From contig NZ_SODU01000002.1 of NCBI RefSeq assembly GCF_004366075.1, positions 496,001-560,000 on the forward strand: a stretch of 64,000 bases of DNA, in the 5' to 3' direction. How positions within the stretch are numbered: the first letter of the stretch is position 1; every line of letters starts with the position of its first letter. The notes under the pieces were generated by a model. It worked only from the letters and a program-made list of their open reading frames with translations. It had not been told where the DNA came from and did no database searches. Below are positions 1 through 64,000 of the stretch, in pieces. The position numbers were made by a program, and so were the translations under genes. This DNA comes from Kribbella pratensis. GTDB lineage: Bacteria > Actinomycetota > Actinomycetes > Propionibacteriales > Kribbellaceae.

Positions 1-197
1 GGCTTCTCGGTGCCGGTCACGTTCCCGAGCGGCAGTACGGCGGCCAGTACTCCGATCGTCACCGCCGCAACGACTCCCGCGCCGGTCAGGGCCTGGCGAC
101 GGTGCCGGCGGCGGACGCCGCGACGCTGCAGAGCCTCGAAGGGCAACGGCTGGACGGTCTCCTGGACCTCCCAGGCCAGTTCTTTCAGCTCAGACAT
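1..197 (-). CDS. Membrane-anchored protein paired with ECF sigma factor (partial, N-terminus only)
   Basis: Only the first 65 or so codons lie in the window. The protein starts MSELKELAWEV, has a short acidic/hydrophobic cytoplasmic segment, an Arg-rich stretch (RRGVRRRHRRQ) and then one hydrophobic helix (about residues 37-52), so it is probably a single-pass membrane protein with its main domain outside. Its ATG overlaps the last 8 bases of the upstream sigma-factor gene, which implies translational coupling. That arrangement is typical of an anti-sigma factor or a sigma-linked membrane protein, but no zinc-binding anti-sigma motif is visible in this fragment. Anti-sigma function is inference from position. 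Confidence 0.6.
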   Translation of the reverse strand, partial: MSELKELAWEVQETVQPLPFEALQRRGVRRRHRRQALTGAGVVAAVTIGVLAAVLPLGNVTGTEK

Positions 198-699
198 GGT
201 TGACCTCCTCGACGTCGTCAGCGAATTCGTGGACCAGCGGGGCCAGGCGGGACCTGCCCCGGGAGAGGCGAGCCTTGACCGTCCCCTCCGGTACACACAG
301 CTGTACGGCGATCTCACTCACCGGCAGATCGACGATGTGGTGCAGCACGATCGCCTCGCGCTGCTCGTAGGGGACCCGCCGCAGGGCCTCGACCAGAGCG
401 ACCCGGTCCGCGGACAGTCCGGTCGTCGTGGTCTCGGGGACACCTGCTCGCGAGAGCAACCCGTGGAATCGGGTCGCGCGGCGGTAGCGCCGACGTACGG
501 CGTTCAGCGCGACTGTGCGCAGCCACGCCTCCGGGTTGTCGAGCTGGGCGAGCCGTTGGGGCTTCTCGACGGCGCGGACGAACGCCTCCTGCACGGCGTC
601 CTCGGCCTCGCCCAGATTCCCGCAGATCGCGAACAGTTGCCCGACCAGCCGCCGGTAACACCCCTCGTACAGCTCGCGCACCGTGTCGCCGTCAGCCAT
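190..699 (-). CDS. ECF RNA polymerase sigma factor (SigE-like, about 169 aa)
   Basis: Two-domain extracytoplasmic-function sigma factor. Region 2 spans about residues 8-75 (AEDAVQEAFVRA and PEAWLRTVALN are the usual region 2 signatures) and region 4 about 105-158 (YEQREAIVLHHIVDLPVSEI followed by GTVKARLSRGR, the DNA-recognition helix). The start is placed at the ATG reading MADGDTV because GGGGAG lies just upstream; an upstream ATG at 732 would add 11 residues and has no comparable ribosome-binding site. It directs RNA polymerase to a specific stress regulon. Its 3' end overlaps the membrane-protein gene downstream, its probable regulator. Confidence 0.9.
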   Translation of the reverse strand: MADGDTVRELYEGCYRRLVGQLFAICGNLGEAEDAVQEAFVRAVEKPQRLAQLDNPEAWLRTVALNAVRRRYRRATRFHGLLSRAGVPETTTTGLSADRVALVEALRRVPYEQREAIVLHHIVDLPVSEIAVQLCVPEGTVKARLSRGRSRLAPLVHEFADDVEEVNHV

Positions 700-799
700 C
701 ACCACTCCCCAGATCGGACCCTTTGCCTGCACGAGTCCTGGCAGGAGGATCCGGTTGCATCACGAACGCATGATGTCCGAGGACCGAGGTGCGCGTGTG

Positions 800-1318
800 T
801 CAGCGGCTGGGGCGTTCGAAGATGAGCTCCAGGCCGTCTTCTTCATCCCACTGTTCGCCGTTCTGGACGAACCCGAAGCCGGCGATGGTGGCCAGCGATG
901 CCTGGTTGGTGGGGCTGATCGTGGCCCGGACGGTCCGTACGGCGGGTTCTGCCGCCGCACGCTCGAGGAGCGCGGTCAGGATCGCCTTGGCGAAACCCTG
1001 GCGCCGGTACGGCGGATCGACCGTGTACCCGATCTCCACCATGCCGGCCTCGTCGGGCGGACCGTGGAAACCGGCGTAGCCCACCACGATCCCGTCGGCC
1101 ACGGCGAGCTTGACGAGCCACCCGAAGGTGGCGGGATCCCGGTTCAACTGATCCAGGCGGTACTGCCACAGCCACTTGGCCCTGTCAGTGAGGAACTCGT
1201 CGCCGAGCGCGAAGCCGAGCTCGGCCTGCGCCGCGGCACGGTCGTCCGCCAGCAACGCACTCAGCGCAGCCCCAGTCATCTCAACAAACCGAATCGCCGG
1301 AGCGGAGGTAGTAGTCAT
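800..1318 (-). CDS. GNAT family N-acetyltransferase
   Basis: Acetyl-CoA-dependent N-acetyltransferase of the RimJ/RimL-like GNAT type. The pyrophosphate-binding motif A is clear (YRRQGFAKAIL, the R/Q-x-x-G-x-A/G signature), preceded by the beta-4 strand VEIGYTVDP and followed by the motif B region with ISPTNQASLATIAGFGF. The substrate cannot be read from sequence. Several in-frame starts exist; MTTTSAP is chosen, with GAGG and a G-rich run just upstream, and MWGMTTT nine bases earlier is an equal alternative. It stands alone between the sigma factor (same strand) and the rhomboid gene. Confidence 0.85.
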   Translation of the reverse strand: MTTTSAPAIRFVEMTGAALSALLADDRAAAQAELGFALGDEFLTDRAKWLWQYRLDQLNRDPATFGWLVKLAVADGIVVGYAGFHGPPDEAGMVEIGYTVDPPYRRQGFAKAILTALLERAAAEPAVRTVRATISPTNQASLATIAGFGFVQNGEQWDEEDGLELIFERPSR

Positions 1319-1495
1319 CCCCCACATCCTCACCCCCTGATGCTCCACCAGACGAACCATTTACCGGCGTCCGACCGGCGGGGGAAGTGGGGAGTGGGCG
1401 CCGGCAGTGGGGACTGGGAACAGGCAATAGCAGGTGCCGACCCACCATTGCCTGTCGCAAGATCCCGGATTGGGCTGAGCACCGCCCGCGGGGGG

Positions 1496-2239
1496 TTAGG
1501 CGGATTGTTTGTTGCGGTGGTGGTTTGCGAGTTGGAGGTAGATCCAGGCGACTGCGGCGCCTACTACGAAGCCGCCCAGGTGGCCTTGCCAGGAGACGTT
1601 GGGGATGGCGAAGGACAGGAAGGCGGTGACCGCGACGTACATGATGATCCAGGTGATGTCCTGGCCGCGGGCGCGGCTGATCACCAGGAGGGCGCCGACC
1701 AGGCCGAGGACCGCGCCGGAGGCGCCGAGGGTTGCGCCGCCGGGGGCCGACAGGAACCAGACCGCGACGCTGCCGCCCAGCGCGGACAGCAGGTAGAGGA
1801 CCGTGAAGCGGAGCCGGCCGAGCATCTGCTCCAGGGGCGGACCGAGCTGCCAGAGCATGAACAGGTTCGAGAAGATGTGGAAGATCTGCACGTGGGTGAA
1901 CGCCGACGTGAGCAGCCGCCACGGCTCGCTCTCGGTCAGCACCGGGACCATCACCAGGTCGCCGAGGAGCCGCGGGCTGCCGGTGCGGACCGCGATGAAG
2001 ACCAGGACGTTCAGCGCCAGCAGCGTGTAGGTGACGACCTGCTGGCTGCCGGCGCGCTGGATGCCGCCCAGCGATGTGCGGGTCCGCGGAACCGAGCGGA
2101 CGCCCTCGTTGAAGCAGTTCGGGCACTGGAAGCCGACGGCGGCGCTGTTCATGCACGCCGGGCAGATCGGCCGGTCGCAGCGCTGGCAGCGCACCCCGGC
2201 GGGCCGATCCGGGTGCCGGTAGCAGACGGTCTCGGTCAC
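1496..2239 (-). CDS. Rhomboid family intramembrane serine protease with N-terminal zinc-ribbon
   Basis: Polytopic membrane protease of 247 aa. The N-terminal 45 residues carry a four-pair cysteine/histidine zinc-binding module (C6, H9, C18, C21, C26, C29, C39, C42), common in actinobacterial rhomboids. The membrane core shows HIFSN (H121, N125), the catalytic serine motif GASGAVLG (S174) and the catalytic histidine in QGHLGG (H220), so all active-site residues are present. Start is GTG with AGGAGG upstream. It follows the cyclophilin gene on the same strand, with a strong hairpin between them. Natural substrates are unknown. Confidence 0.93.
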   Translation of the reverse strand: MTETVCYRHPDRPAGVRCQRCDRPICPACMNSAAVGFQCPNCFNEGVRSVPRTRTSLGGIQRAGSQQVVTYTLLALNVLVFIAVRTGSPRLLGDLVMVPVLTESEPWRLLTSAFTHVQIFHIFSNLFMLWQLGPPLEQMLGRLRFTVLYLLSALGGSVAVWFLSAPGGATLGASGAVLGLVGALLVISRARGQDITWIIMYVAVTAFLSFAIPNVSWQGHLGGFVVGAAVAWIYLQLANHHRNKQSA

Positions 2240-2262
2240 GCGGGTTGGGTCCTCCTGTGAAA

Positions 2263-2293
2263 GAGCGGGACCGGGCGCGCCCCGGTCCCGCTC
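2263..2293 (-). terminator. Rho-independent terminator after the cyclophilin gene
   Basis: A perfect 13-bp inverted repeat (arms GAGCGGGACCGGG and CCCGGTCCCGCTC, 5-nt loop) sits 8 nt past the cyclophilin stop codon and, read on the minus strand, is followed by TTTC. It would end the cyclophilin transcript before the rhomboid gene. Confidence 0.75.
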
Positions 2294-2300
2294 CGGAAAG

Positions 2301-2843
2301 TCAGGCGTTCTTGCGCTCGACGACGACCTTGTTGATCACGATCGGCTCGAGTGGCCGGTCGCCGGGCGCGGTGTCGGCGGAGGCGATCGCGTCCACGACC
2401 TTCTTCGAGTCGTCGTCGACGACCTCACCGAAGATCGTGTGCTTGCGGTTCAGGTGCGGCGTCGGGACCACGGTCACGAAGAACTGCGAACCGTTGGTGC
2501 CGTGCCCGAACTGGATGCCGGCGTTCGCCATCGCGAGCAGGTACGGACGGTCGAACTGGAGCTCCGGGTGGATCTCGTCGTCGAACTGGTACCCGGGCGT
2601 GCCGGTTCCGGTGCCGAGCGGGCAGCCGCCCTGGATCATGAACCCGTCGATCACCCGGTGGAAGCCGAGGCCGTCGTAGAACGGCTTGGTGACCTGCTGC
2701 CCGGTCTCCGGGTCGGTCCACTCCTTGGTGCCCTCGGCCAGGCCGACGAAGTTGCTCACCGTCTTCGGCGCGTGGTTGGGGAACAACCTGATGACGACGT
2801 CGCCCTTGTTCGTCTGCAGGGTCGCGTACAGCTCTTCGGCCAC
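2301..2843 (-). CDS. ppiA: Cyclophilin-type peptidyl-prolyl cis-trans isomerase
   Basis: Cytoplasmic PPIase of 180 aa that speeds cis/trans isomerisation of X-Pro bonds. It aligns over its whole length with the mycobacterial PpiA type: TNKGDVVIRLF, PKTVSNFVGLAEG, FHRVIDGFMIQGG (with the catalytic arginine), GTNGSQFFVT and LNRKHTIFGEV are all present in order. The start is taken as GTG reading VAEELYATLQ because GGAG lies 8 nt upstream; the longer reading from ATG at 2867 would put the Shine-Dalgarno inside the gene. No signal peptide or membrane segment. Location next to rhomboid and a DUF5324-like gene is conserved in actinomycetes near the origin-proximal crgA region (established pattern, recalled rather than searched). 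Confidence 0.95.
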   Translation of the reverse strand: MAEELYATLQTNKGDVVIRLFPNHAPKTVSNFVGLAEGTKEWTDPETGQQVTKPFYDGLGFHRVIDGFMIQGGCPLGTGTGTPGYQFDDEIHPELQFDRPYLLAMANAGIQFGHGTNGSQFFVTVVPTPHLNRKHTIFGEVVDDDSKKVVDAIASADTAPGDRPLEPIVINKVVVERKNA

Positions 2844-3082
2844 GGGAGTCACTCCTAGTCGGATCACTACGGCTTACCCCTCGATCCTGTCATGTCACTC
2901 CAAGAACTCCGGCATCGACGCGGATGTGTACGGACAGTGCCGTGGGGGCACCGGGTTATCGGCTGGAAACGTCGTACGATGCAGATGAAGCCGGGTTTGT
3001 CCAGAGTCGTCACCAGAAAGCGTCCATGTCGCCGATGGGCGGGAGAGCTGTCCGCGGGTCGGGCGGCACCGAGGAGGGAACC

Positions 3083-3937
3083 GTGGGTTTGAGGAAGTCC
3101 AAGGGCCGGGTCGAGGTCGCCAAGGACCGGGTCAGGCCACTCGCCGAGTCGGCGTCGGAGAAGTTCGGACCGGCCGTCGGCCAGGTCCGTGACCACCTCG
3201 GCCCGGCTGTGGGCACCGCACGGGAGAAGGTGTCGCCGTACGCCGAGAAGGCTGTCGAGCGGGGCGCACACCTTGCTCACCAGGCGGTCGAGAAGGCCGG
3301 TCCGGTGCTCGACGACGCGCTCGCCAAGGTCGGTCCGGCCACCGAGCACGCGGCCGAGAAGGCCCGCGAGCGGCTGAACGACGACGTACTGCCGAAGGTG
3401 ACCGCCGCGCTGGCGGCCATGGCAGCCGCCGCCGAACCGGTCGTCGAGGAGACCGCCCGCCGCGGCAAGGCCACCAAGGCTGCGCTGAAGGGCGAGCTCG
3501 AGGTGCCGAAGAAGAGCCACAAGCTCCGCAACGTGGTGCTGTTCCTGGGCCTCGGCGCGCTGGCCGCGGCAGCGGTGAAGAAGCTGCTGACGCCGCCGGA
3601 GCCGGCCTGGCAGTCCACGCCGACCAGCGGTCGCGACTACAGCTCCGCCCCGGCGGGTACGTCGTCGCGCCCGACAGACACCCCGTCGTCCAACGGCAAG
3701 ACCGACGCCACGCCGGAGGCCGACACGACCAAGACCGACGCGTCCGGGACCGAAGGCCCGAAGACCGACGGCCAGGCGGACGGCACCAAGTCCGACGGTT
3801 CCAAGCCCGAGGCACCGAAGGCGGAGGCCAAGCCGGAAGCGGCCACGGACGAGGTGAAGGCCGCATCGAACGGCGCCACGAAGAGGACCACCAGGAAGTC
3901 GACGGGCTCGGGCGAGTCCAAGCCCAGCGACTCCTGA
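3083..3937 (+). CDS. DUF5324-like membrane-associated protein with disordered C-terminal tail
   Basis: Protein of 284 aa with three zones. Residues 1-150 are charged, repeat-like amphipathic helices (recurring KVGPATEHAAEKAR / KFGPAVGQVRD patterns), residues about 165-190 hold one hydrophobic helix (NVVLFLGLGALAAAAV), and the last 90 residues are a low-complexity Lys/Asp/Thr/Glu/Pro tail ending in a basic patch. GTG start is supported by GAGGAGGGAACC directly before it. The layout and the neighbouring ppiA and rhomboid genes fit the DUF5324 family; no biochemical role is known. It is divergent from ppiA and closed by a strong terminator. Confidence 0.8.
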   Translation: MGLRKSKGRVEVAKDRVRPLAESASEKFGPAVGQVRDHLGPAVGTAREKVSPYAEKAVERGAHLAHQAVEKAGPVLDDALAKVGPATEHAAEKARERLNDDVLPKVTAALAAMAAAAEPVVEETARRGKATKAALKGELEVPKKSHKLRNVVLFLGLGALAAAAVKKLLTPPEPAWQSTPTSGRDYSSAPAGTSSRPTDTPSSNGKTDATPEADTTKTDASGTEGPKTDGQADGTKSDGSKPEAPKAEAKPEAATDEVKAASNGATKRTTRKSTGSGESKPSDS

Positions 3938-3951
3938 CACCACCGCAACGG

Positions 3952-3989
3952 CGAAGGTCCCGAACCCCGGCTGGGGTTCGGGACCTTCG
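3952..3989 (+). terminator. Strong intrinsic terminator (17-bp perfect stem)
   Basis: Arms CGAAGGTCCCGAACCCC and its exact complement are separated by a 4-nt loop (GGCT), 14 nt after the stop codon of the DUF5324-like gene. There is no long T-tract, as is common in high-GC actinomycetes. It lies between convergent genes and could work in both directions. Confidence 0.85.
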
Positions 3990-4020
3990 TCTGTCCGGAC
4001 GTCGCCTTGCGCGTACGACG

Positions 4021-4335
4021 TCAGTTGACCTCTGGCTCCGGGTCGTCGGACTTCGCCATCGTGTACCGGCCTGCTGACAGCAGCTGGGTGGCGTACCGAT
4101 GCGTGATGCACGGGTAGGTGCCGCCGCAGCTCAGGCAGACCGCGTCGTTGCGGTGCAGCCAGGGGACGACCTTGAGCCGCCTGGTCCAGGTCAGTGGCTC
4201 CCGATCGGGGGCGTGCATCCGGAGCGCCGTGCGGGCCGCGTGCTGGATCTCGGGGGCCGACCATTCCTCGGCGCTCTTGTCCATCAGGGCACTGAGGTCG
4301 GGGTGGAGGTGGTCAGTGGTGCGGGCTTTGTTCAT
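4021..4335 (-). CDS. Hypothetical protein with C-x2-C ... C-x2-H cluster
   Basis: A 104-aa soluble protein that I do not recognise. The middle holds CLSCGGTYPCITH, a compact Cys/His cluster (C-x2-C-x5-C-x2-H) that could bind zinc, preceded by a basic Trp-rich stretch (LTWTRRLKVVPWLHR). The start ATG is preceded by GGAAG about 11 nt upstream and an AT-rich patch. Codon use matches the surrounding genes, so it is probably real. It is convergent with the DUF5324-like gene. Function unknown. Confidence 0.6.
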   Translation of the reverse strand: MNKARTTDHLHPDLSALMDKSAEEWSAPEIQHAARTALRMHAPDREPLTWTRRLKVVPWLHRNDAVCLSCGGTYPCITHRYATQLLSAGRYTMAKSDDPEPEVN

Positions 4336-4491
4336 TTATATGTGTCTTCCAAGGCAGGTGGGAGGACGCCTGAATCGGGTGGTGGGGTGGGTTTGCGACT
4401 AGCACTGAATCACTCGCTTCAAACGTTAGTGCCCCTGCGTGGCCACCGCGCCTCGATCAGCGCCGACCGAGTGTCAGATCTTCGTCAGGTC

Positions 4492-4965
4492 TCAGGTCCA
4501 GAGCGTCTCGAGGGTGACCCTGGCCTCGAGCTCGAGCAGGTGCCGTTTGGTCGGGATGCCGCCGCCGAAGCCGACCATCTTGCCGCCGGCGCCGACCACC
4601 CGGTGGCAGGGCACGACGATCGCGATCGGGTTCCGGTTGCACGCCGTACCGACGGCGCGGGCGGCACCGGCGTCGCCGACGATCTTGGCAACGTCGCCGT
4701 ACGTCTGCATCTCGCCGTACGGGATCCGGGTGAGCTGGGTCCAGACCGCGCGCTCGAAGTCGGAGCCGCTGCGCACCGAGAGCGGCAGCGTGAACTCCTG
4801 GAGCTCGCCGGCGAAGTACGCCTTCAGTTGCTCGGCGGCCTCGGTCAGCAGCGGATCGGCACCGAGCGGCCGGTCGGTCGCCCCGAAGTGCAACCGGCAG
4901 AGCCCGGTCTCGTCGACCGCGAGCGTGAGGTCGCCGATCGGTGAGTCGACCACGGACCAGTGCAT
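4492..4965 (-). CDS. ogt: Methylated-DNA--protein-cysteine S-methyltransferase
   Basis: Suicide DNA-repair protein (157 aa) that removes alkyl groups from O6-alkylguanine to its own cysteine. The active-site motif is PCHRVVGAGG with acceptor C120; the helix-turn-helix and arginine finger (AARAVGTACNRNP) precede it, and the N-terminal RNase H-like domain is full length. Start at MHWSVVDSP matches the usual family N-terminus; the 21-residue extension from ATG 5028 is unlikely. It stands alone, divergent from the DUF4328 pair. Confidence 0.93.
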   Translation of the reverse strand: MHWSVVDSPIGDLTLAVDETGLCRLHFGATDRPLGADPLLTEAAEQLKAYFAGELQEFTLPLSVRSGSDFERAVWTQLTRIPYGEMQTYGDVAKIVGDAGAARAVGTACNRNPIAIVVPCHRVVGAGGKMVGFGGGIPTKRHLLELEARVTLETLWT

Positions 4966-5074
4966 ACGACCATCTTTCCCGCGGCCACCGACAGTTTCTG
5001 GCAGAAATGCGCCACGGAGAGGCCGCAACGTGATGTTCTCGCTCGGTCACGCCCTGTTGTGCTATGTCTGATCC

Positions 5075-5800
5075 ATGCCGAGCCGGGCGTCGCAAGTACC
5101 GCAGGACCGGTGGTTCAGTTCCGAGCGGGCCATGGGTATCGGTGCGTCGATCCTGATCGGGGTCGTCACCGTCACCACGTGGTCGACCGCGTGGTCGGAC
5201 TGGAACCTGTACCGGACCCGCAAGGTGTACGGCGGTGACCCGGACAAACTGGCCGAGGCCGACCTGATCTCCGGCTCGCTCGGGATCGTCGCCGCGCTGG
5301 CGCTGCTCGCGGCCGCGGTGGTGTTCATCGTCTGGCTGTGGCGGGTCCGCTGGAACGCGGAGATGTTCTGCCGCGGCGAGCACCGGTTCACCCGCGGCTG
5401 GGTGCTCGGGTGCTGGCTGGTCCCGGTGGTGAACCTCTGGTACCCGAAGCAGGTCGTCGACGACGTCGTCGCGGCCAGCGACCCGCGCACCGATCCGCTG
5501 ACCCCGATGCTCAAGGACGTTCCGGGCACGCATCTCGTCTGGGCCTGGTGGCTGACCTGGGTGGCCGGCCTGGTCACCGGGAACATCGTGCAAAGAGGTG
5601 TTCTCGTCGGCGCGTCGGAGCTGGGAGATCTGCGGACGAACGTCATACTGTCCTCCGTCTCGGCGCTGTTCACCTCCGGCGCGGCCGTGCTCGCAGTCAT
5701 CCTGATCCAGCGGATCGACGAGCTTCAGAGCAGCCGTCCGTGGGTGCCGTGGTGGGCGGTCGGGACACCGCAGAGTGGCTTCCAACCACCTGCGCGGTAA
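5075..5800 (+). CDS. DUF4328 membrane protein (short form)
   Basis: A 241-aa membrane protein with four predicted transmembrane helices (about residues 20-37, 70-92, 152-172 and 192-212). Between helices 2 and 3 lies the DUF4328 signature: VWLWRVRWNAE, then GWVLGCWLVPVVNLWYPKQVVDDV. The family has no known biochemical function. It ends with the IDELQSSRPWVPWW motif shared with the next gene, its longer paralogue. The two genes lie in tandem on the same strand about 200 nt apart and share an identical 12-mer upstream. No clear Shine-Dalgarno; a TATGTC box lies close to the ATG. Confidence 0.82.
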   Translation: MPSRASQVPQDRWFSSERAMGIGASILIGVVTVTTWSTAWSDWNLYRTRKVYGGDPDKLAEADLISGSLGIVAALALLAAAVVFIVWLWRVRWNAEMFCRGEHRFTRGWVLGCWLVPVVNLWYPKQVVDDVVAASDPRTDPLTPMLKDVPGTHLVWAWWLTWVAGLVTGNIVQRGVLVGASELGDLRTNVILSSVSALFTSGAAVLAVILIQRIDELQSSRPWVPWWAVGTPQSGFQPPAR

Positions 5801-6008
5801 ACCAAACCGTCACGCCCCGTCTTCTCCGTCGTTACCACTGGTGATGGGCGTACGAAAAGAACACGTTAAGTCGACACCCTCTGTGCTGGGGCCGACTGCC
5901 CTGGCGTACCTACTTCGTGGTATCAATGTGGCTCGGTCACGCGGGGGTAGGGCCAGGCAGATACGCCGGACAGACGACGGAGTTCCAGCAACGCGAGGGA
6001 CGCGAGAC

Positions 6009-8033
6009 GTGAGCCACCCGCAGGCATTGATGACTGCTGTCGAGGATCAGGAAGAGTGGCAGCCGCACGCGGCTGAAGAGTTCCAGCAGGTCGGGACGGT
6101 CGGCAAGATCGCGATCGGACTGCTGGGCGCATCAACGGTCACCCACCTGCTGTCCACCTGGTCCGACTGGAACACGTACTCCGTGGTGCATCGCTACCTC
6201 GGCGGCATGCCGAACGTCGACGACGCGGACCTGAACCGCGCCGACGCGATCGCCAAGGTCACAGCGATCCCGAACGTGATCGTCTCGGTCGCCGCCGCGG
6301 TCGTCTTCGTCATCTGGTTGTGGCGGGCCCGGGTCAACTCCGAGGTCTTCTCGCAGGCCGACCACCGCCGCAGCCACGGCTGGGTACTGGCCAGCTGGTT
6401 CGTCCCCGGACCCAACCTCTGGTACCCGAAACAGATCGTCGACGACGTCTGGATCGCCAGCGACCCGAAGACCCCCGTGTACACCGACGACCTGCGCCGG
6501 TTCAGGACACCGACCCTCACCTCCGTGTGGTGGGTCGCCTGGATCGGCGCTCTCGCGTTCGACGTGGTGGTCCGCCGGTTCCTGATGTGGATGGAAGCCA
6601 CCGTCGGCTCGCTCCGCGGTATCGCACTGGCCGGTACGGCGTCCCTCGTGCTGACGGTCGTCTCCGCGGTCGCCGCGACGATGGTGATCCGCAAGATCAA
6701 CCACATGCAGACCACGCGTGAGTGGGTGCCGTGGTGGGACCAGGGCCCGAAGCTCAGCGCCGTTCCGTCGTACGAGGTGACGCAGGTTCCGTCGTACGCG
6801 AACGACGACACCGACGAGCAGCCCGCGATCTCCGAGCCGATCGCCGCCGGGCCCGCGCTGGGTCTGGTCCGCGAGCCGCAGTTGCAGATGGCCGGTCCTT
6901 CGCAGGCCCCCGTGCAGAATCCGTTCGCCCCAACTCCGGCACCGCAGAGCTTCCCGGGCGACGGCGCTGCCGCCCCGGCCGCGTTCGCCGGCGGTCCTTC
7001 GGCCGACGACGCGCCGAAGTGGAGCCCGTTCGCCCCGGTCGCCGGGAACTGGCAGGACGACGACGCCGGACCGGCCACCGAGCAGTTCAACCCGATCGAG
7101 ACCTGGCGGGACGAGAAGCCGGTCGAGCAGACGACGTACGAGGCGCCGCAGCAGAGCTGGGAGGACTACCGCAGCTCGCTCACCGCGGACGTGCTCGGTA
7201 CGACGAGCAGCTGGCGTGACGAGGCTGCGCCGATGACCGTCGTACAGCCTGACCCGTACGGCTACCAGCCCGAGCCGGAACCTCAGCCGCAGCCGCAGCC
7301 GCAGCCCGCCGAGGAGCCGTGGGCGGCGCGCTACTCCGAGCCGTACTCGTACGAGTCCGACTACCTCACCTCGACGGCCTCCCCCGTGGAGGCGCAGACC
7401 GCACCCGAGCCTGAGCCCGCGCCTGTTGCGCGCGCCGGCCGCCGGGCCGCTCGGGTCGCGGTCGACAGCCCCTCGGCGATTCAGCCGGCGGTGCCGAACC
7501 ACTCGCCGCACGTCTCCCAGACCGAGACGTACTCGTCGTACTCGGACCACAACGTCTACGGGCCGTCCGAGCACACGCAGCCGTCGTCGCACGTGTCCGC
7601 CTCGTCCGGGTACTACGAGCCGGCGCCGGCCCCGAGCTACCAGGAGCAGGACGACTTCCTGACCCCGTCGAAGCCGCTCCCGCCGGTGCCGTCGTACGGC
7701 CCGGAGCCGACGTACTCCTCCGGCGGGTACTCCGACCAGGAGACGTCGTACACCTCGGACTACTCCTCGTCGTACAACTCCGAGTCCTACGGTTCGAGCA
7801 ACTACGACGCGTACGGCAGCAACGGCGGCTCGGAGTACACGAGCACCGAGTCCTACGAGACCTACAGCCCGAACTACGCGACCGAGTCGTACGGGTCGCA
7901 GTACTCGCCGGAGCCGGAGCCGGAGCAGACCGAGCACCAGCAGCACTCGCCGTACGCCTACGAGCAGCAGCCGACCGACCCCGAGCAGCCGCCCAGTCCC
8001 CGGACCCTGCCGCGCCGTGGCCGCTGGATCTGA
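6009..8033 (+). CDS. DUF4328 membrane protein with a long disordered tail
   Basis: Paralogue of the preceding gene with a 400-residue extension (674 aa in total). Residues about 30-240 hold the four-helix DUF4328 domain (WLWRARVNSEVF, GWVLASWFVPGPNLWYPKQ, ending REWVPWW). The remainder is low-complexity: first Pro/Ala-rich, then acidic with a PEPEPQPQPQ run, then a Tyr/Ser-rich section with many SY pairs (YTSDYSSSYNSESYGSSNYD). Such tails are often phosphorylated or mediate self-association, which is inference here. GTG at 6009 is chosen for the GAGG upstream; ATG at 6030 (MTAVEDQEEW) is the alternative. The reading 78 codons upstream has no support. Confidence 0.8.
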   Translation: MSHPQALMTAVEDQEEWQPHAAEEFQQVGTVGKIAIGLLGASTVTHLLSTWSDWNTYSVVHRYLGGMPNVDDADLNRADAIAKVTAIPNVIVSVAAAVVFVIWLWRARVNSEVFSQADHRRSHGWVLASWFVPGPNLWYPKQIVDDVWIASDPKTPVYTDDLRRFRTPTLTSVWWVAWIGALAFDVVVRRFLMWMEATVGSLRGIALAGTASLVLTVVSAVAATMVIRKINHMQTTREWVPWWDQGPKLSAVPSYEVTQVPSYANDDTDEQPAISEPIAAGPALGLVREPQLQMAGPSQAPVQNPFAPTPAPQSFPGDGAAAPAAFAGGPSADDAPKWSPFAPVAGNWQDDDAGPATEQFNPIETWRDEKPVEQTTYEAPQQSWEDYRSSLTADVLGTTSSWRDEAAPMTVVQPDPYGYQPEPEPQPQPQPQPAEEPWAARYSEPYSYESDYLTSTASPVEAQTAPEPEPAPVARAGRRAARVAVDSPSAIQPAVPNHSPHVSQTETYSSYSDHNVYGPSEHTQPSSHVSASSGYYEPAPAPSYQEQDDFLTPSKPLPPVPSYGPEPTYSSGGYSDQETSYTSDYSSSYNSESYGSSNYDAYGSNGGSEYTSTESYETYSPNYATESYGSQYSPEPEPEQTEHQQHSPYAYEQQPTDPEQPPSPRTLPRRGRWI

Positions 8034-8045
8034 TCAGATAGCAGT

Positions 8046-8834
8046 ATGCGTTTAGGTTTCGCCACCCTCGGTTGTCCCGGAGCTGCACTCGACGACGTCC
8101 TGGCACTTGCCCAGGGCAACAACTTCGTCGGTCTGGAGCTACGGGCCGCGCCGGACGAGTTCACGAACACGGGTCTGTCGGCGACGCAGCGCCGTGAGCT
8201 GCGGACCCGGATCGAGGACGCCGGCCTGGAGATCTTCGCGGTCAGCAGCTACGTGAAGCTCTGCGCGGTAGAGGAGCAGCCGCTCGAGGAACACCTCGAA
8301 CTCGCCGCGGACCTCGGCGCCCGAGGTGTCCGCGTGTTCCCCGGTGACGATCCCGGTGAGGGTACGCCGGACGGCCCGAGCGCCGGTGAGATCCGCGCGC
8401 TCGACCGGGTGACGACCGCACCGAAGGACGTCCCGATCCTGCTGGAGACGCACGACTCGCACTCGACGGCCCGGCAGGTCGCCGCGTTCTGCGCGCTGCT
8501 CGACACCGACGTCCCCGGCCATAACGTGAAGGCTCTCTGGGACACGTCGCACACCTGGTCGCACGGCGAGACCCTGGCCGAGTCGTTCGCCCTGCTGCAG
8601 CCATGGCTCGAGTTGGTCCAGTTCAAGCAGGCCGACTCACAGCAGGAGTACCGCCCGGTCGCGATCGACGCCGGCGACTTCCCGATCGGCGAGCTGCTGA
8701 CGGTTCTCGACGGCACCGATTACCCGCTCTCCCTCGAGTGGGAGCTCAAGTGGCACCCGCAGCTCCCGTCATTGGCGGAGACCCTGCCGGCCGTTCACGC
8801 CTGGTTGAGTGTTGGAGCCGGCGAGGTCAAGTAG
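8046..8834 (+). CDS. Sugar phosphate isomerase/epimerase-like TIM-barrel protein
   Basis: A 262-aa member of the AP-endonuclease-2/xylose-isomerase-like TIM-barrel family. Start MRLGFATLGCPG is the first beta strand; metal-ligand type motifs follow: GLELRA, LLETHDSHS (E/H pair), VKALWDTSHTW (D/H) and LSLEWELKWHP (E near the C-terminus). Members isomerise or epimerise sugars or inositols; the substrate here cannot be told. It starts 12 nt after the DUF4328 gene but its function is unrelated. Its last 40 bases overlap the convergent TetR gene. Confidence 0.82.
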   Translation: MRLGFATLGCPGAALDDVLALAQGNNFVGLELRAAPDEFTNTGLSATQRRELRTRIEDAGLEIFAVSSYVKLCAVEEQPLEEHLELAADLGARGVRVFPGDDPGEGTPDGPSAGEIRALDRVTTAPKDVPILLETHDSHSTARQVAAFCALLDTDVPGHNVKALWDTSHTWSHGETLAESFALLQPWLELVQFKQADSQQEYRPVAIDAGDFPIGELLTVLDGTDYPLSLEWELKWHPQLPSLAETLPAVHAWLSVGAGEVK

Positions 8835-9361
8835 CGGGCCAACGTCGGCCCGAGCCAGGCGACCACCTCGTCGTCGGGCATCGTCGCGATCGGCGGGAAG
8901 CCGAGGATGTACCGGCAGAGTGCGAAGCCGAGCACCTGACTCGCGACCAGACCTGCCCGTACGTCGGGCTGGTCGACTGCCTGGACCCGCAGCGTGGGCG
9001 CGAGCTGCGCCGCGAAGATCGAACGCATGCGCTCGACCGCGACCTCGTTGGTGACCGCGGTCCGCAGTAGCACCCGCAGTGAGTCGTCGGCCTCCCAGCG
9101 CTCCAGGAAGTGCCGCGCGAGCGCCTCCCCCAGCGATTCCAGCGGTACGTCGCCGAAGTCCGGCAACCGGATGTCGAACTCGGCTGCCGCCGCGAACAGC
9201 TTCTCCTTGCTGCCGTAGTACCGCATCACCATCGCCGGGTCGATCGCCGCGTCCGCCGCGATCGCCCGGATCGTCGCCCGCTCGTACCCGTCCGCGCCGA
9301 ACCGCTCGCGGGCCGCCGCGAGGATCGCCGCCCGGGTCCGATCGGACTTCTTCTCCGCCAT
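8795..9361 (-). CDS. TetR family transcriptional regulator
   Basis: A 188-aa TetR-type repressor. The N-terminal helix-turn-helix (about residues 8-55) reads TRAAILAAARERFGADGYE ... IRAIAADAAIDPAMVMRYYGSKEKLF, the classic TetR signature; the C-terminal ligand domain (TetR_C type with VLGFALCRYILG) ends at NQA. Start MAEKKSDRT with GGGGAC before it is preferred over the ATG seven codons upstream. It is divergent from the flavin monooxygenase and two matching operators lie between them, so it probably represses that gene and itself and responds to the monooxygenase substrate. Confidence 0.92.
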   Translation of the reverse strand: MAEKKSDRTRAAILAAARERFGADGYERATIRAIAADAAIDPAMVMRYYGSKEKLFAAAAEFDIRLPDFGDVPLESLGEALARHFLERWEADDSLRVLLRTAVTNEVAVERMRSIFAAQLAPTLRVQAVDQPDVRAGLVASQVLGFALCRYILGFPPIATMPDDEVVAWLGPTLARYLTSPAPTLNQA

Positions 9362-9376
9362 GTCCCCAGCATATGC

Positions 9377-9432
9377 CAACACCTGTTGACTTTTGCCATC
9401 CCCAGGCCTAGCGTGAAAGTCAACAGGTGTTG
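9377..9432. promoter_or_regulatory. Paired TetR operators overlapping the monooxygenase promoter
   Basis: Two copies of a 17-bp sequence, CAACACCTGTTGACTTT at 9377-9393 and its exact reverse complement at 9416-9432, face each other. Each contains a smaller dyad, CAACA-N2-TGTTG. A plus-strand promoter lies inside: -35 TTGACT (9386-9391), 17-nt spacer, -10 TAGCGT (9409-9414). The left operator overlaps the -35 and the right operator covers the start site. Binding by the adjacent TetR protein is inferred from position. Confidence 0.85.
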
Positions 9433-9447
9433 ATAAAAGGAGCGACG

Positions 9448-10590
9448 ATGATTCCCCAGCAGGCAGAAATCGTGGTGGTTGGTGCCGGTCCGGTCGGGCT
9501 CGCCGTGGCGGTCGGGCTCCGGCTGCACGGACATGACGTCGTGGTCGTCGATCAGCAAGCCGAGGGTGCGAACACCTCGCGGGCCTGCGTGATCCACCCG
9601 CGGACGCTGGAGGTGCTGGAGGAGCTCGGCGTCACCAAGCGGCTCGTCGACCTCGGCCTGGAGCTCGACGACTTCGCGATCCGCACCGGCGACCGCAAGC
9701 TGATCCCGGTCGGCTTCGCGGACCTGCCGACCGAGTACCCGTTCGTGACGATGATCCCCCAGCCGGTCACCGAGCAGGTGCTGCTCGAACGGCTCGAGGA
9801 GCTCGGCGGATCGGTGCTCCGTCCGTACGCCGCGACCGGCCTGACCCAGACCGCCGACGGTGCCGAGGTCACGCTCGACAGCGGCGACGTGATCAAGGCG
9901 CAGTACGTCGTGGCAGCCGACGGCATGAACAGCACGATCCGCGAACTCGCCGGCCTTCGGATGCCGGGCAACACCCTGCAGATCTCGTGCAGCCTCGTCG
10001 ACGTCCGCGTCGACAGTGGCCTGCCGGTCGACGAGGTCGCCCTGTACTTCGCCTCCGCCGGACTGCTCGTCGTGGCGCCGCTGCCGGACGGAAGCTTCCG
10101 GCTCGTCGCCGAAGTGCATGACGCACCGGAGCACCCCGATCTTGGCTACGCGCAGCGGTTGCTGGCCGATCGCGGTCCGCGCAAGGCGCACCCGAAGGTC
10201 ACCGAGGTCGTCTGGGGTTCGCGGTTCCGGATCCACGAGCGGGTCGCCGACGCCTACCGTGCGGGCCGCGTGCTACTGGCCGGCGACGCCGCCCACACGC
10301 ACAGTCCGGCCGGCGGCCAGGGCATGAACCTCGGCCTGCGCGACGCGGTCACCCTGGCAGACGCCCTGTCGACCGCCCTGGCAGGAGACGATTCGGGCCT
10401 CGACGCCTACGCCGCGAACAGCCGTGAGGAGGCTGTCCGAGTGATCGGACTGGCGCACCGTCTGACCCGACTCGCGAACGTTCCCCGCCTGATCCGCCCG
10501 GTGCGCAACGCCGTACTCAGCCTGGTCGGTCGAGTGAGCAAGACCCAGAACGGCCTTGCCAAGCAGTTGGCCGGCTTCCCGGAGCGTTAA
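9448..10590 (+). CDS. FAD-dependent aromatic monooxygenase (PheA/TfdB-like)
   Basis: A 380-aa flavoprotein hydroxylase that would use NAD(P)H and O2 to hydroxylate an aromatic or polyketide-like substrate. FAD-binding motifs in order: GAGPVGLAVAVGL (Rossmann GxGxxG, about residues 11-23), the DG-type motif VVAADGMNSTIR (about 150-161) and GDAAHTHSPAGGQGMNLGLRD (about 275-295). It lacks the C-terminal thioredoxin-like domain of larger phenol hydroxylases. The start ATG has AAAAGGAG upstream; the GTG at 9427 lies inside the operator. Expression is probably controlled by the divergent TetR regulator. Its stop codon overlaps the end of the convergent LacI gene by 4 nt. Confidence 0.9.
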   Translation: MIPQQAEIVVVGAGPVGLAVAVGLRLHGHDVVVVDQQAEGANTSRACVIHPRTLEVLEELGVTKRLVDLGLELDDFAIRTGDRKLIPVGFADLPTEYPFVTMIPQPVTEQVLLERLEELGGSVLRPYAATGLTQTADGAEVTLDSGDVIKAQYVVAADGMNSTIRELAGLRMPGNTLQISCSLVDVRVDSGLPVDEVALYFASAGLLVVAPLPDGSFRLVAEVHDAPEHPDLGYAQRLLADRGPRKAHPKVTEVVWGSRFRIHERVADAYRAGRVLLAGDAAHTHSPAGGQGMNLGLRDAVTLADALSTALAGDDSGLDAYAANSREEAVRVIGLAHRLTRLANVPRLIRPVRNAVLSLVGRVSKTQNGLAKQLAGFPER

Positions 10591-11585
10591 CCCCCGGTCG
10601 ACTCGCGGATCTTCAACGTGTACGGGACGGTGAGGTCGCGATGGGTGGATCCACCGTTCCCGGCGATGCGGTCGAGGAGCAGCGCGACCGCGTTGTCGGC
10701 CAGCCATTCCGTGTCCTGCGAGATCGTGGTCAGTGACGGCGAGTGGTACCGGCCGTCCTCGATGTCGTCGAAGCCCACCACGGCCACGTCCTCCGGCACC
10801 CGCAGGCCCGCCTCGGCCAGCGTCCGCAGGGCGCCCAGGGCGAGCAGGTCGTTGAAACAGAACACCGCGTCCGGCGGCTCTGGCAGCGCCAGCAGTTCCC
10901 GCATTGCCGTGGCCCCGTCGAGTCGGTGGTACCCCGACGCGGCCAACTCGAGCGCGGCGTCGTGCGGCATCCCGGCAGCTTTGAGCGCCTTGCGGTACCC
11001 CTTCCGCCGGACTGCGCCGGTGCTGGTCCCGCCGACCCCGATCGCCGCGATCCGGTGCCGGCCCAGTGAGATCAGGTGGGCGGTTGCGTCGTACGACGCC
11101 TGCACCGAGTCGACCGCGACGCGGTCGAACTGACCGCCGGCCGGTCGTTCGCCGAGCAGGACCAGCGGCTTCCCGGTGTCCGCCGAGGTGAGCTTGGCGG
11201 GGGCGGTGGCCAGCGGGGAGAAGATGATGCCGTCGATCAGCTGTCCGCGCATGCCGTCCAGGACGAAGCGCTCGGCGGAGGACTCGCCCTCGGTCTGGTC
11301 GATCAGTACGGTGATCCCGCGACGCTTGGCGGCTCGGCTGATCTCCGCTCCGAGTTCGGCGAAGTACGGCGAACCCATCTCCGGGATGGCCAGCGCGATG
11401 AAGTCCGAGCGGCCCTTGCGCAGCGACCGGGCGCTGACGTTCGGCTTGTAGTCCAGGGCGGCGATCGCGGCCTCGACCTTGGCCCGGGTGCGCGCCGTGA
11501 TGTGCGGGTAGTCGTTGATCACGTTCGAGACGGTCTTCACCGACACACCGGCCCGCGCGGCCACGTCGCTCAGCCTGGTCGCCAT
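10587..11585 (-). CDS. LacI family transcriptional regulator
   Basis: A 332-aa LacI/GalR repressor. The N-terminal HTH and hinge are complete (LSDVAARAGVSVKTVSNVIN, then YKPNVSARSLRKGRSD), followed by the periplasmic-binding-protein-like effector domain (residues about 62-332). It is divergent from the GH51 arabinofuranosidase, and dyad elements lie in the shared intergenic region. A role as arabinose- or arabino-oligosaccharide-responsive repressor of the downstream glycosidases is inference from context. RBS GGAGGG precedes the ATG. Confidence 0.93.
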   Translation of the reverse strand: MATRLSDVAARAGVSVKTVSNVINDYPHITARTRAKVEAAIAALDYKPNVSARSLRKGRSDFIALAIPEMGSPYFAELGAEISRAAKRRGITVLIDQTEGESSAERFVLDGMRGQLIDGIIFSPLATAPAKLTSADTGKPLVLLGERPAGGQFDRVAVDSVQASYDATAHLISLGRHRIAAIGVGGTSTGAVRRKGYRKALKAAGMPHDAALELAASGYHRLDGATAMRELLALPEPPDAVFCFNDLLALGALRTLAEAGLRVPEDVAVVGFDDIEDGRYHSPSLTTISQDTEWLADNAVALLLDRIAGNGGSTHRDLTVPYTLKIRESTGG

Positions 11586-11673
11586 CGGAGCACCCTCCTG
11601 TCACCGTCCCGTCGCCCGAGTGTGCCATGTCGGCAGCCCGCTCTACCCCCGCCACCGCCCTCTCCGCATTTGC

Positions 11674-11748
11674 CTGGCTGACCCACCAGGTGAGGGGTTT
11701 GTGACCCGAATTCAGGGTGTGGAACCCCCGACCTGATGGGTCAGCCAG
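11674..11748. repeat. 75-bp imperfect palindrome centred on GAATTC
   Basis: The left arm begins CTGGCTGACCCACCAGGT and the right arm ends with its complement with one mismatch; inner segments (GGGGTT / AACCCC, ACCC / GGGT) continue the pairing to a central GAATTC at 11708-11713. A third related arm (complement of GGCAGACCCACCA) follows at 11755-11767. It sits between divergent genes, so a terminator role is unlikely. It could be an extragenic palindrome, a small mobile-element remnant or a large operator. Confidence 0.7.
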
Positions 11749-11797
11749 CGAAATTGGTGGGTCTGCCAGTCAAATGAGGTTCGGGTGGTGAGGTCTT

Positions 11798-11842
11798 TAC
11801 ACCGATTGTCAATCGTTGTAGACATCCACGGTAATCGTTGTA
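11798..11842 (+). promoter_or_regulatory. Candidate LacI-type operators upstream of GH51
   Basis: AATCGTTGTA occurs twice (11811-11820 and 11833-11842), 22 bp apart, or two helical turns. The first copy is the right half of a near-perfect dyad (left half TACACCGATT, 3-nt spacer, 9 of 10 positions paired). The second ends 20 nt before the GH51 start. Use by the divergent LacI protein is inference. Confidence 0.6.
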
Positions 11843-11862
11843 ACCGTTCCCCGGGAGGTCTT

Positions 11863-13350
11863 GTGGCGCGCCTAGTGGTGGATCCGGCGTTCGTGGTCGG
11901 GGCGCTGGACCGGCGGGTGTTCGGCTCGTTCGTCGAGCACATGGGGCGCTGCGTCTACACCGGGATCTACGAGCCGGGGCATCCCACCGCCGACGCGGAC
12001 GGGTTCCGGCAGGACGTGCTCGCGCTGGTCCGCGAGCTCGGCGTGACCGCGATCCGCTACCCGGGCGGCAACTTCGTCTCGAACTACGACTGGGAGGACG
12101 GCGTCGGGCCGAAGGACGAGCGGCCGCGGCGGCTCGACCTGGCCTGGCGGGCGATCGAGCCGAACCAGTTCGGCACCGACGAGTTCGTCGCCTGGTCGCG
12201 CAAGGCCGGCGTACAACCCATCTGGGCGGTCAATCTCGGCACCCGCGGGATCCGCGAGGCCGTCGACCTGCTCGAGTACTGCAACCTCCCAGCGGGCACC
12301 GCGCTCGGCGATCGCCGGGTCGCGAACGGCAGCCCGGAGCCGCACGACATCCGGATCTGGTGCCTGGGCAACGAAATGGACGGCCCCTGGCAGATCGGCC
12401 ACAAGACCGCCGAGGAGTACGCGCGGCTCGCCGAGGAGACTGCGAACGCGCTGCGGCGCGTCGATCCCGGGCTCGAACTGGTCGCCTGCGGATCGAGCAA
12501 CGCCGGGATGCCGACGTTCGGCGACTGGGAACGCGTCGTCCTGGAGCGCACCTACGACCTGGTCGACCACATCAGCCTGCACGCGTACTACGAGCCGCGC
12601 GACGGCGACCAGGCGAGTTTCCTGGCGGCCGCCGAGGAGATGGACCGGATGATCTCCGCGGTGGTCGCGACCGCCGACCACGTGAAGGCGCTCAAGCGCA
12701 GCGACAAGGAGCTGACGCTGTCCTTCGACGAGTGGAACGTCTGGTACCAGCAGCACTTCCCCGGCGAGCTCGGCCTGCCGATCCGCGAGGTCGGCCCACT
12801 GATCGAGGACACCTACACCGTCGACGACGCGGTGGTCGTCGGCAGCCTGCTGATCACGTTGCTCCGGCACGCCGACCGGGTGAAGATCGCTTGCCTCGCG
12901 CAACTGGTGAACGTGATCGGCCCGATCCGTACCGAGCCCGGTGGGCGCGCGTGGCGGCAGACGATCTTCTACCCGTTCGCCCTGACCGCGCAGTACGCCG
13001 GCCCGACCGTGCTGCGGACCGCGATCACCGGAGGCCCGGAGCTCCACACCTCGGCCTTCGGCCGCGTCCCGGCCCTCTGGAGCACAGCGACGTACGACGA
13101 GAACACCGGGGAGACCGCGATCTTCGTGGTGAACCGGAGCGAGACCGACAAGATCGACCTGGAAATCCCGGTGACCGGAAGTGTGATCCGGCACCTGGCT
13201 CTCTATGACGAGGACCGGTCCGCCGTGAACACGGCGGACGATCCGGACCGGGTCCAGCCCCGGGCCGTCGACACCACCGAGGTCGCCGACGGTTTCTGCC
13301 GTGCCACCCTGCCACCCGCATCGTGGCACCTGATCCAGCTCAGCAGTTGA
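11863..13350 (+). CDS. Alpha-L-arabinofuranosidase, GH51
   Basis: Intracellular retaining glycosidase of 495 aa that releases terminal alpha-L-arabinofuranose from arabino- or arabinoxylo-oligosaccharides. The GH51 landmarks are present: VGALDRRVFGSFVEHMGR near the N-terminus, RYPGGNFVSNYDWEDG, acid/base E171 in CLGNEMDGPW, HAYYEP, and nucleophile E290 in LSFDEWNVWY. The C-terminal beta domain is complete. No signal peptide. GTG start follows GGGAGG; the longer reading from 11785 runs through the operator region. It heads a run of co-directional glycosidase genes under the divergent LacI regulator. Confidence 0.95.
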   Translation: MARLVVDPAFVVGALDRRVFGSFVEHMGRCVYTGIYEPGHPTADADGFRQDVLALVRELGVTAIRYPGGNFVSNYDWEDGVGPKDERPRRLDLAWRAIEPNQFGTDEFVAWSRKAGVQPIWAVNLGTRGIREAVDLLEYCNLPAGTALGDRRVANGSPEPHDIRIWCLGNEMDGPWQIGHKTAEEYARLAEETANALRRVDPGLELVACGSSNAGMPTFGDWERVVLERTYDLVDHISLHAYYEPRDGDQASFLAAAEEMDRMISAVVATADHVKALKRSDKELTLSFDEWNVWYQQHFPGELGLPIREVGPLIEDTYTVDDAVVVGSLLITLLRHADRVKIACLAQLVNVIGPIRTEPGGRAWRQTIFYPFALTAQYAGPTVLRTAITGGPELHTSAFGRVPALWSTATYDENTGETAIFVVNRSETDKIDLEIPVTGSVIRHLALYDEDRSAVNTADDPDRVQPRAVDTTEVADGFCRATLPPASWHLIQLSS

Positions 13351-13370
13351 TTCGAGAGGGGACCCCGCCC

Positions 13371-15581
13371 GTGCCTTCGAAACGACTCCTTGCCGCAGTC
13401 CTGACTGTGGCTGCCGTCGCAGCCGGCACCTCCGCTGCGACCGCCGCACCACCGGTGACCACGACCAACGCGATCAGCTCCAGCTTCGCCGACACCTTCG
13501 CCGACCCGTCGATCATCCAGGGCCGCGACGGCTACTGGTACGCGTACGCCACCTCCGATCCTCTGGTGGCGAACGGCCCGTTCGGCCTGATGCACATGGC
13601 CCGGACCAAGGACTTCAGCTCCTGGGAGTACCTCGGCACGGTCTTCAACGACCAGACCAAGCCGGCCTGGGCCGCGCCCGGCTCGTTCTTCTGGGCGCCG
13701 GACATCCGGTACTTCGACGGTCACTACGTCATGTACTTCACTGTCACCGACACCGCGGCCAACCCGGGTGGCGATCCCGCAATCGGCGTAGCCACCGCCC
13801 CGACCCCAGCGGGACCGTGGACCGCCACCGACGGCCCGGTCGTCGCCCCGAAACCGGACGGCAACGGCGGCTTCTTCGGCACCATCGACCCAGCGATGCT
13901 CACCGCCGCGGACGGCAAGCGGTACCTGTACTACGGAGGCTTCTACGGCGGTATCTCCGTCACCGAACTGAGCGCCGACGGCATGCACGCGGTCGGTGAG
14001 CCGACGCAGATCACGATCGGCGACCGCTACGAGGGCTCGTACGTCGTCTACCGCGACGGCTGGTACTACTTCATGGGCTCGTCGATGAACTGCTGCGCCG
14101 GCCCGACCACCGGATACTCCGTGTTCGCCGGACGCTCCCGCTCCCCGCGCGGCCCGTTCGTCGACGCCGACGGCGCCGCGCTCACCGACTCCCGGGTCGG
14201 CGGTACGACGGTCATCACGCAGAACGGCAACAAGTGGATCGGCCCCGGCCACCACGCGTTCATCACCGACGCGGCCGGACAGGACCACATCGTCTACCAC
14301 GCGATCGACCGCGGTACGCCGTGGCTCACCAATCCGTTCGGGATCAACCGGCGGCCGATGCTGATCGACAAGATCGACTGGATCAACGGCTGGCCCCGCA
14401 CTCGCGCCGGCCTCGGCCCGTCCGAGGGCCCGGTCCCCGCGCCGACCACCGGCTCGTCCCTCGGCATCGACTCCACCGACCCCGCGTCGGGCATCCAAGG
14501 CGCCACCAGACAACCGGGTGACTCACTCGGCGGACCGACCGCGACCATCAACGGCGGAGCCCAAACCCGAGCGGCTGCACCTGCAGGATCGCTCCGAGTA
14601 GAAGCGGATGCCCGACTCGGCACCTCCTTCACCACGGTCCTCGGCAACCAGGTGGTGGCGACTGTCGCGAACAATCGGGTGACGCTCACGGTCGGTCGCC
14701 GTACGACGTCGGCGAACCTGCCGCCCGACTTCGACCGCACCCAGTGGAACAAGCTGTCCGTGCAGGTCTCCGGATCAACCGTGACGGCTCGCCTCAACGA
14801 CGCCGGCCTCGGAGATCTCTATGCGGAGGCACGGTTGGAGGTTCATGGGCTTTCGCTGAAGGCGGCGCCGGTGCGGTGGCTCGGATCGGCGGAGGTGGAC
14901 AACCTGACCGTCCGCCCGGTAGCGCGACCGGTGACGAAGTTGGCCGACGTACCGCGGACCGGTGATCTGCTGTCCGGCGACGACTTCAGCGGTCCGCTCG
15001 GTGCGGACTGGTCGTGGGTCCGTCAGGACGACAAGGCGACTGTTGCCGACGGCAAGTTGTCCTGGCCGCTGGAGAACGCCGACCTGACCGGCTCGTCCAA
15101 CAACGCCGGGTTGCTGCTGCACGCGACACCGGCCGGGAACAGCTGGATCGCGGAGACCAAGCTCCACCTCGACACCGGGGAGGGCGACGTCCGCAACTAC
15201 CAGCAGGCCGGCATGATCGCGTACCTGAACGACAGCGACTTCGCCCGTCTCGGCAGTGTGGCGATCTGGAAGACCCGCCAGACGGAGTACGGGCGGGAGC
15301 TCGTGGCACGGCCGTCGGACGGCGCGACGTCGTACGGCGCGGCCGCGATCGGGCGCTCGGCGCCGACGTTGTGGATGCGGCTCGCGTACCACCAGAACGC
15401 CGCCGGTGAGCACGTCTACCGCGCCGGTACGTCGGTGGACGGGAAGAACTGGACCTGGGGCGCGTCGTGGGTGCTGCCGGCCGCGGCTCGCATTGGTCTG
15501 TATGCACACGGCGAGTTCACCGGCGCGAACCCGCCGCCGGTCGCCACCTTCGACTACCTGAAGTTCTACGAGAGCAGATAA
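13371..15581 (+). CDS. Secreted GH43 family glycosidase with C-terminal beta-sandwich modules
   Basis: Extracellular enzyme of 736 aa. A signal peptide (residues 1-26, cut near TAAPP) leads into a five-bladed GH43 domain (about 35-360): catalytic-base region ADTFADPSIIQGRDG, pKa-modulating region GTIDPAMLTAADGK and acid region RYEGSYVVYRDGWYY. About 390-520 is a concanavalin-like module (SLRVEADARLGTSFTTVLGN) and about 545-736 a second, xylosidase-C-terminal-like module (DDFSGPLGADWSWVRQD). It would cut arabinan, arabinoxylan or xylo-oligosaccharides outside the cell; the exact bond is not predictable. GTG start after GAGAGGGG; 20 nt from the GH51 stop, so probably co-transcribed. Confidence 0.9.
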   Translation: MPSKRLLAAVLTVAAVAAGTSAATAAPPVTTTNAISSSFADTFADPSIIQGRDGYWYAYATSDPLVANGPFGLMHMARTKDFSSWEYLGTVFNDQTKPAWAAPGSFFWAPDIRYFDGHYVMYFTVTDTAANPGGDPAIGVATAPTPAGPWTATDGPVVAPKPDGNGGFFGTIDPAMLTAADGKRYLYYGGFYGGISVTELSADGMHAVGEPTQITIGDRYEGSYVVYRDGWYYFMGSSMNCCAGPTTGYSVFAGRSRSPRGPFVDADGAALTDSRVGGTTVITQNGNKWIGPGHHAFITDAAGQDHIVYHAIDRGTPWLTNPFGINRRPMLIDKIDWINGWPRTRAGLGPSEGPVPAPTTGSSLGIDSTDPASGIQGATRQPGDSLGGPTATINGGAQTRAAAPAGSLRVEADARLGTSFTTVLGNQVVATVANNRVTLTVGRRTTSANLPPDFDRTQWNKLSVQVSGSTVTARLNDAGLGDLYAEARLEVHGLSLKAAPVRWLGSAEVDNLTVRPVARPVTKLADVPRTGDLLSGDDFSGPLGADWSWVRQDDKATVADGKLSWPLENADLTGSSNNAGLLLHATPAGNSWIAETKLHLDTGEGDVRNYQQAGMIAYLNDSDFARLGSVAIWKTRQTEYGRELVARPSDGATSYGAAAIGRSAPTLWMRLAYHQNAAGEHVYRAGTSVDGKNWTWGASWVLPAAARIGLYAHGEFTGANPPPVATFDYLKFYESR

Positions 15582-16463
15582 ATGCGATTCTCCAATCCGG
15601 TGTACGACGGCAGCTTCGCTGATCCGCAGATCATTGCGGTCGGCAACGACTACTACGCCTTCGCGACCAACGGCCCGCTGGGCAACGTGCAGACGCTGAC
15701 CTCCCGTGACCTGGTGTCGTGGGAGGCGGTGGGTGACGCGCTGCCGTCGTTGCCGGATTGGACCGCTCCCGGACGGGTGTGGGCGCCGGAGATCGCGGCG
15801 CACGCGCCCGACCGGTACGTCATGTATTACACGTCGCGGGACACCGCGGCGGATCGGCAGGCCGTCGGCGTCGCGGTGGCGTCCACCCCGACAGGTCCAT
15901 ATGTCGACAAATCGATGAAGCCGCTGATCAGTCAGGCCGAGGAGGGCGGCTCGATCGATGCGTCGCCGTTCCAGGACTCGACCGGCCGGCGCTGGCTGTA
16001 CTGGAAGAACGACGGCAACGCGATCGGCGTCGACACCTGGATCTACGTGTCCGAGCTGTCCGCGGACGGTCTCACGCTGACCGGTCCGGTGCATCGGCTG
16101 ATCAAGCAGGACCTGCCGTGGGAGGGCGATCTGGTCGAGGCGCCGTACATGGTCGAGCGGAACGGGAAGTTCCACCTGTTCTACTCCGGCAACGCGTTCG
16201 ACAAGGCGACGTACGCCGTCGGCCACGCCCTGTGCGAGTCACCGATCGGTCCCTGCGTGAAGACCGGCGATCCCATCCTGAAGTCGAGCCCGGATGCTGC
16301 CGGGCCGGGGCACAACATGGTGCTCGGCGACTGGTTCGTCTACCACGCGTGGGACCCCGCGCAGGTCGGCACCGACCCGAAGGGCCGCACCATGTGGCTG
16401 TCGCGGCTGACCTGGGACGGCGATCGCCCGGTCGTCGAGCCACCACGCGCCAGGAATCCGTAA
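15582..16463 (+). CDS. Cytoplasmic GH43 family glycosidase
   Basis: A 293-aa single-domain GH43 enzyme. Base region YDGSFADPQIIAVGNDYY (D14), modulator region SIDASPFQDSTGRRWLYW, acid region WEGDLVEAPYMVERNGKFHL. There is no signal peptide: the catalytic fold begins at residue 3, so it acts in the cytoplasm on imported oligosaccharides, unlike the secreted GH43 before it. Its ATG directly follows the upstream TAA with no gap, so translation is probably coupled. Likely alpha-L-arabinofuranosidase or beta-xylosidase activity. Confidence 0.9.
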   Translation: MRFSNPVYDGSFADPQIIAVGNDYYAFATNGPLGNVQTLTSRDLVSWEAVGDALPSLPDWTAPGRVWAPEIAAHAPDRYVMYYTSRDTAADRQAVGVAVASTPTGPYVDKSMKPLISQAEEGGSIDASPFQDSTGRRWLYWKNDGNAIGVDTWIYVSELSADGLTLTGPVHRLIKQDLPWEGDLVEAPYMVERNGKFHLFYSGNAFDKATYAVGHALCESPIGPCVKTGDPILKSSPDAAGPGHNMVLGDWFVYHAWDPAQVGTDPKGRTMWLSRLTWDGDRPVVEPPRARNP

Positions 16464-16519
16464 CTTGTCCAGCCCCTCCCGCATCAAGGTCTGTGGAAGA
16501 TCGAGATCCGGGAGAGAAC

Positions 16520-17413
16520 ATGAAACGACGCAGCACCTTCGCCTGCCTGGCCGGGACGCTCGCCCTGACCGCGGCGGCCTTCGTGCCGACAGCCCACGCC
16601 GCGCCGCAGTCCGCGACCGAGGCCTGCGCGGTGGGACTCGGGTCGGTCGACGCCGCCGGTGCCCAGACCTCGTCCGGCGTGACCGCCGGTACGCCGCCGA
16701 CGATGAAAGGTCCCGCAGCGGTCGACGAGCCCGTCTTCCCGCCCGGCCAGGTCCGGCTGAGTTCCGTGTGGGAGATCGAACCCAACGTCGCCGGCTTCGA
16801 CCGGTCCGGCTACGTCGTGCAGGGCGATGCGCTGTACCGCTATTTCTACAACCGCAGTTTCGGCGACGACATTGTCAAGCGGATCGGCGGCGGCTGGTCG
16901 AACTTCACCGCGCTCGAGGTCTCCCACTTCGAGGACACCAAGCGCAAGATCTTCCACTGGATGGCGTACGGGCTGCGCAGCGACGGCACGCTGTTCCGCT
17001 GGAACGGCGGGTGGGGCAGGGCCCAGTCGGTGCCCGGGTTCTCGTCGGTGAAGTCGATGGCGCTGATCAGCAAGACGGCGACGTACGACACCTTCCTCGC
17101 GAACACCCGCGGCGGTGCCCTCTACACGATCCGGATCCCGGTCACGTCGCCGCTGAAGCCGATCGTGACGCGGGTGCGGACGAGTACCTGGCAGGGCTTC
17201 GAGGCGCTGGTCGCGAGCAAGTGCGGCAACTACGGCACCTTGCTGCTCGGCATCGACAAGGACACCAACAGCGGCTACCTGTACGCCGTCGGCCACGCGA
17301 ACGGCGCGGCGACGGTGATCAACGCCCTGGGCAAGGTCGATGGGACCTTCCCGAATGCGCCCTACTACCGCTGGGGCGCGGTCTTCTACCTCGACCCGCT
17401 CAACGGCGACTGA
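16520..17413 (+). CDS. Secreted tachylectin/beta-propeller-like protein
   Basis: A 297-aa exported protein. Signal peptide residues 1-27 (KRRSTFACLAGTLALTAAAF, cleavage after AHA). The mature part has repeated aromatic/Gly segments typical of short propeller blades, such as DALYRYFYNR, DGTLFRWNGGWG and GYLYAVGHANG, resembling the tachylectin-2-like sugar-binding fold; this is a resemblance, not a firm assignment. Two cysteines (mature N-terminus and SKCGNYG) may pair. GGGAGAG precedes the ATG. It follows the two GH43 genes on the same strand, which suggests a carbohydrate-binding accessory. Its last 14 bases overlap the convergent MocR gene. Confidence 0.75.
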   Translation: MKRRSTFACLAGTLALTAAAFVPTAHAAPQSATEACAVGLGSVDAAGAQTSSGVTAGTPPTMKGPAAVDEPVFPPGQVRLSSVWEIEPNVAGFDRSGYVVQGDALYRYFYNRSFGDDIVKRIGGGWSNFTALEVSHFEDTKRKIFHWMAYGLRSDGTLFRWNGGWGRAQSVPGFSSVKSMALISKTATYDTFLANTRGGALYTIRIPVTSPLKPIVTRVRTSTWQGFEALVASKCGNYGTLLLGIDKDTNSGYLYAVGHANGAATVINALGKVDGTFPNAPYYRWGAVFYLDPLNGD

Positions 17414-18764
17414 GGATTTCGGTCAGGGTCGTCAGGGCGCGGTGCAGGTCGGAGGTCGACGGAGTTGCGTACCCGATCACCAGCCCTGGCGGTCCCGGGA
17501 CGGTACGGCGGTACTCGGACAGCGGCGCGACCACGACGCCGGCCTCCCGGGCCGCGGCCGCGATCCGCAGATCGTCCGCGTCGTCGGGAAGCAAGAGCGT
17601 GATGTGCAGCCCCGCGTCCTGGCCGACGATCTGACCGTACGGCGACAGCACCGCGCACGTGTGGGTACGACGGTCCGCGTACATCCGGCGACCGCGGCGA
17701 ACGGCCTGGTCGAGGTAGCCGTCGCGGAGCATGGCGAGCATCGCGGCCTGCATCGGCCAGCCGGGCCAGTCGCCGGAGTCGGCCCGGAACGTGGCGAGCC
17801 GATCCACCATCGCCTCGGACGCCACCAGCCAGCCCAGGCGGAGCGCGGGACTCAGCGTCTTCGACAGTGTCCCGAGGTGGACGACCCGCTCCAGATCGAG
17901 CTGCGCGAGGGCGGGCAGCGGCGCGACGTCGTACCGGAACTCGCTGTCGTAGTCGTCCTCGATCAGCAGGCTGCCGGTGCGGCGTGCCCAGCGGACCAGT
18001 TCGTTGCGTCGGGCAACGGGCAACCGGCCGCCGAGCGGGTACTGGTGCGACGGCGTGACGTAGACGGCGGCGGCCTCGGTGAGCGCGTCGACCTGCAGGC
18101 CGTCCTCGTCGACGGGGACGTCGACGATCTCGAGCCGGTGGTCGCGCGCGGCGACGACCGCGTTCAGGTAACCAGGGTCCTCGATCGCGATCCGGTCGCC
18201 GGGCTGCCGCGTGACCGTGAGCAGCAGCCGCAGCCCGTGGACGGTGCCGTTGGTGACGAGCACGTTCTCCGGTCCGCAGGCGATTCCGCGGACCCGGGCG
18301 ACGTGGTCCGCCAGAGCGGCGCGCAGTGCGGGAAGCCCGGCCGCGTCGTCGTACCCGCGCGGCGGTGACTGGGTGGACACCTCCCGCCACGCTCGCCGCC
18401 AGCCCGGATCAGGCGTCGGGGCGATGTACGGGATGCCGGGGCGCAGTGTCAGGAGTTTCGCGTCGGCATCGGGCCGATGGGCTGGGCGTCGTCGTACGAC
18501 GGGTTGCAACGGCACGACGTCCGTGACGAAGGTGCCGGCGCCGGTGCGCCCCTCGATCCAGCCCTCGGCATGCAGTTGGTCGTATGCCGCCTGCGTCACG
18601 GACCGCGAGACCCCGAGCTCCCGCGCGAGATCGCGCGTGGACGGCAGCCGATGACCGGCCTGGAGCCGCCCGTCCAGCACCGCCGCACGGAACTGTTCCG
18701 CGAGCTGCAGGTGCAACGGCAGTCCGGCGGCCCGGTCGATCGTCAGCGGCAGCGAGCTCTGCAC
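17400..18764 (-). CDS. MocR/PdxR-type regulator (GntR HTH fused to aminotransferase fold)
   Basis: A 454-aa fusion. Residues about 10-75 are a GntR winged helix (LPSTRDLARELGVSRSVTQA, then EGWIEGRTGAGTFV). Residues about 110-450 are a fold-type I aminotransferase domain: GLPALRAALADHVARVRGI, VTNGTVHGLRLLL, IEDPGYLNAV, SHQYPLGGRLPVARR and the PLP-lysine region GTLSKTLSPALRLGW. Such proteins sense PLP or an amino-donor and often control vitamin B6 or GABA genes. A PNPOx-like gene lies about 2.3 kb away on the other strand, a possible target. The start is GTG at 18764; the divergent sigma-factor ATG is only 18 nt away. Confidence 0.9.
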   Translation of the reverse strand: MQSSLPLTIDRAAGLPLHLQLAEQFRAAVLDGRLQAGHRLPSTRDLARELGVSRSVTQAAYDQLHAEGWIEGRTGAGTFVTDVVPLQPVVRRRPAHRPDADAKLLTLRPGIPYIAPTPDPGWRRAWREVSTQSPPRGYDDAAGLPALRAALADHVARVRGIACGPENVLVTNGTVHGLRLLLTVTRQPGDRIAIEDPGYLNAVVAARDHRLEIVDVPVDEDGLQVDALTEAAAVYVTPSHQYPLGGRLPVARRNELVRWARRTGSLLIEDDYDSEFRYDVAPLPALAQLDLERVVHLGTLSKTLSPALRLGWLVASEAMVDRLATFRADSGDWPGWPMQAAMLAMLRDGYLDQAVRRGRRMYADRRTHTCAVLSPYGQIVGQDAGLHITLLLPDDADDLRIAAAAREAGVVVAPLSEYRRTVPGPPGLVIGYATPSTSDLHRALTTLTEILSRR

Positions 18765-18770
18765 GCCAAC

Positions 18771-18776
18771 TAGGAT
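18771..18776 (+). promoter_or_regulatory. -10 box of a probable leaderless sigma-factor transcript
   Basis: TAGGAT lies exactly 6 nt before the ATG of the ECF41-type gene, and no Shine-Dalgarno precedes that ATG. The spacing places the transcription start at or next to the A of ATG. Confidence 0.6.
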
Positions 18777-18782
18777 CGCAGC

Positions 18783-19727
18783 ATGACCATGACCGCGGAG
18801 GACGTGTCTCGTTTCGAGCAGTCCAGAGGTCGGCTGGAGGCGATCGCGTACCGGATGCTCGGTTCGGCGAGCGAGGCGGAGGACGCCGTACAGGAGACGT
18901 TCCTGCGCTGGCAGGCCACCGACACCGCCCGCATCGAGGTCCCCGAGGCGTGGCTGACGAAGGTGCTCACCAACCTCTGCCTCAACCAGCTCGCCTCCGC
19001 TCGCGCGCGGCGGGAGACGTACGTCGGCCAGTGGCTGCCCGAGCCGCTGCTCGACGGCGACCCGATGCTCGGCCCGGCGGACACCGTGGAGCAGCGCGAG
19101 TCGGTGTCGTACGCCGTACTCACGCTGATGGAGCGCCTCTCCCCGAACGAGCGGGCGGTCTACGTACTGCGGGAGGCGTTCGACTACGCGCACCGGGAGA
19201 TCGCCGAGATCCTCGAGATCAGCGAATCCTCCAGCCAGCAGATCTTCCGCCGGGCCAAGCAGCATCTCGCGGACGGCCGGGCGCGCACCGACGTCGACGA
19301 GGCCGTGGCGCGGCGGATCGTGGACGAGTTCCTGGCCGCCGCCACCAGCGGCCAGACCGACTCGATCGTGCGGCTGCTCACCGCCGACGCCGTCTCGGTC
19401 GGCGACGGTGGCGGCAAGGTCCCGGCCCGGACCACCGCGGTCGAAGGCGCGCTCGCGGTCGCCCGCTTCCTGCGCGGACTGTTCAAACCGACCGATGCGA
19501 AGCGCCTGTACGTCGGCGGTCCGGCAGAGGTCTACGCCTGGCCGGCCAACAGCGAACCCGCCCTCGTGGTGGTCGTGAACGGCGAGGTCATCGGTGTCAT
19601 CTGCCTCGACATCACCGCCGACGGTGTGACCGCCGTCCGCACCCAGGCGAACCCGGACAAGCTGGCGCGTGCGACCGAACTGTTCGCCGCCTCCGATCAC
19701 GGGGAACCGCTGACGACCATCCTGTGA
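18783..19727 (+). CDS. ECF41-type sigma factor with C-terminal SnoaL-like domain
   Basis: A 314-aa sigma factor. Region 2 (about residues 10-80: RMLGSASEAEDAVQETFLRW), region 4 (about 115-170: LSPNERAVYVLREAFDYAHREI) and then a SnoaL-like domain (about 190-300) that replaces a separate anti-sigma factor. ECF41 hallmarks are visible: the linker motif WLPEPL and, in the extension, SVGDGGGKVPA. The C-terminal domain is known to modulate activity in this family. ECF41 genes normally control an adjacent oxidoreductase-type gene, and an NDH-2-like oxidoreductase follows directly with a candidate ECF41 promoter. Confidence 0.93.
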   Translation: MTMTAEDVSRFEQSRGRLEAIAYRMLGSASEAEDAVQETFLRWQATDTARIEVPEAWLTKVLTNLCLNQLASARARRETYVGQWLPEPLLDGDPMLGPADTVEQRESVSYAVLTLMERLSPNERAVYVLREAFDYAHREIAEILEISESSSQQIFRRAKQHLADGRARTDVDEAVARRIVDEFLAAATSGQTDSIVRLLTADAVSVGDGGGKVPARTTAVEGALAVARFLRGLFKPTDAKRLYVGGPAEVYAWPANSEPALVVVVNGEVIGVICLDITADGVTAVRTQANPDKLARATELFAASDHGEPLTTIL

Positions 19728-19747
19728 CCTGCTTCACATCGCACACC

Positions 19748-19775
19748 TGTCATGAAACGGCGGCCTGCCCGGTTC
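19748..19775 (+). promoter_or_regulatory. Candidate ECF41-dependent promoter of the oxidoreductase gene
   Basis: TGTCAT (19748-19753) and CGGTTC (19770-19775) are 16 nt apart, resembling the TGTCACA / CGTC elements described for ECF41 sigma factors. It lies 35 nt before the oxidoreductase start. The match is partial, so this is a candidate only. Confidence 0.45.
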
Positions 19776-19809
19776 AAGGGGAGACACCGCATCAGACAGG
19801 AGTACGGAT

Positions 19810-20985
19810 ATGAAGCACCGCATCGTAGTTCTCGGCGCCGGGTACTCCGGAGCCGTCGCCGCCGGCCGTCTCGCCGCCCGGCTGTACCGGGACGAGGTCA
19901 GCGTCACGCTCGTGAACGGCGAGACCGACTTCGTGGAGCGGGTCCGGATGCACGAGGTCGCCACCGGCCGGGACCTCAAGTTCCGTCCGTTCGAGCAGAT
20001 GTACGCCGGGACCGGCGTCGAGCTGAAGTTCGCGAAGGTCACCGGGGTGGACGTCGACCGCAAGACGGTCGCGCTGGAGTCGGAGGAGCTGGAGTACGAC
20101 ACGCTCGTGTACGCGCTCGGCAGCCGGTGGAACCCGCAGGGCGTTCCGGGTGTCGCGGAGCACGCCTACGAGATCGCGAGTCGTCCCGGTGCACTTCGAC
20201 TGCGTGAGCGTCTGGCGTCACTGACTGCCGGCCAGACCGTGACGGTTGTCGGCGGCGGCCTCACGGGCGTGGAGTTCGTGACCGAGCTCGCCGAGTCGCG
20301 ACCGGATCTCGACGTGGCGTTCGCCGTCCGCGGAGAGCTGGGCGATTGGCTGTCCCCCAAGGGACGCCGGCACCTCCGGAAGGTCGTCGACCGGCTGGGC
20401 ATCACCGTGCACGAGAACGCGGCGGTGACGAGGGTCGACGCGGATCAGCTGACGACGGCCGACGGTGGAACGATCCCCGCCGCGGTCACGGTGTGGACGG
20501 CCGGATTCGCCGTACACCCGATCGTGGAGGCGACGTCGCTGGAGGTCAGCGACACCGGCCGGATCGTGGTCGACGAGACCATGCGGTCCGTCTCACATCC
20601 GGACGTGTACGCCGTTGGCGACGCGGCGTACGCGATGGGCTCGAAGAACAAGCCGCTGCGGATGTCGTGCGCCTCGGGGCAGCCGATGGCGTGGCAGGCC
20701 GCCGACTCCATCGCAGCCCGGTTGACCGGCGGCAAGCTCGGGCACGCGCCGCTGTTCTACTTCAACCAGTGCATCTCGCTGGGGCGCAAGGACGGGCTGA
20801 TCCAGTACGTCACCACCGACGACCGCGCCGTCAACGCGACCCTGACCGGCCGGGTGGCAGCCGTCTACAAGGAGCTGATCTGCAAGGGCGCCGCGTGGGG
20901 CACGGAGAACCCGACGATGGGCCTGCCGACGCGGCGGCGCCACGTGATCAGCCAGGCCGTCCCGCTGCACGAATGGACTAGCTGA
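19810..20985 (+). CDS. NDH-2-like FAD/NAD(P)-dependent oxidoreductase
   Basis: A 391-aa pyridine-nucleotide-disulfide-type flavoprotein. FAD site GAGYSGAVAAGRLA (residues about 8-21), NAD(P) site VVGGGLTGVEFVTEL (about 147-161) and the second FAD motif DVYAVGDAAYAMG (about 264-276). The overall layout matches type II NADH dehydrogenases and ferredoxin/carotenoid-type oxidoreductases; the electron acceptor is not predictable. No transmembrane helix is obvious, so any membrane binding would be peripheral. Good RBS (AGGAG). The preceding ECF41-type gene and the promoter-like elements suggest ECF41 control. Confidence 0.88.
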   Translation: MKHRIVVLGAGYSGAVAAGRLAARLYRDEVSVTLVNGETDFVERVRMHEVATGRDLKFRPFEQMYAGTGVELKFAKVTGVDVDRKTVALESEELEYDTLVYALGSRWNPQGVPGVAEHAYEIASRPGALRLRERLASLTAGQTVTVVGGGLTGVEFVTELAESRPDLDVAFAVRGELGDWLSPKGRRHLRKVVDRLGITVHENAAVTRVDADQLTTADGGTIPAAVTVWTAGFAVHPIVEATSLEVSDTGRIVVDETMRSVSHPDVYAVGDAAYAMGSKNKPLRMSCASGQPMAWQAADSIAARLTGGKLGHAPLFYFNQCISLGRKDGLIQYVTTDDRAVNATLTGRVAAVYKELICKGAAWGTENPTMGLPTRRRHVISQAVPLHEWTS

Positions 20986-21038
20986 TTCGAGCCGGAATGG
21001 CCCGTGCAGCCAGTCCACTCAGAGTCGAACCTAGTTAC

Positions 21039-21719
21039 ATGACCACTACGCCGTTGCAGCCGACCGCCCGGACCTCGTTGCGTCGCTCGAAGGAACGTGC
21101 CGCCACCGAGCGGCAGGTGCTGTACGACGTACTGCTCGACGGCATGTTCTGCCACCTCGGCGTAGTGGTCGACGGCGATCCGCTCGTGCTGCCGACGGCG
21201 TACGGCGTGGACCTGGACCGCGGACCGGACGGGGAGCTGTACCTGCACGGCTCGGTCGCGGCCCGGAGCGTGGTCGCGGCTCCGCAGCAGACCGTGTGCG
21301 TCACCGTCACGCACACCGACGGTCTGGTGCTGGCCCGGTCCGCGTTCCACCACTCGGTGAACTACCGGTCCGCGGTGATCTTCGGCGTACCGCGGCTGGT
21401 CACCGACCCGGACGAGAAACTGCACGCTCTCAACCGGATCGTCGACCACCTCGTCCCCGGCCGGTCGACCGCCGTCCGCCCACCGAACCGCAAGGAGCTG
21501 GCGAAGACCTCGGTGCTGGCGCTCTCCCTCACCGAGGCCTCGGTGAAGACCCGCTCCGGACCCGCCAACGACGACGAGGAGGACCTCGACCTGCCCTACT
21601 GGACAGGCGTGATCCCCCTCCAAGTCGTCGCCGGCGCACCGGAGAACAACCCCGACTGCGACCTGCTGGTCCCCGCCCACATCCGCAGCCGGGCGAACGT
21701 CCTGGGCGCACCCTCCTAG
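21039..21719 (+). CDS. Pyridoxamine 5'-phosphate oxidase-related flavin-binding protein
   Basis: A 226-aa split-barrel FMN-binding protein of the PNPOx-like/Nim group. Features: RSKERAATERQVLYDVLLDGMFCHLGVVVDG, then LPTAYGVD, LYLHGSVAARS, the VTHTDGLVLARSAFHHSVNYRSAVIFG core and a C-terminal YWTGVIPL. The role could be flavin reductase or redox stress protein; substrate unknown. The start MTTTPLQPT has no Shine-Dalgarno. Its C-terminus overlaps the convergent permease gene by 4 nt. It is a possible target of the MocR regulator at 17400-18764. Confidence 0.82.
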   Translation: MTTTPLQPTARTSLRRSKERAATERQVLYDVLLDGMFCHLGVVVDGDPLVLPTAYGVDLDRGPDGELYLHGSVAARSVVAAPQQTVCVTVTHTDGLVLARSAFHHSVNYRSAVIFGVPRLVTDPDEKLHALNRIVDHLVPGRSTAVRPPNRKELAKTSVLALSLTEASVKTRSGPANDDEEDLDLPYWTGVIPLQVVAGAPENNPDCDLLVPAHIRSRANVLGAPS

Positions 21720-22516
21720 GCCACGGTCCCCTTGTTGTAGCTGGACTGGGCCCAGAAGTACCCGACCACCGCGATCGCCACGCACCAGGCGGCGGCGAGC
21801 CAGCCGCTGCTGGAGTCCATCGGCGTCCCCAGCAGCAAATGGCGCAGGCTGTCGATGATCGGGGTGAACGGCTGGTACTCGGCGAACCAGCGGATGCCGC
21901 TCGGCATCGCCTCCAGCGGGATGAAGGTGTTGCTGAGGAACGGCAGCAACAGGCTGATCGGCAGTACGACGTTGCTCGCGCCTTCCGGCGTCTTACTGGT
22001 CAGCCCCAGCGCGATCGCGAACCAGGTCAGACCGATGGTCAACCCGATCAGCAGCACCGCCGCCAGCAGCCAGTCCCCGACCGACGCGTTCGGCCGGAAC
22101 CCGATCAGGATCGCGAAGCCGACCACCAGGGCCAGGCTGACGATCGTCACGAGCACGTTGCCCAGCACGTGCCCGGTCAGCACGGCCGGCCGGAAGATCG
22201 CCATCGTCCGGAACCTGGCCACGATGCCCTCGGACATGTCCATGCAGACGGCGACCGCGGGCGACATCGTCCCGGACGCGATCGACATCAGCAGGATGCC
22301 CGGGGTCAGGAAGTCGATGTAGTCGAAGCCGTTTGCGCCCCCGCCGAGCCCGGCCGAGAACGTGTCGCCGAAGACCAGACCGAACAGCAGGATCATGATC
22401 ACCGGCATCCCGAGGGCGCCGAGCGACAGGCCCGGGTACCGCTGGGCGTGCCGCAGGTTGCGGCGCAGCATGGTGCCGATGTCGGCCATCGGGCGGACGG
22501 TTGCGGTAGTGCTCAT
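21716..22516 (-). CDS. ABC-2 type export permease (DrrB-like)
   Basis: A 266-aa membrane subunit with six predicted helices and the ABC-2 family pattern (GMPVIMILLFGLVFG, FLTPGILLMSIASG, IARFRTMAIFRPAVLTGH, LPISLLLPFLSNTFIPLEAMP, FTPIIDSLRHLLLG). With the upstream ATPase it forms a two-gene exporter of the daunorubicin-resistance type for drugs, lipids or polysaccharide. The ATG overlaps the ATPase stop (ATGA), so the genes are translationally coupled. Confidence 0.92.
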   Translation of the reverse strand: MSTTATVRPMADIGTMLRRNLRHAQRYPGLSLGALGMPVIMILLFGLVFGDTFSAGLGGGANGFDYIDFLTPGILLMSIASGTMSPAVAVCMDMSEGIVARFRTMAIFRPAVLTGHVLGNVLVTIVSLALVVGFAILIGFRPNASVGDWLLAAVLLIGLTIGLTWFAIALGLTSKTPEGASNVVLPISLLLPFLSNTFIPLEAMPSGIRWFAEYQPFTPIIDSLRHLLLGTPMDSSSGWLAAAWCVAIAVVGYFWAQSSYNKGTVA

Positions 22517-23457
22517 CGTGCGGTCACCTCTTCGGACCTGGGCTGACCGGTGACGGCGAAGAACACGTCGTCCAGGTCAGGGGTGTGGACAGTCAGTTCG
22601 TCGACCTCGAGCGAGGCGTCGTCGATCCGGGCCAGCAGGTCGCGCAGCGCGTGCACGCTGCCGTCGTTCGGCACCTGCAGAACCAGCGCTTCGGGATTCG
22701 GTACGGCGGTCGGCAGCACCTGACCGGCGAGCGTGAACTCCTCCGGCGACGTGAAGCGCAAGCGGATGTGCCCGCCCGGCGCGAGTCGCTTGAGTTCTTC
22801 CGCCGTACCTTGGGCGACCAGTCGCCCGTGGTCGAGGACGGCGATCCGGTCTGCGAGCTGATCGGCCTCCTCCAGGTACTGCGTGGTGAGCAGGACCGTG
22901 ACGCCGCCGGCGACCAGTTCGCGGATCAACGTCCACATGCGGTGCCGGCTGCGTGGGTCGAGACCGGTCGTCGGCTCGTCCAGGAAGATGATCTGCGGGC
23001 GGCCGACCAGCGTCATGGCCAGGTCGAGCCGGCGCTTCATGCCGCCGGAGTACGTCGACGCGAGCTTCTTGCCGGCATCGGCCAGGTCGAACTGTTCGAG
23101 CAGCTCGTCCGCCCGGCGGCGGGCCTCCTGCTTGCCGAGGTGGTGCAGATCGGCCATCAGGATGAGGTTCTCGCGCCCGGTCATCAGGCCGTCGACCGCG
23201 GAGAACTGACCGGTGACGCCGATCGCGGCACGGACCGCTTCGGGCGACTGGTGCAGGTCGTGGCCGGCCACCCTGATCTCGCCGGCGTCGGCGGCGACCA
23301 GGGTGGACAGGATCTGCACCGCGGTGGTCTTGCCGGCGCCGTTCGGGCCGAGCAGGGAAAAGATGGTGCCTTCGGCAACGTTCAGGTCGATGCCGTCGAG
23401 CACGAGTTTCTCGCCGTAGGACTTGCGCAGTCCACGGACGTCGATCGCTGCTGACAT
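22513..23457 (-). CDS. ABC exporter ATP-binding protein (DrrA-like)
   Basis: A 314-aa ATPase. Walker A GPNGAGKTTAVQIL, Q-loop GQFSAVDG, signature YSGGMKRRLDLAM, Walker B IIFLDEPTTGLD and switch histidine region replaced by TTQYLEEADQLAD, as in DrrA-type proteins. The C-terminal 90 residues are the DUF4162-type extension (HTPDLDDVFFAVTG). The start at MSAAIDVRGL has AAGGATCC before it; the 29-residue longer reading is rejected. EXLDI genes are known to neighbour this type of transporter, and one lies just upstream on the same strand. Confidence 0.94.
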   Translation of the reverse strand: MSAAIDVRGLRKSYGEKLVLDGIDLNVAEGTIFSLLGPNGAGKTTAVQILSTLVAADAGEIRVAGHDLHQSPEAVRAAIGVTGQFSAVDGLMTGRENLILMADLHHLGKQEARRRADELLEQFDLADAGKKLASTYSGGMKRRLDLAMTLVGRPQIIFLDEPTTGLDPRSRHRMWTLIRELVAGGVTVLLTTQYLEEADQLADRIAVLDHGRLVAQGTAEELKRLAPGGHIRLRFTSPEEFTLAGQVLPTAVPNPEALVLQVPNDGSVHALRDLLARIDDASLEVDELTVHTPDLDDVFFAVTGQPRSEEVTAR

Positions 23458-23590
23458 GAGGGATCCTTGGGTGATTTCGGGCAGGTGTTCCTGACCCGGG
23501 GGTGGTTGACGGGTCTGCTGGAGGAGGATTTGGGCGTGCCTCACCGGCCGGACGGCCGGCAGTCGGCGTCCGGTGGTGGTGTGGGTTCAG

Positions 23591-24115
23591 TTAGATGTCG
23601 AGATCCTCGACCGCCGGCTGATCGGCGGCCTCCTCGACGAGTTGATAGAGGTCCTCGGGGATCAGTTCACGGAGCTCGTCGACCGTGTCCACGACATGCA
23701 GGGTGGCCTCGCCCTGCGCCATGCTCCAGGACTGGTCGGTGCTCCAGTTGCCGACCCAGGAACGCCACCCGGTGAGGAAGCGCTCGTCGTCGGCGTTCTG
23801 CTTGAACTGGCTGCGGCGGTCCGCGTGCAGGACGAACTTGCCGGTCCGGCTGCGGTAGACCTTGAAGGCCTCGTACCCGGTACTGCTCGACCGGCCGCCT
23901 TCAGCGAGCAGTACGCCGGAGAACCGTTGCTTGCGGCCGGTGCCCCGGCCCACCCGCACGGTGATCTCCTCGTACCCCTCGAACCGGCCCTCCTCCATCT
24001 CGACGTACTTGCGCAGTGCGATCGAGATCGCCGAGGACAGGTTCCCGGCCAGCTCCCCGGCCCGCTTGTACAGCGGCAGGTCGTCGTCGGACACGTAGAT
24101 CGTCTTGTTCGGCAT
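23591..24115 (-). CDS. EXLDI family protein with N-terminal ribbon-helix-helix-like region
   Basis: A 174-aa protein that ends in EDLDI, the motif that names the EXLDI family. The N-terminus NKTIYVSDDDLPLYKRAGEL, then NLSSAISIALRKYV, looks like a short beta strand and two helices of a ribbon-helix-helix DNA-binding domain. The rest is a beta-rich domain (VRVGRGTGRKQRFSG, KVYRSRTGKFVLHADRR, WSMAQGEATLHVVDTVDELREL). RBS AGGAGGAGA precedes MPNKT. TACGTA repeats overlie its own promoter, so autoregulation is plausible. It precedes the ABC exporter genes on the same strand with a 133-nt gap containing a GC-rich hairpin. Confidence 0.8.
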   Translation of the reverse strand: MPNKTIYVSDDDLPLYKRAGELAGNLSSAISIALRKYVEMEEGRFEGYEEITVRVGRGTGRKQRFSGVLLAEGGRSSSTGYEAFKVYRSRTGKFVLHADRRSQFKQNADDERFLTGWRSWVGNWSTDQSWSMAQGEATLHVVDTVDELRELIPEDLYQLVEEAADQPAVEDLDI

Positions 24116-24129
24116 CGCTTGTCTCCTCC

Positions 24130-24185
24130 TACGTAGAACTATACGCACACAGGTGCGCACATGTCTACGTATATCCCTACGTAGA
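24130..24185 (-). promoter_or_regulatory. Promoter with TACGTA operators upstream of the EXLDI gene
   Basis: Minus-strand promoter: -35 TAGACA (24167-24162), 18-nt spacer, -10 TATAGT (24143-24138). A perfect dyad TCTACGTA-N6-TACGTAGA (24164-24185) covers the -35, and a third TACGTA (24130-24135) overlaps the leader just before the ribosome-binding site. A repressor binding here would block transcription. Confidence 0.75.
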
Positions 24186-24232
24186 AGGAGGCGGCCGCGA
24201 CGGGATCCGTCGCGGCCGCCTCGGGTGGCTGT

Positions 24233-24841
24233 CTACTTGGGTGAGTACAGCCAGGGGTGCTCGATGTCGTAGAACGTCGGCGGACCGGAGGAGAGACTGT
24301 TCATCTCGTCCATTTCCGCCTTGAGTTCCGATGGCACCTCTTTCTGCTCGCCTTCGCGGGCCTCGGCCTCGGAGGTGAAGTACATCGCCATCGTGTAGTC
24401 GCCGTCGTCGTACATGGCGACCTCACTCCCGAGGATCTCGGGCCGGAACTCGGCCCATTCGTCGCGGTGCTGACCCATCAGTTCCCGCGCGCGCTCCGGG
24501 TTGCTGCCGGCGCCCTGCATCACCTGGACGAATCCGGCGGCGTCCGGGTCGCCGTGGGTGTCGATCACCACGTCCTCCGTGTCGTGGAAGGTGGCTCCGT
24601 CGCTGAGCAGCGACGAGAACTCGTGCCACCACTTGTCCTGTGCCGGGCTCTCGCTGTTCCGCCGCGCGGCGTCGGCGGAGTCGAAACGAGCCAGCGCGAT
24701 GAACTTGCCGTCCGCGGTGACACCGGCGGTGGTCCCCAGCCAGCCGGACGCCCCGGGCGCCAGTTCTTCCATCCACCGATCCATCGCCGTGTGAGCCTGC
24801 TCGGCATCGGTGACCTGCCCCTGAATGACCTGAACGAACAT
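24233..24841 (-). CDS. Hypothetical protein, duplicated ferredoxin-like (dimeric alpha-beta barrel) repeats
   Basis: A 202-aa soluble protein built from two similar halves: each starts with FVQV-I/M-QG (residues 2 and about 104), continues with a helix, then a strand with ALARF / AMYF, and ends with TFHDTEDV / TFYDIEHP. This looks like an internally fused pair of dimeric alpha-beta-barrel domains, as in antibiotic-monooxygenase or EthD-like proteins, but catalytic residues are not identifiable. RBS GGGAGGG precedes the ATG. It is not clearly linked to its neighbours. Function unknown. Confidence 0.75.
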   Translation of the reverse strand: MFVQVIQGQVTDAEQAHTAMDRWMEELAPGASGWLGTTAGVTADGKFIALARFDSADAARRNSESPAQDKWWHEFSSLLSDGATFHDTEDVVIDTHGDPDAAGFVQVMQGAGSNPERARELMGQHRDEWAEFRPEILGSEVAMYDDGDYTMAMYFTSEAEAREGEQKEVPSELKAEMDEMNSLSSGPPTFYDIEHPWLYSPK

Positions 24842-24889
24842 CTGAGAGCCCTCCCTGGTCTCGCGGATCGTTCACTGGCGATTTCGACG

Positions 24890-25507
24890 TTACGCCCGCC
24901 CGTTCCCGGCGTCGACGGCGTCACCCGTGACAACTCGCCGACGATTCGTAGCCCGAGCTCGGGCGAGCATCAGCAGACTCGCGAGCACACCGGTTGCGCC
25001 GAGGGCGGTCAGGCGTACGTCGGCGTTCCGCAGGCCGAACACGAGCCAGCAGGACAGCTCGCCGAGGACCAATGCCCAGGTGCCCGCCGAGATCCCGGTC
25101 GAGTGCGCGGTCCGGTACGCCGTCCACAGCGAAGGCGTCACCTGGACGATCGAGGCTGCGGCGAGCAGGGTGCCCAGTCCGATGCGGCCGCCAACCATCG
25201 CGCCGACCACGAGCAGCGCCGCCCAGCCCGCGATCCACCCGACGGCGCGTGCGTTCAGCGCACCACGGCGTACCAGCATCACCGAGAGGGTGCCGGCGAG
25301 CGACGCCGCCGCGGTGGAGGGCAGGCTCGCGGTCCAGTAGCCCGAGGCCATGAAGTAGCCGAACCACGCCGCGTTGTTGATGCTCGTCAGCGTCGCCCAG
25401 GACCAGGAGACGCCGGCCGTGTCGCCGGTCCGGCGCAGCTTGAGGAGCTGCGGAAGGTACTGCGGGATGCCGAACGCGGCGGCGATGACGGGCAGGAGGT
25501 CGAGCAT
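24890..25507 (-). CDS. PQ-loop (SWEET-like) membrane transporter
   Basis: A 205-aa membrane protein with about seven predicted helices. The first half contains the PQ-loop GIPQYLPQLLKLRRTGDTAGVS and the second half a related VQVTPSLWTAYRTAHSTGIS followed by W..GE, so two triple-helix bundles appear fused, unlike the single-bundle SemiSWEETs. Such proteins carry sugars or amino acids. The divergent Lrp/AsnC regulator 72 nt away argues for an amino-acid-linked exporter or importer; this is inference. Confidence 0.82.
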   Translation of the reverse strand: MLDLLPVIAAAFGIPQYLPQLLKLRRTGDTAGVSWSWATLTSINNAAWFGYFMASGYWTASLPSTAAASLAGTLSVMLVRRGALNARAVGWIAGWAALLVVGAMVGGRIGLGTLLAAASIVQVTPSLWTAYRTAHSTGISAGTWALVLGELSCWLVFGLRNADVRLTALGATGVLASLLMLARARATNRRRVVTGDAVDAGNGRA

Positions 25508-25523
25508 GGCGCAAGATTACTGC

Positions 25524-25542
25524 CGAATCATCGACAGATTCG
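25524..25542. promoter_or_regulatory. Dyad in the Lrp / PQ-loop intergenic region
   Basis: CGAATC-N7-GATTCG, a perfect 6-bp inverted repeat, lies in the 72-nt gap between the divergent transporter and Lrp genes. It is a candidate Lrp-family operator; no promoter hexamers are clear. Confidence 0.45.
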
Positions 25543-25579
25543 TGCGAATTCATGCCAGTCAACGGCTCTGAGGAATAAG

Positions 25580-26035
25580 ATGTTTGCCGTGGATGCCATT
25601 GATCGCAATATCCTTGCCGTGCTCCAGGAAGACGGCCGGCTGACCGTCACCGAACTTGCGCAGCGGGTCGGGTTGAGTGCCGCGCCGTGTCATCGGCGGT
25701 TGCGGGAGCTCGAGCGGGCCGGGGTGATCCGCGGATACCGCGCGGTCGTCGACGGAGCGGCCGTCGGGCACGGGTTCGAGGTGCTGCTGGCGGTGACGAT
25801 GGACCGGGAGGAATCGGTCGCCGGGTTCGAGGCCGGGCTGGCCGAGATTGCCGAGGTGGTGCAGGCCGAGCGGCTGTTCGGGGAGCCGGACTACTTCGTC
25901 AGGGTCGTGACCGCGGACATCGCCGCGTTCCAGAAACTGCGCGACGAGCGGCTGGCGCGACTGCCGGGGGTGCAGCGGCTGACGTCCACCATCGTGATGA
26001 AGAAGGTCGTGGACAACCGGCCGCTGCCGACGTGA
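25580..26035 (+). CDS. Lrp/AsnC family transcriptional regulator
   Basis: A 151-aa regulator. Helix-turn-helix at residues about 5-50 (DAIDRNILAVLQEDGRLTVT, AQRVGLSAAPCHRRLREL), then the ligand-binding RAM domain (about 65-145: VLLAVTMDREE, FGEPDYFVRVV, STIVMKKVV). It would bind an amino acid and act as dimers of dimers. Good RBS (GAGGAATAAG) fixes the ATG. Divergence from a PQ-loop transporter follows the usual arrangement of an Lrp-type regulator controlling its neighbour. Confidence 0.95.
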   Translation: MFAVDAIDRNILAVLQEDGRLTVTELAQRVGLSAAPCHRRLRELERAGVIRGYRAVVDGAAVGHGFEVLLAVTMDREESVAGFEAGLAEIAEVVQAERLFGEPDYFVRVVTADIAAFQKLRDERLARLPGVQRLTSTIVMKKVVDNRPLPT

Positions 26036-26039
26036 ACGG

Positions 26040-26178
26040 TGTGGAAACTCGTCGGCTCAAACCTGAGTTATCCACAGATTTGAGCCAGTTTTGACCACAT
26101 TCAGTGGAGAACCATCACTGAACCTGGGGATAACTCCAACGAATCGGTGTGCACAACTGGGGATACCGGTGTGGATAA
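26040..26178. other. DnaA-box cluster
   Basis: Two perfect DnaA boxes, TTATCCACA at 26068-26076 (plus) and TGTGGATAA at 26170-26178 (its complement), bracket near-matches: TGTGGAAAC (26040-26048), TTGACCACA (26091-26099), TGGGGATAA (26125-26133) and TGTGCACAA (26148-26156). A 7-bp perfect dyad TTCAGTG-N9-CACTGAA (26100-26122) lies in the middle. The stretch is noticeably more AT-rich than its surroundings and holds no gene. DnaA binding is inferred from sequence; dnaA, dnaN and gyrB are not in the window. Confidence 0.75.
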
Positions 26179-26221
26179 CTCCGGCACTCCACCTCATGTG
26201 ACGCACAGGTGGGTGGCCTGG

Positions 26222-26482
26222 TCAGACCCACTGGGTGGAGACGACGAAGCCGACCGCGATCAGGCCCATGCCGATCAGCAGGTTCCAGTTGTTGAGGTCC
26301 TTCATCACCGGGATGTCCTGGCCGGCCACGTAGAAGACGACCAGCCAGGCGAGTCCGAGCAGCCAGCACGCCAGCATCAGCGGCGCGACCCACACGCGAC
26401 TGGTGGTACGCGGCTTCTTCGGGGTCTTCTCGGCCTTGACCTTCTCGGTCTTCTTCTTGGGGCGACTGCTCGACTCGGGCAC
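26222..26482 (-). CDS. crgA: Cell division protein CrgA
   Basis: An 86-aa membrane protein. The first 28 residues are Lys-rich and cytoplasmic (PKKKTEKVKAEKTPKKPRTT), followed by two transmembrane helices (about 30-52 and 64-84) joined by the conserved loop IPVMKDLNNWN. CrgA interacts with the divisome (FtsZ, FtsI, CwsA in mycobacteria) and inhibits early FtsZ ring formation in Streptomyces. Start is GTG with AAGGAG 8 nt upstream. Placement next to the DUF881 gene, trpG and pknB is the standard actinobacterial order. Confidence 0.96.
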   Translation of the reverse strand: MPESSSRPKKKTEKVKAEKTPKKPRTTSRVWVAPLMLACWLLGLAWLVVFYVAGQDIPVMKDLNNWNLLIGMGLIAVGFVVSTQWV

Positions 26483-26584
26483 GACTGAACTCCTTGTAAG
26501 GACGGACGCATAAGCTGACCGCGAGGACCTGGTAGGGGTCCGGTCCGGGTTAGCGTAGTGCAGAGAGCAATATGGAGATCACGG

Positions 26585-27355
26585 GTGCGTAGGTTGAGGC
26601 GGATTTCGCTGTGGCGTGCGGTCGCGCCGCTGGCGCTGCTGTGCGCCGGTCTGCTGTTCGCGACCAGCGCGACCAACGCCCGGGGCACCGACCTCCGGCC
26701 CAGCCGTAACACTACGCTCGCGGGCCTCGTGGAGGAACAGAGCCGGCGCAGCGCCAGCCTGGTCCGGCAGCACGCGGCCCTGACCCAGGACATCGAGAAG
26801 CTCCAGGAGCAGCAGGGCTCGATCGACCCCGCGCTGGCCAAGCAGCTCAAGGACCTGTCCGACGCCGTCGGCACCACGCCGGTCACCGGGCCGGGGCTGA
26901 CCGTGACGCTCAAGGACGCGCCGTCCCAGGTCGTCAAGGACAACCCGGACGTCGACGCCGACTGGCTGGTGATCCACCAGCAGGACATCCAGGCGGTGGT
27001 GAACGCGCTCTGGGCCGGCGGCGCGGACGCGATCTCGATCCAGAACCACCGGGTCATCTCCACCACCGGGATCAAGTGCGTCGGCAACTCCGTCGTACTG
27101 CACGGCGTCCCGTACCTCCCGCCGTACAAGATCACCGCGATCGGGGACCGGCGGAAGTTGCAGAAGGCGCTCGACGACTCGCAGTACATCGAGAACCTGC
27201 AGGACTACGTCGTGAAGTTCCAGCTCGGGTACGACGTGAAGAACGAGTCGTCGATCTCGATGCCGGCGTACGAGGGCACCCTGGATCTGCAGAGCGCGAC
27301 GGTCCCCGGGTTCCCGCGGACTCCCTCGACAAGCCCGACCGCCAGCGGGCGATAA
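26585..27355 (+). CDS. DUF881 family membrane-anchored protein
   Basis: A 256-aa protein with one N-terminal membrane helix (about residues 10-32), then a coiled coil (LAGLVEEQSRRSASLVRQHA ... IEKLQEQQ) and the DUF881 domain (PGLTVTLKDAP, DWLVIHQQDIQAVVNALWAGG, ADAISIQNHRV, LHGVPYLPPYKITAIGD). DUF881 genes lie beside crgA or sepF/fts genes in actinobacteria and are thought to belong to the division or envelope machinery; the function is unproven. GTG at 26585 is selected for GGAG 7 nt upstream; an in-frame GTG at 26558 is possible. Confidence 0.9.
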   Translation: MRRLRRISLWRAVAPLALLCAGLLFATSATNARGTDLRPSRNTTLAGLVEEQSRRSASLVRQHAALTQDIEKLQEQQGSIDPALAKQLKDLSDAVGTTPVTGPGLTVTLKDAPSQVVKDNPDVDADWLVIHQQDIQAVVNALWAGGADAISIQNHRVISTTGIKCVGNSVVLHGVPYLPPYKITAIGDRRKLQKALDDSQYIENLQDYVVKFQLGYDVKNESSISMPAYEGTLDLQSATVPGFPRTPSTSPTASGR

Positions 27356-27363
27356 TGGACCGC

Positions 27364-27981
27364 ATGCCGCGGATCCTTGTCGTCGACAACTACGACTCCT
27401 TCGTCTACAACCTGGTGCAGTACCTGCAGCAACTGCAGGCCGACACCACCGTGCTGCGCAACGACGAGGTCACCCCTGAGCAGGCCGGTGAGTACGACGG
27501 CGTGCTGCTCTCCCCCGGTCCCGGTACGCCGGAAGAGGCCGGCGCCTGCGTCGACATCGTGAAGGAGAAGGGCCGCGAGGTCCCGATCTTCGGTGTGTGC
27601 CTCGGCCTGCAGGCGATCGGCGTCGCGTACGGCGGGGTCGTCGGCCGCGCGGACGAGTTGCTGCACGGCAAGACCAGCCAGGTGTTCCACGACGGCGCCG
27701 GCGTACTGTCCGGGCTCCCGTCGCCGTTCACCGCGACCCGGTACCACTCGCTGGCGATCGCGCAGGACAGCGTGCCGGACGAGCTGCAGGTGACCGCGCG
27801 GACCGAGGCCGGCGTGATCATGGCGGCCCGGCACCGTGACTTCGCGGTCGAGGGCGTGCAGTTCCACCCGGAGTCGGTGCTGACCGAGGGCGGCCACCGG
27901 ATGCTCGCCAACTGGCTCGAGATCTGCGGCGACCCGGACGCGGTCGCCCGCTCCGCCGGCCTGGCCCCGGTCGTCAGTTAG
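27364..27981 (+). CDS. trpG: Glutamine amidotransferase component of anthranilate/aminodeoxychorismate synthase
   Basis: A 205-aa class I glutamine amidotransferase, which hydrolyses glutamine and passes ammonia to a TrpE or PabB partner. Catalytic nucleophile C79 in GVCLGLQAIG, oxyanion motif LSPGPGTPEEAG, and the His/Glu of the triad in VEGVQFHPESVLTEGG. In the crgA-pknB region this gene is annotated trpG or pabA; the partner is not in this window, so folate versus tryptophan use is open. An ATG three codons upstream overlaps the DUF881 stop (TAATG), so coupling is possible. It is closed by a strong terminator. Confidence 0.93.
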   Translation: MPRILVVDNYDSFVYNLVQYLQQLQADTTVLRNDEVTPEQAGEYDGVLLSPGPGTPEEAGACVDIVKEKGREVPIFGVCLGLQAIGVAYGGVVGRADELLHGKTSQVFHDGAGVLSGLPSPFTATRYHSLAIAQDSVPDELQVTARTEAGVIMAARHRDFAVEGVQFHPESVLTEGGHRMLANWLEICGDPDAVARSAGLAPVVS

Positions 27982-27994
27982 TCCGTAGAACTGA

Positions 27995-28029
27995 AGAACC
28001 CCCGGAGCGCGACGCGCTCCGGGGGTTCT
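27995..28029. terminator. Bidirectional terminator between trpG and pknB
   Basis: A perfect 17-bp stem (AGAACCCCCGGAGCGCG and its complement around a single central base, so the loop is formed by opening the last pairs) lies between the convergent trpG and pknB stop codons and can serve both. Confidence 0.9.
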
Positions 28030-28035
28030 GTCGTC

Positions 28036-29886
28036 TCAGCCGCCAGGGATCGTGATGGCGGGGCTCGTCGGTGTCGACGGCGGTGGTGTCTCCGACTCGG
28101 TCGGAGTGCTCGGCGGTGGCGTCTCTTCCTGCAGTTTGTTCACCGTCAGCGTGATCAGCGTGCCCTTCGCCGCCTTGCTGCCGGCCTTCACGGACTGCTT
28201 GAGGACGGTCCCCTCTGCCTGGTTCTGGTCGTTGCCGAACGTCTGCCCGACCCGGAAGCCGGCCTGCTCCAGCGTCAGCTTCGCGTCGTCGAACGTCTGA
28301 GTGACCACATTCGGTACGTCGACGTCGGTCTTGCCGGTGGAGACGGTCAGCGTGAACTCCTGACCTGACGGATACTTCCCGGTCGGGTCCGGGCTGACCG
28401 CGAGCACGATGCCCTTCTTCTGGTCGCTGTCCTGCTCGATCGTCTTGTCCTTGACCTTGAAGTTCGCGGACGTGCCTTCGAGCGCCTTGCGGGCCGCGGA
28501 CTCCGACTTGCCGATCACATCCGGCACCGGGAACGCACTTCGCCCGGACGAGAACACCACGGTGACCGTCGAGCCCTGCTCGGCCTCGGTCCCCGCCGGC
28601 GGGGTCTGCCGGATCGCGGAGCCGCGACCGACCGTGTCGCTGGTTTCGGACGGTCCCTGCGCGAACTTCAGGCCCTTGTCGGCGAGCAACGCGGTCGCGT
28701 CGGCGACCGACTTGCCGCTGACGTCCGGCACGGCAACCTTCGCCACCGGGGTGGCAGTCGTCCCGCCGCCGCCGGCGTTGTTGTCCTTGTTCATGTTCGA
28801 GAACAGCGCGTACGCGCCGACCGCGACCGCGACGATCGCGAGGCCGAGCAGGAAGTAGGCCAGGCCGCGGTTGCGGCGGGACCGGGCGTCCTGCGCCTCG
28901 TCCAGGTCGTCGCCGCCGGGCGGGAGCAGGTCGTTCGCCGAGGTCTGCTGGTACTGCTGGGTCGCGGCCGCCGCCACCGCGGTCGGCGCCATCGACCGGG
29001 TCTCGGCGACTGCCGCCATCGGCGCGGTCACCTGCTGGCCGGCCAGCACCCGGTGGATGTCGGCGCGCATCTCGGACGCGCTCTGGTACCGCTCCTCGCG
29101 GCTCTTCGCCAGCGCCTTCAGGACGACCGCGTCGACCTCCGGCGGGATGTCCGGGTCGAACGAGGACGGCGGCAGCGGCTGTTCACGGACGTGCTGGTAG
29201 GCCACCGACACCGGCGACTCACCGACGAACGGCGGGCGGCCGGTGAGCAGTTCGTACAGCAGGCAGCCGGTCGAGTACAGGTCGGAGCGGGCGTCCACGG
29301 TCTCGCCGCGGGCCTGCTCCGGGGACAGGTACTGCGCGGTGCCGATCACGGCCGCGGTCTGGGTCATCGTGGAGGACGTGTCGGCGACCGCACGGGCGAT
29401 ACCGAAGTCCATCACCTTGACCTGGCCCTGCGGGGTCAGCATCACGTTCCCGGGCTTGATGTCGCGGTGCACGATGCCGGCCCGGTGGCTGTAGTCGAGC
29501 GCCTCGAGCACACCGGAGGTGATCTCCAGCGCCCGCTCCGGCATGATCTTGCGGCCCTCGCGGATCAGGTCCCGCAGCGTCTTGCCGGTCACCAGCTCCA
29601 TCACGATGTACGGAATGGTGACGCCGGAGCCGTTCGGGTCCGGCTCCTCGCCGGTGTCGTACACCGACACGATCGTCGGGTGGTTCAGTGACGCGGCCGA
29701 CTGGGCCTCGCGCCGGAACCGCGCCTGGAAGGTGGCGTCACTCGCGAGGTCGACGCGCAGCCGCTTGATCGCGACGCTCCGGCCGAGCCGGTTGTCGAGG
29801 CCCTTGCGGACCTCCGCCATGCCGCCGCGGCCGAGCGGTTCGCCTTCTTCGTACCGGCCGCCGACGAGACGTGCCTGCGATGTCAT
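28036..29886 (-). CDS. pknB: Serine/threonine protein kinase PknB with PASTA repeats
   Basis: Transmembrane Ser/Thr kinase of 616 aa that controls cell-wall synthesis and growth. Kinase domain residues about 12-275: glycine loop LGRGGMAEVRKG, ATP-lysine K41 (VAIKRL), catalytic HRDIKPGNVML (D142), DFGIARA (D160) and APE-equivalent SPEQARGE. One transmembrane helix near residue 345 (YFLLGLAIVAVAVGAYALF), then three PASTA domains (VPDVSGKSVADAT, VPDVIGKSESAARKAL, VPNVVTQTFDDAKLTL) that bind muropeptides or lipid II in the family, and a Pro/Thr/Ser tail. GGAAGG precedes the ATG. Last gene of the fhaA-to-pknB run; no PknA-type second kinase follows. Confidence 0.98.
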   Translation of the reverse strand: MTSQARLVGGRYEEGEPLGRGGMAEVRKGLDNRLGRSVAIKRLRVDLASDATFQARFRREAQSAASLNHPTIVSVYDTGEEPDPNGSGVTIPYIVMELVTGKTLRDLIREGRKIMPERALEITSGVLEALDYSHRAGIVHRDIKPGNVMLTPQGQVKVMDFGIARAVADTSSTMTQTAAVIGTAQYLSPEQARGETVDARSDLYSTGCLLYELLTGRPPFVGESPVSVAYQHVREQPLPPSSFDPDIPPEVDAVVLKALAKSREERYQSASEMRADIHRVLAGQQVTAPMAAVAETRSMAPTAVAAAATQQYQQTSANDLLPPGGDDLDEAQDARSRRNRGLAYFLLGLAIVAVAVGAYALFSNMNKDNNAGGGGTTATPVAKVAVPDVSGKSVADATALLADKGLKFAQGPSETSDTVGRGSAIRQTPPAGTEAEQGSTVTVVFSSGRSAFPVPDVIGKSESAARKALEGTSANFKVKDKTIEQDSDQKKGIVLAVSPDPTGKYPSGQEFTLTVSTGKTDVDVPNVVTQTFDDAKLTLEQAGFRVGQTFGNDQNQAEGTVLKQSVKAGSKAAKGTLITLTVNKLQEETPPPSTPTESETPPPSTPTSPAITIPGG

Positions 29887-30012
29887 GACTCAGCCTTCCA
29901 ACCTGTCTGCGGTAAATCAGTCAACTTGCCCACGGTAGCGGCCGCCACACGCGGATCCCCGTTGGAAAGACGCGCTGTCATCGCATCATTCCGTATGGTG
30001 CTCATCGGATGC

Positions 30013-31467
30013 TCATTGGCCCAGCACCGCCTCCATCACCTTCTTGGCGATCGGAGCCGCCAAGGTGCCGCCCGCGATGTCGTTGCGCGCGATGTTCGCG
30101 TCCTCGATCAAGACCGCCACGGCCACCTTCGGGTCGTTGGCCGGCGCGAACGCGGTGAACCACGCGAACGGCGGGCGGTCCTTCGAGGTCTGCGCCGTAC
30201 CTGTCTTGCCGGCCACCTGGACTCCGTCGATCCGTCCCGGCTTGCCGGTGCCGTTGTTGACGACGTCGACCATCATCGCGGTCAGCTGGGCCGCGACCTG
30301 CGGGGTGACCGCCTGGTGCAGCGACTCCGGCTTGGTCTCCGAGACCGTCTTCAGGTCCGGGGTCTTCACGTTCTGGACCAGGTACGGCTTCATCACCTCG
30401 CCCTTGTTCGCGATCCCGGCCGCCACCATCGCCATCTGCAGCGGGGTGGCGCGGACGTCGAACTGGCCGATCGCGGACTGCGCGGTCTGCGGTTCGTTCG
30501 GGTCGCCGGGGAACTGGCTGGTGGCCACGCTCGGCAGCTCGGTCAGCGGCCGGGCGCCGAAGCCGAACTTCGCGGCCTGCTCGTTGAGCGCGTCCGCGCC
30601 GAGGGCCATGCCGACGGTGCCGAACGCGGTGTTGCAGGAGTAGCGCAGCGCGATCGTCAGCGTCGCGCTGTTGCTGCCGCCGCAGTTCTTGCCGTCCTCG
30701 TTGACCAGCGGGACCGTGGTCTGCGGGAGCGGCAGCTCGGCCGGCGAGTTCACCTTGCTCTCCGGCGTGTACTTGCCGCTGGACAGCGCGGCCGCCGCGG
30801 TGACCAGCTTGAAGGTCGACCCGGGCGGGTACAGCTCCTGCACCGCGCGGTTCGACAGCGGCTTGTCCTTGTCGGCGTTCAGGTTCTTCCAGGCCGAGCC
30901 GACCTTCTCGGTGTCGTGCGAGGCGAGCAGGTTCGGGTCGTACGACGGCCGGCTGGCCATCGCCAGGATCCGCCCGGTCTTCGGCTCGATCGCGACCACC
31001 GCACCGGTCTTCCCGGCCAGGCCGTTGTACGCCGCCTGCTGGGCCGCGGCGTTCAGGGTCAGGGTCACGCTGCCGCCTTGCTGCGGGCGGTTGCTGATCA
31101 CGTCGATGATCCGGCGGAACGCCATCGAGGGGTCCGAGCCGTTCAGCTCGGCGTTCATCGTCAGCTCGATACCGCCGCGACCGAACAGGTACGAGTAGAA
31201 CCCGGTCACGGGCGCGTAGACCTGGCCTCCCGCGTACGTCCGCTGGTACTTGAACCGGTCTCCGGACGGCTTGCTCTGCGCGACCGGCGTACTGCCGATC
31301 AGGATCGGGCCGCGGTTGACCGAGAACTGCGAGTCGCGGACCCGGTTGTTGTCGTTACGGCCGTTGATCTCGTTCGCCCGGAAAGCCTGCAGGTACGTCG
31401 AGTTCGCCATCAGCGCGAGCATCAGGATGATCGCCGCCACGGCCAGTCGCCGGATCGCTGAGTTCAT
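30013..31467 (-). CDS. pbpA: Penicillin-binding protein PbpA (class B transpeptidase)
   Basis: Peptidoglycan DD-transpeptidase of 484 aa. N-terminal membrane anchor (about 8-22), non-catalytic dimer-like domain, then the transpeptidase domain with active-site S217-TFK220, SxN motif S277-C-N279 and K421-TGT. It cross-links new peptidoglycan together with the RodA polymerase encoded directly upstream; the ATG overlaps the rodA stop (ATGA), which favours a 1:1 ratio. In mycobacteria PbpA is a PknB substrate. The ORF that extends 160 residues further upstream runs antisense-like through rodA and is not real. Confidence 0.96.
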   Translation of the reverse strand: MNSAIRRLAVAAIILMLALMANSTYLQAFRANEINGRNDNNRVRDSQFSVNRGPILIGSTPVAQSKPSGDRFKYQRTYAGGQVYAPVTGFYSYLFGRGGIELTMNAELNGSDPSMAFRRIIDVISNRPQQGGSVTLTLNAAAQQAAYNGLAGKTGAVVAIEPKTGRILAMASRPSYDPNLLASHDTEKVGSAWKNLNADKDKPLSNRAVQELYPPGSTFKLVTAAAALSSGKYTPESKVNSPAELPLPQTTVPLVNEDGKNCGGSNSATLTIALRYSCNTAFGTVGMALGADALNEQAAKFGFGARPLTELPSVATSQFPGDPNEPQTAQSAIGQFDVRATPLQMAMVAAGIANKGEVMKPYLVQNVKTPDLKTVSETKPESLHQAVTPQVAAQLTAMMVDVVNNGTGKPGRIDGVQVAGKTGTAQTSKDRPPFAWFTAFAPANDPKVAVAVLIEDANIARNDIAGGTLAAPIAKKVMEAVLGQ

Positions 31468-32861
31468 GCCTTCTGCACCGCCATCGCGATCGTTTCGTCG
31501 GAAACCGGGGCGGCCGGGGTCTGCGGCCGTCGGGCCTGGTCGCTGATCCGCAGCAGCAGCGCGATGATTGCCCAGTTGGCGACCAGCGACGTACCGCCGA
31601 GCGCCATGAACGGGGTGGCCAGACCGGTCAGCGGGATCAGCCCGGTGACGCCGCCGACGATCACGAACACCTGCAGCGCGAACGACATCGCCAGACCGGT
31701 CGCGATCAGCTTGCCGAAGATGTCCCGGCAGCCGAGCGCGGTCCGCAGGCCGCGCTCGATGATGAGGGTGTAGACCAGCAGGATCGCGATCAGCCCGGTC
31801 AGCCCGAGCTCCTCGGCGAACGACGAGATGATCATGTCGCTGTTGGCGTACAGAGTGGCCTCCGGGTGGCCCTGGCCGAGACCGCGGCCGAGGATGCCGC
31901 CCCAGGCCTGACCCATCAGCCCGAGCTTCACCTGGCCGCCGTCGATCGCCCACGGGTTCAGCCAGTCGGTGACGCGGCGGTGCACGTGGCCGAACGTCAT
32001 GTACGCGAAGTACGCGCCGCCGACGAACAGCAGGCCGCCGATGATCAGCCAGCCGGCCCGCTCGGTCGACACGTACAGCAGGAACAGGAACAGGCCGAAG
32101 AACAGCAGCGACGAGCCGAGGTCGCTCTCGAACACCAGGACGCCGAGGCTGACCGCCCAGGCGATCCCGATCGGGCCGAGGTCGCGGGCCCGCGGCAGGT
32201 CGAGCCCGAGGAAGCGGTGCCCGGCCAGCGTCAGGACGTCGCGTTTCACCACCAGGTAGCCGGCGAAGAACACGACCAGACAGATCTTGGCGAACTCACC
32301 GGGCTGGAAGGACATGCCGGCGAGCCGGATCCAGATCCGGGCGCCGTTGAGGTTCACGCCGAGGCCGGGGATCAGCGGCAGCACGAGCAGCAGCAGACCG
32401 ACCAGGCCGGCGGTGTAGGTGAGCGCCTGCAACCGACGGTGATCTCTGATCACGAGGATGACGACCAGGAACAACACGATGCCGACCGCGGTCCAGGTGA
32501 TCTGCTGCGGCGCAGCGGGCGCCTTCGGGACCTTTCCCTTCGCCTCGGCGACGATGGCCAGGCCGAGGTCGATCCGGTGGATCATCGCGACGCCGAGGCC
32601 GTTCAGCAGCACGGCGCAGGGCAGTAGCACCGGGTCGGCGTACGGCGCCCGGTAGCGGAGCGCGAGGTGGGCGATCAGGGCGAGCAGCCCGATCCCGGCC
32701 GCGTAGTACCCGGTGCTGGCCGGTACGGCGTTCTGCACGGTGATGCCGATGTTCACGTAGGCGCCGACCGAGACCGCGATCGCGATCACGAGCAGCAGCA
32801 ACTCCACCCCACGCCGGGTCCGCGGGATGATCTGGATGACCGAAGTTGATGCGATGCTCAT
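31464..32861 (-). CDS. rodA: RodA/FtsW family peptidoglycan glycosyltransferase
   Basis: A 465-aa SEDS polymerase with about 10-12 transmembrane helices, which polymerises lipid II into glycan strands. Family landmarks: FQPGEFAKICLVVFFAGYLV, VFESDLGSSLLFFGLFLFLL (conserved catalytic Asp region), QAWGGILGRGLGQGHPE and SSFAEELGLTGLIAILL, ending FMALGGTSLVANW. The start is ATG reading MSIASTSVIQ; its first bases overlap the pstP stop (ATGA) and it overlaps pbpA at the 3' end, so pstP, rodA and pbpA are translated as a coupled set. Confidence 0.97.
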   Translation of the reverse strand: MSIASTSVIQIIPRTRRGVELLLLVIAIAVSVGAYVNIGITVQNAVPASTGYYAAGIGLLALIAHLALRYRAPYADPVLLPCAVLLNGLGVAMIHRIDLGLAIVAEAKGKVPKAPAAPQQITWTAVGIVLFLVVILVIRDHRRLQALTYTAGLVGLLLLVLPLIPGLGVNLNGARIWIRLAGMSFQPGEFAKICLVVFFAGYLVVKRDVLTLAGHRFLGLDLPRARDLGPIGIAWAVSLGVLVFESDLGSSLLFFGLFLFLLYVSTERAGWLIIGGLLFVGGAYFAYMTFGHVHRRVTDWLNPWAIDGGQVKLGLMGQAWGGILGRGLGQGHPEATLYANSDMIISSFAEELGLTGLIAILLVYTLIIERGLRTALGCRDIFGKLIATGLAMSFALQVFVIVGGVTGLIPLTGLATPFMALGGTSLVANWAIIALLLRISDQARRPQTPAAPVSDETIAMAVQKA

Positions 32862-34264
32862 CGGACCCCGTCGCAGTCGTCGGGGTCGACCGGCGTGCTC
32901 GGCGACGTCGTACCGGTCGGGGCCGTCGACGCGGGCGGCGAGGAAACCGGAGGCTTCGAGACCGGAGGTGTCGAGACCGCGGGCTTCGAGACGGGCGGGG
33001 TCGACGGCTTCGGCGTCGGGGACGGGGTCGGCTTCACCCTGGCGGCGCACTCGGCAGCGGTGTGCTGCAGCTCTGCGACGATCGAGCGGGCGCCGGCCAG
33101 GTTGTCCGCCTGGATGTTGGCCTCGACCTGCTGACGGCTGTACGTCGGGAGCTTGTCGACCTGCAGCGCCTGCCGCTCGTACACCTTCGACAGTGTCAAG
33201 CCGGGGAGATCCGCCTCGACGCCCTTGAAGATCGCCACGTAGTCGCCGTCGGTGCCGACGTAGTACTGCTTCTGGGTCCAGCTGTACGCGAACCAGCCGC
33301 CGCCGCCGATCAGGCCGAGGACGACGAGCAGTACGGCGATCCGCCGCAGCCACGCGAACCGCTTCGGCGGGCGCGGCGCATACCGCAGTTCCTCCGGGTC
33401 GAGCGCACCGCCGTGACCACCGCCGCCGTGACCGTCACCAGCGGCAGTGCGGACCGCGACCGTCGGCTCGCCGCGCCCGGTGCTGCCTTGCGCCAGCTCG
33501 GCGGCGGCACCGACCAGTTGCGGCTGGACGCCACTCGCGGGCTCGGTCTCGACGACGTCCGCGACGAGGACGGTGACGTTGTCGTTCGAGCCCGCCTCCA
33601 GCGCGTGCGTGATCAGGTCGACGACGACCGAGTCCGGCGTACCGGAGGCCATCGAGGCCGCGATCACCTCGTCGCTCACGTAGTCGGGCAGGCCGTCGCT
33701 GCACAGCATCAGCCGGTCGCCGGCCTGGACGTCGAGCATCTCCAGGTCGGGGTCGGAGTCCGGGCGGCCGTCGAGGACACGCAGGATCAGGTTCCGGTGC
33801 GGGTGGGTGAAGGCCTCCTCCTGGGAGATCCGGCCCTCGTCGACCAGCGACTGCACGAAGGTGTGGTCGTGGCTCAGCTGGTACAGCTGCCCGTCCCGCA
33901 GCCGGTACGCGCGGGAGTCGCCCAGATGGGCCAGGCCGAGCCGCTTGCCGTCGAACATCAGCGCGGTGACCGTCGAGCCCATGCCTTCGCGCTCGGGGTC
34001 CTCCTCGACCAGCTCGGACAGGCGCTCGTTGGCCCGGTGCACCGCGCCGGCCAGCGCCTCGATCATGTCTTCGCCGGTGATGTCGGCGGTGTCCAGCCGC
34101 CGCATCACCTGGACCGCCGCCGCGCTGGCCACCTCACCGGCTGCCGCACCGCCCATCCCGTCGGCGAGCAGCAGCAGGTGCGGACCGGCGTACGCCGAGT
34201 CCTCGTTGTTGCGGCGTACTCGTCCGACGTCGGAGAGGGTTGCGTAGTCGAGCGACAGGGTCAT
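32858..34264 (-). CDS. pstP: PP2C-type protein phosphatase PstP
   Basis: Membrane-anchored Ser/Thr phosphatase of 468 aa, the antagonist of PknB. PPM/PP2C motifs: SDVGRVRRNNEDSAY, LLADGMGGAAAGE, MGSTVTALM, LAHLGDSRAYRLRDG, LCSDGLPDYV and NDNVTVLVADV, giving the full set of metal-binding aspartates. A transmembrane helix follows (about 308-328: IAVLLVVLGLIGGGGWFAY) and then an extracellular domain with a low-complexity TPPVSKP/SSPPA tail. It lies between fhaB and rodA in the operon. Confidence 0.97.
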   Translation of the reverse strand: MTLSLDYATLSDVGRVRRNNEDSAYAGPHLLLLADGMGGAAAGEVASAAAVQVMRRLDTADITGEDMIEALAGAVHRANERLSELVEEDPEREGMGSTVTALMFDGKRLGLAHLGDSRAYRLRDGQLYQLSHDHTFVQSLVDEGRISQEEAFTHPHRNLILRVLDGRPDSDPDLEMLDVQAGDRLMLCSDGLPDYVSDEVIAASMASGTPDSVVVDLITHALEAGSNDNVTVLVADVVETEPASGVQPQLVGAAAELAQGSTGRGEPTVAVRTAAGDGHGGGGHGGALDPEELRYAPRPPKRFAWLRRIAVLLVVLGLIGGGGWFAYSWTQKQYYVGTDGDYVAIFKGVEADLPGLTLSKVYERQALQVDKLPTYSRQQVEANIQADNLAGARSIVAELQHTAAECAARVKPTPSPTPKPSTPPVSKPAVSTPPVSKPPVSSPPASTAPTGTTSPSTPVDPDDCDGVR

Positions 34265-34274
34265 CGAGGCAGGC

Positions 34275-34757
34275 CTACTTCGCGATGTTCAGCGTCGTCC
34301 GGCCGATCCGGATCGAACCGCCGATCTCGGCCGGGACCGGGCGGGTGACCCGCTGGCCGTCCAGGTACGTGCCGTTGGTGGAGCCGAGGTCCTCGACCCA
34401 CCACTGGCCCTCGGACAGGAACAGCCGGGCGTGCCGGGTGGAGGAGTAGTCGTCGTCGAGCCGGATCTGGCAGTCCGACCCGCGTCCGATGATCACCGGC
34501 TCGTCACCCAGTGAGGCACCGACCCCGGCCTGCGGGCCGTCCGCGATCGTCACCGATCCGGGCAGACCCTTGCGCTTCTTGACCGGCTTCGAGGGCTTCG
34601 GCGTACGGGAGTTCTGCGGTACGACGGCAGCCGCGGCCCGGCTGTCCACCTTCGCGCCGAACAGGTCGGACCTGATCACGGACAGCACCGCGAGGACGAA
34701 CATCCACAACAGGGCCAGGAACCCCAGTTTGATCAGGGTCAGGGTCAGTTCCGACAT
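34275..34757 (-). CDS. fhaB: FHA-domain protein FhaB (FipA)
   Basis: A 160-aa protein with an N-terminal transmembrane helix (residues about 5-28) and a C-terminal FHA domain (about 78-158). The phosphothreonine-binding residues are visible: IIGRGSDCQIRLDDDYSSTRHARL and DLGSTNGTYLDGQRV. It recognises phosphothreonine on division and cell-wall proteins; in mycobacteria it links FtsZ and FtsQ. It sits 10 nt before pstP. Confidence 0.95.
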   Translation of the reverse strand: MSELTLTLIKLGFLALLWMFVLAVLSVIRSDLFGAKVDSRAAAAVVPQNSRTPKPSKPVKKRKGLPGSVTIADGPQAGVGASLGDEPVIIGRGSDCQIRLDDDYSSTRHARLFLSEGQWWVEDLGSTNGTYLDGQRVTRPVPAEIGGSIRIGRTTLNIAK

Positions 34758-34767
34758 GGAAGGTCAG

Positions 34768-35610
34768 TCACCACCCGCTGCTCGGCGGCTGGGCCATCGG
34801 CTCGTCCGCGAGACGCAGCGTCATGGTCGTGTTGCCGATCCGGACCGTCGAGCCGTCCACCAGTTCGGCCTCGGTGGTCCGGCGGCCGTTCACCAGCGTG
34901 CCGTTGGTGGAGCCGAGGTCGACCATCACCACCCGGATCCCGCCCGGGCCTTCCGGCATCAGGCGGATCTCGGCGTGCCGCCGGGAGACGCCCGGGTCGT
35001 TGATCTGGATGTCGGCGTCGGTGCCGCGGCCGAGCACCACGCCGGGCGGGTTCACCGGGCGGCGGCGGCCGTTCACCTCGAGCATCACCTGCGGGTGCCC
35101 GCGGCGCGGCGCCTGCTGCGGCGGCGGCTGCTGGAACTGCTGCGCTGGCGGCGGCGGGGTCTGCACGACCGGCTCGTTCGGCGGCACGTAGGGCTCCTGC
35201 TGATAGGGCTGGGGCTCGTAGGGCGGGCGCCGCTGGGGCGTCCCGACCGTGGCGCTGACCACCCGGAACTTACCGGTCGGGAGATCATCCTGCTGGACCA
35301 GCTCGATGTCGATGGGCCCGGAGAAGGTGTAGCGCTGGATGTCGGCGTGGTCCCGCAGCTCGTTGGCGAGCTCGTGGTTGAGGGTCCGGCCGTACGCGTT
35401 CAGCCGCTCGAAGTCGTCCGGACCGAGCTCGATGGTGAAGTGGTTCGGCACCAGCCGGCGGTCCCGGGACAGGATCCGCGCGGTGTTGTCGATCTCACGC
35501 TTGAGCGCGGCGGCCAGTTCGATCGGCTCGACGTCACCCTTGAAAGCGCGCGCGAAGACACCGCTCACAATGCCTTCCAGGCGTCGCTCGAAGCGCTGTA
35601 GCGGTCGCAC
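34768..35610 (-). CDS. fhaA: FHA-domain protein FhaA (DUF3662 + FHA)
   Basis: A 280-aa protein and first gene of the operon. Residues 1-115 form the DUF3662 (FhaA N-terminal) domain (LQRFERRLEGIVSGVFARAF, ELAAALKREIDNTARILSRD). A Pro/Gln-rich linker (about 130-185) follows, then an FHA domain (about 188-268: VLGRGTDADIQINDPGVSRR and DLGSTNGTLVNGRRT). In mycobacteria FhaA binds phosphorylated MviN and regulates peptidoglycan synthesis. GTG at 35610 follows GGAGGAGG; the 13-residue extension is unlikely. Confidence 0.94.
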   Translation of the reverse strand: MRPLQRFERRLEGIVSGVFARAFKGDVEPIELAAALKREIDNTARILSRDRRLVPNHFTIELGPDDFERLNAYGRTLNHELANELRDHADIQRYTFSGPIDIELVQQDDLPTGKFRVVSATVGTPQRRPPYEPQPYQQEPYVPPNEPVVQTPPPPAQQFQQPPPQQAPRRGHPQVMLEVNGRRRPVNPPGVVLGRGTDADIQINDPGVSRRHAEIRLMPEGPGGIRVVMVDLGSTNGTLVNGRRTTEAELVDGSTVRIGNTTMTLRLADEPMAQPPSSGW

Positions 35611-35693
35611 GCCTCCTCCTCCACGGTCGGTACGCCAACAGATGTCCACCGGTCAGGCGGACACACCGGGTACGACGATCGATCGTATCGGGA

Positions 35694-35743
35694 GGTTCGA
35701 CCGAACCCGCAATGTGAAGCACCGGCAGAACCCGTGCTACTGT
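35694..35743. promoter_or_regulatory. fhaA / tRNA-Leu divergent promoter region
   Basis: A plus-strand TACTGT (-10) at 35738-35743 lies 37 nt before tRNA-Leu with a weak -35 (GTGAAG, about 18 nt upstream). A perfect dyad GGTTCG-AC-CGAACC at 35694-35707 lies between this promoter and the fhaA start; a minus-strand TACGAT at 35687-35682 could be the fhaA -10. Functional assignment is tentative. Confidence 0.5.
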
Positions 35744-35779
35744 TCCTTCTCGTCGCCAGGAGATGTATCAGGCGGCTGC

Positions 35780-35863
35780 GCGCGGGTGGCGGAATAGGCA
35801 GACGCGCACGGTTCAGGTCCGTGTGCCCGAAAGGGCGTGGGGGTTCAACTCCCCCCTCGCGCA
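35780..35863 (+). tRNA. tRNA-Leu (anticodon CAG)
   Basis: An 84-nt class II tRNA. Acceptor GCGCGGG pairs with CTCGCGC (one G-U) before discriminator A. The D-arm region is GGCGGAATAGGCAGACGC, the anticodon stem CACGG/CCGTG encloses TTCAGGT with anticodon CAG, the variable arm is long (TGCCCGAAAGGGCG) and the T-arm is GGGGGTTCAACTCCCCC. CCA is not encoded (ACAA follows). It reads CUG, the main leucine codon in high-GC genomes. Confidence 0.97.
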
Positions 35864-35867
35864 CAAC

Positions 35868-35897
35868 AAAGTCCCGGTCGACCAGACCGGGACTTTT
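35868..35897 (+). terminator. tRNA-Leu terminator
   Basis: AAAGTCCCGGTC and GACCGGGACTTT form a perfect 12-bp stem with a 5-nt loop, followed by TG; it begins 4 nt after the tRNA. Confidence 0.9.
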
Positions 35898-35961
35898 GCG
35901 TTCTCCGGCCAGCTCTCGTCCTTTCGGAGGATCCAGAACTCATCTCCACGAGTCTGTGGCC

Positions 35962-35983
35962 GATGTACGTTATTCTGTACATC
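35962..35983 (+). promoter_or_regulatory. YefM operator overlapping a leaderless promoter
   Basis: GATGTAC-N8-GTACATC is a perfect dyad that ends at the base before the antitoxin GTG. It carries the TGTAC/GTACA half-sites typical of yefM-yoeB operators. Inside the spacer is TATTCT (35971-35976), a good -10 box 7 nt from the GTG, so the mRNA is probably leaderless and repressor binding would cover the -10. Confidence 0.85.
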
Positions 35984-36277
35984 GTGAAGACGATGAGTTT
36001 TACCGAGACGCGCGCGAACCTGGCCGCGGCCCTCGACGCGGTCGAGAACGACGCGGAGGAGTTGGTGATCACCCGCGCCGGGCACGAGCCCGTCGTCGTC
36101 GTCACGCTGGCGGAGTACGAATCGCTGAAGGAGACCGACTATCTGATGCGGTCTCCGGCCAACGCGAGGCGGTTGCGCGAGGCGATCGAGCAGGACCGGG
36201 CGGGTGACGGGAAGGTGCGCGAACTGGCCGACCCCGACGCCGCCGGTGACAGAGGAACGGCGGGCGGCGCAGCGTGA
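35984..36277 (+). CDS. yefM: YefM/Phd-family antitoxin
   Basis: A 97-aa antitoxin. The N-terminal DNA-binding and dimer domain (KTMSFTETRANLAAALDAVE, ITRAGHEPVVVVTLAEYESL) and the motif YLMRSPANARRL closely match E. coli YefM; the Asp/Glu-rich C-terminus would wrap the toxin. GTG is chosen because it aligns with the usual M-x-T-x-S-x-S/T-E start and lies 7 nt after a -10 box. The stop overlaps the toxin start (GTGA), so both are made together, and it should repress its own promoter through the dyad just upstream. Confidence 0.93.
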   Translation: MKTMSFTETRANLAAALDAVENDAEELVITRAGHEPVVVVTLAEYESLKETDYLMRSPANARRLREAIEQDRAGDGKVRELADPDAAGDRGTAGGAA

Positions 36278-36534
36278 AGGTCGTCTTCCTCGACCGCGGT
36301 TGGGAGGACTATCTGTGGTGGCAAGCCAACGATCGGAAGCTCCTCAAACGGATCAACCAGTTGATCGAGGACATCGACCGCAATGGCCATGAAGGCATCG
36401 GCAAGCCGGAGCCGCTACGGCACGAGTTCGCCGGTTACTGGTCGAGGCGCATCAATACGGAGCACCGTCTCGTCTACCGGATCGCTGACGACGGAATCCA
36501 CATCATCGCCTGCAGCTATCACTACGGCCCCTGA
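36274..36534 (+). CDS. yoeB: YoeB-family mRNA-cleaving toxin
   Basis: An 86-aa RelE-superfamily ribosome-dependent endoribonuclease. Catalytic residues are conserved at the same positions as in E. coli YoeB: E46 (KPEPLRHE), R65 (NTEHRLVYR) and H83-Y84 near the C-terminus (CSYHYGP). It also keeps GYWSRRI. Start is GTG inside the antitoxin stop. The pair sits directly downstream of tRNA-Leu, a common insertion point for mobile genes, but no integrase or direct repeat is visible. Confidence 0.95.
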   Translation: MKVVFLDRGWEDYLWWQANDRKLLKRINQLIEDIDRNGHEGIGKPEPLRHEFAGYWSRRINTEHRLVYRIADDGIHIIACSYHYGP

Positions 36535-36554
36535 CGATCCGGCGGGCTTACCTA

Positions 36555-36728
36555 CTACCTGCGCGAGGAAGCGCGTTCCGGGCGGGTCGGTCGCGGTAGT
36601 CGCAGGGTAGGCGCGCCGCGGTGTCGCGCGGTCGGGGCGATGGTGCGGTGGTTGCGGAGCATCCAGATTGCTACGGCGGTTGCGGCGATCAGGCCGGCGA
36701 CGCCGGCGTAGTCGGTGAAGCTCATCAT
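36555..36728 (-). CDS. Small single-pass membrane protein (57 aa)
   Basis: Begins MMSFTDYAGVAGLIAATAVA, giving one transmembrane helix (about residues 7-25), followed by a short Arg/Pro-rich tail (RHRGAPTLRLPRPTRPERAS). A GGAGAAGAG sequence lies 6-14 nt before the ATG. No family is recognised. The strong RBS and clean helix-plus-basic-tail pattern favour a real small protein, but coding evidence is thin at this length. Confidence 0.45.
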   Translation of the reverse strand: MMSFTDYAGVAGLIAATAVAIWMLRNHRTIAPTARHRGAPTLRLPRPTRPERASSRR

Positions 36729-36905
36729 GCGTTCTCTTCTCCAGGGCGGGCGGCTGGCGAGTTCCGCGGGTGTCTGACCGGAAGGTGACGGGAGTTCGCC
36801 TGCTTCGTGATGACACAACCGTGCCGTGGCTGATGAGTGCCAGATGGAAAATGCTCGCTTCCACGTTGGAATGCCTGCTTAGGTGGTGCCCGGGAGGTGG
36901 GGCGG

Positions 36906-37883
36906 ATGCAGGACGGAATGTTGCTGGACGAACGGGAAGAACAGGCGTACCGACTGCTCGTCGGGCTGTCGGCGGCCAAGGCGGCCGACCTGGCCGAGGT
37001 CGCCAAGTTCACGCAGCCGGAGGCCGACGAAGTGCTGCAGCGGTTGCAGGCCAAGGGGCTGGTGACGGCGCAGGCGGCCGACGATCCGGTGTTCCGGCCG
37101 TTGCCGCCGGACGTCGCTTTCGGTACGACGCTGCTGCGCCGCCAGGAGTCGCTCGAGGCGGCCCGCAAGACGGTGAGCGCACTCAGCGAGGAGTTCAGGG
37201 CCAGCGTCAGCCGGCGCGACGCGCACCACCTGGTCGAGGTGATCGTCGGCGCCGCCACGCTCCGCGAGCGGCTGCGGGACCTGCAGAACTCGGCCCGCGA
37301 GGAGATCCTCTGGTTCTGCCGCGCGAACCCGCTGGCGATGCAGGGCGCCGAGAACACCGAGGAGTACGGCGCTTTGTCCCGCGGCGTCCGGTACCGCGCG
37401 ATCTACGAGCGCGCACTGATCGAGACACCCGGTGAGCTCGACTCGATCGCCGAAGGTGTCAGCTGGGGCGAGGAGGCCCGGGTCGTGCCGACACTGCCGG
37501 TCCGGATCGCGATCGTGGACCGGTCGACGGCGATCTGCCCTCTGGTCCGTGACGACGAGCAGAGCATCGGAGAGCCGTCCGCCGCGATCATCAGCCGCGG
37601 CCAGCTTCTAGACGCGTTGCTGGCGCTCTTCGAGAGCTACTGGGAGTTGGCGACACCCGTGCGCCTCCACTCCGAGGAGAAGCACGAAGACGAGGGTCTG
37701 GACGACGCCGAGCGGCTCCTGCTCTCCCTGCTCGTAGGCGGCGTACCGGACAAGTCCATCGCCAACCAGTTGGGTATCAGCCGCCGTACGGTTCAGCGCC
37801 GTCTCGACCGCCTCATGGCGCTGGCCGGTGTGGACACCCGCACCGGCCTGGCCTTCCAAGCCGCAAAACGCGACTGGCTCTAG
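36906..37883 (+). CDS. TrmB/LuxR-type transcriptional regulator
   Basis: A 325-aa regulator. Residues about 8-65 resemble a TrmB-like winged helix (EQAYRLLVGLSAAKAADLAE, EADEVLQRLQAKGLV), the middle is a phospholipase-D-like/TrmB effector region (REEILWFCRANPLAM, YRAIYERALI, VRIAIVDRSTAICPL), and residues about 265-320 form a LuxR-type HTH (ERLLLSLLVGGVPDKSIANQ, GISRRTVQRRLDRLM). Such proteins commonly lie beside secreted subtilases in actinomycetes; the convergent subtilase 21 nt downstream is the obvious candidate target. RBS GGGAGG fixes the ATG. Confidence 0.85.
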   Translation: MQDGMLLDEREEQAYRLLVGLSAAKAADLAEVAKFTQPEADEVLQRLQAKGLVTAQAADDPVFRPLPPDVAFGTTLLRRQESLEAARKTVSALSEEFRASVSRRDAHHLVEVIVGAATLRERLRDLQNSAREEILWFCRANPLAMQGAENTEEYGALSRGVRYRAIYERALIETPGELDSIAEGVSWGEEARVVPTLPVRIAIVDRSTAICPLVRDDEQSIGEPSAAIISRGQLLDALLALFESYWELATPVRLHSEEKHEDEGLDDAERLLLSLLVGGVPDKSIANQLGISRRTVQRRLDRLMALAGVDTRTGLAFQAAKRDWL

Positions 37884-37904
37884 CCAGGCCGGTGCGCTGC
37901 CGTA

Positions 37905-40900
37905 CTACTTGACGCCGTACGCGCGGATCACCGTCTGGGTGACCTTCGTGCCGTTCGGGCCGGTTGCCGCGACCTTGAGCGAGACGGTGTCGTGGGCGTT
38001 GGGGACGACGGCCAGGTAGTGGCCGGCGGCACCGAGTACCACGAGGCGCTGCCAGGTCTTGCCCTCGTCGAACGAGGACCAGGCCTGCAGTCCGGTCGCC
38101 CGGGGCGACTCGAAGCCGACTACGTGCGTCCGGGCGCTCACCCGGCCGGTCAGGTCGACCGGGACCTTGTAGTCCACCTGCTGCAGTGCGAGCGGCGTTG
38201 CCTTGTCGTCCGCCTGCTTGGCCGAGCGGAACTCCCAGGAGGTCTGCGTGCGCGTCCCCCAGTTCCACTCGCCTTCGGAGTCGATGCGCTCGGTGGACAC
38301 GTCCAGCTTGTACGCCGCGTTGTCGCTGGAGGTGATCACGTCCTCCCACGCGTCCGGAAGCTCGGCCACGACCTGACCGTTGCGGGACAGTGTCGCCGAG
38401 TCCTTCGTGGCCTCACCGATCGTGTAGTGCCCGGCTGCGTCCACGAACGACGGGATGCGGAGCGAGAGCCGGTCACCTGTGCGCGTGGACTGGATGTCCG
38501 GCGCAGCCGCGGGACGTACGACCGGACCGAACCACGTTTCGTCCGACGACCCGGTCCGGTAGCTACGCGGTACGGACGTCATACCGCCGGCCAGCGGATT
38601 CATGATGTCCCACGTGTACAGGTGGTGCACCCGGTGCTGCCAGAGCGAGTCACCCGACGTCACCCACTCCTCCCGGACCTTCGGCGTCTCGACGAACCGC
38701 TGGGAGTCGTTCCACGAGTACTCCTGCCACGGACGCCACCCGAACCGCTGCTCCTTGGCCCAGTTGAACCCGCCGTTGTCGGCGTACCGCGTGGTGATGC
38801 GGGCGCTGTTCGCCGCCGTCACCTTGTAGACGATCTGCGCCGGGATGAACCCGGTCGAGACCTGCTGTACGTCGTACAGGTACGGGCTGGACGTGGTGAT
38901 CGTCAGGTCGATGGTCGCGTGGCCCTGACGCGCCCGGGCGATCAGCTTCTGACCGTCCTTGTACGTCGTCACCATGGCGGGGATCGGCTCGCGGTCGCCG
39001 ACCGGACGCCAGACCGTCCAGGCGGACCAGTCGGCGGGCCGGACCAGGATGACCGCGGCGGCACCGGCCTTCGCGGCTGCTGCGATCTGGTCCTGCTCGC
39101 TGCCGTTGCCCCAACCGTCCTCGCTGGAGTCCAGCACCGCCAGCGCGCCCTTGACGCCCTGCAGCGAGGAGTCGGCGTACACCAGTGGGAACCGCCTCTT
39201 GCCCTCGTACGACGGCGACTGGTGCAGCAGGTTGATGTCGAGCGGACCGGACACTCCGGGGACCGACGCCTGGACCAGCGGCGCGACCAGCTGCCAGCGG
39301 GACGAGAACTCGAAGCTGCCGTCCTTGACCGGCTTCGTCGGGGTCACGTTGACCTGCTGGACGGTGCTGAAGTGCATCACGCCGTGGCTGATCGACCGCC
39401 CGTTGCCGTACTCGCGGTGCACGTAGTAGCTGAGCACTGCCTGCTGCTCCGACGGCTTCGGCGTCTCGATCTTGATCGGAACCGCCTTCCGCGCGTCGAT
39501 GACGATCTCGGTGTCCTTGCTGACCACGATGTTCGGGTCGGTGAAGAGGCTGACCTGCTCGTCCTGCGGATCGTAGTTCTCCACCAGCGAGTGCAGCAGG
39601 TACGTGCCCTCCTCGACCTCGGCGGTGAACGTCTCGCCGTCTCCGATCCACGCCAGTACGTCGGACCGCGAGTTGTCCCCGTACAGCGAGATCACCGGGA
39701 CGCCGGTGGGCTGACCGTCCAGGCCGACCGCTCGCAGCGTGACCTTGTGCTTCGGGCCGGACCGGAGCGCGCCGACCGCGGTGTGCGTGACGACGCCGTC
39801 GGGGCCGGTGGCAACGATCCAGCCGCTGTACTGGCCGCGGCCGAGCTTGGCCGGGTCCAGGGTGAGCGGTACGTCAGCGGTGCCGTTGGCCGGGACCGTG
39901 ACGGTCGCGGGCAGACCGAAACCGTCGGTTTCCGGCTGCTTGTCGTCGAGGTTCGTCACCTGGACGGACAGGTTCAGCGTGACCGCGCTGCCGGAGTCGT
40001 TCCGGTAGGTGATGGTCCGCGTGCCCGCCTCCGCCGTCTGTACGCCGAAGTCCGCGACGCCGCTGGCGGTCACCTTCTGCGCGACGGCCCGGGTCAGGTC
40101 GACCCGACCGGCGCCCTGTGCGTACACGGTCTGCTCCGGCTGGGTCTTCGCGGTGCTGACCAGCGCGTTCTTCAGTTGGTCGGCCTTCCAGTCCGGGTGC
40201 TGCTGCGCGAGCAGGGCCGCTGCACCGGCGACGTGCGGCGTCGCCATCGACGTACCGGAGGCTGCCGTGTAGAGCTCGTCGACCGGGTCGCCCATGACCG
40301 TGCCCGTCGCGCGGGCCGCGATGATGCCGACGCCGGGGGCGGTGATCTCCGGCTTCAGGCCCGCGTCACCGAGCCGCGGTCCGCGACTGGAGAAGTCGGC
40401 GAGCTTGTCCTCGCGGTCCACGGCTCCGACCGTCAGCGCGGACGCCGCGGCGCCCGGCGTGCCGACCGTCTCGTCCTGGCCCTCGTTGCCGGCCGCAACC
40501 ACGAACAGCGTGCCGGTCTGCGCGGTGATGTCGTTGACCGCCTGGCTGAGCGGGTCGGTGCCGTCGGTGGCCTCGCCGCCGAGGCTCATGTTCACGACCT
40601 TCGCGCCCTCGGACGCGGCCCACTCCATCCCGGCGATGATCCAGGAGTCGTACCCGTACCCGTCGTCGCCGAGCACCTTGCCAACGAGCAGGTCGGCCTT
40701 CGGCGCCACACCCTTCCGGGTGCCGCCGGCTCCCGCGCCGGTGCCGGCGATGGTCGCGGCGACGTGCGTGCCGTGGCCGAAGTGGTCCTCGGTGCCGCTC
40801 GGGCTGCCGGAGAAGTCCTGGCTCTCCTTGACCTTGCCGTCCAGGTCCGGGTGCGTCGCGTCGACACCGGTGTCCAGCACGGCGACCTGGACTCCGGAGC

Positions 40901-41537
40901 CCTCGTACCCGGCCTTCCACGCGTCCGGCGCACCGATCTGCGGGACGCTCTTGTCGAGCACCGGACGGACCTTGCCGTCGAGCCAGATCTTGGTGACGCC
41001 GCTGTTCAGCGAGCGGGTGCCGACGCCGGGCTTCAGAGACTTCCACAGCTCCGGCAGTTGGTCCTTCGCGGCGGTCAGGGCGCGGCCGCCGATCGACGGG
41101 AGCTGTCGCGTCGTCGTCGTACCGGCGAGGTTCTGCGCCGACCGGACGCCAGGGGTGTCCTTGACGATGAGCGGGAGGCTCGCGGCGGTGCCGTACCCGT
41201 CGGCGATCAGCTCGTCGACGTCGAACAGGTCCACGTCCAGGACGCCGCTCGACACGAACGGTACGGCGTCGCTCGGCAGCACGCGGAGTCCGCCGTCGGC
41301 CTCGATCGTGTGGAACGAGACGCCTTCGCGGCCGGCCGCCGGGCGGACCGTGGCGGCCTTCTTGCCGGCACCGGCATCCGTCAGTTCGACGACGTCACCG
41401 GTGATCAGCGTGATCGAGGACGTCTTGATCGCTGTGGATCCCGTGGGAGTGGCAGCGGCGGACGGGATCACCGTCGCCGCACCGAGAGCAAGCACCGCCG
41501 CGGTGGTGAGCGCGGCGGCACGTCGGGGGGAGGACAT
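37905..41537 (-). CDS. Large secreted S8 family serine peptidase (subtilase)
   Basis: A 1210-aa exported protease. Signal peptide about residues 1-29 (AAALTTAAVLALGAATVIPS), a propeptide region to about 190, then the subtilisin domain with the complete triad D222 (VAVLDTGVDATHP), H255 (HFGHGTHVA) and S430 (ASGTSMATPHVAGA), plus the oxyanion N351 (AAGNEGQ). The long C-terminal part (about 500-1210) is beta-rich with an Ig-like segment (GTRTITYRNDSGSAVTLNLS) and a PA-like insertion (AAAVILVRPADWSAW). It lacks an LPXTG anchor, so it is probably released. GAAGGAG precedes the ATG. Confidence 0.95.
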   Translation of the reverse strand: MSSPRRAAALTTAAVLALGAATVIPSAAATPTGSTAIKTSSITLITGDVVELTDAGAGKKAATVRPAAGREGVSFHTIEADGGLRVLPSDAVPFVSSGVLDVDLFDVDELIADGYGTAASLPLIVKDTPGVRSAQNLAGTTTTRQLPSIGGRALTAAKDQLPELWKSLKPGVGTRSLNSGVTKIWLDGKVRPVLDKSVPQIGAPDAWKAGYEGSGVQVAVLDTGVDATHPDLDGKVKESQDFSGSPSGTEDHFGHGTHVAATIAGTGAGAGGTRKGVAPKADLLVGKVLGDDGYGYDSWIIAGMEWAASEGAKVVNMSLGGEATDGTDPLSQAVNDITAQTGTLFVVAAGNEGQDETVGTPGAAASALTVGAVDREDKLADFSSRGPRLGDAGLKPEITAPGVGIIAARATGTVMGDPVDELYTAASGTSMATPHVAGAAALLAQQHPDWKADQLKNALVSTAKTQPEQTVYAQGAGRVDLTRAVAQKVTASGVADFGVQTAEAGTRTITYRNDSGSAVTLNLSVQVTNLDDKQPETDGFGLPATVTVPANGTADVPLTLDPAKLGRGQYSGWIVATGPDGVVTHTAVGALRSGPKHKVTLRAVGLDGQPTGVPVISLYGDNSRSDVLAWIGDGETFTAEVEEGTYLLHSLVENYDPQDEQVSLFTDPNIVVSKDTEIVIDARKAVPIKIETPKPSEQQAVLSYYVHREYGNGRSISHGVMHFSTVQQVNVTPTKPVKDGSFEFSSRWQLVAPLVQASVPGVSGPLDINLLHQSPSYEGKRRFPLVYADSSLQGVKGALAVLDSSEDGWGNGSEQDQIAAAAKAGAAAVILVRPADWSAWTVWRPVGDREPIPAMVTTYKDGQKLIARARQGHATIDLTITTSSPYLYDVQQVSTGFIPAQIVYKVTAANSARITTRYADNGGFNWAKEQRFGWRPWQEYSWNDSQRFVETPKVREEWVTSGDSLWQHRVHHLYTWDIMNPLAGGMTSVPRSYRTGSSDETWFGPVVRPAAAPDIQSTRTGDRLSLRIPSFVDAAGHYTIGEATKDSATLSRNGQVVAELPDAWEDVITSSDNAAYKLDVSTERIDSEGEWNWGTRTQTSWEFRSAKQADDKATPLALQQVDYKVPVDLTGRVSARTHVVGFESPRATGLQAWSSFDEGKTWQRLVVLGAAGHYLAVVPNAHDTVSLKVAATGPNGTKVTQTVIRAYGVK

Positions 41538-41684
41538 AGGCGGAATTCTCCTTCGAGAGGTTTGGGGCAGGCACACCTCTTCTTCAGTGAGAGTTTGCAA
41601 TCAGGTCACAGCAATCCGCCCTGTCCACCACTGCCGTCCCTGCGACATGGCGCAATGAGGACAGCAACCGGCACCATTCAGTGC

Positions 41685-42467
41685 ATGACACAACAGCTGG
41701 TACGCCGGTGGGCCTGGGTGGGGACGTTTCTGATCGGAGCGGGGCTGTATCTGGCCGTGCTGGCGGTGCTGACCGATACCGGGAATCCGAATCTGTTCCC
41801 GACGATGATCCTGCTCGGGGCACTCGTCGTACCGCTGACCTTCGTGACGTTCGCCGCCGGCCGGTCCGGGCGCTGGCTGATCGACGGGCCGACGCTCGGC
41901 GGTTGCCTGCTGTTCGGCGGGGTGGTCGGGGTCGTTGTCGCGGGCCTGCTCGAGTACGACGCGATGCGCCGGCTCGGGACGCTGCCGATGGTCGGTGTCG
42001 GGTTGATCGAGGAGGCGGCCAAGCTCGTCGTACCGGCGATCCTCGTGGTGTTCTTCGGGCACCGGTACCGGACGTCGATCGGGCGCGGGATCGTCATCGG
42101 GGTCGCGGTCGGCACCGGGTTCGCCGTACTGGAGACGATGGGCTACGCGTTCGTCGCGCTGCTGCAGTCGAACGGGAACGTCGGCGCGGCCGAGCAGACG
42201 CTGTTCATCCGCGGCCTGCTCTCACCGGCGGGGCACGCGGCCTGGACCGGTCTGACCTGCTGGGGCCTGTGGCGGTTCGTGCTCGAGCCGACCCGCAAGC
42301 GGTTCGCAGGCTTCCTCGGAATGTACGCACTGGCCGTCGCGCTGCACTCCACCTGGGACGGTATCGGCGGCCGCATCACCTACGCCGTCGTCGGCGCGAT
42401 CTCGATCGGCCTCCTGCTCTACGGTCTCAAGCGCGCCCAGCGCGCCGAGGTCCCGGCTCCAGCGTGA
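41685..42467 (+). CDS. PrsW family intramembrane metalloprotease
   Basis: A 260-aa protein with about eight transmembrane helices. PrsW motifs: GLIEEAAKLVVPAILV (the EE-x3-K motif, with catalytic glutamates), GTGFAVLETMGYAF (conserved Glu) and two late histidines, SPAGHAAWTGLTCW and ALHSTWDG. In Bacillus PrsW cleaves an anti-sigma factor; the substrate here is unknown. No good Shine-Dalgarno precedes ATG 41685, and the in-frame ATG at 41655 is an alternative. It is divergent from the subtilase. Confidence 0.88.
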   Translation: MTQQLVRRWAWVGTFLIGAGLYLAVLAVLTDTGNPNLFPTMILLGALVVPLTFVTFAAGRSGRWLIDGPTLGGCLLFGGVVGVVVAGLLEYDAMRRLGTLPMVGVGLIEEAAKLVVPAILVVFFGHRYRTSIGRGIVIGVAVGTGFAVLETMGYAFVALLQSNGNVGAAEQTLFIRGLLSPAGHAAWTGLTCWGLWRFVLEPTRKRFAGFLGMYALAVALHSTWDGIGGRITYAVVGAISIGLLLYGLKRAQRAEVPAPA

Positions 42468-42542
42468 GCGCGGTCGCTCGCCCCTTGCGGATCTCTCGCT
42501 CCGCGCTGTACCAGCTGCTCGGTCAAGCCCGGAAGGAACCGC

Positions 42543-43667
42543 ATGCCGACCCTGCCTGATTTCCGCCTGGAGACGTACTTCGCGCGCTGGGAGTTCAGCG
42601 CGCGCTACCACCTGACCGCGTCGGACGCGCAGACGCTGCCGATGTCCGAACTGCTGGCGATGGCCGACGACGACGGTCGCGAGCGGTGGGAGTCGCTGGC
42701 CCTCGGCTACACGGAAACCCGCGGTCTGCCGGCGCTGCGCGAAGCGATCGCGTCGACGTACGCCGAGGTCGAGCCCGAAGACGTCCTGTGCTTCGCAGGC
42801 GCCGAAGAGGCGATCTATCTGGCGATGCGCACCCTCCTCGACCCCACGGACCACGCCGTCGTCCTCACCCCCAACTACCAGGCAGCAGAAACCATCCCAC
42901 TGTCCGTCTGTGACGTGACTGGGGTATCACTGCAGTCCGGTGAAGGTTGGGCACTCGACGTCGACGCGACAGCAGCTGCCCTACGCCCCAACACCCGGCT
43001 CGTGTCGGTCAACTTCCCCAACAACCCGACAGGTGCACTCCCCTCACCGGACGCCTGGTCGCGACTAGTCCAGCTGTGCGACGAGCGGGGCATCATCTTG
43101 TTCTCCGACGAGGTCTACCGCGGCCTCGAAGCGGATCCTTTGCCCCAGGCAACAGATCTTTCGGGTACGGCGATCTCTCTCAACGTGATGTCCAAGGCGT
43201 ACGGGCTGCCGGGCCTGCGGATCGGGTGGGTCGCCTGCCGCGACCGTGCCGTCCTGGATCGGCTCGAACGGGCGAAGCACTACACGACGATCTGCAACGC
43301 GGGGCCGAGTGAGGTCCTCGCGTTGATCGCACTGCGCGCCCGGGACCGAATCCTGGAGCGCAACCGGGGCATAGCCGCGCGGAATCTGCCGCTGTTCGGC
43401 GAGTTCTTCGGGCGGTACCCGGAGCTGTTCGAGTTCACCGCACCGGACGGCGGATGCGTTTGTTATCCGCGCTACCTCGGCGCTGACGGTGTCGAATCCA
43501 TGTGTAGTGAGCTGGTCGAGCAGACCGGCGTACTGCTGCTGCCGGCAAGCATCTACTCGTCCGCGCTGACCGCGACGCCGACGGATCGCTTCCGGGTCGG
43601 GCTCGGTCGGAGCGGGCCGGACGAAGCTCTGGCGGTCTGGTCCGACTGGCTGGAAAAGCGGCGGTGA
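42543..43667 (+). CDS. PLP-dependent aminotransferase, class I/II
   Basis: A 374-aa fold-type I aminotransferase. PLP-binding residues: LCFAGAEEAIYLAMRTLL, VLTPNYQAAETIP, VNFPNNPTGALPS (N161), LFSDEVYRGLE (D189, Y192) and Schiff-base lysine K218 in NVMSKAYGLPGLRIGW; carboxylate arginine near the C-terminus in RFRVGLGR. Amino-acid specificity cannot be read. GGAAGGA precedes the ATG. It is convergent with the CysRS-like gene, so a shared pathway is possible but not implied by operon structure. Confidence 0.92.
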   Translation: MPTLPDFRLETYFARWEFSARYHLTASDAQTLPMSELLAMADDDGRERWESLALGYTETRGLPALREAIASTYAEVEPEDVLCFAGAEEAIYLAMRTLLDPTDHAVVLTPNYQAAETIPLSVCDVTGVSLQSGEGWALDVDATAAALRPNTRLVSVNFPNNPTGALPSPDAWSRLVQLCDERGIILFSDEVYRGLEADPLPQATDLSGTAISLNVMSKAYGLPGLRIGWVACRDRAVLDRLERAKHYTTICNAGPSEVLALIALRARDRILERNRGIAARNLPLFGEFFGRYPELFEFTAPDGGCVCYPRYLGADGVESMCSELVEQTGVLLLPASIYSSALTATPTDRFRVGLGRSGPDEALAVWSDWLEKRR

Positions 43668-43678
43668 ACGTTGGCTGC

Positions 43679-45145
43679 TCAGCTGATGCGGGTCCAGGTC
43701 GGGCCGTCGGCGGTGTCGGTGACCTGAACGCCCAGCTCGGTCAGCTCCGCACGCAGGGCGTCGGCGCGGGCCCAGTCCCGAGCGGCCCGAGCGGCCTCGC
43801 GGTCCGCGACCAGTTGATCGACCGCAGCCTCGTCGAGCTCCGGCAGCCCGGTCGCAACCGGCTCGACGTCAGCCGGGGTGAGCTGGCCGAAGGGCAGCCC
43901 GAGTACGGCGGCGCACGCGGCCACGACCGCCCGCTGACCCGCCTCGGACAGCGCCTGATCGCGCAGCGACTCCTGCAGCAACGCGAGGACGCGCGGTGTG
44001 TTGAGGTCCGAGCTGATCGCGTCGTCGATCTGGTCGATCACGGCGATGGCCGCCGCGTCGTCACCGGCCGCCGCGCGAGCCTCGTCCGCTGTGGTCACGG
44101 ACGGCAGCTCACCGAGTGACGACGTACGGCGGACCAACCGGCGCAGTGTGGACTGGGCGCTGTCGAGTCCGGCCATGGTGAACTCGAGCTGAGCGCGATA
44201 GTGACCACCGAGCAGGAACAGCCGATACGCGAGCGGATGGAATCCCTGCTCGGCCAGGTCGCTGACGGTCAGGATGTGACCGGCCGACTTCGAGATCTTC
44301 GCCGAGCCGAGCTGCAGGAACTCGTTGTGCAGCCAGAACTTGACCCACGGCTGCCCGTCGCCGAGGTACGCCTCGCTCTGGGCGATCTCGTTGACGTGGT
44401 GCAACTGCCGGTGGTCCACGCCGCCGGTGTGGATGTCGAAGTGCTCGCCGAGCAGCAGTATGCTCATCACCGAGCACTCGAGATGCCAGCCGGGTGCTCC
44501 CCAGCCCCACGGCGAGTTCCAGCGCATCGCCCGCAGCTGCCCCGGAGCCTCCGCGCGCCACAGCGCGAAGTCGGTCTTCGCCCTACGGCCGGGCACCTCC
44601 TCGACACGCGCGCCCTCGAGCTGACCGCTGACGTCGATCAGACCGAGCTGCCCGTACGTCGGATCCTTCGACGTGTCGAAGTACAGTCCGGACTCGATCT
44701 CGTAGGTGAAGCCGCGCTCGACGAGGCGTTCCGCGAACGCGATCATCTGCTCGACGTACTGGGTGGCACGCGGATAGTGGTGTGCGGGCAGGATGTTCAG
44801 CGCGGTCAGGTCGGCGAAGAACGCCTCGGTGTACATCGCCGCGATCTCCTCGACCGACCGGCGTTCCCGGGCGGCCGCGACCTCGAGCTTGTCCTCGCCG
44901 AGCTCGGCCTCCGCGACCGCGTGACCGACGTCGGTGATGTTGATGACGTGCTCGACCTGCAGGCCCTTCCAGAGCAGGGCCCGGCGCAAGGTGTCCGCGA
45001 ACGTGTACGCCCGCAGGTTGCCGATGTGCGCGTAGCTGTAGACCGTCGGGCCACAGCTGTACAGCCGCACGATGCCGTCTGTGCCGGGGGTGAAGTCCTC
45101 GACCCGGCGTCCGAGTGAATTGAAAAGTCGCAACGGCACGGTCAC
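43679..45145 (-). CDS. cysS: Cysteinyl-tRNA synthetase paralogue (divergent)
   Basis: A 488-aa class I synthetase-type enzyme. It keeps C31 (YSCGPTVY), the HIGH-type motif H40-IGN, C224 (HLECSVMS), H249/H250 and E253 as zinc ligands, and K283-ISKS as the KMSKS equivalent. The usual F-P-H-H-E-N-E zinc segment reads RQLHHVNE, so one conserved Glu is Val and the FP pair is lost. This points to a paralogue, either a second CysRS or a ligase recruited to another role. The start is GTG at 45145: TAGCAT lies 7 nt upstream, indicating a leaderless transcript, and VTVPLRLFNS matches family N-termini; a TTG 18 codons earlier is rejected. Confidence 0.88.
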   Translation of the reverse strand: MTVPLRLFNSLGRRVEDFTPGTDGIVRLYSCGPTVYSYAHIGNLRAYTFADTLRRALLWKGLQVEHVINITDVGHAVAEAELGEDKLEVAAARERRSVEEIAAMYTEAFFADLTALNILPAHHYPRATQYVEQMIAFAERLVERGFTYEIESGLYFDTSKDPTYGQLGLIDVSGQLEGARVEEVPGRRAKTDFALWRAEAPGQLRAMRWNSPWGWGAPGWHLECSVMSILLLGEHFDIHTGGVDHRQLHHVNEIAQSEAYLGDGQPWVKFWLHNEFLQLGSAKISKSAGHILTVSDLAEQGFHPLAYRLFLLGGHYRAQLEFTMAGLDSAQSTLRRLVRRTSSLGELPSVTTADEARAAAGDDAAAIAVIDQIDDAISSDLNTPRVLALLQESLRDQALSEAGQRAVVAACAAVLGLPFGQLTPADVEPVATGLPELDEAAVDQLVADREAARAARDWARADALRAELTELGVQVTDTADGPTWTRIS

Positions 45146-45198
45146 CCGCGCGATGCTACCGGTCGGAGTGTGAGATGGCTCCGGCGAAGGCATGGACA

Positions 45199-45330
45199 AT
45201 GCGTGCTGAAGTGAGTACGGTCCGTAAACGGCGTCCGTCCCACGCCGACCTCGACGGTGAGGTGCCGCCCGCCAGTGGCGCCTCGCTGGTGTGTGGGCAG
45301 AGCGGGCTGCGGCTGTGCGTCTCGGCCTGA
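45199..45330 (+). CDS. Possible small ORF (43 aa) in the cysS / endonuclease gap
   Basis: The 346-nt gap between the CysRS-like and endonuclease genes holds one plus-strand ORF starting MRAEVSTVRKRRPSHADLDG and ending CGQSGLRLCVSA. A GACAAT box overlaps its ATG; an internal GTG at 45211 fits that box better as a leaderless start. The remainder of the gap contains an imperfect hairpin (GGGGTGGTGA / TCACCGCCCC, 45352-45386) and no other gene. No family is recognised and the ORF could be chance. Confidence 0.25.
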   Translation: MRAEVSTVRKRRPSHADLDGEVPPASGASLVCGQSGLRLCVSA

Positions 45331-45491
45331 TGGGGGCCCATTCACCCAGGTGGGGTGGTGAGCGGCACTCACCCGTTCACCGCCCCACCGGTTCAACTCT
45401 TCATCAAGTGTTTGCATGCCGGATGTTCGGCGGCTCGGCATCCTGGGCAGACTGACCTGCGTCCGGTCCCCAACCGCCCCTGGGAGTAGCC

Positions 45492-46610
45492 GTGTCCCGA
45501 CTCTTGCGTCCGGCGCTGCTCGTCACCGCCGTACTGGCCCTGCTCGGATTCGGCATCACGCCGGCCGGTGCCGCCACCTCGATCACGGTCGCCACGGCGA
45601 TCGGCCGCCAAGACGGTTCGACCGCTTCGGTCACCGGGTACGTGGTCGGCCAGCCGACCGCCACCAGCACCGTTGTGCGCAGCAACTTCCCGAACGACTA
45701 CGCGCTGGCGCTCGCCGATTCGGCGTCCCAGACCAGTACGTCGTCGATGCTCTACGTCCAGATCCCGGCCGCGTTCCGCGCGTCGTACGGACTGCAGAGC
45801 AACCCGAGCCTGCTCGGCAAGCAGATCACCGTCACCGGCACGCTGGCGGCGTACTTCTCGCATCCCGGCCTGAAGAACGCGACAGCCTTCACCGGCGGTG
45901 GTGGCACGGACCCGGGCCCGGATCCGGGTGACTACTACGCCGGCGCCGAGGGCAAGACCGGGGCGGCGCTGAAGTCCGCGCTGCACACGATCATCTCGAG
46001 CCAGACCAAGCTCACCTACGACCAGGTCTGGGACGCGCTGAAGGTCACCGACCAGGACCCGAACAACAGCAGCAACGTCATCGAGATCTATTCCGGTCGC
46101 TCGATCAGCAAGACCCTCAACGGCGGCGACGCCGACGACTGGAACCGCGAGCACGTCTGGGCCAAGTCGCACGGCGACTTCGGGACCGCGACCGGCCCGG
46201 GCACCGACGTCCACCACCTCCGCCCCGAGGACGTGACGGTGAACTCGGCCCGCGGCAACCTCGACTTCGACAACGGCGGTACGTCGGTCGCCCAGTGCTC
46301 CGGCTGTACGGCGGACTCGGATTCGTTCGCGCCCCGTGCGGCGGTCCGCGGTGACGTCGCGCGGATGATCTTCTACATGGCCGTGCGCTACGAGGGCGAC
46401 GACGGGTTCGCGAACCTCGAGCTGAACGACTCCGTCAGCAACGGCACCGCGCCGTACATCGGCAAGGTCTCGGTGCTGAAGGCCTGGGCCGCGGCCGACC
46501 CGCCGGACGCCTTCGAGAAGAACCGCAACGAAGTCATCTACAGCCAGTTCCAGCACAACCGGAACCCGTTCATCGATCACCCGGAGTGGGTCGCGTCGAT
46601 CTGGCCGTAG
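45492..46610 (+). CDS. Secreted endonuclease I family nuclease
   Basis: A 372-aa exported non-specific nuclease. Signal peptide about residues 1-28 (ending AGAATS), an OB-fold-like N-terminal domain (about 29-135: ATAIGRQDGSTASVTGYVVG, SLLGKQITVTGTLAAYF), a Gly/Asp/Pro linker (TDPGPDPGD), then the EndA/NucM domain (about 150-372) with the His-metal signature DDWNREHVWAKSHG, TDVHHLRPED, NSARGNLDFD and RGDVARMIFYMAVRY. It would degrade extracellular DNA or RNA for nutrients. GTG start with GGGAG upstream. Confidence 0.93.
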   Translation: MSRLLRPALLVTAVLALLGFGITPAGAATSITVATAIGRQDGSTASVTGYVVGQPTATSTVVRSNFPNDYALALADSASQTSTSSMLYVQIPAAFRASYGLQSNPSLLGKQITVTGTLAAYFSHPGLKNATAFTGGGGTDPGPDPGDYYAGAEGKTGAALKSALHTIISSQTKLTYDQVWDALKVTDQDPNNSSNVIEIYSGRSISKTLNGGDADDWNREHVWAKSHGDFGTATGPGTDVHHLRPEDVTVNSARGNLDFDNGGTSVAQCSGCTADSDSFAPRAAVRGDVARMIFYMAVRYEGDDGFANLELNDSVSNGTAPYIGKVSVLKAWAAADPPDAFEKNRNEVIYSQFQHNRNPFIDHPEWVASIWP

Positions 46611-46613
46611 GGG

Positions 46614-49205
46614 TCAGCGGTTCTGCTGAACGTCTTGTTTCGCGCCGAGGGCGGGCCGGTGGTCTACGGTGCGCCCTCGGTTCGTCGTGAGCTGCGCCTG
46701 GGGCCTGACCGGTGCTGCGATGCCGGACAGCGCAGTAGATGTGCCGAGCCGGGTCTGTACCCAGTCCTGGAAGCCTGGGTCGGTGACGTGGATCCGGAAG
46801 TCGGTGCGGGTCAGCAAGCCGCGTGAGATCAGCGTCTTGGACGCGTTGTCGAGGTCCCAGCGATCCGGACTGTCGGTCCGGGACGGGATCGGTACGCCGT
46901 GGGTCCCGTGCGCCGCGGTCTTCGCCAGCAACGCCATCTCGTGGTTCGAGCAGTTGGCCCAGGCGGCGGCGTACAGCGACTGGGATCGCGTGTTCAGCCG
47001 AGAGGCCGCTGTCACGGCGATCTCGGTGGTGATGGTGTTCTGGCCGGGCTGAACGAGCTCGAGGGCCGCGCCGGCCAGCGTCCGCAGCCTGCTCGGGTGG
47101 CCCTGTGCGCCCTCCACCAGTTTGTCCACAGCACCCGGCTCACACCGGATACCGGCCTTGGACAGCGGCCGGACAAGTGCCTTGCGCATCTCATCAGTGT
47201 TCATCGGCACCAGTTCGCGGACGTCGAGCTTCAGCTCGGTCTCCGTCCCGGAGCGGCCACCCGATGCCGACAGCAGCCGGGACTCCATCTGGTTGCCGCC
47301 CGCTGCGATCAGGAAGGCCGGCTTCCGGTTCTCGTGCAGGGTGGCCGACAGCCCGGTCAGGGCGACGAGGTCGGTGTCCGACGCGGCATCGAGGTTGTCG
47401 ACCATCAGCAGGATCGGCTCGCGGCGTGGCCCGGCCATCTTGCCGAGCTGTTCGCCGAGCTCGCTCAAGGTGCGACCGACCGAGTCCTTCGTGACGCCTT
47501 CCCAGGCCCGGTGGACGCCGATCTTCGGCCCGGGCGCGAGACCGGCGCGGAGCTGCGCGGTGTTCATCGAGTTCTTGGTCCGGACGGCCATCCGGTTCAG
47601 GATCTCTTTCAGCTCCTTGACCTGGTCGGCCGGATACCGCCGCTTGAAGGTGTCCAGCTCGTTCTGAACGGCGCGAATGATCCTGGACTCCACCGACTCG
47701 CGGCGCGAGGCGCTGAAGCGGATCGAGATCCAGCCTTCCCGGTCGGCCAGCGCCTTGGTCCGGGTCAACTCGTGACTGGTCCCGATTCCGGGAGGGCCGG
47801 TGAACAGCACCGTTGTTCCGATCGGGAGTGCCTGTTCGAGCGAGATCGGCCGGCCGTTCTTGTCCTTGCGGTCGATCTGCTCGACGAGCTGACCGGACGC
47901 GCCGAACACCCTGTTGACCGCGGCGCGGTCCCCGGCCAGATGTACCGGCGCCAGGTTGGCAGCGGGCCGGCCGGCTTCCGGGCTGCGGGCGGGCGCCGGT
48001 GTCTGGTCGAGGTGTGTGTTGACCCAGTCCCGCAACCCCTTGTCGGGGATCGTCACGAGTTGGCCGTCGTGCTCGCGGAGCATTCCGCGGGCGACGAGTT
48101 CCTGGCGTGCCCTGTCGACCTGCTGCCACTCGTCCGGCAGATCGGGACGGGTCTGGGGCGGCATGTACAGACCGTTCGTTCCCTGCGCCGCGACTCTGGC
48201 GAGGAGGTCCTTCTGGGCGTGCGTGGTCTCCGGCTGGTTCCACCTGCTCTGGTAGCTGTGTTCCGAGTCCGTCCAGACTTTGACGGTCGCCGCTTCCGCG
48301 GCCGCCGCCGTGATCCCGCGCTCCGGGTCCCGCATCGCGACAGCGGCCAGGGCGAACTTCCGCAGCTGGCTCGGGTTGCCGTTGGCGGCCCGGACCAGTA
48401 CGTCGATGCCGTCGTGCTCGTACGGGATGTCCGCGGCGTCGAGCGGTTCGGTCAGGGACACCGCGAGATCCGCGTCGGACAGTGGCTCGAGCTCGCGGAC
48501 ACTGAACTGGTTGGTGATCGTGGTGGCGATGCCGGACATCCGCCGGGACGCGTGCATCAGCGAACTCGTCGACTTCGTGCCGCCGGCGACGACCAGCCAC
48601 ACCGGGCGATCCATTTCCTCGAGATGGATCGCCAGGTCGTTGACGCCTGCCTGGTCGTGCTCCGACGCCGCGTCGATCTTGTCGATCAGCAGCAGGATCG
48701 GCTCGTTCTCGTGGCCGGCGATCCGGCCGAGTTCGTCGGCGAAGTCGTTCAGTGTGGTGCCGAGCTTGTCGTGCGCGGTGGTGTCCTTCTCGCGCTTACC
48801 GACGAACTCGACCGGGACGGGGCCGCCACCGAGCCGCGCTTCCCAGCCCCATCGGGTGTTGCGGCCGCTCTCGGTCAGGTCACGAACCGTCCTGCTGAGG
48901 CCACGTACCCGGCGCTTGCCGAACCGGTCCTGCAGGTCTTCGAGCTTCTTCCGGAACGCGGTGGTGAGGTGGTGCTCGAGCGGTATGTTCTCGGACGCGG
49001 TCACCCTGATCGTGGTCCAGCCGTGCAGTTCGGCCAGATCTTCCACCCGGTTCAGCTCGGTGGTCTTGCCCATGCCGGGCGCGCCCTGGAAGAGGATCGC
49101 TCTGCTCTCCGGCAGCACGCCGCTCAACGAGAGCGGCGTACCGAGCTGGTCCGTGCGCGTGATCAAGTACGCCGGTCGCCCGTCGGCTCCGAAGACCTGG
49201 CTCAT
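46614..49205 (-). CDS. Tandem-duplicated AAA/STAND-type ATPase with degenerate second P-loop
   Basis: An 863-aa cytoplasmic protein made of two homologous halves (about 1-400 and 430-835). Each half has a P-loop, a Walker B (PILLLIDKIDAAS at 169-181; PILLMVDNLDAAS in the second), a mid-domain with VRELEPL / VRELVPM, a GNPSQLR / GHPSRLR helix and a winged-helix-like end (DLLARVAAQGTNGLYMP / MALLAKTAAHGTHGVPIP). The first P-loop is intact (GAPGMGKT, 41-48). In the second, the lysine is Thr (GPPGIGTS, 470-477), so half two probably cannot hydrolyse ATP. No partner gene is obvious; the next genes on both sides are secreted proteins. Function unknown; signalling or defence is speculation. Confidence 0.85.
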   Translation of the reverse strand: MSQVFGADGRPAYLITRTDQLGTPLSLSGVLPESRAILFQGAPGMGKTTELNRVEDLAELHGWTTIRVTASENIPLEHHLTTAFRKKLEDLQDRFGKRRVRGLSRTVRDLTESGRNTRWGWEARLGGGPVPVEFVGKREKDTTAHDKLGTTLNDFADELGRIAGHENEPILLLIDKIDAASEHDQAGVNDLAIHLEEMDRPVWLVVAGGTKSTSSLMHASRRMSGIATTITNQFSVRELEPLSDADLAVSLTEPLDAADIPYEHDGIDVLVRAANGNPSQLRKFALAAVAMRDPERGITAAAAEAATVKVWTDSEHSYQSRWNQPETTHAQKDLLARVAAQGTNGLYMPPQTRPDLPDEWQQVDRARQELVARGMLREHDGQLVTIPDKGLRDWVNTHLDQTPAPARSPEAGRPAANLAPVHLAGDRAAVNRVFGASGQLVEQIDRKDKNGRPISLEQALPIGTTVLFTGPPGIGTSHELTRTKALADREGWISIRFSASRRESVESRIIRAVQNELDTFKRRYPADQVKELKEILNRMAVRTKNSMNTAQLRAGLAPGPKIGVHRAWEGVTKDSVGRTLSELGEQLGKMAGPRREPILLMVDNLDAASDTDLVALTGLSATLHENRKPAFLIAAGGNQMESRLLSASGGRSGTETELKLDVRELVPMNTDEMRKALVRPLSKAGIRCEPGAVDKLVEGAQGHPSRLRTLAGAALELVQPGQNTITTEIAVTAASRLNTRSQSLYAAAWANCSNHEMALLAKTAAHGTHGVPIPSRTDSPDRWDLDNASKTLISRGLLTRTDFRIHVTDPGFQDWVQTRLGTSTALSGIAAPVRPQAQLTTNRGRTVDHRPALGAKQDVQQNR

Positions 49206-49386
49206 TGGGACAGCGTGCGGACCGTAGCGGTCCCCGACACGGTCGGTGAGTTACCTAGCGGTTAACACTGGCCTCCTGGAAGTTGAATCCCGGGTCGGCG
49301 GCAACCGGTCTACAGACCGCGACCCGATCGCGCACACCTGAGCCGAAATGCTTGGAAGCGGCCTGTACCGCTGTCACCCTCAGTGC

Positions 49387-50424
49387 ATGAGAACCGGACG
49401 AGTGCTCGCTGCGCTGCTCGCGGCACCGCTGCTGCTGGCCGTCTTCCCGGCGGTGGCGGCCCAGGCCGCGCCCGACCCCGACCTCAAGATCGACTCGATC
49501 ACGCTGAACAAGACCAGCGTCGCGGTCAGCGGACTCAACACCGTGCCGGTCACGGTGACGGTGAAGGGAACGTACGGCGCCGACGCCGGCACGCCGGTGA
49601 ACGTGATCCTCGAGCGGACCGGCGGCACCGGCCAGGAGCGGACGCTGTTCTCCACGAACCTGCCGCGGCTCGCGAACGGCACCTGGAGCGGACCGCTGCA
49701 GGTCCCGTCGACGGCGAACGGCACGTTCAAGGTGACCGGCGTACTGACCGGGCCGTTCTTCCCGGGCAGCGGGAGCATGACGGACCCGACGGCGTACGCC
49801 GGTCCTTCGCTCGCGGTCACCGGGACGCACCAGCCGAAGATCACCGCGTCGGTGTCCCCGAAGGTGGTGCCGTTCGGCTCCGGCTTCTCGATCACGTGGG
49901 CGGTCACCGACGCGCAGACCGGCAAGCCGTACGGCAGCAAGGTCCGCGTCGTCCTCGGGACCGACAACACCTGCGCCGAGTACTTCGGCCCGGGGTACAC
50001 GAATCTCACCAACACGAGCGGTGTGGTGACCAAGTCCTACCCGGCCTCGGACGCCCAATGGGTGAACTGCCTGCTGCTGCCGGGTAACCCGTCGTCGATC
50101 GGCGGACTGGGACTCGGCGTCGCACGGCCCGGCATCGTGACCGCCACGCCGTCGAAGACCAGCGCACCGGTCGGCACGATCGTCCCGGTGAACGGCGTCG
50201 TCCAGGGGGCGCCGTCCGCGTGCAAGGTGTATCTGCAGCGGCTGTACGGCGCCACGCAGTGGAAGACGGTCAGCCCCGCGGGCAGCATCCGGTCCTACAG
50301 CGGAAAGTTCACGCTGAACGCGCAACCGGCGTACAAGGGTCTGATCCCGTACCGCGTCTACTTCCCGAAGTGCTACAACTACCAGGCCGGCGTCAGCAAG
50401 GTCTTCTACATCCGAGGGCTGTAA
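49387..50424 (+). CDS. Secreted beta-rich protein, family copy A
   Basis: A 345-aa exported protein. Signal peptide about residues 1-29 (VLAALLAAPLLLAVFPAVAA), then an N-terminal Ig-like domain (IDSITLNKTSVAVSGLNTVP) and a C-terminal domain with two similar beta sections. Conserved landmarks are AVTDAQTGKPYGSKVRV, NCLLLPGNPSS, PVGTIVPVNG and the final QPAYKGLIPYRVYFPKC plus VFYIRGL. Four cysteines in the C-terminal part suggest two disulfides. A full paralogue lies at 51903-52955 and a decayed fragment directly downstream. No Shine-Dalgarno precedes the ATG. Function unknown, probably a cell-surface or extracellular binding protein. Confidence 0.8.
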   Translation: MRTGRVLAALLAAPLLLAVFPAVAAQAAPDPDLKIDSITLNKTSVAVSGLNTVPVTVTVKGTYGADAGTPVNVILERTGGTGQERTLFSTNLPRLANGTWSGPLQVPSTANGTFKVTGVLTGPFFPGSGSMTDPTAYAGPSLAVTGTHQPKITASVSPKVVPFGSGFSITWAVTDAQTGKPYGSKVRVVLGTDNTCAEYFGPGYTNLTNTSGVVTKSYPASDAQWVNCLLLPGNPSSIGGLGLGVARPGIVTATPSKTSAPVGTIVPVNGVVQGAPSACKVYLQRLYGATQWKTVSPAGSIRSYSGKFTLNAQPAYKGLIPYRVYFPKCYNYQAGVSKVFYIRGL

Positions 50425-50425
50425 T

Positions 50426-51013
50426 CAGCCGAAGATCACGGCGGTGGTGACGCCGAAGGTGGTGCCGTTCAACCAGCCGTACTCGATCAGGTGGGCGGTC
50501 ACCGACGCGCAGACCGGCAAGCCGTACGGCAGCCGGGTCAGGGTCGCACTGAAGACCAACAGCGGTTGCGTCGAGTACTTCGGTCCCGGCTACACGCACC
50601 TGACCGACACCAACGGCGTCGTGACGAAGTCGTACCCGGGCGTGTCGATCACACCCATCACCTGCCTGCTGCTGCCGGGCAATCCGGCCGAGAACGGGTG
50701 GCTCTCGTTCGTCCCGGCCCGGCCGGCGGTCGTGTCCGCGGCACCGTCGAAGGCGAGCGCACCGGTCGGCACGATCGTTCCGGTCAACGGTTCGGTCAGG
50801 GGCGGTCCGTACAAGTGCCCGGTCCACCTGCAGCGGCTGTACGGCGCGTCGCAGTGGCGGACCGTCGGCTCCGGCGCGGTCCGGGCGTCCGGTCGCTTCA
50901 CGCTCAACGCGCAACCGGCGTACAAGGGCCTGATCCCGTACCGCGTCCACTTCCCGGCGTGCCGGCCGTACGTCGCGGGCGTCAGCAAGACCTTCTCCAT
51001 CCGCGGAGCCTGA
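50426..51013 (+). pseudogene. Partial tandem duplicate of secreted-protein copy A
   Basis: Similarity to copy A starts two bases after its stop codon (QPKITAVVTPKVVPF versus QPKITASVSPKVVPF) and runs to the family C-terminus (KTFSIRGA). It lacks the signal peptide and the first 150 residues, sits +1 out of frame with copy A and has no ribosome-binding site, so it is unlikely to be made as a secreted protein. The reading frame is still open for 189 codons and the cysteines are kept, so decay is recent or selection persisted. A frameshifted fusion with copy A is a remote alternative. Confidence 0.75.
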
Positions 51014-51042
51014 TCCTCGTTGGGCGGGTGAGTTAGGCTGAG

Positions 51043-51060
51043 TTAGGTTGACCTAACTTA
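51043..51060 (+). promoter_or_regulatory. Iron box (IdeR/DtxR operator)
   Basis: TTAGGTTGACCTAACTTA closely matches the DtxR/IdeR consensus dyad. A second degenerate half (TTAGGCTGAG) begins 10 bp upstream, as in double-dimer sites. It lies 24 nt before the siderophore-interacting gene, predicting repression by iron. Confidence 0.9.
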
Positions 51061-51084
51061 TCCGCCCGAGAGGACCGTGGTCGA

Positions 51085-51897
51085 GTGACCAGCCCCGCAC
51101 CCCGCCGTAACCGCGTCTGCAAGCGCGCCGTCGTCCTGAGGACCGAGCGGATCACCCCGCACATGATCCGGGTCGTGTTCACCTCCGACGACTTCGCCGA
51201 CAACGGCTTCACCGACCACTACGTGAAGCTGCTGTTCTGCAAGGACGGCGTCGAGTACCCCGAGCCGCTGGACATGGGCCTGGTGCGGGAGACGTATCCG
51301 GCCGAGCACTGGCCGACCATGCGGACCTACACCGTCCGCGGCTGGGACGAGGCGACGCGGGAACTGACCATCGACTTCGTCCACCACGGTGACGAGGGCA
51401 TCGCCGGTCCGTGGGCGGCGTCGGCGCAGCCGGGCGACGTGCTGTGGTTCAACGGTCCCGGCGGAGCGTACGCGCCGGACGAGGCAGCCGACTGGCATCT
51501 GCTCGTCGGTGACGAGAGCGCGCTGCCGGCGATCGGCGCCGCGGTCGAGCAGTTGCCGCCGGGTGCGCGCGCGACCGTCCTCATCGAGGTGGCGGACGAG
51601 ACCGAGGAGCAGAAGTTCGGCGGCCCGGGCGAGGCCGACGTGCAGTGGTTCCACCGCTCGGCCTCCGACGGTGAACGCGGCGACGGTCTGGTCGCAGCCG
51701 TCGAGGCCCTCGATTTCCCGGAAGGTACGCCGCACGTGTTCGTGCACGGCGAGGCCGGATTCGTGTTCCGGATCCGCAAGAACCTGTTCCAGGACCGTGG
51801 ACTCAGCCGGGACAACGTCTCGCTGTCCGGCTACTGGCGACTCGGCAAGAACGAGGACGGCTGGCAGGCGGAAAAGGCCGAGACCGCCCGCCGGTAA
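51085..51897 (+). CDS. Siderophore-interacting protein (ferric-siderophore reductase)
   Basis: A 270-aa cytoplasmic flavoprotein of the ViuB/SIP family, which reduces Fe(III)-siderophores to release iron. FAD domain motif TMRTYTVRGWDEATRELTID (RxYT), glycine-rich GPGGAYAPDEAADWHLLVGD, SALPAIGA and the C-terminal FVHGEAGFVFRIRKNLFQDR plus SLSGYWRLGKNEDGW. GTG start with GAGAGG upstream. Iron-regulated through the box just before it. It is flanked by two members of a secreted-protein family. Confidence 0.95.
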   Translation: MTSPAPRRNRVCKRAVVLRTERITPHMIRVVFTSDDFADNGFTDHYVKLLFCKDGVEYPEPLDMGLVRETYPAEHWPTMRTYTVRGWDEATRELTIDFVHHGDEGIAGPWAASAQPGDVLWFNGPGGAYAPDEAADWHLLVGDESALPAIGAAVEQLPPGARATVLIEVADETEEQKFGGPGEADVQWFHRSASDGERGDGLVAAVEALDFPEGTPHVFVHGEAGFVFRIRKNLFQDRGLSRDNVSLSGYWRLGKNEDGWQAEKAETARR

Positions 51898-51902
51898 CGC
51901 TC

Positions 51903-52955
51903 CTAGAGCCCTCGGATGTAGAACACCCGGCTGACGCCCACAAGGTACCTGCCGCACTTCGGGAAGTAGACCCGGTACGGGATCAGACCCTTGTACGCCG
52001 GTTGCGCGCTCACCGTGTAGCGCCCACTCTGGCGCGTCTTGGCGGTGCTGACACCGCGCCACTGCGAAGCGCCGTACAAGCGCTGCAGCAGGACCGGGCA
52101 GAAGGCCGCCGGCCCGAGCACGCTGCCGTTGACCGGCACGATCGTGCCGACGGTCGCGCTCGTCTTCGACGGCACGGCCGACACGACGCCGGGCCGGATG
52201 ACCGCGAGACCGAGACCGGTGATGTCGAGCGGGGTGCTCTTGATCCGCAGGCAATTGATCGACTCGCCGGCACTGGACGGGTACGAGTACGAGACCAGGC
52301 CGCCTGTCGTCGTCAGCACGTTGGCCCCGCCGGCTTCCTCGGCGCACTGGTTGTCGACGCCGAGCAGGGCCCGGACGCGAGTGCCGTAGGGCTTACCGGT
52401 CGTCCGGTCGGTGATCGCCCAGGTGATCGTGTAGTTCGGGCCGAACGGCACCACCGCGGGTGTCACCTTCGCGGTGACCTTCGGCTGATGCGTGCCGGTG
52501 ATGGTCAGCGTCGGGCCGTCGACCGGTGTCGGGTCGGGCAGCATCCCGCCTGCCTGCCAGGTGAAGTAGGGGCCGTACGAGACGCCGTACACCTTGTAGG
52601 TCCCGTTCGCGGTGGACGGGATGTGCACCGGGCCGGACCAGACCCCGTTCTGCACCGTGCCGGAGGTGCGCGGCAGGTCGGTCGAGAGCAGCTGGCTCAT
52701 CGGGCCGGTCCCACTGATCCGCTTGATGTACACGAGCAGCACCAGGTTGTTGTCGTCCGGATTGGCCGTGTCGTACTTCGCCGCGACGGTCAGCTTCACC
52801 GGGACGGTGTTCAGCCCCGACACCGCGATCGTCGTCCGGTCAGCTGTGACGCTCGTGACCGTCAATTTGGGGTCCACCGCAGCGTCAGCTGCCGTGATCC
52901 CGGTCCCCACCACTGCCGACGCCACCAGCGCCGCAACCACTCTGTGCCCCCACAT
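51903..52955 (-). CDS. Secreted beta-rich protein, family copy B
   Basis: A 350-aa paralogue of copy A. Signal peptide about residues 1-25 (VVAALVASAVVGTGITAADA); the same architecture follows: VTADRTTIAVSGLNTVPVKL, GTHQPKVTAKVTPAVVPF, TTGKPYGTRVRALL, INCLRIKSTPLDI, ATVGTIVPVNGSVLG and the closing YKGLIPYRVYFPKC / VFYIRGL. Cysteine positions match copy A. It is convergent with the siderophore-interacting gene, with only 5 nt between stops. Role unknown; proximity to the iron gene might mean surface iron or haem handling, which is speculation. Confidence 0.8.
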   Translation of the reverse strand: MWGHRVVAALVASAVVGTGITAADAAVDPKLTVTSVTADRTTIAVSGLNTVPVKLTVAAKYDTANPDDNNLVLLVYIKRISGTGPMSQLLSTDLPRTSGTVQNGVWSGPVHIPSTANGTYKVYGVSYGPYFTWQAGGMLPDPTPVDGPTLTITGTHQPKVTAKVTPAVVPFGPNYTITWAITDRTTGKPYGTRVRALLGVDNQCAEEAGGANVLTTTGGLVSYSYPSSAGESINCLRIKSTPLDITGLGLAVIRPGVVSAVPSKTSATVGTIVPVNGSVLGPAAFCPVLLQRLYGASQWRGVSTAKTRQSGRYTVSAQPAYKGLIPYRVYFPKCGRYLVGVSRVFYIRGL

Positions 52956-52994
52956 GTAAGCAGCGTGGCACTCCGCGGCGAAGCTGACTAGACC

Positions 52995-53720
52995 TCAACT
53001 ACCTCGGCGTTCGGTGAGTACGTCGATCAGCGTGCCGGCCTGATTCGTGGGGAGAACCCAGTCCTCGCCGTTCGCCTGCAGGATCACGGCCGGGCCCTGG
53101 CTGGCAACTGCGTGGGTCACGGCGATCGGGAAGCGTAGCCGCTCCGAGCCGGAGAGCGAGAACTCGTACGTGCCGGTGATCGCGGTCAGCGGATAGGTGC
53201 GGAACTGGTGTGCGGCGCGTGGGACCGGGTGCGACTGGACGGTGACCGAGTCCGCGCCGACGAGGACGGCGGCGAGCGGGATGCCACGGAGCCGGAAGAC
53301 CAGTTCGTACGGCGTACCGGCGAGCTCGGGGTCGAACGGGACCAGCAGCGCGCGGTCGGCGGCGCGCGCCAGAGCCAGGCCGGCGACGATCCCGAGGATC
53401 AGGCCGGGCAGCGCGAGGATCGCCGGCCACCAGACCCCGACCGCCAACGGGAACAGGGTCACCGTCAGACCGGTCAGACCGCCGAACAACCCGGCGACGC
53501 CCAGCCACCACCGCGGCTGGTACCGATGCCGCCGCCGCAGCACGAACCCGATCACCAGCATCCCGATCGGCACGACACAGCCGATCCACGCCGCCGGCGT
53601 ACCCGTCGACGCGATCGCCGCGACGACCACCAGCAGCACCGCCGGGATCCCCAGGTAAATCCCCGCCACGATCCGCTGCACCCGCCGAAGCCTGCTCTCC
53701 ACGGGAGAACCCAAGCACAT
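52995..53720 (-). CDS. Hypothetical membrane protein with C-terminal PH-like region
   Basis: A 241-aa protein. Four hydrophobic helices fill residues about 17-115 (YLGIPAVLLVVVAAIAS, WIGCVVPIGMLVIGFVL, LGVAGLFGGLTGLTVTLF, ILALPGLILGIVAGLALA). The C-terminal 110 residues are soluble and beta-rich (VTVQSHPVPRAAHQFRTYPL, YEFSLSGSERLRFPI), like a bacterial PH-type domain. The start is uncertain: ATG at 53720 or GTG at 53702. No function can be assigned. Confidence 0.65.
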   Translation of the reverse strand: MCLGSPVESRLRRVQRIVAGIYLGIPAVLLVVVAAIASTGTPAAWIGCVVPIGMLVIGFVLRRRHRYQPRWWLGVAGLFGGLTGLTVTLFPLAVGVWWPAILALPGLILGIVAGLALARAADRALLVPFDPELAGTPYELVFRLRGIPLAAVLVGADSVTVQSHPVPRAAHQFRTYPLTAITGTYEFSLSGSERLRFPIAVTHAVASQGPAVILQANGEDWVLPTNQAGTLIDVLTERRGS

Positions 53721-53748
53721 CCCTGCCGACGCACCTACTGTCCGGGCG

Positions 53749-54528
53749 TCAGCCCCGCTCGGTCGACTGCCCGGACCGGCCGCGCGTCGTACTCCGGCGC
53801 TGGCTGCCGGCAGCGCCCTGTGACTTCGTGGTCCGTGCCGCCGCCTCGGTCGGATCGAGCCCGGCGACCCGCCGGGCCTCCTTCAAATCCGACGAGATCA
53901 TGGTCCTGGTCGGTCCGCCCGGTCGTGGCTCGGCGATGTGCTTGAACACCGGCACCATCATGTCGGGCACCGGTTCGTACTTGCCGAGATCCGGGTCGGT
54001 CAGCATCGACCGCTGGTTCCATACGTCGGGCGGGCACTTGGTGAAGTCGAGCTGGTAGTTGGACAGCTCCGATACCTGCTGCATGAACACCTTGGCCGCG
54101 CGCCCGTTGCCCTCCCGGTGCGGATGGGCCTGGTTCACGTAGGCGTGCACCTCCGCCGCCTTCTGCGCGAACTGGTCCAGGTCCATCGACGCCCAGTCGG
54201 CGGACTCGATCATTGTGGCGGCATCGTCCAGGTAGCGGGCGATCTGACCCAGAGGTGCGAACCCGCCCGGACCACTCTTGCTCAGCTCGACCGTACGGCG
54301 CTGGCCGGCCCACTCGTAGACGTCCTGGAAGAGATGCGCGTGGATCGCCTGCACGTGCTGAGCGTCGTACGTCCGCGGGATCTCCACCTCGCCGGACTCC
54401 AGTTCGCGTTGGCGGTCCGCCACCGCGGTGTACTCCATGTCCTTCAGCAGGTCTTTGTCACGCTGGCCGAACTTGTTCTGCAGTGTCTCGTGGTGGGGCG
54501 GCGGGTACACATAGGGGTCTTGTGCCAT
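53749..54528 (-). CDS. Fic-domain toxin (AMPylase)
   Basis: A 259-aa Fic protein that transfers AMP (or a similar group) to target hydroxyl groups. The catalytic motif is HPHREGNGRAAK with H135; the second position is His instead of the usual Phe. Upstream elements include the flap region (VYEWAGQRRTVELSKSG) and helices VHAYVNQAHP. The last 45 residues are basic and low-complexity (TTKSQGAAGSQRRSTTRGRS). The preceding gene is a VbhA-like antitoxin ending 3 nt before this ATG, so they form a VbhA/VbhT-type (class I) pair. Confidence 0.9.
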   Translation of the reverse strand: MAQDPYVYPPPHHETLQNKFGQRDKDLLKDMEYTAVADRQRELESGEVEIPRTYDAQHVQAIHAHLFQDVYEWAGQRRTVELSKSGPGGFAPLGQIARYLDDAATMIESADWASMDLDQFAQKAAEVHAYVNQAHPHREGNGRAAKVFMQQVSELSNYQLDFTKCPPDVWNQRSMLTDPDLGKYEPVPDMMVPVFKHIAEPRPGGPTRTMISSDLKEARRVAGLDPTEAAARTTKSQGAAGSQRRSTTRGRSGQSTERG

Positions 54529-54531
54529 CGC

Positions 54532-54765
54532 TCAGCCCTGGTCCGCGGCGCGGCGGCGGGCGGCGGCCTGGGCGCGGCGCAGGTACTCGTCCTTGTCGAT
54601 GACACCGCGGGCGCGGTCGGCGAGATTCTCGACGTCCTCGCGGTTCGGCTCCCAGCCTTCGTGCCACGCATTGGCGAGGGACTGCAGAACGGCACGGCGT
54701 TGCACGTCGTCGAGCGGGGCGAACAGCTCGGGCCAGCGGTCCTCGATATCCAGCTCCTCGGCCAT
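54532..54765 (-). CDS. VbhA-like antitoxin of the Fic toxin
   Basis: A 77-aa helical protein. VbhA-family pattern: DDVQRRAVLQSLANAWHEG, then WEPNREDVENLADRARGVID and DEYLRRA. In class I Fic systems an inhibitory helix with (S/T)-x3-E-(G/N) places its Glu in the Fic ATP site. Here E36-G37 are present, but the position four before the Glu is Asn (N32). It lies 3 nt upstream of the Fic gene on the same strand. The antitoxin role is strongly suggested by context and family resemblance. Confidence 0.82.
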   Translation of the reverse strand: MAEELDIEDRWPELFAPLDDVQRRAVLQSLANAWHEGWEPNREDVENLADRARGVIDKDEYLRRAQAAARRRAADQG

Positions 54766-54809
54766 GCCTCCAGTCTACGAAAATCCAGGCGCATCCCCCG
54801 TGAATCACC

Positions 54810-54815
54810 TACTGT
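54810..54815 (+). promoter_or_regulatory. -10 box of a leaderless kinase transcript
   Basis: TACTGT lies 7 nt before the GTG of the phosphotransferase gene, matching the TANNNT spacing of leaderless actinobacterial genes; no Shine-Dalgarno suited to that GTG stands out. Confidence 0.55.
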
Positions 54816-54822
54816 GCCGAGG

Positions 54823-55713
54823 GTGATCGAGATTCCCGCGAAGCTCGTCCGGAACCACAGTGCGAAGGCCTCCGACTGGTTGGCCGGGCTGCCCGCGGCG
54901 GTCGAGCGGTACGTCGATGAGTGGCAGCTGACCGTGTCCGGCGACCCCTTGAGCGGCGAGGCGTCGCTCATCCTCCCCGTCGTACGGCGTGACGGCACCG
55001 AGGCGATGCTCAAGCTGCAGAGCGTCAACGACGAGTCCGAGAGTGAGGCGCTCGCGCTGCGGACGTGGAATCACGACGACGTCGTCGAGGTGTACGAGGA
55101 CGACCCGGAGACGTCGACGCTGCTGCTGGAACGGCTCGAACCGCGAACCCTCGACGACCTGCCGGACGACGTCGAGGCGACCCGGATCCTCGCCGAGCTC
55201 CTCAACCACCTGAGCGCCGTACCCGCCCCGCCCGGCATCCGCCACCTCTCGGACATTGCCGCCGGGATGATCGAGGACGCGCCCCGCGTGATCCCGATGC
55301 TCGCGGACCCGGCCGAACAGGCGTTGGCCTGGAGGTATGTCGCGCAGGTGACCGAGCTGCTGCCGGAACCGGGTGATCGCCTGCTGCACTGGGACCTGCA
55401 CTACTACAACGTGATGGCGGCCAAGCGGCAGCCGTGGTTGGTGATCGACCCGAAGCCGCTGGCCGGCGACCCGGCGTTCGAGCTCATGCCGGCGGTGTGG
55501 AACCGGTGGGACGATCTGGTGGCGACCGGCGACCTCTCGCAGGCGATCCGCGACCGGTTCGACCTGATGCTCGAGGTGACCGGCATCGACCGGGATCGCG
55601 CGCTCGGGTGGACGGCAGGGCGGATCCTGCAGAACGTGCTGTGGTTCACCGCCGACGGCGCTACCCGGATCGAAGCGGAGTTGAAGGCGGTGTCCGATGC
55701 CCTCTACGTGTGA
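54823..55713 (+). CDS. Aminoglycoside/hydroxyurea-type antibiotic kinase
   Basis: A 296-aa phosphotransferase of the streptomycin 6-kinase/hydroxyurea kinase group. The kinase-like fold shows LKLQSVNDESESEALAL (Lys and Glu of the ATP site), the catalytic loop HWDLHYYNVM (HxDxxxxN) and VIDPKPLAGDPAFEL (metal-binding Asp). The catalytic loop reads HWDLH where many members have HGDLH. Real resistance or housekeeping metabolism cannot be told apart from sequence. GTG start after a -10-like box; divergent from the VbhA/Fic pair. Confidence 0.88.
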   Translation: MIEIPAKLVRNHSAKASDWLAGLPAAVERYVDEWQLTVSGDPLSGEASLILPVVRRDGTEAMLKLQSVNDESESEALALRTWNHDDVVEVYEDDPETSTLLLERLEPRTLDDLPDDVEATRILAELLNHLSAVPAPPGIRHLSDIAAGMIEDAPRVIPMLADPAEQALAWRYVAQVTELLPEPGDRLLHWDLHYYNVMAAKRQPWLVIDPKPLAGDPAFELMPAVWNRWDDLVATGDLSQAIRDRFDLMLEVTGIDRDRALGWTAGRILQNVLWFTADGATRIEAELKAVSDALYV

Positions 55714-55725
55714 TTACATGATTAC

Positions 55726-56184
55726 GTGACTACCCCGACGCTGTACGAATGGGCCGGTGGGCACGAGGCGCTGCGCCGGCTGACCGAGGTGTTCTACGAC
55801 AAGGTGCTCGAGGACCCGATCCTCGCACCGGTCTTCGCGCACATGAGCGAGAACCACCGTGAGCACGTGGCGATCTGGCTCGGCGAGGTGTTCCGCGGCC
55901 ACAGCCGCTACACCGACGAGCTCGGCGGCTACCCGGCGATGCTGTCGCACCACCTGAACCTCGGCCTGACCGAGGAACAGCGGTCGCGCTGGGCCGCCCT
56001 GATCGCGAGCAGCGCCGACCCCGCCGGCCTCCCGGACGACCCGGAGTTCCGCTCGGCCTTCGTCGCGTACGTCGAGTGGGGCACACGGATCGCCCTGGCC
56101 AACTCCCAGCCCGGCGCAACCCCGCCCCCGAAGGCCCCGGTCCCGCACTGGGGCTGGGGCGAGGCCCCGCCGTACCAACCCTGA
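55726..56184 (+). CDS. glbO: Group II truncated haemoglobin
   Basis: A 152-aa globin. Family features: LYEWAGGHEALRRLTEVFYD, VLEDPILAPVF, WLGEVFRGHSRYTDELGGYP, proximal-helix MLSHHLNLGLTEEQRSRW (haem-ligating His) and FVAYVEWGTRIA with the group II Trp (G8). It binds O2 tightly and is implicated in NO/peroxide detoxification or O2 delivery to respiration. The C-terminus ends with a Pro-rich tail. GTG start, no Shine-Dalgarno; it begins 12 nt after the kinase gene. Confidence 0.95.
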   Translation: MTTPTLYEWAGGHEALRRLTEVFYDKVLEDPILAPVFAHMSENHREHVAIWLGEVFRGHSRYTDELGGYPAMLSHHLNLGLTEEQRSRWAALIASSADPAGLPDDPEFRSAFVAYVEWGTRIALANSQPGATPPPKAPVPHWGWGEAPPYQP

Positions 56185-56261
56185 CAGGCGTCGGCGGTCT
56201 TCTGGTTGGGTAGAGTCCCGGTTCACGTTGTGTCTGCCGGCGGGGATGCGAGGGTTTACCT

Positions 56262-57317
56262 GTGACCGCTCAGCTCGAATACCCCGACATTCAGGATTCT
56301 GATGCGCTGCTGTCCGTGCAGGGCCTGTGGAAAGTGTTCGGGCCGAAGGCCCAGCGGGTTCCGCGCCGGCCGGAGCTCGCGGCCCTCGACCGAACCGAGC
56401 TGTACGCGAAGACCGGCTGTACGGCGGCCGTCCGCGACCTGAGCTTCGACGTCGCGCCCGGTGAGGTGTTCGTGGTGATGGGGCTGTCCGGTTCGGGCAA
56501 GTCGACGCTGGTCCGCTGTCTCACCCGCTTGATCGAGCCGACCGCCGGTGGCCTGTTCTTCGAGGGCGAGGATCTGCGCGCGGCCGACGAGAAACGGCTG
56601 CGCGCGCTGCGGCGGAGCAAGTTCTCGATGGTGTTCCAGCACTTCGGGCTGCTGCCGCACCGCAAGGTGATCGACAACGTCTCGTACGGCCTGGAGATCC
56701 GCGGCGAGAGCAAACCGGACCGGCGGCGCCGTGCCCAGGAGGTCATCGACCTGGTCGGCCTGGCCGGCAACGAGCACCTGTACCCCGAGCAGCTGTCCGG
56801 CGGCATGCAGCAGCGGGTCGGCCTGGCGCGGGCGCTCGCCAACGATCCCGACGTACTCCTCTTCGACGAGCCGTTCTCCGCGCTCGACCCGCTGATCCGG
56901 CGCGAGATGCAGACCGAGGTCGTGCGGCTGCACCGCGAGGTCGGCAAGACGATGGTGTTCATCACCCATGACCTGTCCGAGGCCCTGAAGCTGGGCGACC
57001 GGATCCTGTTGATGCGCGACGGCGCCGCGGTCCAGCTCGGCACCGGCGACGAGCTGGTCGGTGCGCCGGCCGACGACTACGTGCGCGAGTTCGTCCGCGA
57101 CGTCCAGCGGGCCGACGTACTCACCCTGCGATGGATCGCCCGGCGACCGCGCGACGGCGAGCCGTTGGACGGACCCGAGCTCGGTCCGGACGTCCTGGTC
57201 CGCGAGGCGACCCGCCTCGTGCTGGAGGCCGACCGGCCGGTCAAGGTCGTCTCGAACGGCACGCTGCTCGGTGTGATCGGTGACGAGGAGATCCTCGCCG
57301 TCGTCGCGGACAACTGA
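56262..57317 (+). CDS. Glycine betaine/proline ABC transporter ATP-binding protein
   Basis: A 351-aa ATPase of the ProV/OpuAA type. The N-terminal extension ([20 protein letters not shown]) is typical of this family, then Walker [16 protein letters not shown]-loop [17 protein letters not shown], signature [15 protein letters not shown], Walker [14 protein letters not shown] and H-loop ITHDL. The C-terminal 90 residues are a CBS-like regulatory region ([20 protein letters not shown]). It drives uptake of betaine-type osmoprotectants. GTG start; GAGGG 7 nt upstream. The stop overlaps the permease ATG (TGATG). Confidence 0.93.
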
Positions 57318-59269
57318 TGGCCGCCATCACCAGTGACGTGGAGGTCGAGGTACGTCGGCCGCGGCGCAGCGTGGTCGTCGGCGTGCTGCTCGTCGTGTGG
57401 GTCGCGGCGTACTTCGTCCTGCGCGGGATCGACACGCTCGTCCTCGGCGGGCAGGAGACCACCCCGCTGCATCGCTGGCTGACCGATCACCGCGACGACG
57501 TCGGCCAGGGCAACGTGTTCTTCGAGGCGATCCGGATCGTCGTCGACCACTTCGTCGTACTGCTGCAGAACGTCATCTCGCAGCCGTCGTTCGACCGCCC
57601 GGTCCCGGTGATCGGGTGGCTCGGGGTGGTCGCGATCTCGGCGTACTGCGCGTGGGCGTTCGGCAACTGGAAGGTCGCCGTACTGACCGCCGCCGGGCTC
57701 GGCTTCGTCGGGTTGCAGGGGTTGTGGCAGGAGAGCATGGACACGCTCGCGTTGACCGTCGCGGCCGTGTTGCTGTCGTTGCTGTTCGCGATCCCGCTCG
57801 GCATCTGGGCCGGCCTGTCGAACCGCGCGTTCCGGGTGGCGACGCTGGTGCTCGACCTGATGCAGACGCTGCCGACGTTCGTGTACCTCGCGCCGTTGAC
57901 GCTGTTCTTCGCGATCGGGCCGGCCGCGGCGACGATCGCCACGCTCATCTATGCGGCGCCGCCCGCGGTCCGGCTGACCGCGCACGCGATCCGCTCGGTG
58001 CCGCCGGAGAGCGTCGAGGCGGCGCGCTCGCTCGGCTCGACCCGCGGCCAGACGTTGCTGAAGGTACTGCTGCCGATGTCGCGATCGACCGTTGTCGTCG
58101 GCATCAACCAGACGATCATGGCCGCGCTCTCGATGGTGACCGTCGCCGCGCTGATCGACGCACCGGGCCTCGGCCAGACCGTGCTGAAGGCGCTGCAGAC
58201 GCTCGACGTCGGCGTCGCGTTCAACGCCGGGCTGGCGATCGTGGTGATCGCGATCGTTCTCGACCGGGTCACGACGGCAGCGGGCGACCGGCCTTGGCGT
58301 ACGGCGAGTTTGCGGCGGAAGGTCCTGCTCGGCGCAGGAGCGCTCGCGGTGCTCGTCGCGGTCTGGTTCTCCCGCACCTACGTGTGGGCGGCAGAGTTCC
58401 CGTCGGACGCAAACGTGGGCTCGCGGATCGCTGTGGTCGCCACGGACGTGACCAATTGGGTGCAGGATGTTTTCGGCGGGTTCACGTACGGCGTGCGGGA
58501 CGCGGTCACCATCGGACTGCTCAACCCGCTCGAAGCGCTCCTGACCGGGTCGCCTTGGTGGCTCGTCAGCGCGGTCGTCGTCGCGTTGGCCGCCGTACTC
58601 GGAGGTTGGCGAGGCGCCGTACCCGCGGCCGTGTGCCTCGTGTTGCTGGTGGCAACCGGCGTGTGGCAGGACAGCATGGTCACGCTGGCCTCGACGTTGC
58701 TCGCGACGGTCGTGGTCGTGGCCGTCGGGCTCGCGCTCGGTGTGTGGTCCGGGCGGAACCGTCGGGTCGACACCTGGATCCGGCCGGTGCTGGACGCGGG
58801 CCAGACGATGCCGCCGTTCGTGTATCTCGTGCCGTTCCTCGCCTTGTTCGGGACGAGTCGGTTCACCGCGATCGCGGCCGCGGTGGTGTTCGCCGTACCG
58901 GTGACCACCAAGATCGTTGCGGACGGCATCAAGGCGGTGCCGGTCGCGACCGTCGAGGCGGCGAACTCGGTCGGATCGAGCGCCTGGCAGGTGATCAGCA
59001 AGGTGCAGCTGCCGGTGGCGCGGCGGGCGATCACACTCGCGGTCAACCAGGGGCTGATCTACGTGTTGTCGATGGTGGTCGTCGGCGGACTGGTCGGAGC
59101 GGGCGCGTTGGGGTACGACGTGGCCGCCGGCTTCGCGCAGAGCGAGCTGTACGGCAAGGGGCTGGCCGCCGGGCTGGCGATCGTGCTGCTCGGCGTCATG
59201 CTCGACCGCATCACGCAGGCGGCGGCCCGCCGTACTCAGAACTTCCAAAACAGAGGAGACATGCGGTGA
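57317..59269 (+). CDS. Double-length ABC permease for glycine betaine (two ProW-like units fused)
   Basis: A 650-aa permease, about twice the normal ProW/OpuAB length. Each half carries a complete BPD-transporter domain with the EAA loop: half one near residue 230 (PPESVEAARSLGSTRGQTLLKV) and half two near 540 (VPVATVEAANSVGSSAWQVISK). Each also has the preceding MDTLALTVAAVLLSLLFAIPLG / QDSMVTLASTLLATVVVVAVG pattern. The fused protein can supply both membrane halves from one chain. Tightly coupled to the ATPase and the binding-protein gene (GTGA overlap). Confidence 0.92.
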   Translation: MAAITSDVEVEVRRPRRSVVVGVLLVVWVAAYFVLRGIDTLVLGGQETTPLHRWLTDHRDDVGQGNVFFEAIRIVVDHFVVLLQNVISQPSFDRPVPVIGWLGVVAISAYCAWAFGNWKVAVLTAAGLGFVGLQGLWQESMDTLALTVAAVLLSLLFAIPLGIWAGLSNRAFRVATLVLDLMQTLPTFVYLAPLTLFFAIGPAAATIATLIYAAPPAVRLTAHAIRSVPPESVEAARSLGSTRGQTLLKVLLPMSRSTVVVGINQTIMAALSMVTVAALIDAPGLGQTVLKALQTLDVGVAFNAGLAIVVIAIVLDRVTTAAGDRPWRTASLRRKVLLGAGALAVLVAVWFSRTYVWAAEFPSDANVGSRIAVVATDVTNWVQDVFGGFTYGVRDAVTIGLLNPLEALLTGSPWWLVSAVVVALAAVLGGWRGAVPAAVCLVLLVATGVWQDSMVTLASTLLATVVVVAVGLALGVWSGRNRRVDTWIRPVLDAGQTMPPFVYLVPFLALFGTSRFTAIAAAVVFAVPVTTKIVADGIKAVPVATVEAANSVGSSAWQVISKVQLPVARRAITLAVNQGLIYVLSMVVVGGLVGAGALGYDVAAGFAQSELYGKGLAAGLAIVLLGVMLDRITQAAARRTQNFQNRGDMR

Positions 59270-60228
59270 AGAAACTCCGGTACGCCGGTGTGCTGACGGC
59301 GGTCGCGCTCGCCCTGACGACGACGGCCGGGTGCGGTGGGGAGAAGGTCGGCGCGGAGAAGCCGGCCGCCGGGGGGAAGGACTGCGGCACGTTCAACCTG
59401 ACCGTGAGCCCGTGGGTCGGGTACGAGGCGAACGCCGCCGTCGTGGCGTACGTCGCGACCAAGGAGCTCGGCTGCAAGGTGGTGAAGAAGAACCTCAAGG
59501 AGGAGATCGCCTGGCAGGGCTTCTCCACCGGCGAGGTGGACGTGAACCTGGAGAACTGGGGTCACGAGGACCTGAAGAAGAAGTACATCACCACCGACAA
59601 GGTCGCGGTCGAGGCCGGTTCCACCGGGGTCAAGGGCGTGATCGGCTGGTACGTGCCGCCGTGGATGGCCGCCAAGTACCCGGACATCACCGACTGGAAG
59701 AACCTCAACAAGTACGCCGCTGTGTTCAAGACGTCGGAGTCCGGCGGCAAGGGGCAGTTGCTCGACGGCGACCCGTCGTACGTGACGAACGACGAGGCGC
59801 TGGTGAAGAACCTGGCGCTGAACTACAAGGTCGTGCAGAGCGGCAGCGAGACCGCGCTGATCCAGGCGTTCCGGGACGCGGAGAAGAACAAGCGGCCGCT
59901 GCTCGCGTACTTCTACGAGCCGCAGTGGTTCTTCAACGAGGTCAAGCTGGTGAAGATCGACCTGCCCGCGTACAAGGCCGGCTGCGACGCGGTCCCGGCG
60001 AAGATCGCCTGCGACTACCCGCCGTACGACCTGGACAAGATCGTCTCGAAGAAGTTCGCCGACTCCGGCAGCCCGGCGTACGACCTGGTCAAGAACTTCC
60101 AGTGGACCAACGAGGACCAGAACACCGTCGCCCGCATGATCGCCGTGGACAAGCTCACTCCCGACCAGGCCGCCGAGAAGTGGGTCAAGGACAACCAGTC
60201 CAAGGTCAACGCCTGGCTCGGGAAGTAG
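59266..60228 (+). CDS. Glycine betaine-binding lipoprotein
   Basis: A 320-aa substrate-binding protein (OpuAC/ProX family). A lipoprotein signal ends with lipobox LTTTAGC (C about residue 23). The mature protein has VSPWVGYEANAAVVAYVATK, WQGFSTGEVDVNLENWGHED, IGWYVPPWMAAKYPD, LLAYFYEPQWFFNEV and a C-terminal WVKDNQSKVNAWLG; tryptophan/tyrosine-rich sites suit a cation-pi ligand cage for betaine or choline. GTG overlaps the permease stop; GAGGAGA is the RBS. The last 23 nt overlap the convergent BTAD regulator gene. Confidence 0.95.
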   Translation: MKKLRYAGVLTAVALALTTTAGCGGEKVGAEKPAAGGKDCGTFNLTVSPWVGYEANAAVVAYVATKELGCKVVKKNLKEEIAWQGFSTGEVDVNLENWGHEDLKKKYITTDKVAVEAGSTGVKGVIGWYVPPWMAAKYPDITDWKNLNKYAAVFKTSESGGKGQLLDGDPSYVTNDEALVKNLALNYKVVQSGSETALIQAFRDAEKNKRPLLAYFYEPQWFFNEVKLVKIDLPAYKAGCDAVPAKIACDYPPYDLDKIVSKKFADSGSPAYDLVKNFQWTNEDQNTVARMIAVDKLTPDQAAEKWVKDNQSKVNAWLGK

Positions 60229-63016
60229 CTCTCTCTACATCGAACTGTTCGCCTGGCGGCAGCGGGGCGCCGATCTGCTGACGTAGCGCTGCTGCTTCGG
60301 CGAGCAGCTCGAGGGCGCGACCGGGGTTCTCGGTCGCGCCCGCCAGGCCTTCGAGCGCGAGGGCAACCGCCCGTTGGTCGCCGATCTGTTGCGCGAGTTC
60401 GAGGCCGCGCGCGTGCAGGGTGCGGGCTGTTGCGTAGTCGCCGCGTTGTTCGGCGATGTAGCCGAGTTGGTTCGTGATGAAGGCGATGCCGGGGGTGCCG
60501 CCGATCCGGGTCAGCCAGTCGAGCCATTTGGTGAAGTACCGCTCGGCGTCGTCGAGGCGGCCCTGGCGACGGGCGGTCAGGCCGAGACCGACCTCGGCGT
60601 ACTCCTCGGCCGACTTGTTGGACTGCTCGACCGCCAACTGCCGGGCCCGCTCGTGCAGTTCGTCGGCCCGTGCGTAGTCGCCGGTCAGCAGCGCGATCCG
60701 GCCCAGGCCTGCGGTCCGGAACGAGACCTCCGTCCACAGCCCGAGATCCTCCGCGTGCCGGATCGCATCCTCCAGGTACGCCGTGGCGGTCGGATAGTCA
60801 CCGCTGATCTCGGCGGCCACGATCAGCGCGTACGTCGCTTGCAGCCGTCCCCAGTCGTCGTCGAGGGCGTCGAACAGCTCGAGGCTGCGCAGGCTGTCCC
60901 GGCGCATGGCGCCCAGATCCGCGCGCACGATGTTCAGCTGCGACCGGGTGCTCAGCGCCGCCGCGAGACCCCAGCGGTCGCCGCGCTCGGTGAACGCCTC
61001 GATCGCCCGGTCGATCCGGGTGAACAGCACCTCCGCGTCGCCGTACGCCCAGCGGGTCATGGTCAGGAACCAGAGTGCGTGCGGGTCGTCGCCGACGGCT
61101 CGCAACGCTGCCTCACCGGCTTCTGCGACATCCGTGCCCTGGGCGTCGGTCGCGGCCATGCCCGCCAGCCAGACCATGGCCTGTGCACGGAGCGCCGGTT
61201 CCTGGTCGGGTAGTGCGAGGGCGGCGGTGAGCGTACGGCGTGCTTCGCCGAGCCGGCCGCGCAGGTACCGGTACCAGGCGAGCGCTGTCGCGAGCTCGAG
61301 TGAGGGCGGGGCGGCCCGGAAGTTCGCCGCCTCCTGGTCGAGCCGCCGAAGCCACTTCCGCTGGCCGGGCCCGTGCAGATCGGCTCGTCGCGCGAGCGCG
61401 AGGTAGTAGGCCGAGTGCCGGTTCCGGACGACTGTCTCCTCGCCGGCCTCGCGCAGCCGTTCCAGACTGTAGGCAGCGACCGACTCGAGCAGTCGGTACC
61501 GACCGTCGCTCGCCACCACCAGCGACTTGTCGACCAGCGCCAGCAGGTGGTGCTCTGGCAGAGCGCTCACCTCGACCGCAGCCTCCGCTGAGAACGTGCC
61601 GGCCTGGACCGCGAGTCTCCGGAGCATCTGGCGCTCCTGCTCGTCCAGGAGGTCCCAGCTCCAGTCGATGGTGGCCCGCAGCGTGCGCTGGCGTTCCGGA
61701 CCACCCTTGCCACCGGTCAGCAACCGGAAGCGGTCGTCCAGACGCTCGGCGAGTCCCTGGACACCCAGTGCGCGCACACGGGTCGCCGCCAGCTCCAGTG
61801 CGAGCGGAATGCCGTCGAGCCGTTCGCAGATCGCGGTCACGTCGTCGGTGACACCGGCCCGGGCCCGGAACAGCTCTCCCGCGGCTGCTGCCGTCAGGGG
61901 CGGTACGTCGAGGACTCGTTCACCAGTTAGACCCAGTGGCTCCCGGCTGGTCGCGAGTACGCGTAGACCGGGAGCTGCTGCGAGCAAACGCCGTACCAGG
62001 TCTGCCAGGTCGAGGTGCTCGCAGTTGTCGAGGATCAGCAGGAGCTGCCTGCTGCTGAGTGAATCGAGCAGCCGCGGCAGGAGGTCGGTTGACTCGTCGC
62101 GGAGACCTACCGCGGTGGCCACCGCGTCCAGTACGTCGTCCTGCTGCAGCGGAGCGAGCTCGACCAGACGCGCGTTGGTCGCGCCGCGGCCGAGCTCCAA
62201 CGCCAGACGCGTCTTACCGACTCCACCGGGACCGACCAGCGTCAGCAAACGGTTCGCAGCGAGCTGCTCTTGTGCGTCGGCCAGGGTCGCGTCCCGGCCG
62301 ATCAGATGGTTCAGCGGCTCCGGGAGCGAAGTCGGGCGGCGGAGCTCGTGGCGCAGGATCGCCTGGTGCAGCTCCTGCAGCTCCGGCCCGGGGTCGGCGC
62401 CGAGCTCGTCGGCCAATGCCTTGCGAAGCTCGGCGTACCGGTCGAGCGCCTCGTGCTGGCGTCCTGCTCGGTAGAGCGCCTTGAGGTGTACAGCGTGCAG
62501 TCGCTCGTCGAGCGGGCGCTGCTGGACCAGTGCGGTCGTGTGCTGCAGTACGTCGTCACCGCGGTCGGACAGCTGCTCGATCGCGGTCAGGTAGAGGTCC
62601 TCCAGGTGCTCGCGGGTCGCTCGGGCGAACTCGTGGTCGGCGTACGGCTGTCCACGCCACAGTGCGAGCGCTTCCGGTAGCTGGCCCACCCGCACGTGCT
62701 GCTCGAAGATGTTGCTGTCGACAACGTCTGCGGCCAGCGTGTAGCCGGCCGGGCCGTACTGGACGAGGCTGCGCGCGCCAGGCTCGGCACGGTCCAGTGT
62801 GCTGCGCAGCTGGGAGACGCGGGCCTGCAGCGTGCCGGTCGCGTTGCGAGGCGGCCGGGTGCCCCACAGGTCGTCGATCAACCGGTCCGCGCTGACCGGC
62901 CGGCCCTGGTTCGCCAGCAGATCGAGGAGCAGCGTCCGGACCTTCGTGTCGGGTACGGCGACCGGTTCGCCGATGTCCGTCCGCACGAGCAGCGGACCGA
63001 GCACCCCGAAGTACAT
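60206..63016 (-). CDS. SARP/AfsR-like regulator: winged helix, BTAD, NB-ARC and TPR domains
   Basis: A 936-aa multi-domain regulator. Residues about 1-95 are an OmpR-type winged helix (VRTLLLDLLANQGRPVSADR), about 100-225 the BTAD domain (ALWRGQPYADHEFARATREH), about 240-520 an NB-ARC/STAND ATPase with intact P-loop GPGGVGKT (262-269) and Walker B LLILDNCEHL, and about 560-930 TPR-like helical repeats. Such regulators switch on secondary-metabolite or stress genes after ligand and ATP binding. It is divergent from the imine-reductase-like gene 43 nt away, its likely nearest target. TACGGGT occurs twice just before the ATG. Confidence 0.93.
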   Translation of the reverse strand: MYFGVLGPLLVRTDIGEPVAVPDTKVRTLLLDLLANQGRPVSADRLIDDLWGTRPPRNATGTLQARVSQLRSTLDRAEPGARSLVQYGPAGYTLAADVVDSNIFEQHVRVGQLPEALALWRGQPYADHEFARATREHLEDLYLTAIEQLSDRGDDVLQHTTALVQQRPLDERLHAVHLKALYRAGRQHEALDRYAELRKALADELGADPGPELQELHQAILRHELRRPTSLPEPLNHLIGRDATLADAQEQLAANRLLTLVGPGGVGKTRLALELGRGATNARLVELAPLQQDDVLDAVATAVGLRDESTDLLPRLLDSLSSRQLLLILDNCEHLDLADLVRRLLAAAPGLRVLATSREPLGLTGERVLDVPPLTAAAAGELFRARAGVTDDVTAICERLDGIPLALELAATRVRALGVQGLAERLDDRFRLLTGGKGGPERQRTLRATIDWSWDLLDEQERQMLRRLAVQAGTFSAEAAVEVSALPEHHLLALVDKSLVVASDGRYRLLESVAAYSLERLREAGEETVVRNRHSAYYLALARRADLHGPGQRKWLRRLDQEAANFRAAPPSLELATALAWYRYLRGRLGEARRTLTAALALPDQEPALRAQAMVWLAGMAATDAQGTDVAEAGEAALRAVGDDPHALWFLTMTRWAYGDAEVLFTRIDRAIEAFTERGDRWGLAAALSTRSQLNIVRADLGAMRRDSLRSLELFDALDDDWGRLQATYALIVAAEISGDYPTATAYLEDAIRHAEDLGLWTEVSFRTAGLGRIALLTGDYARADELHERARQLAVEQSNKSAEEYAEVGLGLTARRQGRLDDAERYFTKWLDWLTRIGGTPGIAFITNQLGYIAEQRGDYATARTLHARGLELAQQIGDQRAVALALEGLAGATENPGRALELLAEAAALRQQIGAPLPPGEQFDVERATSRARR

Positions 63017-63058
63017 ACCCGTAGTAAACCCGTAGCGCGTTCTTCGAGCATCGGGTGC

Positions 63059-63919
63059 ATGAGTTCACGTGAAGCAGTGACAGTGATCGGGCTCGGTTCG
63101 ATGGGGTCCACGATGGCCAGGACGTTCGTCGCCGCCGGCCATCCGACCACCGTCTGGAACCGGACGCCCGGCAAGGCGGACGGTCTGGGAGCGGTACCGG
63201 CGGCGACCGCGGCCGAGGCGGTGGCCGCGAGCAAGGTTGTGGTGATCAGTCAGGTCGACTACGGCGCGATGTTCGAGTCGCTGGCCGACGCGGACCTGCG
63301 GGGGCGGGTTCTGTTCAACCTCAGCTCGGACAGCCCGGACCGGTTGCGGAAGGCGACCGAATGGGTGGCCGGGCGCGGCGGGACGCTGGTGACCGGCGGC
63401 ATCATGGTGCCACCGCCGGGGATCGGGCAGCCCGGTTCGTACGTGTTCTACGCCGGCTCTGAGCAAGCTGTCGCCGCACACCAGGCGACGCTCGAGGTGC
63501 TGGGCCGCGTCGACCACGTCGGCACCGACCCCGGGCAGGCGATGCTCTACTACCAGGCCATGCTGAACATCTTCTGGACCACGTTGATCAGCTACTTCTA
63601 CTCGGCGACGCTGGTCGGCAGCGCCGAAAAGCTACGCCCGTACGCCGCGACGATGCTCACCGACCTCACCGAGGACGGGCCGATGGGCTTCCTCCGCATC
63701 CTGACCGCGGAACTGGAATCCGGTGAACACCCCGGGGCGGAGAACAACCTTCACATGCAGGCCGTCGGAGCCGAGCACGCCGTACAGGCATTCACCGAGG
63801 CAGGCCTCGACGTGACTGTGCCAGGTGCGGTGGCCGCACTCTTCGCCCGCGCCGACGCCGCAGGGTACGGCGCCGACGGCCTCAGCGCGCTGGTCGAAAT
63901 GGTCCGAAAGCCCAGCTAG
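63059..63919 (+). CDS. NAD(P)-dependent oxidoreductase, imine reductase/beta-hydroxyacid dehydrogenase type
   Basis: A 286-aa two-domain dehydrogenase. Rossmann motif VIGLGSMGSTMARTFVAAGH and NADP-type loop VWNRTPGKAD fit the imine-reductase group; the C-terminal helical domain has YYQAMLNIFWTTLISYFYSA and LHMQAVGAEHAVQAF. The typical hydroxyacid-dehydrogenase lysine (K-x2-N) position reads YYQAMLN, so it lacks that Lys, which supports an imine-reductase-like activity. The product of reduction is unknown. Short distance to the divergent BTAD regulator suggests regulation by it. Confidence 0.9.
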   Translation: MSSREAVTVIGLGSMGSTMARTFVAAGHPTTVWNRTPGKADGLGAVPAATAAEAVAASKVVVISQVDYGAMFESLADADLRGRVLFNLSSDSPDRLRKATEWVAGRGGTLVTGGIMVPPPGIGQPGSYVFYAGSEQAVAAHQATLEVLGRVDHVGTDPGQAMLYYQAMLNIFWTTLISYFYSATLVGSAEKLRPYAATMLTDLTEDGPMGFLRILTAELESGEHPGAENNLHMQAVGAEHAVQAFTEAGLDVTVPGAVAALFARADAAGYGADGLSALVEMVRKPS

Positions 63920-64000
63920 GCGGTGGTGGTCAGCTTGCATTGGCCGTCGACGCAGTCGCGTCGGAGTTTGCCGCGGGAGATTGTTTCGAGTAGGCCGATG
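63916..64000 (-). CDS. C-terminal end of an unidentified protein (partial)
   Basis: A minus-strand frame is open from the window edge to a TAG at 63916-63918, ending IGLLETISRGKLRRDCVDGQ then CKLTTTA. Its stop overlaps the stop of the convergent oxidoreductase in the palindrome CTAG. Only 27 codons are visible, too few to name the protein; the close convergent overlap is typical of real genes here. Confidence 0.45.
   Translation of the reverse strand, partial: IGLLETISRGKLRRDCVDGQCKLTTTA

Follow-up and report, generated by a model that had tools for sequence, protein, structure and literature searches.

In Bacillus subtilis and Streptomyces coelicolor, clusters of DnaA boxes near oriC repress untimely initiation, as set out in the passages of PMC4585315 and PMC5742627 that deal with such sites, and the S. 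coelicolor clusters are cited as initiation repressors in a passage of PMC10950094 as well. The passages of the first two papers also describe the Escherichia coli site datA, a site near oriC which has DnaA boxes, lowers the level of active DnaA and requires an IHF site (the latter stated in PMC4585315), and the DARS sites, whose core is composed of three DnaA boxes including a head-to-head pair. DnaA boxes upstream of dnaA are involved in autoregulation in Streptomyces lividans and in the slow-growing mycobacteria, according to a passage of PMC8203912.

Here, we describe a DnaA-box cluster with a three-box core which has a constant place at the crgA 3′ flank, not far from dnaA. The regulatory DnaA-box cluster is a known kind of site. 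A description of a three-box core bound to crgA was not found in the open-licence literature, a scope outside which most subscription papers lie; nor was an open-licence paper found that contains both “crgA” and “DnaA boxes”, and we do not claim that the site is absent from print.

The window, i.e., the whole stretch of 64,000 nucleotides that was analysed, corresponds to positions C2:496001–560000 of the 8.39-Mb assembly of Kribbella pratensis (C1 and C2 denote contigs; plain positions refer to the window). The initial annotation placed a cluster of DnaA boxes between an Lrp gene and crgA; the intergenic position stands, but the cluster lies downstream of both genes, which converge on a gap of 186 bp. 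This gap contains two perfect TTATCCACA boxes, which are in opposite orientation as had been stated (26068–26076, plus strand, and 26170–26178, minus strand), and six weaker boxes at up to two mismatches to TTATCCACA, where at least four near-matches had been claimed. The eight boxes (two perfect, one with one mismatch and five with two) have their starts within 26040–26170. The G+C content of 26037–26222 is 0.54 versus about 0.66–0.71 in the 2-kb bins across the window, in agreement with the description of the gap as AT-richer non-coding DNA. The central dyad that had been pointed out (TTCAGTG at 26100–26106 and CACTGAA at 26116–26122) is present in the window but is not conserved in the relatives aligned (alignment A1). 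The features of the locus are collected in Table 1; box 3 is a near-palindrome, its minus-strand reading being TTGTGCACA at 26148–26156.

Table 1. Features of the Lrp–crgA gap and its flanking genes (window positions; fractions refer to the sequences of alignment A1).
Feature	Position	Strand	Evidence and remarks
Whole Kribbella element (model R1)	26031..26182	- (crgA strand)	nhmmer, alignment A1, model R1 matches
Three-box core (triad): tandem of boxes 1 and 2 with a spacing of 12 bp, followed after 11 bp by box 3, head-to-head	26147..26178	-	Module scan
DnaA box 1, TTATCCACA, perfect	26170..26178	-	GTTATCCACA invariant in 21/21 aligned
DnaA box 2, GTATCCCCA	26158..26166	-	TCCCCAG invariant in 21/21
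DnaA box 3, GTGTGCACA	26147..26155	+	TGTGCACA invariant in 21/21
DnaA box TTATCCCCA	26125..26133	-	TTRTCCCCA in 19/21
Weak box TTCTCCACT	26103..26111	-	TTCTCCAC in 13/21, TTATCCAC in 2, altered in the rest
Weak box TTGACCACA	26091..26099	+	Not conserved
Perfect box 26068–26076 (plus strand TTATCCACA) with conserved flanks	26057..26080	-	A1 columns
Distal box GTTTCCACA	26040..26048	-	TCCACA invariant; TTATCCACA in 4/21, TTGTCCACA in 2/21
crgA, 86 aa	26222..26482 (start 26482, end 26222)	-	PF06781, E 2.5e-30; element past the 3′ end
Lrp/AsnC-family regulator, 151 aa	25580..26035	+	Convergent with crgA

The statement that the boxes are denser than expected by chance holds for their clustering and not for their number in the window as a whole. 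Five boxes with at most one mismatch occur window-wide versus 2.19 expected, which is unremarkable (five or more in 5 of 100 shuffles), and three of them fall inside the Lrp–crgA gap. The crgA cluster, in turn, has a score of 15, whereas 20 first-order Markov sequences, each 460 kb long, reach a maximum of 3–5, and it ranks first in C2:260000–719999, where the following clusters score 11, 9, and 8 and the dnaA–dnaN region scores 6. Scored with TT[AG]TCCACA boxes (TTGTCCACA taken as perfect), it reaches 18 and is still first, followed by a cluster upstream of dnaB at C2:331023 with 17. The genome contains 139 TTRTCCACA sites versus 43 for the reversed control, and the best clusters around the first 30 listed sites score 10 at most. 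Within the 460 kb and around these 30 sites, the crgA cluster is the top one, with a single near-equal, the dnaB-upstream cluster. Over this range, the comparison of densities which the initial annotation had named as a check is in favour of it.

Conservation of the element within the genus was analysed in 23 named crgA loci, 21 of them Kribbella-like (L038–L058, one titled Streptomyces) and two from Nocardioidaceae MAGs (L059 and L060). With the window element as the nhmmer query, a match was obtained past crgA in 20 of the 21 Kribbella-like loci; there was none in L053, where 5.2 kb past crgA is available, nor in the two MAG loci, although in L059 a triad of the class type described below is visible by eye. 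In alignment A1, comprising 21 sequences with the window included, the boxes hold invariant stretches (GTTATCCACA, TCCCCAG, TGTGCACA, AATCTGTGGAT, and TCCACA among others) while the spacers vary; the perfect box at 26068–26076 has conserved flanks, with AATCTGTGGAT and, at some distance, GTTT-A as the invariant parts (A1 columns 103–113, 121–124, and 126). The sequence-only model R1 recovers the 150-bp element in 38/38 genus genomes, with one strong match in each (E-value at most 5.6e-26 in 37 genomes and 2.1e-10 in G027). Across the 20 named loci that have the element, it is found at distances of between about 0 and 1.1 kb from the stop of crgA, and in five Kribbella loci an intact element is separated from crgA by 0.3–1.1 kb of DNA. 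Since this distance is variable, the element is probably kept for its own sake and not as a part of the crgA 3′ end. The CrgA protein of the window is up to 97–98% identical to that of Kribbella records. The record titled Streptomyces sp. SID13031 (L049, NZ_JAAGLV010000007.1) encodes a CrgA that is 92% identical to that of this Kribbella over residues 13–86, and its element aligns with the Kribbella elements; the name of this record looks wrong.

Outside the genus, it is the three-box core that is conserved. In 30 crgA loci of the class Actinomycetes, our own genome included, the best box cluster usually lies just past crgA and has a recurrent three-box pattern. This pattern was fixed on the 30 loci as a module of two tandem boxes 12–14 bp apart with a third box head-to-head 9–12 bp on, or the reverse complement of it, and then applied to 60 held-out loci, mostly of 12 kb, which represent 60 of the 82 class genomes with crgA that remained once the hypothesis-forming set had been taken out. 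In 55 of these 60, no module anywhere in the locus is better than one situated 0–300 bp past crgA, and the best modules have on average 2.9 mismatches of 27 versus 8.2–8.9 for six scrambled boxes. With at most five mismatches, a module is found in this interval in 52/60 loci versus 0/60 for each of the six scrambled boxes, and without a mismatch limit the scrambled boxes place their best module inside 300 bp in 1–19/60 loci; all these values are to be read as counts and not as probabilities because related genomes are not independent. Of the five loci in which the best module is not beside crgA, three belong to family f29; the other two are those of G166 and of G121, the latter with its module at a distance of 1.6 kb. 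The three f29 loci (L155, L158, and L162) come from reduced genomes of 1.3–1.4 Mb and the G166 locus (L160) from a 7-Mb genome; all four have crgA without a nearby DnaA-box module, which was either lost or never present, and other f29 genomes (L169, L171, and L180) retain it. In L190, L193, and L200, the modules at crgA are weak, with 6–7 mismatches.

The arrangement is also seen when pairs of boxes with at most one mismatch are counted in the 60 loci free of any pattern: tandem pairs are 13 bp apart in 31 loci and 12 bp in 8, and head-to-head pairs are 10 bp apart in 32/60 loci, 11 bp in 6, and 12 bp in 4, while tail-to-tail pairs show four spacings, once each. Among the 52 class modules, the head-to-head spacing is 10 bp in 39 and 9–13 bp in the rest, and the tandem spacing is 12–13 bp. 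The modal class spacing is 13/10 (tandem/head-to-head), and that of our own genome is 12/11, its triad being placed at C2:522147 (reverse, three mismatches) by the module scan of the 460 kb.

A strict consensus, TTNTCCACA-N4-TTRTCCMCA-N-TGKGGANAA with at most two mismatches, matches 39 of 118 whole Actinomycetes genomes, once in each, and gives no match for the reversed control. All 39 matches are located 17–243 bp past crgA, where 28 share the orientation of the gene and 11 have the opposite one, so that the consensus is a sequence definition which picks out the crgA flank alone in the genomes matched. In a sample of 119 genomes of the phylum, CrgA was found in 57, 47 of them outside the class, and 62 had no CrgA match at all. 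The crgA loci of 40 of these 47 genomes were analysed, and a module with at most five mismatches lies within 300 bp of crgA in 23 of them versus 0–1/40 for the controls, the other 17 loci having none; without a mismatch limit, the values are 32/40 for the real boxes and 5–24/40 for the controls. The core is kept while its spacing to crgA, the neighbouring DNA, and its orientation change. Since it is found at the same place in most of the sampled Actinomycetes, the crgA-flank site probably represents a shared, little-known control point of DNA replication in this class. In family f3 (G003, G010, G014, G017, G025, G032, G038, G044, and G052), two CrgA matches occur in or near one reading frame, which suggests a duplicated CrgA domain.

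The position of the element speaks against one of the functions proposed initially, a DnaA-controlled promoter of crgA linking replication to division. It lies past the crgA stop, i.e., downstream of the gene, and for this reason we rejected it as the crgA promoter; among the 56 held-out loci with a conserved ORF inside 4 kb, there are 52 where the first such ORF is convergent with crgA, and no sigma-70-like or promoter-like site was found in 25900–26600. The convergent setting, seen both in the window and in these 52 loci, could instead be read as that of a DnaA roadblock which terminates transcription between the two genes, the more so as DnaA boxes reportedly can stop transcription in one orientation, and as the sole terminator-like site found in 25900–26600 is a weak stem of five pairs (26018–26005, crgA strand), inside the end of the Lrp gene. 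However, the element remains intact in the five Kribbella loci where 0.3–1.1 kb separates it from crgA, the strict form is tied to crgA and not to gene ends generally, and both orientations of the module occur (28 and 11 of 39) whereas a roadblock would be directional; we thus consider a roadblock quite improbable.

A structured RNA or a terminator hairpin was rejected as well. Taken singly, the window sequence folds somewhat better than its shuffles (z −2.86, a fold as good being seen in 1 of 200 shuffles). Within genomes, there is no co-variation between box 2 and box 3: their identity is 0.799 within genomes versus 0.776 between them, and identical arms occur in 5 of 52 cases versus 3.3 expected. 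No Rfam match was obtained in the window, and the dyad is not conserved. Box 2 and box 3 are constrained as two DnaA boxes, not as a hairpin.

The remaining proposals concerned replication itself. In this strain, dnaA is located at C2:453768–455315, and the cluster is 66.7 kb away from it, which is 0.8% of the genome; with a crgA–dnaA distance of 54–75 kb in ten genus genomes, the neighbourhood is origin-proximal, as the initial annotation assumed from crgA and its surroundings. The idea of a secondary origin-like element was not supported. A secondary or relocated origin could be suspected from the dense cluster, its lower G+C content, and the lack of any TTRTCCACA in our own dnaA–dnaN gap. 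Nevertheless, this gap retains several weaker boxes, one perfect box is present within 1 kb past dnaA in six of nine other genus genomes, and the element, instead of adjoining dnaA and dnaN, is 66.7 kb from dnaA. The AT-richness of the element does not exceed that of dnaA–dnaN (the AT-richest 30-mer is 0.60 in both), and a simple pattern search revealed no DnaA-trio in either of them. The cumulative G-C skew is noisy and shows local minima around 460, 510, and 680 kb on contig C2, and the origin was therefore not placed by skew. We regard an origin at this site as barely conceivable.

The third proposal, a DnaA-titrating or timing site, has gained support: the element is kept in place throughout the genus, and its core in most of the sampled Actinomycetes, at an origin-proximal address. 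Conservation in relatives, another check named in the initial annotation, clearly turned out in favour of it. On balance, we favour the explanation that the element is a conserved, oriC-proximal, cis-acting control site which binds DnaA outside oriC, of the same kind as datA and the Streptomyces clusters, and which is neither a promoter nor an origin. The boxes are dense beyond chance outside dnaA–dnaN, and their place near oriC is conserved. A site taking up or resetting DnaA is suggested because a convergent gap without a promoter, an origin-proximal address, and conserved boxes come together here. DnaA binding and an effect on initiation are what we infer from the sequence. DnaA would occupy the core cooperatively, a third protomer joining a head-to-head pair; in Kribbella, it would spread from there onto the extra boxes. 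In this strain, where only 0.8% of the genome separates the site from dnaA/oriC, the site would be copied almost immediately upon initiation, and the doubled sites may then hold or inactivate DnaA and so delay the next initiation, as reported for datA and for the clusters of B. subtilis and S. coelicolor. The sign of the effect, a sink or inactivator rather than a reactivator, is the least certain step of this scheme. The same fixed address near the origin, the single strict-consensus copy in each of 39 genomes, and the vicinity of a division gene would also fit a landmark on the chromosome which serves the folding of the origin, segregation, or polar anchoring and at which DnaA is a structural protein; nothing specific speaks for such a role, and we consider it very unlikely.

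The S. coelicolor clusters near oriC, reportedly described by Smulczyk-Krawczyszyn et al. in 2006, are said to bear the names H24, H69, and D78. Like the crgA site, they are origin-proximal DnaA-box clusters outside oriC in an actinomycete; however, they are known as clusters of one species and are not known to have a core of three boxes that recurs beside crgA throughout the class. One of the three may be identical to the site at the crgA 3′ flank, since in family f22 (f22/g29), whose genomes are large, the distance between crgA and dnaA is 21–23 kb in three of the four genomes located and 55 kb in the fourth. datA, also a DnaA-box site near oriC, with an IHF site between its boxes 2 and 3, differs in layout from the crgA triad: in the two best 150-bp datA windows of strain MG1655, the boxes are arranged as +,+,+ and +,- with wide gaps, and no triad of the crgA type was seen in them.

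In topology, the core resembles DARS. At the MG1655 positions which we take to be the DARS1 and DARS2 cores, box I (+) is followed by box II (-) 14 bp on and box III (-) 12 bp on; as at the crgA site, there are three boxes, a head-to-head pair and a tandem box, in an intergenic position outside oriC. By analogy, the element may work like DARS: the head-to-head pair with its tandem box would assemble ADP-DnaA and speed up the release of ADP, yielding ATP-DnaA and promoting initiation. In a passage of PMC5742627, the head-to-head pair is named as prominent in DARS sites, and the tandem spacing of 12 bp recurs in 21 of the 23 modules of the other classes. The head-to-head spacing, however, is 14 bp in E. 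coli versus 9–13 bp at the crgA site (10 bp in 39/52 class modules), and the 14/12 core spacing is absent among all 75 modules (tandem 12–13 and head-to-head 9–13), although 14 bp was allowed; IHF/Fis regulatory parts belong to the E. coli sites as well. Because of the difference in spacing we do not file the element as DARS, and since a similar triad also occurs upstream of dnaA, an actinobacterial DARS appears unlikely to us.

The triads upstream of dnaA were revealed by a relaxed pattern, TCCACAN{6,7}TCCMCAN{1,5}TGKGGA, for which 119 places are listed, spread over 86 of the 118 class genomes, whereas the reversed control gives no match. Fifty-nine of these places (58 genomes) adjoin crgA. 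The other class places for which dnaA was located (n = 37) include 26 upstream of dnaA, one downstream, and 10 elsewhere, a share which is not an unbiased rate because dnaA was located in chosen genomes (29 plus 30 more complete assemblies, and 40 taken mostly for having matches); 23 of the 60 non-crgA class matches sit in genomes without a located dnaA, and a few of those counted as elsewhere may in fact be near dnaA where a circular contig is joined end to end. The triad lies 64–384 bp before the DnaA profile match in 23 of the 26 (an example is G133:C1:1924044–1924070). Outside the class, there are 29 such places, of which 23 are upstream of dnaA, 18 of these 23 about 0.9–1.1 kb before the DnaA profile match. 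The crgA core of our own genome falls outside the relaxed pattern, and the two relaxed matches of this genome lie elsewhere in it.

The three-box arrangement thus has two main addresses, upstream of dnaA and at crgA, and its strict 13/10 form is seen at crgA alone. As 26 of the 37 non-crgA class matches are upstream of dnaA, the arrangement may be a general DnaA-binding form. The dnaA-upstream boxes known from autoregulation resemble the crgA site in that a triad of the same topology is present there in many of the genomes checked, but their spacing is, by eye, mostly of the 12/12 type as opposed to 13/10 at crgA, and the gap of the window has no promoter-like site.

These likenesses allow a bolder suggestion, to which we give only tentative credence: most Actinomycetes would have one dedicated three-box DnaA-switch of DARS topology at the crgA 3′ flank, which resets the nucleotide state of DnaA, and not just its number, once the origin region has been copied, and which has its architecture in common with the dnaA-upstream site. 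If this is true, the synthesis and the activity of DnaA would be under the control of the same kind of complex, formed at the dnaA-upstream and crgA sites. How actinobacteria limit initiation to one per cycle is poorly understood; neither Hda nor SeqA, both regulators in E. coli, is known from this group. A conserved DnaA site at a fixed address next to crgA makes it possible to compare one small deletion, or one mutated box, across many genera with crgA left untouched.

Other DnaA-box clusters of the same genome deserve description. The dnaB-upstream cluster (L064:11024–11173, i.e., C2:331023–331172) is nearly as dense as the crgA cluster; the ORF of dnaB, the replicative helicase gene near it, has DnaB N and C domains together with a LAGLIDADG domain, an intein-type composition, and its intein splicing match is under the curated cut-off. 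The uniqueness of the Kribbella element was rejected because weak partial R1 matches (E about 1e-4 to 1e-2) occur elsewhere in genus genomes. In 9 of the 38, one such match is found 156–188 kb from the main match, for which reason a related second cluster probably exists in the genus; a few further weak matches lie on other contigs or on the opposite strand, overlapping the main match. In our own genome, the dnaB-upstream cluster is the candidate for this second cluster, and the weak R1 matches may be its relatives. Two more clusters, at C2:485643 (L035:5644–5793) and C2:283082 (L062:3083–3232), score 11 each with TT[AG] boxes and are 30 kb and 171 kb from dnaA. At C1:2258818–2258853 (L037), two perfect TTGTCCACA boxes are present in inverted order, 27 bp apart, which is the sole pair of perfect boxes within 150 bp besides the crgA site among the matches listed.
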